A stretch of 28,772 nt of DNA from a virus. How positions within the stretch are numbered: position 1 is the stretch's first letter; each line of letters opens with the position of its first letter. Made by a program: the position numbers and the translations under genes. The notes beneath the pieces are model-generated. The model had not been told where the DNA came from. It saw nothing but the letters and a program-made list of their open reading frames with translations, and searched no databases. The stretch covers positions 1 through 28,772 of IMG/VR virus record IMGVR_UViG_3300021068_000476. One strand, given 5' to 3'. Of the stretch, positions 1 to 28,772 are shown piece by piece.

Positions 1-258
1 GTGATTGATGATTGGCAAGGACATAGATTTAGATTAATAGTAGAAACAGTCGGAGCATGTTGTTTCATAAGTGTCTATTTAATCATGGCGTGGTTTGGTG
101 ATAATACACCAATCTTTATTGTATTTTTATTCACGCTCTCGGGTGCTCTTTTACATTCTATAAATGCGTATCTACGAAAAAGTATTAACTTACTTTTGTT
201 AAATATTATAGTAGTATGCATAACACTTTTTGGAATAGCTAAGATGTTTTTAGCGTAG
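1..258 (+). CDS. small three-helix membrane protein, 5' end uncertain
   Basis: An 85-codon frame is open from the first base of the window and begins with GTG, so the true start may lie further upstream. Three hydrophobic stretches, about residues 11-32, 36-57 and 61-84, predict an integral membrane protein with very short loops and no recognisable catalytic motif. The layout loosely recalls small PnuC-like or SWEET-like membrane proteins, but this is only a resemblance of pattern. It ends 10 nt before the Coq4-like gene and is probably co-transcribed with the metabolic cassette. Function unknown. Confidence 0.5.
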   Translation: MIDDWQGHRFRLIVETVGACCFISVYLIMAWFGDNTPIFIVFLFTLSGALLHSINAYLRKSINLLLLNIIVVCITLFGIAKMFLA

Positions 259-268
259 GGGCAACGCT

Positions 269-745
269 ATGACTTTTCAGTATGAGTATGAAAAGTTTAT
301 TGACACTTATAGTACTGTAGAACAAAAAGATATATCGTTTATGATATGGTTGATAGAGAATCCAAAATCACCATTTCATCTACACGGTTCGGCATCTTTA
401 AAAGATCATGATGCTATACATGTATTACTAGAATGCGGTCAGTCAAACGATGAAGAAGCATTTGTTATTGGTTTTACAATGGGTACTGACGACAGAATTA
501 AACCATGGGAAGTAAAGATCTTTAAATTTATTTCACGCTTCTTATATCCAAAAAAGAATAGATTTACTAAAGCACAAATAGAAATATTTGATATTGGTTT
601 TAAATATGGCAGTTCAAGAAATACTAATCGTATAGGCGAAGTTGACTGGACGAAGTATAATTTAGATGTTCCACTAAAAGAAATCCAATTAGGATTTGGA
701 ATTATGGACAACGAATTAAGTTACCTTAAGCGAGATATCAAATGA
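269..745 (+). CDS. Coq4-like protein (ubiquinone biosynthesis family)
   Basis: This 158-residue protein carries a DHDAIH stretch at 46-51 and E63, which fits the Coq4 signature HDxxH-x11-E. A following 'GFTMG' segment resembles the hydrophobic helix after the motif in Coq4. Coq4 is needed for ubiquinone biosynthesis at the modification of ring carbon C1, and binds a divalent metal through this motif. The protein is shorter than typical Coq4 (about 220-260 residues), so it is a reduced version. Its stop overlaps the start of the proline dehydrogenase gene by 4 nt, which implies translational coupling. Proline dehydrogenase passes electrons to quinone, so the pairing makes metabolic sense. Assignment rests on the motif and context only. 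Confidence 0.6.
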   Translation: MTFQYEYEKFIDTYSTVEQKDISFMIWLIENPKSPFHLHGSASLKDHDAIHVLLECGQSNDEEAFVIGFTMGTDDRIKPWEVKIFKFISRFLYPKKNRFTKAQIEIFDIGFKYGSSRNTNRIGEVDWTKYNLDVPLKEIQLGFGIMDNELSYLKRDIK

Positions 746-1587
746 AACTATTATATCCGTTAGCTAAAAGATTTATAGCAGGACATAATGTAGAGTCTAT
801 GTTAAGTAATATTAGACAATACGATCTTGTTACGATTAATTATGTAGGCGAAAGTGCTACTGCACCTTGTATAGCTCAAGCTAACTTACAAAAATACTTG
901 TATCTAATTTACAAGTTAAAGTCAGTATTGTTTAGAGAATACGAAATATCAATTAAATTAAGCCAATTTGGTAATGCACCATACTTATGGAAAGAGCCTG
1001 TAGAAACAATAATTGATGCAATAAAAGATACTCCAAAAATTAAAATTAAATTTGATATGGAAAAGGAATCAACTATTGACGATACATTAAAGTTTTCCCG
1101 TTGTTTTAATGATATAGGTATTGTATTACAAGCTAATATGCAACGTTCGGGTACTGATATGGAAAAGGCTATGGAGAGTTATACTAGAGTTAGACTTTGT
1201 AAAGGAGCATACAAAGGTGATATCAGAAACATGAAGGATATCAGAAAAAATTATCTAAATATAGTAGAAGATATTTTCAAAAGCGGATATTTTTATCATA
1301 AAGATTATAAGCAAGAACTTGTATCTTTAGGGACACACGATGAGTATCTTATTGAAAATATAAAGAAGTTGTCCCAACAATACGGTGGCAAACAAAAGTT
1401 CTATTTCGAAATGCTTTTTGGCATTAGAAGGGACTTAGCAAAAAGATTAATCGGCGAAGGATACTCAGTAAGAACTTATATACCATATGGTGCAGATTGG
1501 ATACCTTATGTAATACGTAGATTATCGGAGTTTAAGAATCTTAAATTTGTTGGTGTAAATATTATAAAAGAACTTTTTTCAAGGTAA
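742..1587 (+). CDS. proline dehydrogenase (PRODH family)
   Basis: This 281-residue protein has the conserved landmarks of monofunctional PRODH in order: EISIKLSQFG at 68-77, LQANMQRSG near 129-137, RLCKGAY at 151-157, GTHD at 197-200, YFEMLFGIRR at 221-230, and VRTYIPYG...W.PY..RRL at 243-261. In known enzymes the RR pair binds the proline carboxylate. PRODH is an FAD-dependent beta/alpha-barrel enzyme that oxidises proline to pyrroline-5-carboxylate and reduces membrane ubiquinone. The length fits the roughly 300-residue bacterial enzyme; no P5C dehydrogenase domain is fused. It overlaps the Coq4-like gene by 4 nt and is followed 7 nt later by a second amino-acid dehydrogenase. Substrate specificity in the phage enzyme is not proven. 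Confidence 0.8.
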   Translation: MKLLYPLAKRFIAGHNVESMLSNIRQYDLVTINYVGESATAPCIAQANLQKYLYLIYKLKSVLFREYEISIKLSQFGNAPYLWKEPVETIIDAIKDTPKIKIKFDMEKESTIDDTLKFSRCFNDIGIVLQANMQRSGTDMEKAMESYTRVRLCKGAYKGDIRNMKDIRKNYLNIVEDIFKSGYFYHKDYKQELVSLGTHDEYLIENIKKLSQQYGGKQKFYFEMLFGIRRDLAKRLIGEGYSVRTYIPYGADWIPYVIRRLSEFKNLKFVGVNIIKELFSR

Positions 1588-1594
1588 GTACAAC

Positions 1595-2680
1595 ATGACT
1601 AAAATTATTATATTTGGTGGCGGATCTATAGGTAATGCAGTATATCATCTTTTAAAAGATCGTACAGCATACAGCATTACAGTAGCTGACATACGTGGTT
1701 CTGTTACGGGTATCCCGTCAGAAGATTATGCACAAATAGATACTAGGCATCCTGGTACTAACAGTTGGACAATTGATAAATTAATAAAGGATAAAACATT
1801 AGTTATTAATGCATTACCATATACTGAAAATATGATTATATATAATGCATGTTTAAAAGCAAACATTCCATACTTTGATTTCTCAGAAGATTCAGAACTT
1901 AATGACTTTATCCATAATATTGATTTAGAAAAGCCATTACCATTTACGATGCCACATTGTGGATTAGCACCAGGTATGAGTACAGTTATTGCAAATGACT
2001 TAGCACACGATTATACAAAGGTAGATGAAGTTAAAATAAGAGTAGGAGCATTATCACAGAATGCTACTAACAAATTAAAGTATCACCTTTCTTGGAGTGC
2101 AGACGGATTAATAAATGAATACTGTGGTAATTGTAAAGTTATACGTGATGGGCAGTTAAATGAAGTGCCAACACTTACAGATTACGAAACATTGTTAATA
2201 GATGGTACAGAATACGAAGCATTTAATACAAGTGGTGGATTAGGATCATTTGTAGATACTGTTATTAACGATCCACGTTATTCAGAAGCAAATGTAAATT
2301 ATAAAACTATTAGGCGGGTAGGACATCATGATTATATAGATTTTTTAATGAATGATTTAAAAATACCTAAGAAAGATTTAATTAATATTATTAAACATGG
2401 AGTGTCTAGTACAAAACAAGATTGTGTTATTATCTTTATTACAGTTAGTGGTATAGTTAATAGCAATCATACAGAACGCATATATAAGAAAATATTCTAT
2501 CCTGAAAAGTTAAATGGTAGATTGTTTACAGCTATCGAGTTAACAACAGCGTCAGGACTACTTACAATGGTTGAACTATTTTTACAGAATAAACTTAGTG
2601 ACTATGGTTACCATAAACAAGAGGAAGTTAAACTTTCAGAAGCAGTTAGTACAAAGTTTGGAAGTTTATATACGATGTAA
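1595..2680 (+). CDS. saccharopine dehydrogenase-like / L-lysine dehydrogenase-type enzyme
   Basis: This 361-residue protein begins with a Rossmann NAD(P)-binding segment, IIIFGGGSIGNAVYHLL at 4-20. It continues with PHCGLAPGMST at 120-130, SADGLINEY at 168-176 and YEAFNTSGGLGS at 207-218. These are hallmarks of the saccharopine dehydrogenase / lysine 6-dehydrogenase / carboxynorspermidine dehydrogenase superfamily. The length fits the single-domain lysine dehydrogenase type. If it acts on lysine, the product 2-aminoadipate semialdehyde cyclises to piperideine-6-carboxylate, a one-carbon homologue of the neighbouring PRODH product. The exact substrate cannot be read from sequence. It is the last large gene of the cassette; its stop overlaps the next small gene by 1 nt. 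Confidence 0.75.
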   Translation: MTKIIIFGGGSIGNAVYHLLKDRTAYSITVADIRGSVTGIPSEDYAQIDTRHPGTNSWTIDKLIKDKTLVINALPYTENMIIYNACLKANIPYFDFSEDSELNDFIHNIDLEKPLPFTMPHCGLAPGMSTVIANDLAHDYTKVDEVKIRVGALSQNATNKLKYHLSWSADGLINEYCGNCKVIRDGQLNEVPTLTDYETLLIDGTEYEAFNTSGGLGSFVDTVINDPRYSEANVNYKTIRRVGHHDYIDFLMNDLKIPKKDLINIIKHGVSSTKQDCVIIFITVSGIVNSNHTERIYKKIFYPEKLNGRLFTAIELTTASGLLTMVELFLQNKLSDYGYHKQEEVKLSEAVSTKFGSLYTM

Positions 2681-2847
2681 TGACAACATTTTGGAAAATA
2701 GGTATGGGAGCTTTTCTAGTAGGTGCAAGTATAGGAGCAGTTTGGTTCTATAGTATAAACATGGGGTGTGCTGAACTGGCGCCATTTCATGTTAGAGCAA
2801 AAATATTATTTGATTGTGCAATCGCAGGAGGATGCTGGAAATGGTAA
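2680..2847 (+). CDS. small single-pass membrane protein (55 aa)
   Basis: The ATG at 2680 overlaps the preceding stop codon by one base. The 55-residue product starts MTTFWKIGMGAFLVGASIG, a glycine-rich hydrophobic helix of about 20 residues, followed by a short tail with three cysteines. It overlaps the next gene by 7 nt. The tight overlap on both sides supports a real gene; no family is recognised. Confidence 0.55.
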   Translation: MTTFWKIGMGAFLVGASIGAVWFYSINMGCAELAPFHVRAKILFDCAIAGGCWKW

Positions 2848-3023
2848 ATTTTAAATGTAGTAAATGTAACAAAAAAACTAAACACGAATTAACATCTGAA
2901 GGTTGGGCTGGAAGGCAATGGACTAAAGACTTTACTTGTACTACTTGTGGAGAATGTATTACCAAAGATTCCAAACCACCTCAGATACAAACACAATATT
3001 TTGTTTTATCAACAGAATACTAA
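2841..3023 (+). CDS. small zinc-ribbon protein
   Basis: The ATG at 2841 is preferred over upstream TTG 2814 because an AGGAGG ribosome-binding site lies at about 2826-2831. The 60-residue product has CSKC at 6-9 and CTTCGEC at 33-39, a four-cysteine zinc ribbon separated by a basic linker with two tryptophans. Such ribbons bind nucleic acid or protein, but no specific role can be assigned. It overlaps the 3' end of the preceding membrane-protein gene. Confidence 0.65.
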   Translation: MVNFKCSKCNKKTKHELTSEGWAGRQWTKDFTCTTCGECITKDSKPPQIQTQYFVLSTEY

Positions 3024-3037
3024 CCTAAGGAGGTTTC

Positions 3038-3271
3038 ATGGCTTCAATAGTTATAGCGTTACTAGTTATAGGCAGTTGGTTATTACCTGATGGATCGTTT
3101 GATGATGGCCCATATGCATTCCATAGTAAACACGAAACAATAGAAGAGTGCGAATCTAAACAATGGAAAGATACAGTCTGTGCTTATCACAACGATGGTA
3201 AAGGTGCTATGCTTTACAAAAAACGTCATGGTGGTACCATACGTGTAGAAGTTGTGGGGACTGAAGAATAA
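3038..3271 (+). CDS. small exported protein with N-terminal signal/anchor
   Basis: The ATG at 3038 follows a strong AAGGAGG site by four bases. The 77-residue product opens with a hydrophobic segment (IVIALLVIGSWLL) and continues with a polar domain holding two cysteines, which could form a disulfide outside the cytoplasm. It has no recognised family. Its TAA stop shares one base with the next ATG. Confidence 0.6.
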   Translation: MASIVIALLVIGSWLLPDGSFDDGPYAFHSKHETIEECESKQWKDTVCAYHNDGKGAMLYKKRHGGTIRVEVVGTEE

Positions 3272-3561
3272 TGGAATGTTCATTAGATGATTCCCCATTT
3301 AAAAAATCATATATAGTTGAAGCAGTTCCAACACTATCTCGCGAGTTAGGAGAACAGATAATAGATTGGACTGAATCAACTGTAGGTTTTCATGTAGAGT
3401 CAATTGAAACAAAACGTGAAAAAATTTCCGATAATCATTGGAAAGTAGAAACAGGAACAGAATTAACAGTATCATTTAATACGTGCCATAACAACTTTCA
3501 AGAAGAAGAGAAGTTTATTAGTGGTGCGATACATGGCTATAATTTCTGTATGAAGAGGTGA
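3271..3561 (+). CDS. hypothetical protein (96 aa)
   Basis: The start overlaps the previous stop (TAATG). The 96-residue, acidic, soluble protein has no motif I recognise; alternating hydrophobic residues in the middle suggest a mixed alpha/beta fold. It lies in a tightly packed run of small rightward genes, typical of phage accessory regions, and overlaps the next gene by 4 nt. Confidence 0.6.
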   Translation: MECSLDDSPFKKSYIVEAVPTLSRELGEQIIDWTESTVGFHVESIETKREKISDNHWKVETGTELTVSFNTCHNNFQEEEKFISGAIHGYNFCMKR

Positions 3562-3677
3562 TTTACTTTCTTTTTCTCTATGCCGGAATTATACTCTGGA
3601 TTATGTTCTTACCAAACCCTGTTATAAAATGGGTTGATAAGTGGGCTTGTAATAAGGAGGAGACCCCCCGTGAATGA
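3558..3677 (+). CDS. 39-aa single-pass membrane protein
   Basis: A GTG start sits inside the previous stop (GTGA overlap). The product starts MIYFLFLYAGIILWIMFL, one transmembrane helix, then a charged tail of about 20 residues. The overlap at both ends (4 nt upstream, 8 nt downstream) argues for a translated gene. Together with the coiled-coil protein that follows it could form a membrane-linked pair, but that is speculation. Confidence 0.45.
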   Translation: MIYFLFLYAGIILWIMFLPNPVIKWVDKWACNKEETPRE

Positions 3678-3960
3678 GTATAGCGAAGTAACCCAATTAC
3701 GAACACAAATTGCTATAATAGAATCTCAACTTGATCATCAAACTACATCTTTAAGACAACAAATAACATTATTACGCCAAATAAACAAAAATTTGGAAAT
3801 GGATAATGATAGACAATCAATGCTAATAGCAAAGCTCAGTGAAGCTAGAGATAGCAAAACAATAATAGAAAAATTTGAAAAGGCTAATAAAAAGAAGAAA
3901 CGACCTGATCCAATAGGAGGATTAGGCCCTACAGAAGATCTTCCGGGCTATGATGGCTAG
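3670..3960 (+). CDS. coiled-coil protein
   Basis: GTG at 3670 is chosen because AAGGAGGAG at about 3654-3662 lies 7-8 nt upstream. The 96-residue product is rich in Q, L, I and E with heptad-like spacing over roughly residues 5-75, predicting a long coiled coil. It ends in a lysine patch and a glycine/proline-rich acidic tail. No membrane segment or catalytic motif is present. Probably a structural or scaffolding small protein; function unknown. Confidence 0.6.
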   Translation: MNEYSEVTQLRTQIAIIESQLDHQTTSLRQQITLLRQINKNLEMDNDRQSMLIAKLSEARDSKTIIEKFEKANKKKKRPDPIGGLGPTEDLPGYDG

Positions 3961-3969
3961 GTAAATACT

Positions 3970-4053
3970 ATGAAACTCTGGGTTATAAAATGTAGAGTGT
4001 ATAACTTTATTTGGTATTGGTGCTATAAGTTTAAAAAACTTTTTAGGAGATAA
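3970..4053 (+). CDS. 27-aa basic aromatic peptide
   Basis: An ATG at 3970 opens a 27-codon frame encoding a peptide rich in W, Y, F, K and R. It fills the gap between the coiled-coil gene and the next micro-gene, whose ribosome-binding site (AGGAGA) overlaps its end. No clear Shine-Dalgarno precedes it, so the call is tentative. Confidence 0.3.
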   Translation: MKLWVIKCRVYNFIWYWCYKFKKLFRR

Positions 4054-4054
4054 C

Positions 4055-4132
4055 ATGAAAAATCGTACTATGATTTTTATAATGGTCTTTTTTTTCTTAC
4101 TAGTGTTGTTTAATTTTATATCTGAATTGTAG
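4055..4132 (+). CDS. 25-aa hydrophobic membrane peptide
   Basis: The ATG at 4055 follows AGGAGA at 4045-4050 by four bases. The peptide is one uninterrupted hydrophobic helix (IFIMVFFFLLVLFNFI) with a short charged end on each side. Such tiny phage membrane peptides are common and rarely characterised; nothing more can be said. Confidence 0.4.
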   Translation: MKNRTMIFIMVFFFLLVLFNFISEL

Positions 4133-4146
4133 GAAGTAAGTTGAAT

Positions 4147-4374
4147 ATGAAATTTAGGAACATGAGAGTAGCTTTATTACAAGGACTAGTAGTTCTGGTA
4201 CCTACTTATTCTGTGGCTTTTTTTACAGAAAAGATGGTATATACAATACCTATGTTAGCGGCCGCTAGTTTTGTAGCCGCAAGCCTTAAGGGCGAAAACG
4301 TTGAACGTAAAGTAGAAGAAGACGGTCGTAAAGATGGCGGTCATGCTGTACACAAAGATGATGGAAGTTCGTAA
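4147..4374 (+). CDS. small membrane protein, two helices and acidic/basic tail
   Basis: ATG 4147 is preferred over TTG 4141 because AGGAAG at 4131-4136 is about 10 nt upstream. The 75-residue product has two hydrophobic segments (about 9-26 and 32-46) and a strongly charged hydrophilic C-terminus with histidines. Its stop overlaps the start of the metalloprotease gene (TAATG). No family is recognised. Confidence 0.55.
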   Translation: MKFRNMRVALLQGLVVLVPTYSVAFFTEKMVYTIPMLAAASFVAASLKGENVERKVEEDGRKDGGHAVHKDDGSS

Positions 4375-5084
4375 TGTTAATTACAGAGTTTACTAAACCA
4401 GCTGATAGAAAAGATATAGATTCTGCACTACAACCATTCCTAGACTTTATTAAAAGTGGGGAAGAAATTCCTATTAAACAAATACGCAATAAACTATATC
4501 GTGCATTACAGTCTATTGGTGTAGAAGAAATTGACATTACAAGATCTAAAAATGTAGATGTCGGTGACATGAATATGAATGGTGCATATGATCCGCACGA
4601 TGACGAAGATGAATTTCCGCACTTTAGTCTTGAGTTAATATTTTCAGAAACAGACGAAACTATTGCATTTAGTAAAGAAGGTGTTGAAAATATTAAAGAT
4701 AGATTAATAGATTTATTAGAACACGAAATGATACATAGAAATCAATATCGTGGTAGATCTTTTAAAAAGCAAAGAGAGTACAAACCAGCTAAAGGCATAT
4801 CCAATAAATTAAAAAGAACTAGAGAATATTTAGGCAACGATGATGAAATAGAAGCCTTTGCAAAAAATATTTCTAGTGAGCTAATACGTAAAGTAGATAA
4901 AGACGGAGCTTTAAAGCTCCTTAGGATGGCAGGCAAAACTGCAAACTTTAAAGACGAAATGAATAATTTATTATCACCAAATTTATTTGGATACATGGCG
5001 GCTTTTGATTTTGATACTAGTCATCCTGTCTTAAAGAAGTTACTTAAAAAGATTTGGCTTTATATAGAGCATAGTGATGGCTAA
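4374..5084 (+). CDS. HEXXH zinc metallopeptidase-like protein
   Basis: The 236-residue protein contains LLEHEMIHRNQYRGR at about 114-128, including the zinc-binding HEXXH motif (H117, E118, H121). A downstream NDDEIEAFA segment (155-163) holds E160, a plausible third zinc ligand as in gluzincin-type peptidases. The N-terminal 110 residues are acidic and the C-terminal part is helical. Such stand-alone peptidases occur in marine T4-like phages; the target is unknown. No signal peptide is visible, so it should act in the cytoplasm or in virions. Its stop overlaps the start of the next gene. Confidence 0.7.
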   Translation: MLITEFTKPADRKDIDSALQPFLDFIKSGEEIPIKQIRNKLYRALQSIGVEEIDITRSKNVDVGDMNMNGAYDPHDDEDEFPHFSLELIFSETDETIAFSKEGVENIKDRLIDLLEHEMIHRNQYRGRSFKKQREYKPAKGISNKLKRTREYLGNDDEIEAFAKNISSELIRKVDKDGALKLLRMAGKTANFKDEMNNLLSPNLFGYMAAFDFDTSHPVLKKLLKKIWLYIEHSDG

Positions 5085-5277
5085 ACATTCTGCTAGATAT
5101 ATAATGAGACAACAAAAGAAGTTAGATAAAAAACTTCGTCGTAAACCTAAAAACATTAATGCTGACGGTGATACTACTATGATGCCTTTACATCAGACAA
5201 TCACATTAGATCATCTTACTAAACCAAAAGTGGCTCCGGGGGAAGGATTCGAACCTTCACGCTCTCCCAAGCAGTAG
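5077..5277 (+). CDS. small basic protein, 3' end antisense to a tRNA
   Basis: ATG 5077 overlaps the preceding stop; an in-frame GTG at 5074 is less likely. The first 40 residues are very basic (many K and R), suggesting nucleic-acid binding. The last 15 or so codons run antisense through the tRNA gene, so the C-terminus is simply the tRNA read backwards. Either the protein tolerates this tail or the original end was lost when the tRNA was placed here. Function unknown. Confidence 0.5.
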   Translation: MAKHSARYIMRQQKKLDKKLRRKPKNINADGDTTMMPLHQTITLDHLTKPKVAPGEGFEPSRSPKQ

Positions 5278-5317
5278 ATAAACAGTCTACCATGTCTACC
5301 AATTCCATCACCCCGGA
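5231..5317 (-). tRNA. type II (long variable arm) tRNA with anticodon GUU
   Basis: Read on the minus strand, the 87 bases fold as a full cloverleaf. The acceptor stem TCCGGGG pairs perfectly with CCCCGGA, followed by discriminator G and an encoded CCA. The D arm is ATG/CAT with a GG pair in the loop. The anticodon stem GTAGA/TCTAC encloses loop CTGTTTA, and the T arm is GAAGG/CCTTC around TTCGAAT. The variable arm is about 15 nt with a GCT/AGC stem, as in Leu, Ser and some Tyr tRNAs. The D arm (TGGAATTGGTAGACA) is strongly Leu-like, yet the anticodon is GUU (Asn codons), position 37 is U rather than a purine, and the discriminator is G. It lies 6 nt after the synthetase-like gene and is probably processed from the same transcript. 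Confidence 0.85.
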
Positions 5318-5323
5318 ACAAAC

Positions 5324-6247
5324 TTATTGCTCTATACCATGCATGTTTGAAAAACTACGTTTAAAGTTTTTGCTTCCTACACGATATGTTGTTGCTCTAC
5401 CTCTTTTAATACTTGGAGGAGTAATCTTCTTATATTCCTCAACAGCACGTATCATTCTAGTCATTCCAATTCCCCCTCCTACTCTAGGTTGAAAATCGTA
5501 ACTTAAGAATTCATTTAGTTCTGCTTCTACTCGTTCCTTACCAAACTGTCCGTATAGCAAGTCAGCATACTGTCCGTCACTAATAGTGTGGAACATGTGC
5601 TTCATTTCTTCCGGATCGCTACTACGTTCAGCTGAGCCTATTGTTTCCTGTCCAGCTATAATAACATCGATCTTAGCCGCAGTTCCGTCACCGTTTTGTT
5701 TCATGTTCCAGAAAGGACTAGTATAGTTTGGAAAGTTCTTAATCATACACACACGATCTTTATACTTGTCGTACATTGATTCTTCATCTTTGTGTGTTAA
5801 TTCTTTAGTATCAAAATCCTTAGCCCATTCCAAGTAGTCTTTAACTACAGGGTTTGAACCAAAGCCCATGTGTTCTGTAAGCTCTTTATTCATAATTTCA
5901 AGGTCTGCAACAGTTCCCGGAAATTCAAATTCAAACATTGGAAATATTAAATCATGGCGGCCTGGAACCGGGTTAGGTTCTTGTCTATAGGATGTTGAGA
6001 CACAAAAAAAGCCCTTCGATGAAGGGCGTGTAAGCAGTTCGTATTCTAGCCACATCTGGCCTGTTTGCGGTAGCGGCCAAACATTGCCGGCATAGTTGTA
6101 TGTACTTACTGTAGTTGGATCTTCACATGCGGCAAGTATGCTTAATCTATTTTGTGTATGGACTTCGTGAAAGCCTCGGTCCAAAAAAAACGACCTTAAA
6201 AGGCCGACGGTACTTGTATATTGTTCTGGATTTATTAACTGGGTCAT
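5324..6247 (-). CDS. class II aminoacyl-tRNA synthetase-like core (Asp/Asn type)
   Basis: The 307-residue protein is a class II synthetase catalytic core. A motif 1-like helix lies near residues 13-30. Motif 2 is SYRQEPNPVPGRHDL (86-100; R88 and E90 typical for ATP binding), with FEFEF after it. KIDVIIAGQETIGSAER at 192-208 matches the Asp/Asn signature region, and motif 3 is GGGIGMTRM at 257-265 with R264. There is no N-terminal OB-fold anticodon-binding domain, unlike AspRS, AsnRS or LysRS. It could be a dedicated synthetase for the tRNA 6 nt downstream, or an asparagine synthetase of the AsnA or archaeal AsnRS-related type, which also lack that domain. The start overlaps the upstream 91-codon gene by 4 nt (ATGA). 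Confidence 0.75.
   Translation of the reverse strand: MTQLINPEQYTSTVGLLRSFFLDRGFHEVHTQNRLSILAACEDPTTVSTYNYAGNVWPLPQTGQMWLEYELLTRPSSKGFFCVSTSYRQEPNPVPGRHDLIFPMFEFEFPGTVADLEIMNKELTEHMGFGSNPVVKDYLEWAKDFDTKELTHKDEESMYDKYKDRVCMIKNFPNYTSPFWNMKQNGDGTAAKIDVIIAGQETIGSAERSSDPEEMKHMFHTISDGQYADLLYGQFGKERVEAELNEFLSYDFQPRVGGGIGMTRMIRAVEEYKKITPPSIKRGRATTYRVGSKNFKRSFSNMHGIEQ
6004..6027 (-). terminator. intrinsic-terminator hairpin inside the synthetase-like gene
   Basis: On the minus strand GCCCTTC-ATC-GAAGGGC forms a perfect 7-bp GC-rich stem with a 3-nt loop, directly followed by seven T. This is a canonical Rho-independent terminator, yet it lies near codons 74-82 of an open reading frame in the same direction. 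Whether it acts will depend on ribosome occupancy. Confidence 0.6.
6183..6206 (-). terminator. second intrinsic-terminator-like hairpin inside the synthetase-like gene
   Basis: On the minus strand CGGCC-TTTTAA-GGTCG gives a 5-bp stem with one G-U pair, possibly extended by A-T pairs, followed by eight T. It lies around codons 14-22 of the synthetase-like frame. It is weaker than the hairpin at 6004-6027 but has the longer U tract. Confidence 0.45.
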
Positions 6248-6519
6248 TGCGTGGTGCTCCTTTTATTAAAGTTAAATGTTTCCGTTTCCGGTATATAGTT
6301 GAAGTTTAAAGTATCCCAATGATTGATTTTTTTAATACTTGTTTCCCAATGACAGCACCTTGTGGCATCCCAGTTAGGTATTCTGACTCTATAATCTTCT
6401 GTACTTCCTTCTAAAGCATCAGTCATGAGCTTTACAAGTTCTACGTCAGTATAGGTGTCAGTAATGGTGTGGGTTGGTGTTTTGTTGTGATTTTTAGTAT
6501 TTTTATCAACTCTTAACAT
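6244..6519 (-). CDS. hypothetical protein (91 aa) upstream of the synthetase-like gene
   Basis: The 91-residue polar protein has no recognised motif. It has an asparagine/threonine-rich N-terminus and an aromatic C-terminal half with a CC pair and several W residues. Its last codons overlap the synthetase-like start by 4 nt, so the two are translationally coupled and may work together. There is no Shine-Dalgarno before its ATG; a GATAAATA late-promoter-like motif ends 10 nt upstream, so the message may have almost no leader. Confidence 0.55.
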   Translation of the reverse strand: MLRVDKNTKNHNKTPTHTITDTYTDVELVKLMTDALEGSTEDYRVRIPNWDATRCCHWETSIKKINHWDTLNFNYIPETETFNFNKRSTTQ

Positions 6520-6529
6520 ACTAAAAGTA

Positions 6530-6537
6530 TATTTATC
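6530..6537 (-). promoter_or_regulatory. late-promoter-like motif GATAAATA
   Basis: The octamer fits the NATAAATA late motif of marine T4-like phages (T4: TATAAATA). It is placed 10 nt before the first gene of the 91-aa / synthetase-like / tRNA unit. In an AT-rich genome an octamer alone is weak evidence; its position after a 93-nt gap supports it. Confidence 0.4.
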
Positions 6538-6612
6538 CAGACGGAAGAAAACCGGGAAATTAGTGATTGTCTACTAGATAAAAGTGATTTTGAGGCCTTG
6601 TTCGAACAAGCT

Positions 6613-6969
6613 CTAGTTCTTCTTTTGGCTCCACGCTCCTGGACCAGGTTCCATAGGATTTTCTATTCGTGTTAGTAAACTTTTACAATATGGAATTTTT
6701 AAAACGTTCCAGGCTGGAACTTTACACTTGTTTGCTTTAAGGTATGCTAGTTCTTCTGTTTCAGTCATGCAGGCTTTCTCGCCGTCTAATAACCTGTACC
6801 ACTGGCAGTCTTTATCAGTGGCGGCACTTAACGCATGTTCGCCTAAAGTTTTATTTGTAGTAGTTGCAGAGACAATATCTGCTCCATTCAGTGCGACCCC
6901 TATTTGCCAGGGAATCATTGCACAGCCTTGGAGCAACAATAATGTCAATATGGTAAAACATGATTTCAC
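6613..6969 (-). CDS. putative lipoprotein
   Basis: The 118-residue protein starts with a classic lipoprotein signal: MKS, then a hydrophobic core TILTLLLL and lipobox LQGC with C16 as the lipidated residue. The mature part has five further cysteines (residues 54, 67, 82 and others) and a glycine/proline-rich end. Phage lipoproteins commonly act in superinfection exclusion or as outer spanins, but the length and cysteines do not match a spanin I recognise. Function unknown; location is the periplasmic membrane face. Confidence 0.7.
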   Translation of the reverse strand: MKSCFTILTLLLLQGCAMIPWQIGVALNGADIVSATTTNKTLGEHALSAATDKDCQWYRLLDGEKACMTETEELAYLKANKCKVPAWNVLKIPYCKSLLTRIENPMEPGPGAWSQKKN

Positions 6970-6993
6970 GCTTAACGCTTTCAGTATGGACTG

Positions 6994-7001
6994 TATTTAG
7001 C
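6994..7001 (-). promoter_or_regulatory. weak late-promoter-like motif GCTAAATA
   Basis: GCTAAATA differs at one position from the NATAAATA late motif and lies 24 nt before the lipoprotein start, in the 41-nt gap between genes. Lysis-related or envelope genes are often late, which fits. Low certainty. Confidence 0.25.
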
Positions 7002-7010
7002 TGATCTAAT

Positions 7011-7466
7011 CTACCAAAGTTGTTCTTTACTCACAGCAAACATCATCATGTAAAACGGATCTACGCCTAAGTTAACAGAGGCATAAGGAGCATTATGTTC
7101 AAACTCAAATAAGTCACCTGCATTAAAAGGAGCAATCATCTGGTCTTCATATATAAAGATGTGTCCTGGTTCGTAGTTTGTTAAAGGCATCCAAAATCGT
7201 CTAGTTGACTCTGATAATGTTACTACTGGAAAACCGCCACTAGGCAGTATTTTTTTAATCCACCATTCCCAACTATGTGTTCCGAAATCAAATGGCGGTG
7301 ATACGTTAAAGTTTGTATTATGTCGATCGTATAGTTCCCACGAAAGTCCTTCAAATGCAACATGCTCAACACCCTTAGGTCCATTTTGCTTTGTGCCTTG
7401 CTTTGCACTACAATAGTCGATCCATTCCGGATTAATCCACAGCCCGTGATTTGTTAAGAATTTCAT
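7011..7466 (-). CDS. hypothetical protein, possibly cupin/2OG-type double-stranded beta-helix
   Basis: The 151-residue protein has an aromatic-rich sequence. Its C-terminal half (RFWMPLTNYEPGHIFIYED, then AGDLFEFEHNAPYASVNLG) has the pattern of a double-stranded beta-helix: a G-x-H strand, an 'aGDlfefeH' turn and a final H-x(6)-N. This resembles aspartyl-hydroxylase-like or cupin folds, but the metal-ligand triad is not clear enough to name. The gene is 7 nt downstream of the SGNH-like gene and likely in its operon. Confidence 0.5.
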   Translation of the reverse strand: MKFLTNHGLWINPEWIDYCSAKQGTKQNGPKGVEHVAFEGLSWELYDRHNTNFNVSPPFDFGTHSWEWWIKKILPSGGFPVVTLSESTRRFWMPLTNYEPGHIFIYEDQMIAPFNAGDLFEFEHNAPYASVNLGVDPFYMMMFAVSKEQLW

Positions 7467-7473
7467 AGTAACA

Positions 7474-8274
7474 TTACTTATCTAACCAACCAGGCGAATC
7501 ACTAGTTCTATTGGATTTCTGGCTTAATTGTTTAGCTTGTATAATTAACATCGGTCCAAGTTGCTTATGAGTATACCGATCAGTTGCTTTTAAAATCGAT
7601 CTTTTAAATCCTACAGATAAATTTAGTGGTTGATTAGTAAGTAAACTTTTTACACACTTGTCAACTAGTATCGCATGGTTATCTCGTACCATATGATTGT
7701 ATCTAGTATCAATACCTTGATAATACCATTCGTTACTATCTTTATTACTACAAAATTCTGCAGACGATACTGAGCTATTTAAATCACCTACTACTTCAAT
7801 TAATCCTGTATAATCTACAGTTAATGGAAATCCAGGTATTACTAAAAGATTAAACCCTATTGTTTTTTGTATTTGTTTAAGCCATGCTAGTTGATGTTCA
7901 AACCTAAATAAATCTATATCATCTCGTTGAATATTTAATACATAGTTTTTTATAGAAGATGCTTCTTCTTTTGTAATTAGTTCGTCTAGGTTAGCAACTG
8001 AGTAATTACTATACTCAGGATATTTTTCTAGTAACCAATTTCTCTGAAGAGATGTAAGAATAACAATTACAGTATCATCTTTTGTAATATTACCTAATTG
8101 TTTGCGTAGTTGTAAAAGTATCCAGTCATTAGATACGCCATGTGCTGAACTATTATGTAGTGCATTAACATTTAACTTTTTACCAAGAGCACGTATCCAT
8201 GTCCATTCTTCGTCAAAGTTTAGTGTAAAGCTGTCGCCAAACGCATATAAAGTACGCACATTATTAGTCCTCAT
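7474..8274 (-). CDS. SGNH/GDSL hydrolase-like protein
   Basis: ATG 8274 is preferred over TTG 8283; both overlap the helicase stop. The 266-residue protein has AFGDSFT at 11-17 (block I, nucleophile serine in GDS), an N-S-S-A-H-G segment at 41-46, and a late D-N-H that could supply the catalytic Asp and His. SGNH enzymes hydrolyse or transfer acyl groups on lipids and polysaccharides. In marine phages proteins of this kind are usually unassigned. No signal peptide is seen, so it acts in the cytoplasm or in virions. Confidence 0.6.
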   Translation of the reverse strand: MRTNNVRTLYAFGDSFTLNFDEEWTWIRALGKKLNVNALHNSSAHGVSNDWILLQLRKQLGNITKDDTVIVILTSLQRNWLLEKYPEYSNYSVANLDELITKEEASSIKNYVLNIQRDDIDLFRFEHQLAWLKQIQKTIGFNLLVIPGFPLTVDYTGLIEVVGDLNSSVSSAEFCSNKDSNEWYYQGIDTRYNHMVRDNHAILVDKCVKSLLTNQPLNLSVGFKRSILKATDRYTHKQLGPMLIIQAKQLSQKSNRTSDSPGWLDK

Positions 8275-9691
8275 TAGTTCCAAGATTATTTAAAAACTGT
8301 CTTAATTTTGTAGAATCAGTTTCAGCATGTATCTTCGGAGCCGCTATACCTTGTGTTGGATCATTGTTAACTTCGTTTGTTTCTGTAACTGTACTAGTTG
8401 TCTTTAGTCCTTGAAGTATTGGAGATGTTGCTACATTAGATTGATATGCTTCTTCTTCATCTAAGTCTGTAACACGTAAACTATCAATATCAAATCCTAA
8501 ATCAATTTTACTTCCTATACCACTTGATGATCTAGTTTTCATTAATTGTATTTGATAACGCCCACGCTCACGCATAGCTCGACTTGTAAAGATACCTATA
8601 ACATTATCTGCTGTTTGTATCTTACTTAATCCGCCTGCAATGTGTGAATGATCAAATTCTATTTCTTCAACACTTGCTCTGTTTAACTGTGATGCTGTTA
8701 CAAATATACAACCAAGTTCCATTGCTAAGTTTCTTAGTTCTTCTGATACAAATTTATCTTTAACATATAAATCACTAGGTGACACTTTTCTACTTAGTGG
8801 CATTAACAGATCTAAATAATCTATTAACAATACATCTACTTTACGCTCTGTCTTAATTTCATATTCTTTAATAAAACTTCTAATATCGTTTGCATTCTTA
8901 CCACTTGGCATATACTTAATTTGAAATGCACCAGCTTTCTTACCAACTAGTTTAACTTTCATTTCAACGCCATCTAAGTCTTTAAATATTTCTCTAGTTG
9001 GAGTTTCAGTTAACATACTGTCGATACGCATTGCAACTAATGGCTCTGAAAGCTCTAATGTAATATACACTACATTCAGTCCTTGAAGCACCCAGTTACA
9101 GCCCATGTTAGCTAAGAATAAAGATTTACCTGCACCAGACCCACCTGCAAATATATTCAGTTCACCTTTGTTAAATCCACCAAATAACTTTTTATCTAAT
9201 GATTCCCATCCAGTACTTACTTGACCATTATTATCTTTTAACGATAATAGTCTAGCTCTAGGATCACCAAAGTAATCAATACCTATATCTTTTTGTAATC
9301 CAATTTGTACAGCTTGTTTTACTAAGTCCTCTACAGGACCATACTCACCTTTTTCTAATAGGTCAGCACTTTCAAGAATAGCTTTTTCTAAACTTTTGTG
9401 TCTACAAAATATTTCAAAGTCATTTAGTAACCAATCATAATGTGCTTCATGCATATCCTTAGACGGTTCTAATTTTATATCACACGAACTGTTTATAATA
9501 TCTTGTGTTGGAAGTGTGTTATGTTCAGCAACAAAGTCTTGTAAGAATTGTGCAGTTGTTTGTAGTCTACGATCAAATAAAGCCGGATCAAATATACTTT
9601 GGCAACGTACAAATGTTTGTGCGTCACTTAACATTATTTCTAAATATGTTTTTTGTATATCGTAACCGTAATCTATATTTTGTTTAGTCAT
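8264..9691 (-). CDS. gp41: replicative DNA helicase, T4 gp41 / DnaB-type
   Basis: The 475-residue protein has the DnaB-family layout: an N-terminal helical domain (about 1-130), a linker, then a RecA-like core with Walker A GGSGAGKS at 183-190 and Walker B VLLIDYLDLL. It also has the DnaB H3/H4-type segments TASQLNR and IAGGLSKIQTADNVIGI. The C-terminal 60 residues are polar and variable. It unwinds the lagging strand 5'->3' and partners the primase encoded at 13226-14209. A consensus sigma70 promoter lies in the 3' end of the upstream gene, and the ATG starts 7 nt after its -10 box. The ATG directly follows the TAA of that gene, so it may also be read by reinitiation. Confidence 0.93.
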   Translation of the reverse strand: MTKQNIDYGYDIQKTYLEIMLSDAQTFVRCQSIFDPALFDRRLQTTAQFLQDFVAEHNTLPTQDIINSSCDIKLEPSKDMHEAHYDWLLNDFEIFCRHKSLEKAILESADLLEKGEYGPVEDLVKQAVQIGLQKDIGIDYFGDPRARLLSLKDNNGQVSTGWESLDKKLFGGFNKGELNIFAGGSGAGKSLFLANMGCNWVLQGLNVVYITLELSEPLVAMRIDSMLTETPTREIFKDLDGVEMKVKLVGKKAGAFQIKYMPSGKNANDIRSFIKEYEIKTERKVDVLLIDYLDLLMPLSRKVSPSDLYVKDKFVSEELRNLAMELGCIFVTASQLNRASVEEIEFDHSHIAGGLSKIQTADNVIGIFTSRAMRERGRYQIQLMKTRSSSGIGSKIDLGFDIDSLRVTDLDEEEAYQSNVATSPILQGLKTTSTVTETNEVNNDPTQGIAAPKIHAETDSTKLRQFLNNLGTNED

Positions 9692-10678
9692 TTAATTATT
9701 ATACCACATTTCAGGATGAAAGTCAATATGTTTTTTGCTCATTGCCAAAACTGCTCCTACACACGATCCTGGGTCGCCTGGGTTTGGCGGTATATAAACA
9801 TTATCCCAATCGTTTCTTATTAAGTCAACTGCTTGTTTATTTAATGCACAACCTCCTGTAATAATAAGATTGCGGCTTGGTAAATGTTTTAAACACCATT
9901 TACTATTTGATTTCATTATTAATTCAAAAACAAATTGAGTTGCATTAGCAAGTCTTGCCATATCCATATCTGATTTTAATTCAGGCTTATACCAATCACA
10001 CCCTTTATGCATATTAACTTTAAAGTCTACGCCTGGTATATCTCCATTTAATTTACCATCAATGAAAGTGCTTATCATATTGTTTACTAGTTCTAAATTT
10101 TCATGAGTAGCAATAGGAGCCCCTAACTCTGCAACTTTGTATTCATCTCTATTTGCTTTAAAGCCTAGTCGTTGTGTCATAGCAGAATAAAATAAACCAA
10201 CACTATGTGGATACTTTTGTGAATAAACTTTCTTAAGTCTACAACCTCTACCTGCCCATATAGTAAGTGTTTCAAATTCACCTATACTATCTAAAACTAA
10301 TATAGTTGCATCATTAAGTTTACTAGTATACCAGCCGTATGCGGCATGACTTTTGTGATGTTTTGCAAATTTAATGGGGCAAGTAATACCCCATTGTTTT
10401 AAATACTTTGGAATATTGTTTTCACGAAAAGAACTCCAACCTTGTCCTGCCCAAACTTGTCTAATACTTTTAAGGTGAGGAATTTCATACCATATAACTT
10501 CATCAGGTTCTCGCCACCCGCCGGCTTGTTTTGCGGCATTAACAAGTTCAGGATTTAAATGAGGATCGTTATCTACCTTAGAAAAGTCTTTAGCCAAGGC
10601 CGCCCATACTAGTTCTTTATCGTTAAAAACTGCTATACTGGCATCATGACTATTTCCAACAATTCCCCAAGTAATCAT
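9692..10678 (-). CDS. carbamoyltransferase, N-terminal domain only (NodU/CmcH/TobZ family)
   Basis: The 328-residue protein matches the Kae1-like ASKHA-fold domain of O-carbamoyltransferases: WGIVGNSHDAS at 4-14, KHHKSHAAYGWY at 106-117 with the metal-binding HxxxH, VLDSIGEFET at 128-137, and ITGGCALN...PPNPGDPGSCVGAVLA near the C-terminus. Family members are usually about 550-600 residues with a second C-terminal domain that is absent here. Related genes are known in marine T4-like phages. The substrate could be a modified nucleotide or a sugar; sequence cannot tell. Its ATG overlaps the ClpP stop by 1 nt, with GAGGAG about 12 nt upstream. Confidence 0.8.
   Translation of the reverse strand: MITWGIVGNSHDASIAVFNDKELVWAALAKDFSKVDNDPHLNPELVNAAKQAGGWREPDEVIWYEIPHLKSIRQVWAGQGWSSFRENNIPKYLKQWGITCPIKFAKHHKSHAAYGWYTSKLNDATILVLDSIGEFETLTIWAGRGCRLKKVYSQKYPHSVGLFYSAMTQRLGFKANRDEYKVAELGAPIATHENLELVNNMISTFIDGKLNGDIPGVDFKVNMHKGCDWYKPELKSDMDMARLANATQFVFELIMKSNSKWCLKHLPSRNLIITGGCALNKQAVDLIRNDWDNVYIPPNPGDPGSCVGAVLAMSKKHIDFHPEMWYNN
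9698..9726 (-). promoter_or_regulatory. consensus sigma70 promoter before the gp41 helicase
   Basis: TTGACT (9726-9721), a 17-nt spacer, then TATAAT (9703-9698). Only six bases (AATTAA) separate the -10 box from ATG, so +1 would be the A of the start codon. The promoter lies wholly within the last codons of the carbamoyltransferase gene. No Shine-Dalgarno precedes the ATG. Confidence 0.75.
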
Positions 10679-11265
10679 TATTTTCGTGACTCCTCAATTT
10701 TGTCAATTAATCCAAACTCCATTGCTTGTTCAGGAGTCATAAAATTATCTCGTTCCATTGCCGCATTAACTGTATCGATATCTTTATTACAATGTTTTAC
10801 ATACAATTCATTTAAACGTTTCTTTGTTTCCATAATATCTTTAACATGAATTTCCATGTCAGTTGCTTGTCCTCTAAATCCACCTGATGGTTGATGAATC
10901 ATTATTTTACTATTAGGTAACGCAATACGTTTTCCTTTTGCTCCTGCCATTAATAGTAATGAACCGGCAGATGCCGCTTGTCCTATACAAACAGTAGATA
11001 CTTCAGGTTTAATGTATTGCATTGTATCATAGATAGCCAATCCAGCACTTACTAATCCGCCAGGCGATTGGATATACATTGAGATCGTTTTATCTTTACT
11101 AACTGATTCTAAAAACAATAGTTGGGCACATACTGATGCCGCAACATGATCGTCGATCGGTCCTGTTAAAAAGATAATTCTATCTTTTAGTAATCTACTA
11201 TAGATGTCGTAAGCACGTTCACCTTTTGCTGTAGATTCAACTACCATTGGTACTAAGTTTGACAT
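10678..11265 (-). CDS. clpP: ClpP protease
   Basis: ATG 11265 is chosen because AGGAG lies 10 nt upstream and the product then starts [20 protein letters not shown], matching the mature N-terminus of bacterial ClpP. The 195-residue protein has the full catalytic triad: S99 in GQAASAGS, H124 in MIHQPSGG and D173 in ERDNF. ClpP forms a tetradecameric barrel that degrades proteins fed by Clp ATPases. No propeptide or ATPase partner is encoded nearby, so it would depend on host ClpX/ClpA, or form mixed rings. It overlaps the carbamoyltransferase by 1 nt. Confidence 0.95.
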
Positions 11266-11278
11266 ATTTTTTATTCTC

Positions 11279-11647
11279 CTATGCTGTTGGTCCGTGTTCA
11301 TCATACCATGATGCCATGCCTGGACCCATGCCTGAACAATCTCTTTTTACTGTTAATTCTACTGATACTGGTTTAGTTATTGTAGTTTCTATTGCTAATG
11401 GGGTGTTACAACTTTCGCATGTTGTAGTCCAATTAGGAATTAAATTTACTACCTGTGCCATATGTGGAGGCAAGTTTACTGCTTGATAATGTGTTCCTGA
11501 TGCCCCTTCATGGCTTACAGGAACGTCAACTCGTTCTTGACATAACGAACAGTATATCATAATAATGTCGCTATGATACTTACGAGCAACTATTACTCCA
11601 TCAATTACTTCTGCATCAGCCGGGTCAATAAAGTGTCCATCTAACAT
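11279..11647 (-). CDS. zinc-binding hypothetical protein
   Basis: The 122-residue protein has two CxxC pairs, CSLC at 33-36 and CESC at 77-80, separated by about 40 residues, which suggests one structural zinc site. A clear AAAGGAGA lies 7 nt before the ATG. Its stop sits inside the ribosome-binding site of clpP, so the two are co-transcribed. No family is recognised. Confidence 0.6.
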
Positions 11648-11659
11648 ATCATTTCTCCT

Positions 11660-12355
11660 TTAAAATTTGATTCCTGTTTCTGTTGGTATTAAGGAACCAT
11701 GGGTAATATTACCTACATTAAAACTCATACTAATTCTTTCAACATCACTTTTAAATGCATATACACTATGATTTAATTCTGCATGAAACAAAAGTATATC
11801 TCCTGTTTTGGGAACAATCTTATGTGTTCCATTTACTCCTAATACATTTGGACCATAATGGAATTCTATTTGTCCTGCACATGCCATATTGCTTTTGCTA
11901 TGTTTTGCCTCTTCTGCAATTACTTCAGGTACATCAATATACAGTACAGAACTTAACATTCCTGTATGTGAATGTGTAGGATTAAATTCATTTGCCTGTT
12001 GAAAGTTAATCCAAGGTTCTGTGGAAAATGTATATCCAAATACCTTATCTGCTTCCTCTGAGTGGTGTGCATCATACTCAGCTCTATTAAGTAAGTGTGA
12101 AGCAAATCTCTCTGCTTCTGCTTCTGTATAAGTTTTTATGTGTGGCAACAGTTCATGATAAAATTCATTCTTTTGTATAGCCGAGCCTGTTGACCATAAC
12201 ACTTCTTTTTTAATATTACCAGCAAGGTTCTTTGAAAAATCTACACCTGATACTCTACTCTCTTCAGCAATTTCTTTTAAAATATCCATAAACTCTTCAC
12301 GCATTGTTGAATGATAAATTGTAGGACCAAACGGTCTAATAAGTTTATAATCCAT
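11660..12355 (-). CDS. 2OG-Fe(II) oxygenase
   Basis: The 231-residue protein has FNPTHSHTGMLSSVLYIDVP at 124-143, with metal-binding H128/H130 region residues, and TGDILLFHAELNHSVYAF (184-201) with distal H196. ERISMSFNVG at 206-215 contains R207 to bind the 2-oxoglutarate carboxylate. This matches the putative 2OG oxygenase family common in marine T4-like phages. Such enzymes hydroxylate protein, nucleic acid or small-molecule substrates; the target here is unknown. It overlaps the upstream membrane-protein gene by 11 nt. Confidence 0.8.
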   Translation of the reverse strand: MDYKLIRPFGPTIYHSTMREEFMDILKEIAEESRVSGVDFSKNLAGNIKKEVLWSTGSAIQKNEFYHELLPHIKTYTEAEAERFASHLLNRAEYDAHHSEEADKVFGYTFSTEPWINFQQANEFNPTHSHTGMLSSVLYIDVPEVIAEEAKHSKSNMACAGQIEFHYGPNVLGVNGTHKIVPKTGDILLFHAELNHSVYAFKSDVERISMSFNVGNITHGSLIPTETGIKF

Positions 12356-12662
12356 TGTTTAATATTACCTTTAAAATGCCTGAACCAAAAATAACCATAG
12401 CCGCAGTATTAATAAAAATTAATGCTCTATCATGCCATAGCATACCAACTACTAACCAACCTGTTACACCTGCAAAATGAAGTATTAAATTATAAGGTTC
12501 CATTTCCCCTACACTTGTTAATACCATTCCCCATAAAATAATAACACTTGAAATCCATTTAATATACCAACTAAGATCTCCTTTTGGTGTTATCTTTTTA
12601 AAAACACGTGATGAGTTTAATGCTTTAATCTTATCATTTAATTTTTCTTTATACTCTGTCAT
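12345..12662 (-). CDS. small membrane protein with about three helices
   Basis: ATG 12662 is chosen so that the frame begins after the preceding gene ends at 12670. The 105-residue product has a basic N-terminus and hydrophobic segments at about 43-60, 65-83 and 88-103, the last containing a WHDRALIF..N motif. It overlaps the oxygenase downstream by 11 nt. Function unknown. Confidence 0.6.
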   Translation of the reverse strand: MTEYKEKLNDKIKALNSSRVFKKITPKGDLSWYIKWISSVIILWGMVLTSVGEMEPYNLILHFAGVTGWLVVGMLWHDRALIFINTAAMVIFGSGILKVILNNGL

Positions 12663-12669
12663 ATATATT

Positions 12670-12906
12670 CTAATGTGTTGTTGGTTTAACAAATGGTGTT
12701 ACATCCGATCGAGTCTCTAAGATGGTTTCAATTAAGCGTTCATATGCATCTTCTGTAAGTGCAGTTTTATATATCCGCATTGCTTGTGCCATCATTACTC
12801 CAGCACACTCGATCGGAGAAATATCTTCTTCTAAACATAATTTTTGTACTAACTTTTCTACACGCCTATACGCAAGTTCTGTACTATCTGTTTCTTTTTT
12901 AATCAT
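12670..12906 (-). CDS. hypothetical helical protein (78 aa)
   Basis: A 78-residue, largely helical, soluble protein without motifs I recognise. Its ATG lies inside the stop of the upstream gene (ATGA, 4-nt overlap), so it is translationally coupled to the single-pass membrane protein before it. Confidence 0.6.
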   Translation of the reverse strand: MIKKETDSTELAYRRVEKLVQKLCLEEDISPIECAGVMMAQAMRIYKTALTEDAYERLIETILETRSDVTPFVKPTTH

Positions 12907-13100
12907 TTCGGTACCTGCTCAAATGTTTCCATTAGTAATGGACCAAAGTTACTTATTGCCCAACCTAGTGCAATAAGAGTTGTAACTCCTACAACTAACC
13001 ATTTCATTTTAAAATCATCTACAACCATTTTGATTCCTATAAGTTCGTTGCCTAATACTCTTAAAGAAATCTCCAGCTTACCATCGTCGTCTCCTGGCAT
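12903..13100 (-). CDS. single-pass membrane protein (65 aa)
   Basis: A strong AAAGGAG site lies 5-6 nt before the ATG. The 65-residue product has an acidic/polar N-terminal half of about 32 residues, one transmembrane helix (WLVVGVTTLIALGWAIS) and a short tail. Function unknown. Confidence 0.65.
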   Translation of the reverse strand: MPGDDDGKLEISLRVLGNELIGIKMVVDDFKMKWLVVGVTTLIALGWAISNFGPLLMETFEQVPK

Positions 13101-13115
13101 CCTTGCTCCTTTCGT

Positions 13116-13238
13116 TTATTTGTATATGAATGGATCTTTTTTCTGTAATTCTTTAATCCGTTTTTTGAAACGTCGATTTTCTTTCCATGTTTTATATGGT
13201 GCACAAATCTTATTCCAAAGGGCTTTCAAACAAACCAT
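13116..13238 (-). CDS. 40-aa basic peptide
   Basis: The ATG at 13238 is preceded by GGAG at a normal distance and overlaps the primase stop by 13 nt. The 40-residue product is strongly basic (WKENRRFKKRIKELQKK core) and helical. It fills what would otherwise be a 125-nt gap between the primase and the membrane-protein gene. It could bind nucleic acid; function unknown. Confidence 0.55.
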   Translation of the reverse strand: MVCLKALWNKICAPYKTWKENRRFKKRIKELQKKDPFIYK

Positions 13239-14209
13239 TTTTTACTCCTTAACTTAATCTTTAATTCACTTTCTTCAGCATACGAAACAATAGTATGTAA
13301 TGTAAACATTCTTCCATATTTTAGTATAGCATCATTTACATCTTTTACATCTGCTTCCCAATCAGGCATACTAACTGACCAGCCTAATTCCATTGCTTGT
13401 TCCATTAGTTTAACTCCAGCAGTATCTCTATCTGGGACTACTATTACTTGCTTATTTAAACTATTTAGAAGTAGTGCCTGTTGATCTCTGACTTCACTGC
13501 CCAAAAGTGCAACACCTTCAATGCCTATAGCGTCTACAGGCCCTTCTACAAGTATTACAAATAATCTTCTATAATCCTGAGCATCTAAATTAAACACATA
13601 TCCTGGTTGTTGTTCAGACAAATATTTTGGATGACCTTTTGTAATTTTACGTGCAGTCCAACCAACTATTTTATCTTCATAATAAAAAGGAATTATTAAA
13701 CGATCTCGATAACCTAATGAAGCCGACCAATGAAAATTATAATCCTCAGTATATAGCTGTCGTGACTTCATATACATTATAACTTTTTCTAATGCTTCAG
13801 GTACCTCTTTAAACTGTGAAATTGGTTTAGCGTCTTCAGGTAATGGAACTGTATTAAATACCGGTAATGTAACTATAGGATTAACTAAACCCTTTGCTTC
13901 GTTAAATTGTAATACCTGTAATGCAAGTGAAGTAATATTACTATCAGACACTCCTAGCCATTCTAGTAAGTTCTTCATCTTAGGAGAAAGTTTTCTACCT
14001 TGTTGCCAACTAGCTTTAAAGCCACAGTTGAAACAATGAAAACTAACACCGCCATCACCATTTGTTATTAATCCGCCACGTTGTCTTTTATCTTGTGATG
14101 TTCCATTATGATGACAACATGGTGCATTAAAACTTGTCCACCCACTAGGAGTAGTTTTCCGTTTTGCTGGTAAGTGCGAGTTTAATGTATCTAATACGAG
14201 GTTAGTCAT
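13226..14209 (-). CDS. gp61: DNA primase, T4 gp61-type
   Basis: The 327-residue protein has an N-terminal zinc-binding region (CCHH at 31-34, C59 and C62) and a TOPRIM domain with E222 in VEGPVDA and the D260/D262 pair in VPDRDTAG. This is the DnaG/gp61 arrangement. It makes RNA primers for lagging-strand synthesis with the gp41 helicase. A perfect sigma70 promoter precedes it; the ATG lies 7 nt after the -10 box and there is no Shine-Dalgarno, so the message is probably leaderless. Confidence 0.9.
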   Translation of the reverse strand: MTNLVLDTLNSHLPAKRKTTPSGWTSFNAPCCHHNGTSQDKRQRGGLITNGDGGVSFHCFNCGFKASWQQGRKLSPKMKNLLEWLGVSDSNITSLALQVLQFNEAKGLVNPIVTLPVFNTVPLPEDAKPISQFKEVPEALEKVIMYMKSRQLYTEDYNFHWSASLGYRDRLIIPFYYEDKIVGWTARKITKGHPKYLSEQQPGYVFNLDAQDYRRLFVILVEGPVDAIGIEGVALLGSEVRDQQALLLNSLNKQVIVVPDRDTAGVKLMEQAMELGWSVSMPDWEADVKDVNDAILKYGRMFTLHTIVSYAEESELKIKLRSKKWFV

Positions 14210-14215
14210 ACTAGT

Positions 14216-14244
14216 ATTATAACGTAAAGTTAGAGGAAAGTCAA
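14216..14244 (-). promoter_or_regulatory. consensus sigma70 promoter before the gp61 primase
   Basis: TTGACT (14244-14239), 17-nt spacer, TATAAT (14221-14216), then six bases (ACTAGT) to the ATG. It fills the 35-nt gap between the virion-protein stop and the primase start. It shares the TTGACTT start and 17-nt spacing with the three other sites. Confidence 0.8.
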
Positions 14245-15033
14245 CTAGTTTTTAACAAGTATTTTGTCAATTGTGCCCGAAACTTTATTTTCATATTTGG
14301 CTCGTATATAAGAGAATACACCGTTAAAGTTTACAAATTGGGGTTGTGTTGGTGACTGTAAAGTAGTTGAATAAATGTCGGCCCATACAGTTAATCCTGA
14401 AACATTATTTTCTAATGTACCTTGAATAGTTACTTTTCCTTCAAAATCTGTTGTATAGATTGCCGCTGTATGTAATGCTTCATTACCGTTTCTAGAAGCT
14501 TCTGCTGATACAGCCTCACTATTATAAATGCTACTATCATATGAATCTTCAGTAAATGTTTTTAATTCATATGTACTTGCTGGTCCTGGAAATGCTTCAG
14601 TGCTAACATGAATAGTACCGGTAGCTCTGTAATCACTATCACCGTATGTTAATACTTTAGTATTATCAGACGTTTTAACTAGGTATACATTATAGCTTAG
14701 ATATTGTGATTTTAGATTTAATAGATCATTCTCTGTTACAGTTACAGTAAACTGGCCTTTTCTAGTTGGAGTAGATGTTTCAACAATAACTCCGTTGTGT
14801 TCTATCACAAGGCTTTTGTTTTCATCAAATGCTACAAACTTAGGAGTATACGTAGTTAAAATGCTTAGGGGTTTCTGGTCTGGATTCTTAATTTCAAAGG
14901 TAAGTACATTGTCTATTCCTTTGTATACTTGTAATTGTCTACGATACACTGGTCTATACTCCGTTATGTTATTAGCCAAATCAGCTGTGAGGATGGCTCG
15001 GTTGGTTGATAAATATCTAGGTATTAACTGCAT
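14245..15033 (-). CDS. virion structural protein of marine T4-like phages
   Basis: The 262-residue protein opens with IPRYLSTNRAILTADLAN and YRPVYRRQLQVYKGIDN, a pattern I associate with a conserved structural protein in marine T4-like phages. The rest is beta-rich with many T, S and V and no catalytic motif, fitting a baseplate- or tail-associated protein. An AATAAATA late-type motif lies 25 nt upstream, whereas the adjacent replication gene has a sigma70 promoter. Exact place in the virion is unknown. Confidence 0.65.
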   Translation of the reverse strand: MQLIPRYLSTNRAILTADLANNITEYRPVYRRQLQVYKGIDNVLTFEIKNPDQKPLSILTTYTPKFVAFDENKSLVIEHNGVIVETSTPTRKGQFTVTVTENDLLNLKSQYLSYNVYLVKTSDNTKVLTYGDSDYRATGTIHVSTEAFPGPASTYELKTFTEDSYDSSIYNSEAVSAEASRNGNEALHTAAIYTTDFEGKVTIQGTLENNVSGLTVWADIYSTTLQSPTQPQFVNFNGVFSYIRAKYENKVSGTIDKILVKN

Positions 15034-15058
15034 GTTAATGTCACTTTATACATAATAG

Positions 15059-15066
15059 TATTTATT
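15059..15066 (-). promoter_or_regulatory. late-promoter-like motif AATAAATA
   Basis: The octamer fits the NATAAATA late motif and lies in the 46-nt divergent intergenic region, 25 nt before the virion-protein start. The location before a structural gene is what a late promoter would predict. No clear promoter was found for the rightward gene on the other side. Confidence 0.5.
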
Positions 15067-15079
15067 TAAGATAGAGAGT

Positions 15080-15454
15080 ATGCTACTAAAAGACATAGAA
15101 ACAAATTTCCCATTTTTAAGCGTTGTACAGTACGGTGGCGACGAATACATAGGGATCATTGCCAATCAAGATCAATATGTTACGTCGATCTACGTATATA
15201 CTATGATTAAAGAAACACTAGAAAAAGAACACTTTATACGTATGGGTGAAGTATGGTGGTTTGAAAGCAATAGGACTATTCCTATAAGTATCTTTTTACC
15301 TAAAGAATTTGCTAGATTTAAACATGCTTTAGTAACTATGAATACTAAGGATGTTAAAGTAACAGTAGGTCCAATAGTGAATTTAGGTAATCTATCTATA
15401 AAAAGAGTCAAAAGAAAAAGTGTTCAACTTGTTCGTAAACCTAAATCATCATGA
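15080..15454 (+). CDS. conserved hypothetical protein (124 aa)
   Basis: The 124-residue protein is a mixed alpha/beta sequence with many aromatic residues in the middle and a very basic C-terminus (KRVKRKSVQLVRKPK). GAGAG just before the ATG is a weak ribosome-binding site. It overlaps the kinase-like gene by 4 nt. No domain is recognised. Confidence 0.6.
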   Translation: MLLKDIETNFPFLSVVQYGGDEYIGIIANQDQYVTSIYVYTMIKETLEKEHFIRMGEVWWFESNRTIPISIFLPKEFARFKHALVTMNTKDVKVTVGPIVNLGNLSIKRVKRKSVQLVRKPKSS

Positions 15455-15942
15455 TTTTAATTAAAGAAAATGAAGATAAATCTCGAGCTGTATATAAATT
15501 AGCTGATGGCCGTTATAGAAAGGTCTGGGCTGTAGCTGATCAACAGGCTCTAGATCATCATGTCGAACTTTTAAATAAATTTATGCCTCATTGGGTTATT
15601 GATAGTGGAATAACTACAGAAAGTATGTATATTGACACGTTACCTATTATAGGTAAAACAGCTGATACTGTCGAACATACACAAGAATTTATAGATAAAA
15701 TTTATGAATTTTGTCTTGGTAACATTAATACAACTTATCCTTACGCCCACGGCGATTGGTCATTAAGTAACATTATCCTTACAGATGATGATGTAAGTAT
15801 AGTTGATTGGGATAATGTAGCTGTCTCTGATCCAAAAGATGTAATAGCAAAATTACATAGTGATTTAACTTTAGCGTTTGGAGATAAGTTTAATTTACCT
15901 AATGAGTTTTATGTTCCTGCCGAAACACCAAACGAAGAATAA
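15451..15942 (+). CDS. small APH/choline-kinase-like phosphotransferase
   Basis: The 163-residue protein contains HGDWSLSNIIL at 100-110 (catalytic D102, N107) and SIVDWDNV at 116-123 (metal-binding D119), the two hallmark motifs of the aminoglycoside phosphotransferase / choline kinase fold. Full enzymes are about 250-300 residues. Here the ATP-binding N-lobe is reduced to some 40 residues, with K16 and K24 as possible remnants of the ATP lysine. It may be an active mini-kinase for a small molecule or a degenerate binding protein. It converges with the leftward gene at 15944 with a 1-nt gap. Confidence 0.65.
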   Translation: MILIKENEDKSRAVYKLADGRYRKVWAVADQQALDHHVELLNKFMPHWVIDSGITTESMYIDTLPIIGKTADTVEHTQEFIDKIYEFCLGNINTTYPYAHGDWSLSNIILTDDDVSIVDWDNVAVSDPKDVIAKLHSDLTLAFGDKFNLPNEFYVPAETPNEE

Positions 15943-15943
15943 T

Positions 15944-16666
15944 TTATTTGTATCTTTTAGGAGATAGTTTTTCTCTATAATGTTGAGGTGCAAATATAGA
16001 ATTATGAATCCATTGTGTAAGTCTATTAATCTTACTTCGATGATCCCCTACAGCAGTTTCCATATTATATTCTTCACGCTTATACGGAATTATTTGGCAT
16101 AAAGGCATACCTCGTTCGAACAGTATCTCCTCGTCCACTTTTGATTCAAAAAATGAATTTACATGTAGTTCATGATAAACATCAGTATCAATGCTACCAG
16201 TTAATACTTCTAAATGATCTTGTCTATGATAAAACGGAGCAATTATAAGACTGCTATATCCTTTAGGCGTTTTTAATTCCCAAGGGTTCATCCATTTAAA
16301 TGACCCTTTCCATTGATCTTCTTTAAAAGGATAATTATCAATTTGTTCATGTGGATGATTATTGGCAGTAAACAATGGCCGACCATTTTGATGTAAGGAC
16401 TGTGGAGTTTGATATTCTATAACTTCACCTACAGTTGCTTTTACTTTTGTAAGTTTATAGTCACACCATAATGGAATAATATAACCCATGTTAAGCATAT
16501 CAAGTATTCCTGGACAACTTCTTACAGTAGCCCAAGCATGTTCATAGTCGTTTTTAGGTTTTTGTTGCTGAAACCATTCAGGCCAAAACTCACTAGCTGG
16601 AACTGGTGGCAGGGTTTCTTCTAATTCTTTAAATTGAGTAAAAAATAATATATCATTTGGTTTCAT
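15944..16666 (-). CDS. hypothetical protein, paralogue of the product of 22616-23350
   Basis: ATG 16666 is chosen because it forms an ATGA overlap with the upstream stop; ATG 16678 is also possible. The 240-residue protein shares with the other copy the core RSCPGI...L..GYIIPLWCDY, later a WM(N)PW / SPW segment, and GMPLCQIIPY against GLPWLQLVPM. These fix a family with an N-terminal FWPEWF-like motif. I recognise no enzyme; the conserved Cys, Pro and Trp suggest a defined fold. Both copies lie near oxygenase or methyltransferase genes. Confidence 0.65.
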   Translation of the reverse strand: MKPNDILFFTQFKELEETLPPVPASEFWPEWFQQQKPKNDYEHAWATVRSCPGILDMLNMGYIIPLWCDYKLTKVKATVGEVIEYQTPQSLHQNGRPLFTANNHPHEQIDNYPFKEDQWKGSFKWMNPWELKTPKGYSSLIIAPFYHRQDHLEVLTGSIDTDVYHELHVNSFFESKVDEEILFERGMPLCQIIPYKREEYNMETAVGDHRSKINRLTQWIHNSIFAPQHYREKLSPKRYK

Positions 16667-17214
16667 AGGTATTCCCATTTATTGTGACTATTAGCTTCAT
16701 CTTCATCGGCTACCTTTAATGTTTTAAAGACTAATGTTATTCTAGGTTTTGATTTAAATGGACTTCCATAATGTTCCATTTCAGCTGGAAAAATTAGAAG
16801 TTTATTTTGCTTATAATGAATTTTTCTTTGGTATTGATCATTTTCAGGATCCGGTCTATAGAAAAATGCACCGTCTTCGTCGTCTGGAGTCATCATTAAC
16901 ATCACACTATGTCCAGCATTTTTTATTAGTTTAGAATCTACATGCCACATACCTTCCATTGTAGGATGTTGTATATTAAAATATATTCTGCTAAAGTTAA
17001 TATCGTAATCAAAAAGTTTCCTAATTTTTTCACATATAAAGCCTATCATAACATCCGAAGGATGAAAGTCATGTGAGTACATTTTAGGGCCTTCTTTACG
17101 AGAACGTTCAACAAAGTAATGGGGCAATCGATTTAAAAATACATCACTTAGGTAAGAAGTTAATTCAGGATCTAACCAATCATCAATTTCTTTAACTTTA
17201 AAATCGTTACTCAT
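16663..17214 (-). CDS. 2OG-Fe(II) oxygenase, prolyl-4-hydroxylase-like
   Basis: The 183-residue protein has MWHVDSK at 89-95 with H91-x-D93, distal H148 in FPAEMEHYGSPF, and R158 in KPRITLVFKT. This is the complete HxD...H...R set of Fe(II)/2-oxoglutarate oxygenases. It is shorter than most but has the core beta-helix. Target unknown. It overlaps its neighbours on both sides by 4 nt, indicating a tightly coupled operon with the family paralogue downstream. Confidence 0.8.
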   Translation of the reverse strand: MSNDFKVKEIDDWLDPELTSYLSDVFLNRLPHYFVERSRKEGPKMYSHDFHPSDVMIGFICEKIRKLFDYDINFSRIYFNIQHPTMEGMWHVDSKLIKNAGHSVMLMMTPDDEDGAFFYRPDPENDQYQRKIHYKQNKLLIFPAEMEHYGSPFKSKPRITLVFKTLKVADEDEANSHNKWEYL

Positions 17215-17408
17215 GTTGCCATCCCATTCTTTAATTTACATTTATATACAACTGTTTTCCAATCACCATCTTGTGGCAAAGTTTCATGTTCAAATCTAGC
17301 TTCAGTACAGGTTAGATGATCATTAAATTGGTCGATCTCTTGACTAACGCACTGACCGTTAGTACCACATACTGTTAAAACTAGCAACCAAGTTAATGAT
17401 AATGTCAT
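17211..17408 (-). CDS. small exported protein
   Basis: ATG 17408 is chosen because GAGG lies about 10 nt upstream and the start forms an ATGA overlap with the preceding gene. The 65-residue product opens with a signal-peptide-like core (LSLTWLLVLTVCG) followed by a small mature domain with cysteines at 20, 34 and 57. Probably periplasmic; function unknown. Confidence 0.55.
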   Translation of the reverse strand: MTLSLTWLLVLTVCGTNGQCVSQEIDQFNDHLTCTEARFEHETLPQDGDWKTVVYKCKLKNGMAT

Positions 17409-17965
17409 TGTTTTAATTCCTCGCATATTAAATTCATCTGTACAGTAATTGCTACAGCATACGCAATTGCATGAGCTTTTTTAAAGTAGTACTCACCACT
17501 CTCTGGACGAGTCCATACAGTTTCACTAATCTCTGTCCAAGTCTTTCCTAATAGGTGCCTTTTCCCCGGGCGTATCATTGCTAGTATCATTGCTAGTTCT
17601 TCTACTGACTTTGGTTTCATCTTCTTTAGAATTGTGCTGTGTGCGCCTACGTGAAACAATTGCTTTACGAAGTCTTGATGCTCTAGAAGTTCCCATAATG
17701 GCTCCTTTTGTAGTAAGGTATTTAAATGATTTTCATCTTTGATAGCTTTATAAAGGCTTACATTAAGAAAGTCTAATTTGAAATATCCTCTAGAATCTGC
17801 AGATTTATGATCAACAGTTGACATGTTATCTACAGGATTATTTGGAATTTCCGTAAAGTAAACTCCTGTGTTATGCTTTTTATTTGAGTTTAATTTCGCA
17901 ATACGATGTTTTAATTTACTTAAAATAATACTTCTGTCTGCAAAATCAATATCAATATCAGGCAT
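17405..17965 (-). CDS. miniature DNA polymerase III alpha (DnaE)-like protein
   Basis: The 186-residue protein carries in order several catalytic-domain signatures of bacterial replicative DnaE: PDIDIDF at 2-8 (the paired catalytic aspartates), YFKLDFLNV at 61-69 (third aspartate in the KFDFLGL motif), IRPGK at 131-135 (from YRPGP) and YYFKKAHAIAYA at 159-170 (from FNKSHAAAYA). DnaE is about 1,100-1,200 residues; the PHP domain, most of the fingers, the beta-binding and tau-binding parts are absent. It may be a regulatory mimic or a relic with a new role. It begins at ATG 17965, sharing one base with the stop of the zinc-finger gene. Confidence 0.65.
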   Translation of the reverse strand: MPDIDIDFADRSIILSKLKHRIAKLNSNKKHNTGVYFTEIPNNPVDNMSTVDHKSADSRGYFKLDFLNVSLYKAIKDENHLNTLLQKEPLWELLEHQDFVKQLFHVGAHSTILKKMKPKSVEELAMILAMIRPGKRHLLGKTWTEISETVWTRPESGEYYFKKAHAIAYAVAITVQMNLICEELKQ

Positions 17966-18651
17966 TATAAATTACTTTCCCTTGCTACTTCTCTAACAAG
18001 TTCTACATCTGCAACATGTCTTTTAAAACGCATTGCCCAATGTTGTGGGTTTAATACATGAAATACTATTTGTAATTGTTCATCATTAAACTTACTTAAC
18101 ATTTCTTTCCCACTCTTTGTATTAAGTATTAACCATGGACTTATTTTACCATCTTTAATATCTTGACACGCTCTATTTAAACTAGCATAAGAAAAATAAT
18201 GATTCCATTGAGCCTCTTTGTCAATACCCCAATCCATCATTGTTTTAATAGATCTTTCAAGTGCCGTTTCTACACTCTCTTTAAGTATTAATTCTAATGC
18301 ATACTTTTCATATAGTTCTTCCCTACACCAGTGATCTAATTTAACTCCACTAGTAACTACATAGTCTACATACTTGTCAGGATATAAAGGTCGTACATTA
18401 CTGACAAAACTGCCAAACTTGACAAAAGCATTATAGTAAGGACTCTCACAAAATTCTTCATACGTTTTTGTTCCTTTGTATTTCTGGCACAACTGATAGA
18501 ATCTTATAAATGTAAGATGTCCTAATTGCACTCGCTTTTCATCTTTTTGAATATGTCGTCTTTTCTTTTCACACATATGAACAGCAAGAGTTTTTTCTCT
18601 TGTGTATCCTGTATTACAATACTTACAGACATATGGTTTAGAATTTGACAT
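17965..18651 (-). CDS. zinc-finger hypothetical protein
   Basis: ATG 18651 is chosen because the product then starts right before a zinc finger: YVCKYC (C9, C12), H25 and C27 or H33, a C2H2-like module followed by a basic patch (KKRRH). The remaining 190 residues are helical and unrecognised. It overlaps the upstream gene by 14 nt and the DnaE-like gene by 1 nt, so the three are probably co-expressed from the promoter at 19106-19134. A DNA- or RNA-binding role is likely, but not shown. Confidence 0.65.
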   Translation of the reverse strand: MSNSKPYVCKYCNTGYTREKTLAVHMCEKKRRHIQKDEKRVQLGHLTFIRFYQLCQKYKGTKTYEEFCESPYYNAFVKFGSFVSNVRPLYPDKYVDYVVTSGVKLDHWCREELYEKYALELILKESVETALERSIKTMMDWGIDKEAQWNHYFSYASLNRACQDIKDGKISPWLILNTKSGKEMLSKFNDEQLQIVFHVLNPQHWAMRFKRHVADVELVREVARESNL

Positions 18652-19099
18652 CTTTTTTCTCAAGCCCAAGGTCTTGGACATATTGTTTAAGTTCCGCTTT
18701 TGTAGATATTCTAGCAAGTAATTCTACCTCATCTTCTTTCATGTTAGGAAATATTGTTTCTAAAAACTTTGTTGCTGGAGTGGCTTTTGCTTTCTTTTGC
18801 CCAATCCATCCATGCCTACGTGATTCTCTTTTAGCATTATGAGTACCACATAATGTTAGCCATTGTAGCTTTGGATGTTTCGCAATAGCCATATAATTTT
18901 TGTTATAGTATTCGTTAGTTAACAAAACTGCTAACTCTTTTGCTTCACGAGTACCTTCAACAATACTTGCGTATCTGTTTAACAGCCAGAAAGATAACTC
19001 CTTCTTTTCTTCTTCGCTCCAATCGTCATACGCTGATTTTACATCACCGTCCATACAAGCGAAGACTTCTGATAATGGTAACTTTCTTTTAGAACTCAT
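18638..19099 (-). CDS. hypothetical protein (153 aa), first gene after a strong promoter
   Basis: The 153-residue protein is charged and mainly helical; residues 20-60 are acidic and the middle basic (KRESRRHGWIGQKKAK). I recognise no family. It is the first gene of a transcription unit with the zinc-finger and DnaE-like genes. The ATG lies 7 nt after a TATAAT box and has no Shine-Dalgarno, so it is probably made from a leaderless message, as are helicase and primase. Confidence 0.65.
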   Translation of the reverse strand: MSSKRKLPLSEVFACMDGDVKSAYDDWSEEEKKELSFWLLNRYASIVEGTREAKELAVLLTNEYYNKNYMAIAKHPKLQWLTLCGTHNAKRESRRHGWIGQKKAKATPATKFLETIFPNMKEDEVELLARISTKAELKQYVQDLGLEKKDVKF

Positions 19100-19105
19100 G
19101 TTTAT

Positions 19106-19134
19106 ATTATACTTTCTTATTTGTTAGAAGTCAA
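19106..19134 (-). promoter_or_regulatory. consensus sigma70 promoter before the gene at 18638-19099
   Basis: TTGACT (19134-19129), 17-nt spacer, TATAAT (19111-19106), then six bases (ATAAAC) to the ATG. It overlaps the last codons of the 59-residue gene upstream. Confidence 0.8.
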
Positions 19135-19296
19135 GTATTTCTTTTTATACCATTTTGCAAATTCAGGATCTTCGTCAAATTCTACAACAACTTGTCTTGC
19201 AGATAATTGGTCGGAACGAATACAATCAGCTAACTCTTGATATTCGTCTTTGTACATCATAAATTTTAAAGATACCTGGACATCACGTTTTTTCAT
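19117..19296 (-). CDS. hypothetical protein (59 aa)
   Basis: A 59-residue frame starts directly after the stop of the upstream gene (TAA then ATG). The product is charged, with an acidic and aromatic C-terminus, and has a Shine-Dalgarno-poor start consistent with translational coupling. Its 3' end holds the -35 box and spacer of the promoter at 19106-19134. No family recognised. Confidence 0.5.
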   Translation of the reverse strand: MKKRDVQVSLKFMMYKDEYQELADCIRSDQLSARQVVVEFDEDPEFAKWYKKKYLTSNK

Positions 19297-19482
19297 TTAA
19301 CTATCCCTCTTAGCGAGCATTCCCGTTACACTTAACGGACCTTTTTCGTCAGTAACTTCCTCAGTTAATATATTGCCATAATTTGGCCATCCATATACAT
19401 TAGGGTCTTCCCCCAGATATCTCCAACGTATTACTCCTGTATCAGGATTACGTTCATAGATTTTAGGTTGTTGGTCCTTCAT
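19297..19482 (-). CDS. hypothetical protein (61 aa)
   Basis: ATG 19482 is preferred over TTG 19491 because AGGAG lies 10 nt before it. The 61-residue product is polar, with an RWRYLGEDP segment and several G/Y/N turns. It overlaps the FmdB-like gene by 20 nt. Function unknown. Confidence 0.5.
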   Translation of the reverse strand: MKDQQPKIYERNPDTGVIRWRYLGEDPNVYGWPNYGNILTEEVTDEKGPLSVTGMLAKRDS

Positions 19483-19681
19483 ATTTCCCAAACTCCTTTC
19501 TTAAGACGACATCGTTATTTTCATTAGATGTCCAGCCTTCGGGTTTTAAGCGCCAAGATTTTCTGTCCATTATATAATCACGACAACCTTGACACCATTG
19601 TTTATTATTTCTATCGTGAATTCGTACGTCAACTCTTTCAGTCCATGCACATAGTGGACATTTGTAGTGATATAAAGGCAT
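19463..19681 (-). CDS. FmdB-type zinc-ribbon protein
   Basis: The 72-residue protein starts MPLYHYKCPLC, the typical opening of FmdB-family zinc ribbons, with C8/C11 paired to C30/C33. GGAGAA lies just before the ATG. FmdB proteins are putative regulators of unknown mechanism. It abuts the cupin gene directly. Confidence 0.65.
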   Translation of the reverse strand: MPLYHYKCPLCAWTERVDVRIHDRNNKQWCQGCRDYIMDRKSWRLKPEGWTSNENNDVVLRKEFGKYEGPTT

Positions 19682-20047
19682 TTATTTCTCCTCAACTTTT
19701 GTCCCTACAGTTCGTCTTACAATATCATTATGATCAAATTCAGCCCAATAAAGTTCAAAAGCTACTCCGTCGTTTATGCCTTCAAACTGATGTACTTTAC
19801 CTGGTTTAACTACAGTAAAGTCTCCTGGGCCGAGAATAGTTTCATCTACTAATCCTTTTTGATCGTCAGTTTGCCAAACACGTACAATCATACTACCTTG
19901 TTCAACATAAAAGCCGTTAAACTTATATTGATGTTCGTGTTCCGAACATTTAAAGCCTGCTTTAAATTCAATACGGTGAAATTCTAATACACCGTTAGCA
20001 TGTATTAATTCTGTACTTCCCCATACTTTACCAGCTTTTACTGTCAT
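19682..20047 (-). CDS. cupin-fold metal-binding protein
   Basis: The 121-residue protein has cupin motif 1 (H37, H39, E49 in EHEHQYKF...VEQGS) and motif 2 (GDFTVVKPGKVHQF, H86). This is the classic single-domain cupin with an Fe- or Mn-type metal site. Candidate roles include sugar epimerase-like or dioxygenase-like chemistry; the sequence gives no substrate. GGAG lies 8-10 nt before the ATG. It sits in an operon with a 2OG oxygenase and methyltransferases. Confidence 0.75.
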   Translation of the reverse strand: MTVKAGKVWGSTELIHANGVLEFHRIEFKAGFKCSEHEHQYKFNGFYVEQGSMIVRVWQTDDQKGLVDETILGPGDFTVVKPGKVHQFEGINDGVAFELYWAEFDHNDIVRRTVGTKVEEK

Positions 20048-20049
20048 CT

Positions 20050-20802
20050 TTATTCTCCAAATTTAAATAACTTTTCTTGTACATGACAATCAATATTTAC
20101 ATATCTTCTAATTGTAGTTGGGTTATCTCTTGGTTCAACTCCATGTATACTATTAACTGTATTTAGAAAAGCTACCATTGTATTTTGCATATAAGGTACA
20201 TGCCAAACTGCTTCAATATCTTCAGGTAATGCTTCTCGCCCGCCGCCTTGTCTACGCCATTGTCCTGATGTCTTCTTTTTATAAACGTTTAAGCCTCCGT
20301 CATCGCCTTTGTCCTCAAATTTTTTAAAGTAAAATAAAAATGCAAATAGTTCTCTAGCTTGATCAACATGAGGTGTTCTAATAGACTGATTATCAATAGC
20401 ATTTATAACAAACTGCATTTCCATTTTCATAGCATCAATAGGACCCTTTTCATATCTAGGTTTTACATCAGCTCTAGCGTATTTGATACGTAACTTATCA
20501 CCATAGTGTGTTTGTATTGCTCCACTAAGTACTTGTATAACTTCATCTTTAAAATATTTACTAGTATGATAGTCAGCAAATGCTTTCCACAAAGGAGTAA
20601 TAGCTGAGTAGTCAAAATCCTTTTGTTGGTAACGTTTATCACCAAAGCCTCTAGTTTCTCCATTAAGCATAAGCTCTTCTGGGTACTGTTCTTCTAGTTC
20701 TTTATATAATCCCCACGGTAATACTTGTGGTATATGAATATGTGGAAACGGATCCATTTTAAGATGTTCCGGTTTAAAATTTTGTAATACACTTAAATTC
20801 AT
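20050..20802 (-). CDS. 2OG-Fe(II) oxygenase
   Basis: The 250-residue protein has TPHVDQARELFAFLFYF at 143-159 with H145-x-D147, GGLNVY at 169-174, and TVNSIHGVEPR (215-225) with distal H220. IRRYVNID at 231-238 supplies the arginine for 2-oxoglutarate. The HxD...H...R set is complete. The architecture resembles oxygenases associated with sugar or polysaccharide modification clusters, but the substrate is unknown. The start overlaps the upstream methyltransferase-like gene by 4 nt. Confidence 0.75.
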   Translation of the reverse strand: MNLSVLQNFKPEHLKMDPFPHIHIPQVLPWGLYKELEEQYPEELMLNGETRGFGDKRYQQKDFDYSAITPLWKAFADYHTSKYFKDEVIQVLSGAIQTHYGDKLRIKYARADVKPRYEKGPIDAMKMEMQFVINAIDNQSIRTPHVDQARELFAFLFYFKKFEDKGDDGGLNVYKKKTSGQWRRQGGGREALPEDIEAVWHVPYMQNTMVAFLNTVNSIHGVEPRDNPTTIRRYVNIDCHVQEKLFKFGE

Positions 20803-21530
20803 TTATATCTCGATTTTATTTCATCGCTTGAAATATTGTCATTATTATATAAATGTTGTTGTGGCGAACTAAACTTATTATTTTCTCGTTTTTGCATAAC
20901 TGCAACAATCATTGGATCTCGTTCCCATGTATCTAAAGCAAAGTCGTGTCTGTATCCTTTATCACGAGATAACTTGCCGCCGAGCTTTTCAATACGACCG
21001 CCATTGCTTTCACCAATCCATAGTTGGCATAATTTATAATTGTTTTGTAATGCTAGGCACGGAAATAAATTAGGTTGAAAATTATAGAAGCCATGATCAA
21101 CCCATCTATAAAAAGGCAATACGTGTACCATAAAGCCTTTGGGCTGACATAAGTCATGAGCATTCTTAAAGACCATATATTGATTGAAGACATGTTCTCC
21201 TGTCCCATTATTAGTTACTAAATCGAATTTTTCATTAAATCCGTAATGTTTACCTAAATCCATATTTAAATCTAGTGCAACTGCATCCTTATCAGTGTTT
21301 ACATCTATAGCAAGATACTTTCTAAATCCTATATCATGATAAAATTCTTTTGTTGTAGAAAGATTTGGAGTACCTGTAATGCCAAGCCTGTTATAAATTT
21401 TTGAACGTGACTTATTATTTTTTAATCTTTGATTTCCAAGTTCAACTACTGACGGTGTACACTTTCCGTTACATGTAACTTCATCTAGGATAGTATCTAT
21501 TGCATTAGTTATTAAATTTGTAAAAGACAT
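20799..21530 (-). CDS. SAM-dependent methyltransferase-like protein
   Basis: The 243-residue protein has a class I methyltransferase outline: SVVELGNQRL at 27-36 (glycine-poor motif I), LAIDVN (acidic residue binding SAM ribose), FDLVTNNGTGEHVFNQ and a 'QPKGFMVHVLPFYRWVDHG' segment as in carbohydrate-pathway methyltransferases. Motif I lacks the usual GxGxG, so activity is not certain. It is preceded by AGGAG about 13 nt upstream after a 39-nt gap. Confidence 0.6.
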   Translation of the reverse strand: MSFTNLITNAIDTILDEVTCNGKCTPSVVELGNQRLKNNKSRSKIYNRLGITGTPNLSTTKEFYHDIGFRKYLAIDVNTDKDAVALDLNMDLGKHYGFNEKFDLVTNNGTGEHVFNQYMVFKNAHDLCQPKGFMVHVLPFYRWVDHGFYNFQPNLFPCLALQNNYKLCQLWIGESNGGRIEKLGGKLSRDKGYRHDFALDTWERDPMIVAVMQKRENNKFSSPQQHLYNNDNISSDEIKSRYK

Positions 21531-21569
21531 TAAATGTAATTAACTCCTATATTGTGTGTTCTGTTGCCA

Positions 21570-22067
21570 TCATAAATCAAATCTCATAGTAGCACGGGCT
21601 CCTGTAGTAACTTCTTCGTATATTGTACCTGCAGGAATATATAACAAGTCTCCTGAGTTTAACCAAGTTTCGCCAATGCCAGTTAATGCATATCCTACCT
21701 TACCAGGCCCACCAACAAGCAATACATCTGTCTTATTGCTGATAGGTCCATACGTTGGTGCATCTTTGGCAAACGAGACATACAAACATGTTATATTTTT
21801 AACTTCTTTTAATTGTTGTATTTCACTAATTGCAGTTTGTATAGAATTGGGATAATACTCAGAATGTAATATCATTGTTGGCAAATCGTCTGGATTAAGT
21901 TTCCCGTCGATAATTTCATTACCAAGATATTTAACAGTATCAGGCTCTTTTGTAGAATCCCATTCTATTTTATCTAGCACTTCATCCCAAATAATTTCTT
22001 TAGCTCTCTGAAATTGATCAGGTATTATTTTAGGCTCTTTAGGATTGTGTGCTTTTTTTTCAGGCAT
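21570..22067 (-). CDS. cupin-like protein
   Basis: The 165-residue protein ends in a cupin-type second motif, WLNSGDLLYIPAGTIYEEVT, which is like a beta-helix turn, but the first histidine motif is not evident, so metal binding is doubtful. The N-terminal 50 residues are charged and helical. Its start overlaps the downstream end of the next methyltransferase gene by 8 nt. Function unknown. Confidence 0.5.
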   Translation of the reverse strand: MPEKKAHNPKEPKIIPDQFQRAKEIIWDEVLDKIEWDSTKEPDTVKYLGNEIIDGKLNPDDLPTMILHSEYYPNSIQTAISEIQQLKEVKNITCLYVSFAKDAPTYGPISNKTDVLLVGGPGKVGYALTGIGETWLNSGDLLYIPAGTIYEEVTTGARATMRFDL

Positions 22068-22629
22068 GGTCCTTCTCTATTACTACAACATATTTGTTAT
22101 TAGGATGTACTACACCCTTTTTATCTGTTCTTGTTTTTTCTGCAAATTCATGATGTACAATTTTGCCATTAATATGTTTTTCTATTAATGGTTTCCACCA
22201 GCCTGGATTTTCAACAATAAGGTGTGCATTACGTCCGTCGGGTAAAAACTTTTTAGCAGGACTAGTTGCAATAATTAAAAATGCAATCTTTGTAAATAAT
22301 TCATTCATGTGTTTTAATACATTCTCTAAAAATACAGGTTCGATATGCTCTAATACGTCTGTAGAGACAAGCATATCAAATGTTCCTTCGGGTCTAGTAT
22401 TAAAATTAGAATTTCCTGGATCATACCCTTGAACAGTCATATCTGGATATGCTTCTTGTAATGCTAAAGTTACTCCACCTTTACCACACCCGTAATCAAT
22501 AATACTTTTTGGACTATATTTTCTAATCCATTTTTCTGTTTGTTTTAGTCCTTTAGCATCACCAAATGAAGCTTTTTCATTATGCAGTTGAGCTAATTGT
22601 AATACATATTCTTCACTAATTGTCTTCAT
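22060..22629 (-). CDS. SAM-dependent methyltransferase (class I)
   Basis: The 189-residue protein has motif I SIIDYGCGKGGVTLAL at 42-57, acidic D70 in QGYDPGNSN, and DMLVSTDVLEHIEP at 85-98, the standard class I methyltransferase pattern. GGAGGAAAG, a strong ribosome-binding site, lies 9 nt before the ATG inside the upstream gene. The substrate is unknown; its neighbours suggest a small molecule or sugar. Confidence 0.8.
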   Translation of the reverse strand: MKTISEEYVLQLAQLHNEKASFGDAKGLKQTEKWIRKYSPKSIIDYGCGKGGVTLALQEAYPDMTVQGYDPGNSNFNTRPEGTFDMLVSTDVLEHIEPVFLENVLKHMNELFTKIAFLIIATSPAKKFLPDGRNAHLIVENPGWWKPLIEKHINGKIVHHEFAEKTRTDKKGVVHPNNKYVVVIEKDHA

Positions 22630-23350
22630 TTAGTCTTTCCTCCTGCTTCCGTATTGCTAGTATACGTTTTAAATACCCTCCCGATATGGAATGATTTACT
22701 CCACTATTTAATTGGTTTTGTTTTTCAGAACTTATAAGATGGCAGTGAATTTCTACAGGTTTATCAGACATTGGTACTAGTTGTAACCAAGGTAATCCAG
22801 CTGGAATTGTAAGTTCAGTATCGTGTGGAATAAAGATATTATTTAAACAAGCATGTTGGTACTTGTATTCTATAAGTCCTGGAACAGTCCAGTAAGATAA
22901 AGGATTATCATGATGCCAATCTGGTTTCATCCAAACCCATTGCACTCCTGTTTCTTCTACTAACGTCCACGGAGATGTAATTTTAACCTGAGCCAATCCT
23001 GGCTTATGATGTTCGAAATCACGTCTATCATGTTCTATCATTTGTATATAATCAGGTACTGCATGGAAAAACTTATTGCCACCATTATCTACTTTAGCAT
23101 GAAGTTCACACCAAGCAGGAAATATAATTCCTTCTTTAAGGATGCCATTAATTGCAGGACAAGTTTTTAATGTTGCAACAGGCATGTTGTCATAGCCAGG
23201 CATATCTGTTTCTCTATGCTGTGGTAATTTTTTCCACCAGTCTGGCAGAAACTTTCTAGCTAACATAGGCTGGTAAGCATCATACTGATCTTTCCTATCA
23301 GTATATGCATTTACTACAATAGTATCTGTTTTCTGTTTTTTCCAAAACAT
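22616..23350 (-). CDS. hypothetical protein, paralogue of the product of 15944-16666
   Basis: ATG 23350 is chosen because earlier in-frame starts (23368, 23374) would overlap the upstream gene; GGAG about 13 nt upstream is compatible. The 244-residue product shares with the other copy FLPDWWKKLP (FWPEWFQQ), KTCPAINGILKEGIIFPAWCEL (split here as KTCPAI and IIFPAWCEL), SPW, and GLPWLQLVP. No enzyme family recognised. It overlaps the methyltransferase downstream by 14 nt. Confidence 0.6.
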   Translation of the reverse strand: MFWKKQKTDTIVVNAYTDRKDQYDAYQPMLARKFLPDWWKKLPQHRETDMPGYDNMPVATLKTCPAINGILKEGIIFPAWCELHAKVDNGGNKFFHAVPDYIQMIEHDRRDFEHHKPGLAQVKITSPWTLVEETGVQWVWMKPDWHHDNPLSYWTVPGLIEYKYQHACLNNIFIPHDTELTIPAGLPWLQLVPMSDKPVEIHCHLISSEKQNQLNSGVNHSISGGYLKRILAIRKQEERLNEDN

Positions 23351-23351
23351 A

Positions 23352-23858
23352 TTATAGTAACACTCCATAATCAATCATTTCGCTTTGTCGACTAATGTCT
23401 TTAACAAAATAAGCACATAAAGGATCGTCCCCGTCTTCAATTGGTATTGCTAATAGTTGTCCGTTTTTCATTTTAGGAAAATACCATTTCACATCATTAT
23501 AAAAATTAGTTATTTTTATTTTCCCCCAATTTAAAGTATAACTTGTCAAAGGGTTAAACAAGAATGCTTCGAATCCTCGATCATTTAAACTTGTTAACGG
23601 CAATACTTCTATATCCCCTGCACCTTCACTATCGCCAACAGCTAAACTCCAATCTACTGGCATTGTAATTTCTCTACCATCAATTTCTAATACCATTGCT
23701 GGAGAACTAAAACTTTCTAAAAATATTAGCGGTATAAAAAAGAAATCAGCTTCCTTAGGGTTTGAATTATCTAAAACAGCAAATCGTACATCGTCTTTTA
23801 ATTCTTCCGGTAAGTTATTAAGATGGAATGTTTTGTTCTCTAGTGTTAATATTTTCAT
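23352..23858 (-). CDS. hypothetical protein (168 aa)
   Basis: The 168-residue protein is rich in hydrophobic and aromatic residues, with many beta-strand-like stretches and no catalytic motif I recognise. AAGGA lies about 7 nt before the ATG, which overlaps the upstream gene by 4 nt. It sits next to the paralogue-family gene and is likely in the same unit. Function unknown. Confidence 0.6.
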   Translation of the reverse strand: MKILTLENKTFHLNNLPEELKDDVRFAVLDNSNPKEADFFFIPLIFLESFSSPAMVLEIDGREITMPVDWSLAVGDSEGAGDIEVLPLTSLNDRGFEAFLFNPLTSYTLNWGKIKITNFYNDVKWYFPKMKNGQLLAIPIEDGDDPLCAYFVKDISRQSEMIDYGVLL

Positions 23859-24082
23859 TTATTTTTCCTTTTAGCATTGGCTAATATTTCTGCTGGTGTC
23901 TTAGTCCCAGGGTCTAGTTTTGAAAGTCTGCAACTAAGGAGTTTCTTTTTACCTTTGCTAGTTACAATTACTGGCTGTCCATACTCGTCCAGTTCTATCG
24001 CTTTAATTTTAGTAGGCACGTTACGAAATCTTCCTACTGCAATTTCATCTCCTACTTTTACTTCTATTAAAAATGTTTTCAT
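23855..24082 (-). CDS. small beta-rich hypothetical protein (75 aa)
   Basis: A 75-residue protein with an EVKVGDEIAVGRFRNVPTK start, suggesting a small beta-barrel, and a basic C-terminus (KRKNK). It is 2 nt downstream of the uvsW stop, so probably made with the helicase. Function unknown; nucleic-acid binding is possible. Confidence 0.6.
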   Translation of the reverse strand: MKTFLIEVKVGDEIAVGRFRNVPTKIKAIELDEYGQPVIVTSKGKKKLLSCRLSKLDPGTKTPAEILANAKRKNK

Positions 24083-24084
24083 AA

Positions 24085-25542
24085 TTAAGTCCAGTCAAGT
24101 TTCTCTATAGTAAAAGGATACTGAGCTTCTTTATAAAACTTCTTACGTTGTGTTAAATGTCGCTTTGCATACTTACATGTTGACGTAATATCCCATATTT
24201 GTACAAAGTCTTTATCTTCTGCCTTACGTACACCTCTGCCTATTGATTGTATTACCCTTACGAAAGACTTGCCCGGCTCAATAAGTACAAGATTAAATAT
24301 TCTGGGAATATTAATACCGACACTAGCAACACCGTAAGTAGCAATAAGACACTTGTTAGTAGCTTCTTTAATTTCGTCATACTGTTCCTTTCTATCAGCT
24401 AATTTTACATCACCTTTAATAAAAACTGCGTCTGGTATTTGTTCTACTAATAATTCACCTGCCTTAATACGGTCTACAAGTATTAATGTATTGCCTGAGT
24501 CCTTAATAGAGCTCATCATTTTGCCTATATGTTCTATTCGTTCTTTATGTGTAACAAGATATTTTAATTCTTCTGCATAGCTATTATGTACTTGTGTATC
24601 TATTAGCTGTACTATATTAACATGACAGTTAGATAATACACCTTTATCTTGTAATTCTTTTGCACTTATCTTTCCTATTACAGGACCTATACTTGCTAGA
24701 ATTGCCTGAAATTCAAAATCTTCTTTTGGTACAGTTCCAGTTAACCCCCATCTAAGTGGAGCATTTTTTAGATTTTGTGTTAATAATTTTTTTAATACAT
24801 CGGCTTTAGCTTGATGTACTTCGTCAACAATTAATGTTTCTACGCCGTTTAAAAATTCTGCCAGTGTTACAACAGCATCATAATCTTTACTTTTCTTATC
24901 AAGTATATTCAAACTTTGCCAAGTACAAATTGTATGTGTTTTGCCAAGTTCTTTTCTATCACCAAAGTATACACCAACATCTAATCCACAGTTAATATAA
25001 TCTTCTTCTGTTTGTGTAACTAAACTTTTATTAGGAACAATTACAAGTGTTCGACCAAACGGTTCACAAAGATGTGAAAGTGTTGCAGTAATAATTGTTT
25101 TACCAGCACCTGTGGCAACTTCTTGTAATGCTTGTGGAGTTTCTAAAAAGTTATTAATAACTTCAACTTGATAATCTCTTAATATAATTTTCTCGCCCTC
25201 TGCTATATGTCCTTTCGGCCAAGTTTTATGGGCCCAGTAGTTCTTATCAATTTTGTTAAATGTTAAATTATGCTTAATCCGATTGTCACTAATTTCTGCA
25301 ACTTCTACTCCTGAGTCCACTAAAGTATTAACAATAATATCAAGATGGTTAACATACCCTGTGCCTCCTATACCAAAAAAGTTAATCTTACCATCCCAAC
25401 GACCTAATTTATATTGCGGTAAGTATCTTGCATATGGTACTGCAAACTTTAATTTATTTGCAATCTTACGTCGGTATTCAACCGGAAGATTTTCAACCTT
25501 TACGTTAACTTCATCTTGAATTACTATGCGACAGCTTACCAT
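24085..25542 (-). CDS. uvsW: UvsW-type superfamily 2 helicase
   Basis: The 485-residue protein has the T4 UvsW layout: an N-terminal domain (about 1-110), then RecA-like domain 1 with LRDYQVEVI, Walker A ATGAGKT at 143-149, DEVH at 240-243 and WGLTGT. Domain 2 ends with motif VI QSIGRGVRKAED. UvsW is an SF2 helicase/translocase that unwinds R-loops and branched recombination intermediates and helps switch from origin- to recombination-dependent replication. Its start overlaps the stop of the large unknown upstream gene by one base and lacks a Shine-Dalgarno, so the two are translationally coupled. Confidence 0.92.
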   Translation of the reverse strand: MVSCRIVIQDEVNVKVENLPVEYRRKIANKLKFAVPYARYLPQYKLGRWDGKINFFGIGGTGYVNHLDIIVNTLVDSGVEVAEISDNRIKHNLTFNKIDKNYWAHKTWPKGHIAEGEKIILRDYQVEVINNFLETPQALQEVATGAGKTIITATLSHLCEPFGRTLVIVPNKSLVTQTEEDYINCGLDVGVYFGDRKELGKTHTICTWQSLNILDKKSKDYDAVVTLAEFLNGVETLIVDEVHQAKADVLKKLLTQNLKNAPLRWGLTGTVPKEDFEFQAILASIGPVIGKISAKELQDKGVLSNCHVNIVQLIDTQVHNSYAEELKYLVTHKERIEHIGKMMSSIKDSGNTLILVDRIKAGELLVEQIPDAVFIKGDVKLADRKEQYDEIKEATNKCLIATYGVASVGINIPRIFNLVLIEPGKSFVRVIQSIGRGVRKAEDKDFVQIWDITSTCKYAKRHLTQRKKFYKEAQYPFTIEKLDWT

Positions 25543-26819
25543 TAAATTTTTTCTACCTTTCTGCCACTTATATCGCTAAATGGTGTTATGTCAGTATCAT
25601 ACTGCATGTATAAATCAGTACCTGAAATAAACCCATCTACTTTAGTATAATTTCTTTTACTACCTAAAGTAAATGCACACACAGGTCTCCACTGAGTTTT
25701 TATTAAAGGCTTAGGAACCTTATTACTATTAATATACACTATTTTTGTCTTATTGTCAACTATATTATTTAAGTGGTTCTCTCTGATGAAATGGTTAAAT
25801 TCGTTTCCTTTTGGTGAGGGAAGTCTAAACATAACACTCATTTCTTCTGATGGTATAAAATTTGTAAATCGTCTATGCAGTTCAAATAATTGATCTTGTG
25901 CTTGTTTAGTGTCAATAACTATTAACAATGGATATCTATCTAACTCATGTATACTTGCTAATACTTGATCAAGACTCCATTTTAATTTATTAATACATAT
26001 TACTGATTGCGACCTTTGTGTAACTTTTGCTGTAAGTTCTGAACAATGTTTAAAACTTTCTAGTACAGCATTCTCGTCAATGTATTCAAGACCATATAAG
26101 AATCTTCGATCATAATATTTCCAAAGATTAGTTTGACTTGGCTCTTCTTTAATAGAATTAACACAATGTTCTAATCCTTTAGTAGGCAGATTAGCTATTT
26201 TATAATTGTATATACCCGGAATATAATTTTGTTTATTAGCATCAAATTCTAATAGTTGGTTATATATGTCCATAATTGGTTGTTCTATATTAAACTTCTT
26301 TTCAAAACGTTTAGCTATAGTAACAAGTCGCATAACATACTTTTCTTCAAATGGAAAAAAATGTTGGTGCTTTTTGTAGAAATATTCTTTATCTACACTA
26401 TTTTTTAAATCTTCAATATGTTTTAAAACTTTTTTATTAAAGGGAAATCTAATTACAAGCATTTTCATATCTTTATAATCTAAAAGTTTAATCCAATGCT
26501 CTTCATTAATTTTACGTAACGGATTACGTAAACGTCCAATACATGATTTCAAATCAATTTCATGTTTATCAAATTGATCTATGTAATAATCAACTAATAA
26601 TTTTTGTACAAGTGTATATTGACGTTGCGTTAATTCTGTACCCCTAAATACTTGTTTAGCAATACTAAACATTATTTTATGGTTGTCTTCGTGTAGTTTA
26701 AAATTTTGGAGTTTAGAGAGTGTAGGGTCGTCATGGAATTTAAGTTGGCTTATTCCAGCAACTAATTCTAAGCAGTCTTCAACAGTAAGGGATTCTTTTC
26801 CGACACTTTTTCTAAACAT
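25542..26819 (-). CDS. large hypothetical protein (425 aa) coupled to uvsW
   Basis: The 425-residue protein is one of the largest unknowns in the window. Residues 1-210 are helical and basic; residues 240-425 look alpha/beta, with a VIDTKQAQDQL strand-helix segment and an ICINKLKW segment recalling the RecA-like half of helicases, but no Walker A or DEAD box. It overlaps uvsW by one base, which suggests a partner or a catalytically dead helicase-like protein. A sigma70 promoter with a near-leaderless start precedes it. Confidence 0.65.
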   Translation of the reverse strand: MFRKSVGKESLTVEDCLELVAGISQLKFHDDPTLSKLQNFKLHEDNHKIMFSIAKQVFRGTELTQRQYTLVQKLLVDYYIDQFDKHEIDLKSCIGRLRNPLRKINEEHWIKLLDYKDMKMLVIRFPFNKKVLKHIEDLKNSVDKEYFYKKHQHFFPFEEKYVMRLVTIAKRFEKKFNIEQPIMDIYNQLLEFDANKQNYIPGIYNYKIANLPTKGLEHCVNSIKEEPSQTNLWKYYDRRFLYGLEYIDENAVLESFKHCSELTAKVTQRSQSVICINKLKWSLDQVLASIHELDRYPLLIVIDTKQAQDQLFELHRRFTNFIPSEEMSVMFRLPSPKGNEFNHFIRENHLNNIVDNKTKIVYINSNKVPKPLIKTQWRPVCAFTLGSKRNYTKVDGFISGTDLYMQYDTDITPFSDISGRKVEKI

Positions 26820-26828
26820 AATATAGCT

Positions 26829-26857
26829 ATTATACTAGATTAGAGAGAAGAAGTCAA
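26829..26857 (-). promoter_or_regulatory. consensus sigma70 promoter before the uvsW unit
   Basis: TTGACT (26857-26852), 17-nt spacer, TATAAT (26834-26829), then nine bases (AGCTATATT) to the ATG, giving a leader of about 3 nt. The -35 box and most of the spacer lie in the end of the upstream glycosyltransferase gene. Confidence 0.78.
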
Positions 26858-27694
26858 GTGTTTATGTGGTAATCCTTGTGAAATTTCTTCAATTGTCCAT
26901 TCAGTATATGCTAAATCATTAAGCCATTGTTGCCTGTCAGGCATTGTTGGATTATTAATAGTTTCTAATGAATGGTTTCCAACATCCCATGCTAAACTTT
27001 CAGGCCCTATAAAAACAGGTACGCCTCCAATAACTGCTTGGGTCGCCGGATTACTAGACCAATTTACTACTGCCCATGCATTATGGAACTCGAAGTTAAA
27101 GTCATCATATGTGTTTGGAATTTGCTGAGGTACTTCGTGTGTTACGTTTATAAAGTCTGTAAGAGCGGATTTATCTAGTGTTAATTTATTTCTAGGATGT
27201 GAACGAACAATTATAGGTCTTGCTGTATGATGTCTTATGGTTTCAATAGTAGCAAGAACCCAATCTTCCATTCTTGGCATATCACGCCACTGGTGACTTT
27301 TATTATGTTGCCCACATATAATTATATCTCTACCACTAGTGCGCCAAGGTTGTAACTTTAAATTGAATAAGTTTGCACGTTCAGGACCATGTTCTTTAGG
27401 ACCAAAATTTGCTTCCCTATTGATTCCGTTGATTCCAACTTTCCATGTTGTACCTCGTTTGATACCACCGACTTCTAAAACTATTATCGGTTTATTCTGC
27501 TTCTGGCATATTTCCCATACGTCTTTGTTTGGAGCCATTCTCCCGTTCCACAGAATACTCCAAATAACAGATACGTCACAGTCATGATCGTTATACACAA
27601 CATCGTGACCGGAAATACGACACCCACTAGCAAAATTATCAAACACAGGTCTACTATTTTTTGCGCCATAGTCTGTCCATAAGCTAAACTTCAT
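26840..27694 (-). CDS. glycosyltransferase-like protein (GT-B/capsule-type)
   Basis: The 284-residue protein has an ARPIIVRSHPR segment near residue 160 and a C-terminal VVNWSSNPATQAVIGGVPVF segment, the pattern of capsule-type or Kdo-like GT-B transferases (sugar-nucleotide binding after a Ser/Pro-rich loop). The SxSN-x-A-x-A-x-x-x-G-V-P-V-F arrangement is typical. It likely modifies a surface glycan, or DNA or virion protein; substrate unknown. It overlaps the second glycosyltransferase by 11 nt. Confidence 0.65.
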   Translation of the reverse strand: MKFSLWTDYGAKNSRPVFDNFASGCRISGHDVVYNDHDCDVSVIWSILWNGRMAPNKDVWEICQKQNKPIIVLEVGGIKRGTTWKVGINGINREANFGPKEHGPERANLFNLKLQPWRTSGRDIIICGQHNKSHQWRDMPRMEDWVLATIETIRHHTARPIIVRSHPRNKLTLDKSALTDFINVTHEVPQQIPNTYDDFNFEFHNAWAVVNWSSNPATQAVIGGVPVFIGPESLAWDVGNHSLETINNPTMPDRQQWLNDLAYTEWTIEEISQGLPHKHLTSSL

Positions 27695-28526
27695 TCCAAT
27701 ACTTCTCGTTTCTAGGCACTAGAAGATCTTTTTTTCTACTACTGCCTTCTGTTTTACGAACACCCTTCATATGATCAAGCCACGCTCCTAAAACAGAATT
27801 AATTAAAGGATGTCCGCCTCCTCCTGTCTTTGCTGTATTATTATAAATGTTTGCACTATAATCTAATACATTAGGATACTTTGCTTTCATTTGATTTAAT
27901 ATATGACCAAATACAAACGAATCATGCCATTCATCTAATTTAAAAATACCATCTTCAGCTTCTTCATAATAACGTTCGAATTCGTCTAAAAATTGTCTGC
28001 ACATTCTATCTTTAATATTTAAACCATAAAATCCGCACTCGGGCCAGGTTTGTGATCCTATACCCCTGCCTACATAAGTTATCCATTTATCTCTTGGTAA
28101 TAAATTTTTAATTTGTTCATAACTCCAAGTGCTATGGACAAAAGTATCAGCATCGATCCATACTATCCAAGTAGCTTCAGGATCTTGACATTCTTTAAAT
28201 ACAGAATAAACTTTGTTAGCAAATCTAATAGCATGCCATTTAAACTCTTTATGATGATCACGTGGACGTCTTTCAGGCCATGGACATTTGCCATTTGCTT
28301 TAGGTACATCTTTCCATTTTTCTTTAAATGCTGTTAGTTTTGTTAATTCTTTTTGATCTTTAATAGTAATTTGTTGAGGTCTAGGATTACTTGGTTGACA
28401 ATCTTCAGCATAAACTATTAATGGAATATTATTATCAACACGCTCTGCAAAGCTATTAATAAATCTTTGACCGTACTCAACTAGTCCCGGTCTATGAAAT
28501 GTAGTTACAAATTTAATGTCTGACAT
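27684..28526 (-). CDS. glycosyltransferase, GT-A type
   Basis: The 280-residue protein has a DxD motif in WIVWIDADTFV (120-130; D125, A126, D127), preceded by alpha/beta Rossmann-like strands, as in metal-dependent GT-A glycosyltransferases. The following WITYVGRG and a distal W/H-rich region (DEWHDSFVFG) are compatible. GGAG lies about 7 nt before the ATG. It may act with the adjacent GT-B-like protein on one glycan. Donor and acceptor are unknown. Confidence 0.7.
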   Translation of the reverse strand: MSDIKFVTTFHRPGLVEYGQRFINSFAERVDNNIPLIVYAEDCQPSNPRPQQITIKDQKELTKLTAFKEKWKDVPKANGKCPWPERRPRDHHKEFKWHAIRFANKVYSVFKECQDPEATWIVWIDADTFVHSTWSYEQIKNLLPRDKWITYVGRGIGSQTWPECGFYGLNIKDRMCRQFLDEFERYYEEAEDGIFKLDEWHDSFVFGHILNQMKAKYPNVLDYSANIYNNTAKTGGGGHPLINSVLGAWLDHMKGVRKTEGSSRKKDLLVPRNEKYWNEV

Positions 28527-28763
28527 TTACCATCTCCAAGGCAACATACTAAGGCCTATTAAGTTTAATACAAATTCTACTACAACAACAAATACTAAAC
28601 CACCACCTATTTGCCATGCCCACCATTTCCATCCTGTAAGGCTCCGCGACCATTGTGCAAGTTTACTGTTATGTGCTTTATCATATGCACCAGTTTTATT
28701 ACCAATTTTTTCTGCCCAGTAATTACCATCTAATATATTCTTTAACATTATAAATGGCCACAT
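28527..28763 (-). CDS. small membrane protein near the window edge
   Basis: The 78-residue protein has a polar, W-rich N-terminal half with LAQWSRSLTGWKWWAW and one transmembrane helix near the C-terminus. Start uncertain: ATG 28748 is an alternative, and a longer form may begin beyond the window. It abuts the GT-A start. Function unknown. Confidence 0.55.
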   Translation of the reverse strand: MWPFIMLKNILDGNYWAEKIGNKTGAYDKAHNSKLAQWSRSLTGWKWWAWQIGGGLVFVVVVEFVLNLIGLSMLPWRW

Positions 28764-28772
28764 TAGAATTTT

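Follow-up and report, generated by a model that had tools for sequence, protein, structure and literature searches.

The left end of the window, by which is meant the whole 28.8 kb virus record analysed here (28,772 nucleotides), carries three tightly packed genes that read rightward, preceded by the end of a fourth:

1..258, forward strand, small membrane-type protein, truncated by the edge of the window
269-745, forward strand, Coq4-like protein of 158 aa
742-1587, forward strand, proline dehydrogenase of 281 aa, of the monofunctional Thermus/Deinococcus type
1595-2680, forward strand, lysine 6-dehydrogenase-type enzyme of 361 aa

The first two members of this trio overlap by 4 bp (ATGA) and a gap of 7 bp separates the second from the third, which bears out a preliminary description of the locus as three overlapping or closely spaced genes on one strand. 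The small membrane-type gene, whose product is 92 aa long in the related contig L001, directly precedes the Coq4-like gene throughout G1, G2 and G3 (65-94% identity), and is the start of the conserved run as far as the window reaches. Family searches with its product returned no convincing match.

The order of the trio is conserved in three further virus contigs, one of them (L001) near-identical to the window (95-97% protein identity) and the other two (L002 and L003) diverged from it (65-73%). As this order is common to all three, differing only by a tyrosine phenol-lyase-like gene that separates the first two members of the trio in L002, the arrangement cannot be attributed to chance, and the synteny in related phages that had been proposed as a check is indeed observed. 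Between the diverged copies, dN/dS as estimated with a simple counting method, some pairs being near saturation at synonymous sites, is approximately 0.1 for the Coq4-like gene, 0.14-0.18 for the proline dehydrogenase and 0.25-0.27 for the lysine dehydrogenase; the window and L001 are so nearly identical that there are too few changes in the Coq4-like gene for a useful value. These low ratios reflect purifying selection, which implies that the genes of the trio are being maintained. A scan for promoters found fewer promoter-like sites than were present in shuffled sequences.

Rightward of the trio, the window encodes a DnaB-like helicase and a second phage DNA helicase, and the closest relatives of the carrier phage's helicase are found in large Pseudomonas and Agrobacterium phages. 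The 126 kb contig of L002 also encodes a portal protein, a large terminase, a tail sheath protein and UvsX, which identifies the carrier as a contractile-tailed phage. The presence of these genes on a contig bearing the cassette, together with the recurrence of the cassette in independent assemblies, rules out contamination by cellular DNA.

The identity of the proline dehydrogenase, as given in the preliminary description, is well supported. The protein matches PF01619 (Pro_dh) at 70.1 bits (cut-off 27; E = 3.1e-19), and solved single-function proline dehydrogenases head its list of PDB matches (4h6q at 5e-27, followed by 2ekg and 5m42). Residues K72, D105, R151, Y157, Y246, R259 and R260, which we take to be the equivalents of the Thermus catalytic residues K98, D133, R184, Y190, Y275, R288 and R289, are all retained and are invariant across the four viral copies. 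The enzyme shares with the monofunctional enzymes of Thermus and Deinococcus (2ekg, 4h6q) the Pro_dh domain and, of the catalytic residues, the lysine, the aspartate, the tyrosines and the two paired arginines. The differences are that the enzyme is phage-borne and that it falls below the cut-off of the NCBIfam equivalog for the Thermus enzyme (NF045947; 131.6 bits, E = 3.2e-38, cut-off 500). Judged by its sequence it is of the Thermus type, membership of the equivalog not being claimed. There is no fused P5C dehydrogenase domain, and the enzyme presumably oxidises proline with a quinone as acceptor. Proline dehydrogenase genes are also found, in the absence of a lysine dehydrogenase, in the small viral fragments L032-L034. 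No convincing example was found in the records of isolate phages, where annotated matches look bacterial. Two apparent precedents, Microcystis phage MaAM05 (GenBank MW495066.1) and Staphylococcus phage UPMK_1 (MG543995.1), were not counted, the bacterial-looking stretches in question containing flagellar, murJ, bioD or riboflavin genes.

The third gene had been described as encoding a saccharopine or lysine dehydrogenase-type enzyme, and this too is upheld: both saccharopine dehydrogenase domains pass their thresholds (PF16653 at 53.7 bits, cut-off 31; PF03435 at 44.2 bits, cut-off 25.1), and the best PDB match by sequence is 3abi (1.4e-16), the L-lysine dehydrogenase of Pyrococcus. An AlphaFold model built on 44 related sequences (mean pLDDT 93) has this same structure as its top match (Z = 39.5, rmsd 2.2, 334 residues aligned), followed by carboxyspermidine dehydrogenase (Z = 33.9), with the saccharopine enzymes scoring lower. 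The best fit, from sequence and predicted structure together, is a lysine dehydrogenase, which would remove the epsilon-amino group of lysine in an NAD-dependent reaction. With carboxyspermidine dehydrogenase and saccharopine reductase, which belong to the same fold superfamily, as the next structural neighbours, the protein might instead act on another amine or imine through carboxyspermidine or saccharopine chemistry, placing the cassette in polyamine metabolism. We consider this very unlikely, as 3abi is clearly ahead by both Z score and E-value with a matching length, viral and cellular homologues of the enzyme are paired with a piperideine-6-carboxylate (P6C) dehydrogenase, and a family search of the annotated neighbours recognised no polyamine gene. 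As to the loss of catalytic residues that had been raised as an argument against activity, those checked are retained.

The assignment of the first gene to Coq4 stands only in part. Its product contains the exact HDxxHx11E metal motif of Coq4 (residues H47-E63, window positions 407-457), and the motif is present in all four cassette copies, in a diverged copy (L246) and in gp026 of cyanophage S-TIM5. However, no copy reaches the cut-off of PF05019 (22.9 bits), the best scoring 12.1 bits. For two diverged copies this family is the sole Pfam match (E = 0.12 and 0.19, below the cut-off), the alignment in both covering a single region of the profile (positions 125-219 of 221). The N-terminal half of the domain is therefore absent, and the protein, at 158 aa, is short relative to the 220-290 aa or so of Coq4, with which it has in common the metal motif and a co-linear C-terminal half. 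A profile of the four sequences, compared with fifteen bacterial Coq4 sequences, scored 24.5 and ranked second among the 97 phage families tested, the match of the top-ranking family spanning just 13 columns. Once the diverged L246 copy was added, the hhalign score rose to 32.6 over 89 columns; 200 column shuffles averaged 13.6 and never exceeded 24.6. We read the protein as a real, if distant, homologue of the C-terminal half of Coq4.

Whether this homology extends to function is another matter, since a half-length protein scoring below the family cut-off does not by itself demonstrate ubiquinone synthesis, and a role in that pathway is a guess. The gene may simply encode a small metal-binding phage protein that has the motif in common with Coq4 and no link to quinones. 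Such an explanation would account for the failure to reach the Pfam threshold, the reduced length and the lack of a relevant match when the family's sequence profile was compared with solved structures; it also accommodates the homologue in S-TIM5, where the cassette is absent from the 2.6 kb examined. Against it, the profile match is co-linear over about 90 columns, extends beyond the motif and exceeds every shuffle, and Coq4 is the only family that the two diverged copies match. It is a possibility of real weight, though we lean somewhat against it. An AlphaFold prediction for the protein from four sequences was useless (pLDDT 37.6). The S-TIM5 protein (L122, 1944-2270) is annotated as hypothetical and is a distant relative of the family.

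The preliminary description treated the trio as a unit. The unit is real and conserved, but it is larger than was thought: a 507-residue aldehyde dehydrogenase, missed in that description, is encoded in each of the three relatives (at 2574-4097 in L001), some 1.4 kb upstream from the Coq4-like gene, the corresponding position for the window lying past its left edge. This enzyme has only 36% identity to the ALDH7 type, to which P6C dehydrogenases belong; it scores 375 bits against the cut-off of 730 for NF050084 (L-piperideine-6-carboxylate dehydrogenase), and other aldehyde families outscore P6C dehydrogenase. In human ALDH7A1, aminoadipate is contacted by Glu121, Phe168, Trp175, Arg301, Thr303, Gly461, Ala462 and Phe468 (PMC11362210). 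The cassette enzyme retains the equivalents of all of these (E121, F168, W175, R301, T303, G461, A462 and F468), as do its eight homologues in a sister clade of the lysine dehydrogenase. Eight bacterial genomes supplied 30 other aldehyde dehydrogenases for comparison; only four of these have the set, all of them P6C dehydrogenases, with the caveat that the Thermus enzyme 6fku shows identical contact residues in the alignment. All the tested aldehyde dehydrogenases of viruses with a lysine dehydrogenase have the set, irrespective of family. That two families of aldehyde dehydrogenase should present one substrate pocket alongside a lysine dehydrogenase is the strongest argument for phage-encoded lysine oxidation, and it is because an aminoadipate-semialdehyde-type active site occurs upstream in every relative that the two related dehydrogenases can be read as a plausible pathway.

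The distribution of these genes was surveyed among viral contigs and cellular loci. Relatives of the lysine dehydrogenase were found in 66 viral contigs, in 18 of which the adjoining gene encodes an ALDH7-type aldehyde dehydrogenase; the two of these enzymes that were scored, in L006 and L008, pass the NF050084 cut-off of 730 (739.7 and 744.8 respectively). The cellular homologues show the same pairing, with a P6C dehydrogenase adjacent or nearby at 38 of 80 loci. In the sister clade (L174-L195; 46-52% identity), the lysine dehydrogenase gene sits within a lengthy conserved series of small phage genes, which precedes a gene resembling, by eye, that of a T4-type primase. Eight records of this clade encode an aldehyde dehydrogenase of the cassette type (56-67% identity to that of the window's clade) away from the lysine dehydrogenase, in three cases beside a gene for a ferredoxin or a 2-oxoacid oxidoreductase beta subunit. 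Taken together, the 66 contigs, the 18 adjacent pairs and the eight sister-clade records imply that phages carry, as a recurrent module, the conversion of lysine to aminoadipate. A long-branched tree of the lysine dehydrogenases did not resolve between one and several origins of the viral copies. An aspartyl/asparaginyl hydroxylase-like protein (L018, 1095-1733; L176, 231-881) also seems, by eye, to recur across both clades.

Among the viral contigs surveyed, lysine dehydrogenase, proline dehydrogenase and Coq4-like genes are joined only in the window's clade. In the sister clade, a diverged Coq4-like gene is present in one record (G116), and a proline dehydrogenase gene in another (G129), distant from its lysine dehydrogenase. 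The proline dehydrogenase and Coq4-like genes are a clade-specific addition to the lysine module. As none of the 80 cellular lysine dehydrogenase loci has a proline dehydrogenase within approximately 5 kb, and the two lie side by side in only one viral clade, the lysine and proline steps need not belong to a single programme.

Further metabolic genes accompany the cassette on the contig of L002. Upstream of it (L018, 8778-12337), genes for an alpha and two beta-type subunits of a 2-oxoacid:ferredoxin oxidoreductase and for a YfhL-type ferredoxin adjoin the aldehyde dehydrogenase gene. The beta subunit is also found in L033, L172 and L236; the alpha subunit and the tyrosine phenol-lyase-like gene (L018, 3965-5326; 643 bits, below the cut-off of 720.7) were each found on this contig alone. 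These extra genes fit a catabolic island in which amino acids would be broken down to pyruvate and acetyl-CoA, with NADH and reduced ferredoxin formed as well. In the closest relative of the window, the position just 5' of the aldehyde dehydrogenase gene, occupied by the ferredoxin gene in other contigs, instead encodes a protein with a cyclic-nucleotide-binding-type domain (L011, 5533-5928).

The cassette is probably an auxiliary-metabolism operon through which a marine tailed phage oxidises lysine and proline. We infer its substrates, the direction of the reactions, the use of quinone as electron acceptor and the benefit to the phage as follows. The enzyme encoded at 1595-2680 would carry out the NAD-linked oxidation of the epsilon-amino group of lysine, releasing ammonium and forming piperideine-6-carboxylate/aminoadipate semialdehyde, which the upstream aldehyde dehydrogenase would convert to alpha-aminoadipate with the production of a second NADH. 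The enzyme encoded at 742-1587 would convert proline to pyrroline-5-carboxylate, passing electrons via FAD to the quinone pool, which the Coq4-like protein may help to support; pyrroline-5-carboxylate could then be oxidised to glutamate by the cassette aldehyde dehydrogenase or by a host enzyme. The phage would thereby gain NADH, quinol, ammonium and glutamate while infecting, and electrons may flow from the cassette to the respiration of the host, as first suggested. A broader proposal is that several lineages of marine tailed phages oxidise lysine fully to aminoadipate, and that the window's clade, in which a different family of aldehyde dehydrogenase with the same active site performs the second step, has added proline oxidation and a phage-made quinone helper, such that the infected cell is fed by the breakdown of amino acids rather than by the usual carbon routes of the host. 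This is advanced tentatively, the case for and against being nearly balanced.

The closest cellular parallel is found in Ruegeria pomeroyi, where the neighbouring genes SPO0234-SPO0235 encode a lysine dehydrogenase and an aminoadipate-semialdehyde dehydrogenase of verified function, and where high salt favours the lysine dehydrogenase route, with aminoadipate as its osmolyte product (PMC4334477). The phage cassette shares with this operon the pairing of a lysine 6-dehydrogenase family enzyme with an aminoadipate-semialdehyde dehydrogenase, but it is phage-borne and its enzymes have 35-41% identity to the cellular ones found; moreover, the window's clade uses the other aldehyde dehydrogenase family (sharing the active-site residues of P6C dehydrogenase at 36% identity) and adds the proline dehydrogenase and Coq4-like genes. 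As both steps of the Ruegeria route are present on phage contigs, the cassette could serve to adjust solute balance rather than to supply fuel, turning lysine into the osmolyte aminoadipate and removing proline, itself also an osmolyte. This appears improbable, because removing proline while building up aminoadipate would have opposite effects, and the 2-oxoacid:ferredoxin oxidoreductase and tyrosine phenol-lyase genes, present together on one contig, favour catabolism.

Known phage metabolic genes mostly concern photosynthesis, sugars and nucleotides. The cassette resembles such auxiliary genes in comprising host-type metabolic enzymes, under purifying selection, within a phage genome, and differs from them in being directed at the oxidation of amino acids to NADH and quinol. 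The open-licence literature yielded nothing relevant on proline dehydrogenase, lysine dehydrogenase, Coq4 or the trio in phages; as evidence of novelty this is weak. A recurrent module for oxidising lysine, its first enzyme present in 66 viral contigs and a proline step added in a single clade, would imply that phages redirect amino acids to yield reducing power and nitrogen, and the lysine and proline routes together could provide energy and nitrogen for the production of new phage. Oxidation of lysine as proposed predicts that, during infection, aminoadipate would measurably accumulate or be released.

Further along the window, a tRNA-Asn gene adjoins a gene for a class II aminoacyl-tRNA-synthetase-like protein of the Asp/Asn/Lys type (5231-6247). 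The family match of this protein is limited to the catalytic core, and it has 63% identity to the 'tRNA ligase' of Prochlorococcus phages P-SSM2/P-SSM7.

Follow-up and report, generated by a model that had tools for sequence, protein, structure and literature searches.

A synthetase-like enzyme of marine phages is paired with an unusual asparagine-type tRNA and belongs to a cellular family tied to pyrimidine genes

A class II synthetase core beside an unusual tRNA

The window, by which we mean the whole stretch of DNA analysed here, is a virus fragment from IMG/VR, 28,772 bases long. Its sole tRNA (ARAGORN; anticodon GUU) lies behind an open reading frame encoding 307 amino acids, with the gene upstream on the same strand (Table 1). 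An earlier note made from the sequence had described a tRNA whose D arm is Leu-like and whose variable arm is 15 nt long, with anticodon GUU, U37 and a G discriminator, placed 6 nt from a class II core that has no anticodon-binding domain. Both parts of this description held: ARAGORN and the Rfam tRNA model (RF00005; 49.7 bits, E = 2.8e-9) recognized the tRNA, and Pfam matched the protein to PF00152, the class II D/K/N core, alone (6.6e-15, residues 14–275). The tRNA reads UCCGGGG, D arm, GUAGA, CUGUUUA, UCUAC, the 15-nt arm, T arm, CCCCGGA, G and an encoded CCA, with C32 U33 G34 U35 U36 U37 A38 in the anticodon loop and G at position 73.

Table 1 Features of the enzyme–tRNA locus, in window coordinates
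Feature	Position	Strand	Basis or remark
Class II synthetase-like core gene (phrog_29758), 307 aa	5324..6247	-	stop codon 5324-5326
T62-E68 'TGQMWLE', counterpart of AsnRS 'SSQLYLE' in the amino-acid pocket	6044..6064	-	alignment; (nearly) invariant in phage and cell members
Class II motif 2 (S84-E108, R88/E90/R97/H98)	5924..5998	-	conservation; aligned with AsnRS
E201-R208 'ETIGSAER', counterpart of AsnRS 'EIIGGSQR' (Arg at Asx side-chain site)	5624..5647	-	conservation; profile alignment
Class II motif 3 (G257-R264 'GGGIGMTR')	5456..5479	-	conservation; profile alignment
6-nt spacer, stop codon to tRNA	5318..5323	-	relatives mostly 4-12 nt; -5 (overlap) in three loci
Special type II tRNA, U1-A72, G73, encoded CCA (5231-5233)	5231..5317	-	ARAGORN, Rfam, covariation
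Anticodon-loop U33 G34 U35 U36 U37	5280..5284	-	GUUU = conserved string; position 33 variable in relatives
15-nt variable arm	5259..5273	-	sequence

The protein also matches phrog_29758, a family of unknown function (3e-121). NCBIfam returned weak partial matches to AspRS, AsnRS, LysRS and asparagine synthetase models, falling short of the curated cut-offs for AsnRS (21.5 bits against 414 for PRK03932.1; 19.9 against 342.6 for asnS) and for asparagine synthetase A (PRK06462; 23.7 against 389), and no Pfam match to AsnA was obtained. An AF2 model (mean pLDDT 90.4) shows a class II core and nothing more than a C-terminal tail of low confidence; in neither the model nor the Pfam match is there an N-terminal OB-fold anticodon-binding domain. 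Motifs 2 and 3 are both present, R88/E90 being invariant and G257–R264 conserved. The best fold matches in the PDB are AsnRS structures, several of them with asparaginyl-adenylate or analogues, followed by AspRS and LysRS, and profile comparison with hhalign gave probabilities of 76% for AsnS, 8% for AspS and 3% for Escherichia coli AsnA. The two pocket strings also align with their AsnRS counterparts. Judged by sequence and model, the protein is an AsnRS-type catalytic core that has no OB-fold, and its AsnRS-like fold and pocket strings make an asparagine-like substrate likely.

The enzyme gene and the tRNA are linked across marine phages

A scan of IMG/VR recovered at least 591 relatives, and further scans added a P-SSM7-like group; with the LR756508 protein as query, no relatives came up. 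Of the enzyme loci, 159 have 130 nt or more of sequence downstream, and the special tRNA is present at 138 of these; it was found in all 73 P-SSM7-like loci and in 63 of 79 window-like loci, all such counts being of loci, many of them closely related, rather than of independent events. The stop codon and the tRNA are mostly separated by 4–12 nt. Three loci (L005, L007 and L056) have a 5-nt overlap that places the enzyme stop codon within the tRNA acceptor stem, so that a shared transcript is necessary. The reverse search of IMG/VR, with two tRNA-only patterns that span only the Leu-like body with U33, found the enzyme gene directly upstream in 143 of 143 testable matches, that is, those with at least 350 nt of upstream sequence.

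Cultured Prochlorococcus phages carry the same arrangement: in P-SSM2, P-SSM5 and P-SSM7 the gene is annotated 'tRNA ligase' and a tRNA-Asn lies directly behind it. The records of P-SSM7 and P-SSM5 annotate this tRNA in that place, and in P-SSM2 it is found by sequence 9 nt behind PSSM2_198 (locus L081, 6814–6899). The tRNA-Asn annotation of P-SSM2 (L081 8825–8910; AY939844.2 164094–164179) looks about 2 kb out of place.

Some phages of the same clade have the gene and no special tRNA (L006, 328 kb; L050, 201 kb). When tRNA-less phage records were searched for the special tRNA elsewhere, its covariance model returned ordinary tRNAs only, at no more than 71 bits against 92–97. In five phage contigs (L014, L062, L063, L072 and L080) tmRNA genes lie near the enzyme gene.

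Gene and tRNA thus recur together in related phages whichever of the two is searched first, and they almost certainly form a dedicated functional pair. That they are incidental neighbours, which was part of the alternative offered in the earlier note, is ruled out by the tRNA-first scan, in which the tRNA was never found apart from the gene.

The tRNA keeps asparagine identity and loses decoding marks

Across 23 relatives, 99.6% of stem cells are paired and double-sided compensatory cells number 126, compared with 34 after shuffling; the covarying stems are accompanied by the tertiary nucleotides U8, D-loop GG, TTC and A58. With covariation this overwhelming, the window tRNA is a real tRNA, beyond chance.

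Among 98 unique special tRNAs, G73, G34 and U35 occur in all 98 and U1–A72 in 97. At position 36, 95 have U and three have C, giving the anticodon GUU and rarely GUC; the three GUC tRNAs come with no visible pocket change in their enzymes. The anticodon and G73 together specify asparagine identity, and U1–A72 is the mark for amidation of Asp-tRNA-Asn (PMC9976931). All of these marks of a tRNA-Asn are thus present, on a body that departs from the short-loop type I form: the variable arm measures 13–38 nt in 97 of the 98 and 6 nt in L056 only.

The marks of an elongator tRNA are not kept across the family. U33, which shapes the anticodon loop, is found in 69 of 98 (about 70%); position 37, where tRNAs reading A-starting codons have t6A, is U in 92 and a purine in six. 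The window tRNA itself keeps U33 and has U37. As controls we took 33 other unique tRNAs from the same loci; one of these, from L039, proved to be that locus's special tRNA, and the other 32 all have U33 and a purine at position 37. This comparison rules out an ordinary decoding tRNA-Asn as the full account. With position 33 variable and U at 37, the special tRNA looks chargeable yet ill-suited to decoding.

The next-best matches of the special-tRNA covariance model are ordinary tRNA-Leu genes, which marks the body as Leu-like. A second body, which differs in its D arm and has a variable arm of 26–28 nt, occupies the same slot behind the same gene in L018–L020, L024, L030, L052, L057, L058 and L070, in some cases with anticodon GUC. 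Two bodies in one slot indicate that the long arm and the identity marks were kept while the body was exchanged. The special tRNA thus retains Asn/Asp identity on a long-arm body and has lost its decoding marks; from these sequence features, its role is probably not mainly decoding.

The phage clade is nested in a cellular family

A scan with the family alignment, covering a single genome for each species, located 125 places encoding relatives. Most belong to a cellular family with 50–63% identity, found in Patescibacteria, Bacteroidota, Pseudomonadota, Myxococcota, Dependentiae and others. Eight others (L172–L176, L178, L227 and L242) are likely phage contigs binned into metagenome-assembled genomes (MAGs) labelled Pacearchaeota, Thaumarchaeota, Chloroflexi and others, which calls for caution in gene surveys of MAGs.

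In a tree of 97 proteins the marine phage clade (support 97/98) is nested within the cellular family, as sister to a Pasteurella atlantica/Rhodospirillaceae/Midichloriaceae group (97/92), and the active-site columns are common to phage and cellular members. The presence of the tRNA requires six changes on this unrooted tree, and a single gain at the origin of the phage clade followed by several losses would fit its distribution. No special tRNA lies beside the cellular genes, and none was among the candidates scored in 32 cellular genomes with a homolog, where the best matches fetched were tRNA-Leu. The cellular relatives coexist with AsnRS or AspRS. AsnRS exceeds its cut-off in 13 of these 32 genomes and AsnB in 21, so the homolog would be superfluous as either enzyme in many of them.

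The cellular family is tied to pyrimidine genes

Neighbours of the cellular genes include genes for orotidine monophosphate (OMP) decarboxylase, an orotate phosphoribosyltransferase-like protein and dihydroorotate dehydrogenase, confirmed with Pfam in examples; of 72 cellular loci, 26, spread over several phyla, encode PyrD, PyrE or PyrF no more than about 4 kb away. Among the 32 genomes with a homolog, aspartate transcarbamylase (ATCase, PyrB) exceeded its cut-off in one, CarB in three and PyrC (TIGR00857) in one; OMP decarboxylase (PyrF) was found in 28 and the dihydroorotate dehydrogenase family (PyrD) in 21. All 14 controls were positive in every pyrimidine-enzyme search. Gaps in MAGs would affect all of these genes alike.

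Pasteurella atlantica, the record of which is titled a complete genome, encodes PyrD, the homolog, PyrF and PyrE in one cluster; searches of this genome gave no PyrC match, only a sub-cut-off match for ATCase and no CarB over cut-off. Of 120 Saprospiraceae genomes, 106 have PyrB over cut-off: none of the three with the homolog against 106 of the 117 others (hypergeometric, 0.0013). Several Bacteroidota genomes contain sub-cut-off dihydroorotase-like matches (200–261 bits), which makes the absence of PyrC less certain there, and PyrC may persist. In the phages, no pyr operon or link to pyrD/E/F was seen.

A distribution complementary to that of PyrB and a genomic link to pyrD/E/F in cells are what a replacement for CarAB, PyrB and PyrC would display. 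On this genomic evidence the cellular family quite likely makes dihydroorotate or its precursor. Since phage and cellular enzymes have a common active site, we assume the same reaction in phages, and it is somewhat probable that the phage enzyme also makes one of these products.

A possible route from asparagine to dihydroorotate

We tentatively propose, at slightly less than an even chance, that the protein is a metabolic enzyme making dihydroorotate, probably from asparagine, and that in phages it is coupled to a non-decoding tRNA carrying asparagine. The stripped AsnRS-type core would bind an asparagine-like substrate and ATP. In cells it would replace CarAB, PyrB and PyrC in one step and hand dihydroorotate to PyrD. 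The atoms fit a reaction of asparagine, bicarbonate and ATP, as asparagine plus CO2 minus water gives exactly the atoms of dihydroorotate; the AsnRS-like pocket, beside ATP, may activate a carbamate of asparagine, and the ring would be closed by the side-chain amide.

An ancestor of the marine phages would have captured the cellular gene, which may then have been joined once to a tRNA combining a tRNA-Leu-like body with the acceptor end (U1–A72, G73) and anticodon (GUU, rarely GUC) of tRNA-Asn/Asp. These are the features that a host relies on to charge tRNA-Asn, either with AsnRS directly or by way of a non-discriminating AspRS with GatCAB. Host enzymes could charge the phage tRNA too; the second route is compatible with both GUU and the rare GUC. 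Because U33 and purine-37 are lost, the ribosome would use the tRNA poorly and its asparagine would be reserved for the phage enzyme, which would take it from the charged tRNA and feed pyrimidine synthesis for phage DNA. We hold this donor role, drawn from the sequences of tRNA and enzyme, as tentatively as the proposed reaction, at not quite even confidence. The retention of U33 in about 70% of the tRNAs weighs against a non-decoding donor scheme, as do the phages and cells that have only the gene: some phages of the same clade and all cells examined lack the special tRNA, so it is not always needed.

A bolder form, which we think unlikely, places pyrimidine synthesis on the tRNA itself. By analogy with glutamyl-tRNA feeding haem synthesis, the asparagine ester (or aspartate amidated on the tRNA) on a non-decoding tRNA would be the direct substrate, its ring would be closed with bicarbonate and ATP, and dihydroorotate would be released; cells would use their own tRNA-Asn, and marine phages a private tRNA beyond ribosomal competition.

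A translational account would make the protein a minimal AsnRS that charges its own tRNA-Asn. Working as an orthogonal pair, the two would provide Asn-tRNA for phage translation, for instance at times when the host tRNA-Asn has been degraded or runs short. The earlier note had pictured such a phage-specific charging system, and the dedicated pair at its centre stands, with strict linkage (143/143) and an Asn-type acceptor end and anticodon. The AsnRS-like fold and pocket, the complete Asn identity set and U33 in 69 of 98 tRNAs also speak for it. The use in translation is what has been weakened: position 33 varies and U37 takes the place of the purine that would bear t6A, whereas both marks persist in the 32 ordinary tRNAs taken from these loci; the closest cellular relatives have the same active-site residues and no such tRNA, coexist with AsnRS or AspRS and adjoin pyrimidine genes in genomes largely without CarAB, PyrB and PyrC; and GUC appears in three tRNAs without visible change in the pocket. 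We therefore regard a minimal AsnRS as improbable, and a translation-only reading as less likely than a metabolic one.

It is also rather improbable that a pyrimidine enzyme acts on free asparagine with the tRNA as a co-transcribed accessory, such as one that decoys or senses host tRNA nucleases or the level of Asn-tRNA, or an element behind the gene for processing and stability. Phages and cells that have the gene and no tRNA would fit this arrangement, as would the common transcript implied by the three 5-nt overlaps. A mere processing element, however, needs no near-invariant G34, U35, G73 and U1–A72 on two bodies, nor would it be absent wherever the gene is absent. An asparagine synthetase of the AsnA or archaeal AsnRS-related type with an incidental tRNA link, the alternative of the earlier note, is very improbable: the weak partial PRK06462 match favours it, but AsnA identity was rejected on the hhalign comparison (3% against 76% for AsnS) and on AsnB in 21 of 32 genomes with the homolog, and the tRNA link is not incidental.

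Relation to known systems

The proposed dihydroorotate-forming enzyme and its tRNA resemble several known systems in part. With AsnRS (TIGR00457; PF00152 core) the phage enzyme has in common the class II core fold, the best PDB matches, motifs 2 and 3 and the SSQLYLE-like and EIIGGSQR-like strings; it differs in having no N-terminal OB-fold, in its score far under the AsnRS cut-off, and in cellular relatives that occur alongside AsnRS or AspRS and whose genes cluster with those for pyrimidines. Stand-alone class II cores in metabolic rather than translational use are also seen in AsnA and in archaeal asparagine synthetases related to AsnRS, but these are distant in sequence, most genomes with the homolog already have AsnB, and the family here is linked to pyrimidine genes and, in the phages, also to a tRNA. 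PylRS/tRNA-Pyl and other dedicated pairs also combine a class II core (in some PylRS without an N-terminal domain) with an unusual tRNA of its own; in the phage tRNA, by contrast, the anticodon is a sense one for Asn/Asp, the variable arm is long and the decoding marks are lost, and nothing suggests an added amino acid. Allo-tRNAs and selC* tRNA-Cys are likewise unusual in their anticodon and in the length of the variable arm, but their acceptor branches are 8/4 or 9/3 and their identity is for SerRS or CysRS (PMC7609411), whereas the phage tRNA is 7/5, has Asn identity and always adjoins one enzyme gene. CarAB, PyrB (ATCase) and PyrC (dihydroorotase), whose genomic place beside pyrD/E/F the cellular homologs hold, have unrelated folds, and a single protein of about 270 residues would do the work of three or four enzymes.

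In the open-access literature we found nothing on the pair, on a phage AsnRS of this kind, on a dihydroorotate shortcut or on ATCase-less pyrimidine synthesis. The pair matches no described kind, and the predicted pathway would also be new. Many ocean bacteriophages carry this enzyme gene tied to its own odd tRNA, and phrog_29758, listed as of unknown function and annotated 'tRNA ligase' in the cultured phages, gains a testable role. If the cellular part is true, bacteria of many phyla, including Aureispira and the Pasteurella with a complete genome, would use an undescribed one-enzyme shortcut in a universal pathway; if the phage part is true, some common ocean phages would carry a tRNA that supplies metabolism rather than translation. 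Should only the pairing hold, it would be a natural tRNA–enzyme couple that may be orthogonal to host systems.

Elsewhere in the window, a proline dehydrogenase-like gene is followed by a saccharopine dehydrogenase-like gene (742–2680, plus strand), a metabolic pair unusual for a phage, and positions 9695–10678 (minus strand) encode the N-terminal domain of a NodU/TobZ-type carbamoyltransferase, a family that uses carbamoyl phosphate.

Follow-up and report, generated by a model that had tools for sequence, protein, structure and literature searches.

Do two hairpins that each run directly into a stretch of T, within the reading frame of a phage synthetase-like gene, terminate transcription of that gene, and might translation decide how often they do so? 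The locus that raises this question lies in a virus record analysed here over 28,772 bases (hereafter, the window), a stretch that carries phage replication and head genes.

A putative synthetase gene and its surroundings

The gene (5324..6247, minus strand) encodes a class II synthetase-like protein of 307 amino acids that comprises the catalytic core only. It matches the Pfam family tRNA-synt_2 (PF00152) with 55.4 bits against a cut-off of 25, as a class II core of the Asp/Asn/Lys group, and also phrog_29758, which PHROGs labels as of unknown function; in NCBIfam it falls below every cut-off, with asnS at 19.9 bits against a cut-off of 342.6. An AlphaFold model has the class II core, with a mean pLDDT of 86 and values below 50 at residues 281-285 and 287-307, and its top Foldseek matches are asparaginyl-tRNA synthetases, over about 300 columns and with a TM-score of about 0.62-0.70 by query length. 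A full-length AsnRS with an N-terminal anticodon-binding domain is not matched by a protein of this length whose model begins in the core; we call it mini-AsnRS-like, a putative synthetase. Relatives end at about 265-291 residues, and the additional length of the window protein corresponds to 5324-5420.

Nine phage records carry the gene, the cyanophages P-SSM2, P-SSM5 and P-SSM7 among them. Viral contigs were scanned three times, each time with another query, and every scan returned at least 591-600 relatives, of which the best 80 per query were used. A further scan, of genomes from bacteria and archaea, returned 133, of which the best 80 were used. The resulting 324 loci gave 255 full genes, which together with the window's own were reduced to 163 at less than 95% identity. 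The 145 viral genes among these come from the viral contigs, the phages collection or the window, and are best matches to the three queries. One frameshifted gene (L003) and one cut gene (L073) were left out of alignments.

A 91-residue frame in the list of open reading frames (6244..6519, minus strand) overlaps the start of the synthetase gene by 4 bases; it has no match in Pfam or PHROGs, and the two are likely to share one transcript. It is this frame, not the synthetase gene, that is preceded by a late-promoter-like sequence, GATAAATA (6530..6537, minus strand), which agrees at 7 of 8 positions with TATAAATA, taken here to be the T4-type late promoter motif. An exact TATAAATA lies within 80 nt upstream of the ATG in 56 of the 142 relatives with enough upstream sequence, mostly 28-31 nt 5' of the ATG; chance would supply 0.008 per locus. 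Because the motif is found in only this portion of loci, a model of late-only expression does not hold as a general rule. About a quarter of a first set of loci (15 of 58) have a strong terminator 20-50 nt upstream of the ATG. Repeated ATTTTTTTTGAC/GAG motifs stand directly 5' of the gene start in five loci (L009, L015, L064, L067 and L075), some of them preceded by hairpins. In two others a hairpin of great stability (-17 kcal/mol) and with a T9 run lies at about -1057 (L006) and -1060 (L019) from the gene, inside a predicted frame in L006 and outside any frame in L019.

Two hairpins with T runs inside the frame

Hairpin 1, CGGCCTTTTAAGGTCG (6191..6206, minus strand), in which CGGCCT and AGGTCG flank the loop TTTA, occupies codons 14-19 in the code for the motif-1 helix, and its T8 run (6183..6190, minus strand) fills codons 20-22, TTT TTT TTG, read as FFL. 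Hairpin 2, GCCCTTCATCGAAGGGC (6011..6027, minus strand), with GCCCTTC and GAAGGGC around ATC, has 7 pairs and a loop of 3; it occupies codons 74-79, which encode the loop preceding the motif-2 strand, and its T7 run (6004..6010, minus strand) fills codons 80-82, TTT TTT TGT, read as FFC. Both runs adjoin their stems without a spacer. A first-pass annotation had placed the two sites in frame and in the gene's direction at codons 74-82 and 14-22, and coordinates, frame, strand and codons all agree with the sequence, as does its 7-bp hairpin with seven T at 6004-6027. Its 5-bp hairpin with eight T at 6183-6206 is right in the T run and one pair short in the stem, which has six pairs if one G-U is counted along with a T-A.

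The same annotation saw no comparable hairpin and T run in the window, and this stands. Terminator-like matches number 13 (11 + 2) against a shuffled expectation of 6.4 + 5.7, and hairpins 1 and 2 rank as the top two; as the total is near expectation, only the quality of this pair is unusual. By the d-score formula, the two window sites score 26 and 45. Across the 32 open reading frames of the window, a run of at least seven T directly after a stem of -6 kcal/mol or lower occurs at hairpins 1 and 2 only. Codon-preserving controls, which the first-pass annotation had proposed, point the same way: of 20,000 synonymous recodings of the synthetase gene with the codon usage of the window, 28 contained one such site and none contained two, and 200 recodings of all 32 frames produced no such site.

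Conservation beyond the protein

We counted site 1 as kept where a stem of -5 kcal/mol or lower was followed by at least six T, and site 2 where a stem of -3 kcal/mol or lower was followed by at least five. Among the 145 best-match viral genes, site 1 is kept in 137; the stem of hairpin 2 is present in 129, with at least five T in 125 and at least six in 99, and at least five T follow its position in 127 irrespective of the stem. Three of these genes (L165, L168 and L193) have stems too weak for the threshold at both sites, two distant relatives from huge phages (L244 and L245) are without both hairpins, hairpin 2 is absent from P-SSM2, and the T run of hairpin 2 is just T5 in P-SSM7-like phages. 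A sliding scan of the gene in 264 eight-codon windows picked out no others than those that end at codons 19-20 and 79-80.

Stem stability also exceeds what synonymous recoding yields. In the first set of 58 genes, the observed mean was -6.46 kcal/mol for hairpin 1 and -6.31 for hairpin 2, against -0.41 and -1.07 under a null with the codon usage of the gene and -3.26 and -3.23 under one with the codon usage of each column, a harsher control in which conserved codons are already contained; none of 500 draws reached the observed value under either null. The T runs behave likewise. At codons 20-21, 142 of 145 best-match viral genes write Phe-Phe as TTTTTT, and at codons 80-81 it is 100 of 143, whereas at a hairpin-free control, codons 252-253, this is so in just 3 of 121. 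Synonymous codon variety reaches its minimum in codons 17-24. Codons 77-84 also have little of it, as do further spots of few columns, for example codons 161-168.

The stem partners change together. We used approximate Fitch counts of double pair-to-pair changes at third bases, on a tree computed from the gene minus its hairpin codons, with 928 third-position pairs 3-6 codons apart, hairpin codons excluded, as controls. Double changes make up 34 of 49 at codons 74 and 79 and 22 of 38 at 75 and 78 in hairpin 2, and 9 of 13 at codons 15 and 18 and 10 of 43 at 14 and 19 in hairpin 1, where several stem registers are in use among relatives. The control pairs have a mean of 1.87 double changes, with 12 of 82 as the best, and the best ratio for control pairs with at least 20 changes is 0.20. 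For each hairpin codon we also scanned codons 2-119 for the partner with the most double changes. Seven of the eight picked their expected stem partner; for codon 14, three other partners tie with or exceed codon 19, all with far more total changes. RNAalifold, run de novo on 38 sequences, recovered hairpin 2 together with several other, mostly invariant pairs; it did not recover hairpin 1, whose registers differ.

These observations bear on the simplest alternative, that the sites are by-products of protein and codon constraints, the motifs L-R-S-F-F-L and P-x-x-x-G-F-F-C yielding AGG-TCN, CC..GG and the T runs by chance. The protein motifs do favour hairpins: the column-codon nulls reach about half of the observed stability, and hairpin 2 appears in a mean of 11.7 of 72 recoded bacterial genes. 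Chance of this kind is nevertheless very improbable, given observed values beyond every draw of both nulls, compensatory synonymous changes at the stem pairs and avoidance of TTTTTT at the control Phe-Phe. The first-pass annotation had named stems conserved no further than the protein sequence requires as one outcome that would count against it, and the opposite was found. To judge from these patterns of substitution, the two hairpins are old and under selection.

Joint retention of stem and T run

If pairing alone were under selection, the T runs would be free to go their own way. Instead, hairpin 2 has both stem and run in 125 of the 145 viral genes, the stem only in 4, the run only in 2 and neither in 14 (p = 3e-14), and hairpin 1 has both in 137, the stem only in none, the run only in 5 and neither in 3 (p = 1e-4), in Fisher tests that ignore relatedness. 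Such joint keeping and loss fits a terminator, which needs its T run, and would not be expected of a protein-binding or purely structural role. Synthetases can regulate themselves by binding their own mRNA, as ThrRS does, and the hairpins here, close to the start codon of a synthetase mRNA and with U-rich 3' ends, might likewise bind the synthetase or an Hfq-like protein, or mark the end of a short regulatory RNA. We consider this unlikely: relatives differ freely in the loop sequence and in the register of the stem yet retain pairing and T run, and a protein site would need no T run right behind the stem. Anatomy, conservation, covariation and joint retention together thus support the likeness to intrinsic terminators that had been claimed for the two sites.

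The bacterial relatives (L251-L325, from the best 80 of 133) are 52-63% identical and come from Patescibacteria, Bacteroidota, Rickettsiales-like bacteria and others. The three that were scanned fall below all NCBIfam cut-offs, an ordinary asnS above its cut-off is also present in four of nine genomes checked, and some of the 'bacterial' contigs may be of viral origin. The stem of hairpin 1 is found in 12 of 73 (shuffles: mean 1.4, highest 6) and that of hairpin 2 in 34 of 72 (mean 11.7, highest 22). For hairpin 2, 23 genes have stem and run, 11 the stem only, 10 the run only and 28 neither (p = 8e-4), an association with no difference in third-position G+C behind it (0.43 vs 0.45); for hairpin 1 the association has a p of 0.05 to 0.27. 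Codons 75 and 78 show 14 double changes out of 44, against a control maximum of 9, and the outermost pair of hairpin 2, codons 74 and 79, shows no covariation in these relatives (1 of 48). By these sequence measures, the bacterial genes carry what appears to be a weaker version of the two-site arrangement.

Comparison with terminators at gene ends

At the first 58 loci, with both strands counted, a stem of -5 kcal/mol or lower precedes 98 of 118 runs of at least six T inside the gene, against 31 of 726 elsewhere. On the plus strand of the P-SSM7 genome such a stem precedes 19 of 217 runs of at least five T. By a 60-codon test, three of the 19 lie inside a same-strand open reading frame; two are hairpins 1 and 2 of the synthetase gene, and the third lies behind gp23 in a frame not annotated as a gene. 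Hairpins 1 and 2 are therefore the only ones of the 19 in a same-strand frame of 60 or more codons that matches an annotated gene. By the annotation of the record itself, one site falls in a 25-residue and one in a 44-residue hypothetical frame, and one is antisense inside gp53. The gene-end terminators of P-SSM7 share with hairpins 1 and 2 a G+C-rich stem, a short loop and T5-T8 directly after, but they sit between genes or at gene ends, whereas hairpins 1 and 2 sit at codons 14-22 and 74-82 of a frame of 265-307 residues and have stems (-5 to -10 kcal/mol) weaker than most of theirs (-7 to -16).

Transcriptional slippage

A stem before a homopolymer run could also stimulate transcriptional slippage, as the first-pass annotation suggested for the T runs, with T8 and T7 yielding frameshifted products or rescuing frameshifted alleles. 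Stem-loop-mediated slippage of Roseiflexus IS630 is reportedly the subject of a 2015 study by Penno. Passages of PMC5009743 describe for this element an RNA stem directly 5' of a slippery run, which hairpins 1 and 2 resemble; they differ in having no conserved trans-frame product. In the 58 genes, the -1 and +1 frames close after 1-29 and 0-71 codons at site 1 and after 4-56 and 1-54 codons at site 2, stops at such variable distances that no conserved product results. Slippage at both sites in compensation was considered and rejected, as stops lie in the alternative frames between the sites. One natural variant speaks for slippage: the run at site 1 is T7 in P-SSM5 (L003) but T8 in its relatives, and P-SSM5 is out of frame there. 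Slippage as the function of the sites is nevertheless quite improbable.

The T7 of P-SSM5, at about 2485-2515 of that locus, shifts the annotated gene out of frame. Among loci below L246, only this one, L244 and L245 combine a match that begins beyond residue 2 with over 60 nt of upstream sequence, and of the three it alone has an indel in a T run. The P-SSM2 gene is listed at 741 bp in a 2010 table (PMC3037559) and is 804 bp in the present record, so that older records may contain homopolymer errors; the P-SSM5 run could be such an error or a real variant.

The neighbouring tRNA and a proposed link to charging

The synthetase gene is followed on its 3' side by a tRNA (5231..5317, minus strand) whose anticodon is GUU (Asn) and whose variable arm is long. 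Among the 145 viral loci, 130 have a tRNA within 400 nt behind the gene, with GUU in most; 6 are cut by a contig end and 9 are without. The tRNA has an Asn-like acceptor end, all 28 aligned sequences sharing T1, G73 and the anticodon, and a body of 85-110 nt with a long variable arm (in the window, L202, L050, L001, L085 and others); ARAGORN misses many of these. Its D arm is Leu-like, and the mini-AsnRS may form an orthogonal pair with this tRNA of class II type. The tRNA in the same place is called with anticodon GUC in L021, L022 and L055, by ARAGORN, and with UAA (tRNA-Leu) in L009.

This neighbourhood had led the first-pass annotation to propose attenuation that senses charging. A ribosome lacking charged Asn-tRNA would uncouple from the polymerase, the terminators would fire, and the supply of synthetase and tRNA would track charging. 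The AsnRS-like gene, the tRNA so often adjacent to it, an invariant N33 and an N51 frequent before hairpin 2 speak for such a sensor. The control codons, however, are missing: Asn makes up 0.029 of codons 2-13 and 0.033 of codons 83-268, so that hairpin 1 follows no Asn-rich stretch, and just 40 of 145 genes have Asn at codon 6. The higher fraction in codons 23-71 (0.062) is due to few residues, N33 included. Nor could we find that the sites depend on the tRNA, a link to tRNA supply being part of the same claim; in the 9 loci without an adjacent tRNA, site 1 is present in 7, site 2 in 7 and at least one in 8. The response would moreover have the wrong sign for homeostasis, less charging giving less synthetase. 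A search for antiterminators in the viral genes found a weak excess of complementarity between the 3' arm of hairpin 2 and codons 23-70 (-7.86 own, -7.42 permuted, 0/40), no own-over-permuted signal for other pairings, and no covarying third-base partner of that arm in codons 23-70. Searched against Rfam at gathering cut-offs, the whole window has no T-box riboswitch, the tRNA being the sole match. A charging sensor is, on this evidence, unlikely.

Discussion

The two sites are conserved, covary at synonymous positions and keep stem and T run together. Reading terminator function from their anatomy, we put at roughly 60% the probability that they are two selected, rather weak intrinsic terminators within the frame of a phage mini-AsnRS-like gene that end part of its transcripts early, the second being relieved by ribosomes. 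Near codon 22, and a second time near codon 82, some of the RNA polymerases would let go, and what they leave behind would be short, non-stop RNAs; only polymerases that pass both sites would make the full-length synthetase mRNA and the downstream tRNA. We infer termination itself, its strength and its gating by translation. For E. coli, passages of Li et al. (PMC4824070) describe a terminator 30 bp after the AUG that retains most of its efficiency under translation, and terminators deeper in the frame that are repressed by the following ribosome to an extent set by coupling. If this rule of position applies, as those passages state it, hairpin 1, less than 100 nt into the frame, would be a mostly fixed brake, and hairpin 2 would be relieved by a ribosome close behind the polymerase, so that output would depend on prompt, uninterrupted translation. 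Ribosome masking, claimed originally for both sites, is accordingly at odds with the E. coli precedent for site 1 and plausible for site 2; by this analogy, at least site 2 is probably gated by a following ribosome. The result would be dose control of the synthetase, and of the tRNA where one is adjacent. That hairpins are preserved beyond the needs of the protein suggests that the gene is deliberately throttled.

How does such an arrangement relate to known systems? The attenuators of pyrBI, trp and pheST are ribosome-gated, with the state of translation deciding termination, and they rely on control codons and on a leader peptide encoded separately, ahead of the structural gene, trp also on an antiterminator. 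Hairpins 1 and 2 share with them the proposed principle, but we found none of these three elements; there is no separate leader frame before the structural gene, both hairpins lying inside the synthetase gene. Closer in position are the intrinsic terminators inside the E. coli frames rsxC and narY, which fire when translation stalls and whose formation the ribosome otherwise prevents, according to sections of Elgamal 2016 (PMC5021804). Those were predicted and tested in single genes, and a double, family-wide, covarying arrangement is not described for them in those sections. We found no report of such an in-frame double terminator in open-access PMC text. Terminator screens are usually restricted to gene ends; the 2010 comparison of cyanophage genomes, as its stated criterion has it, demanded that terminators be intergenic or within 10 bp of the end of a frame (PMC3037559), and would thus have discarded sites like these by design.

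More tentatively, and at somewhat short of even odds, we propose that the sites form a two-step transcription gate internal to the gene in many phages, T4-like cyanophages included, and in weaker form in bacterial relatives, the polymerase being released unless a ribosome chases it. If true, this would be dose control that depends on translation, needs no protein factor, riboswitch or leader peptide, and is maintained through synonymous covariation. If functional, the arrangement would mean that a reading frame can hold back its own transcription through a conserved brake, and would offer a clean natural test of ribosome-polymerase distance in cyanobacteria and other hosts.
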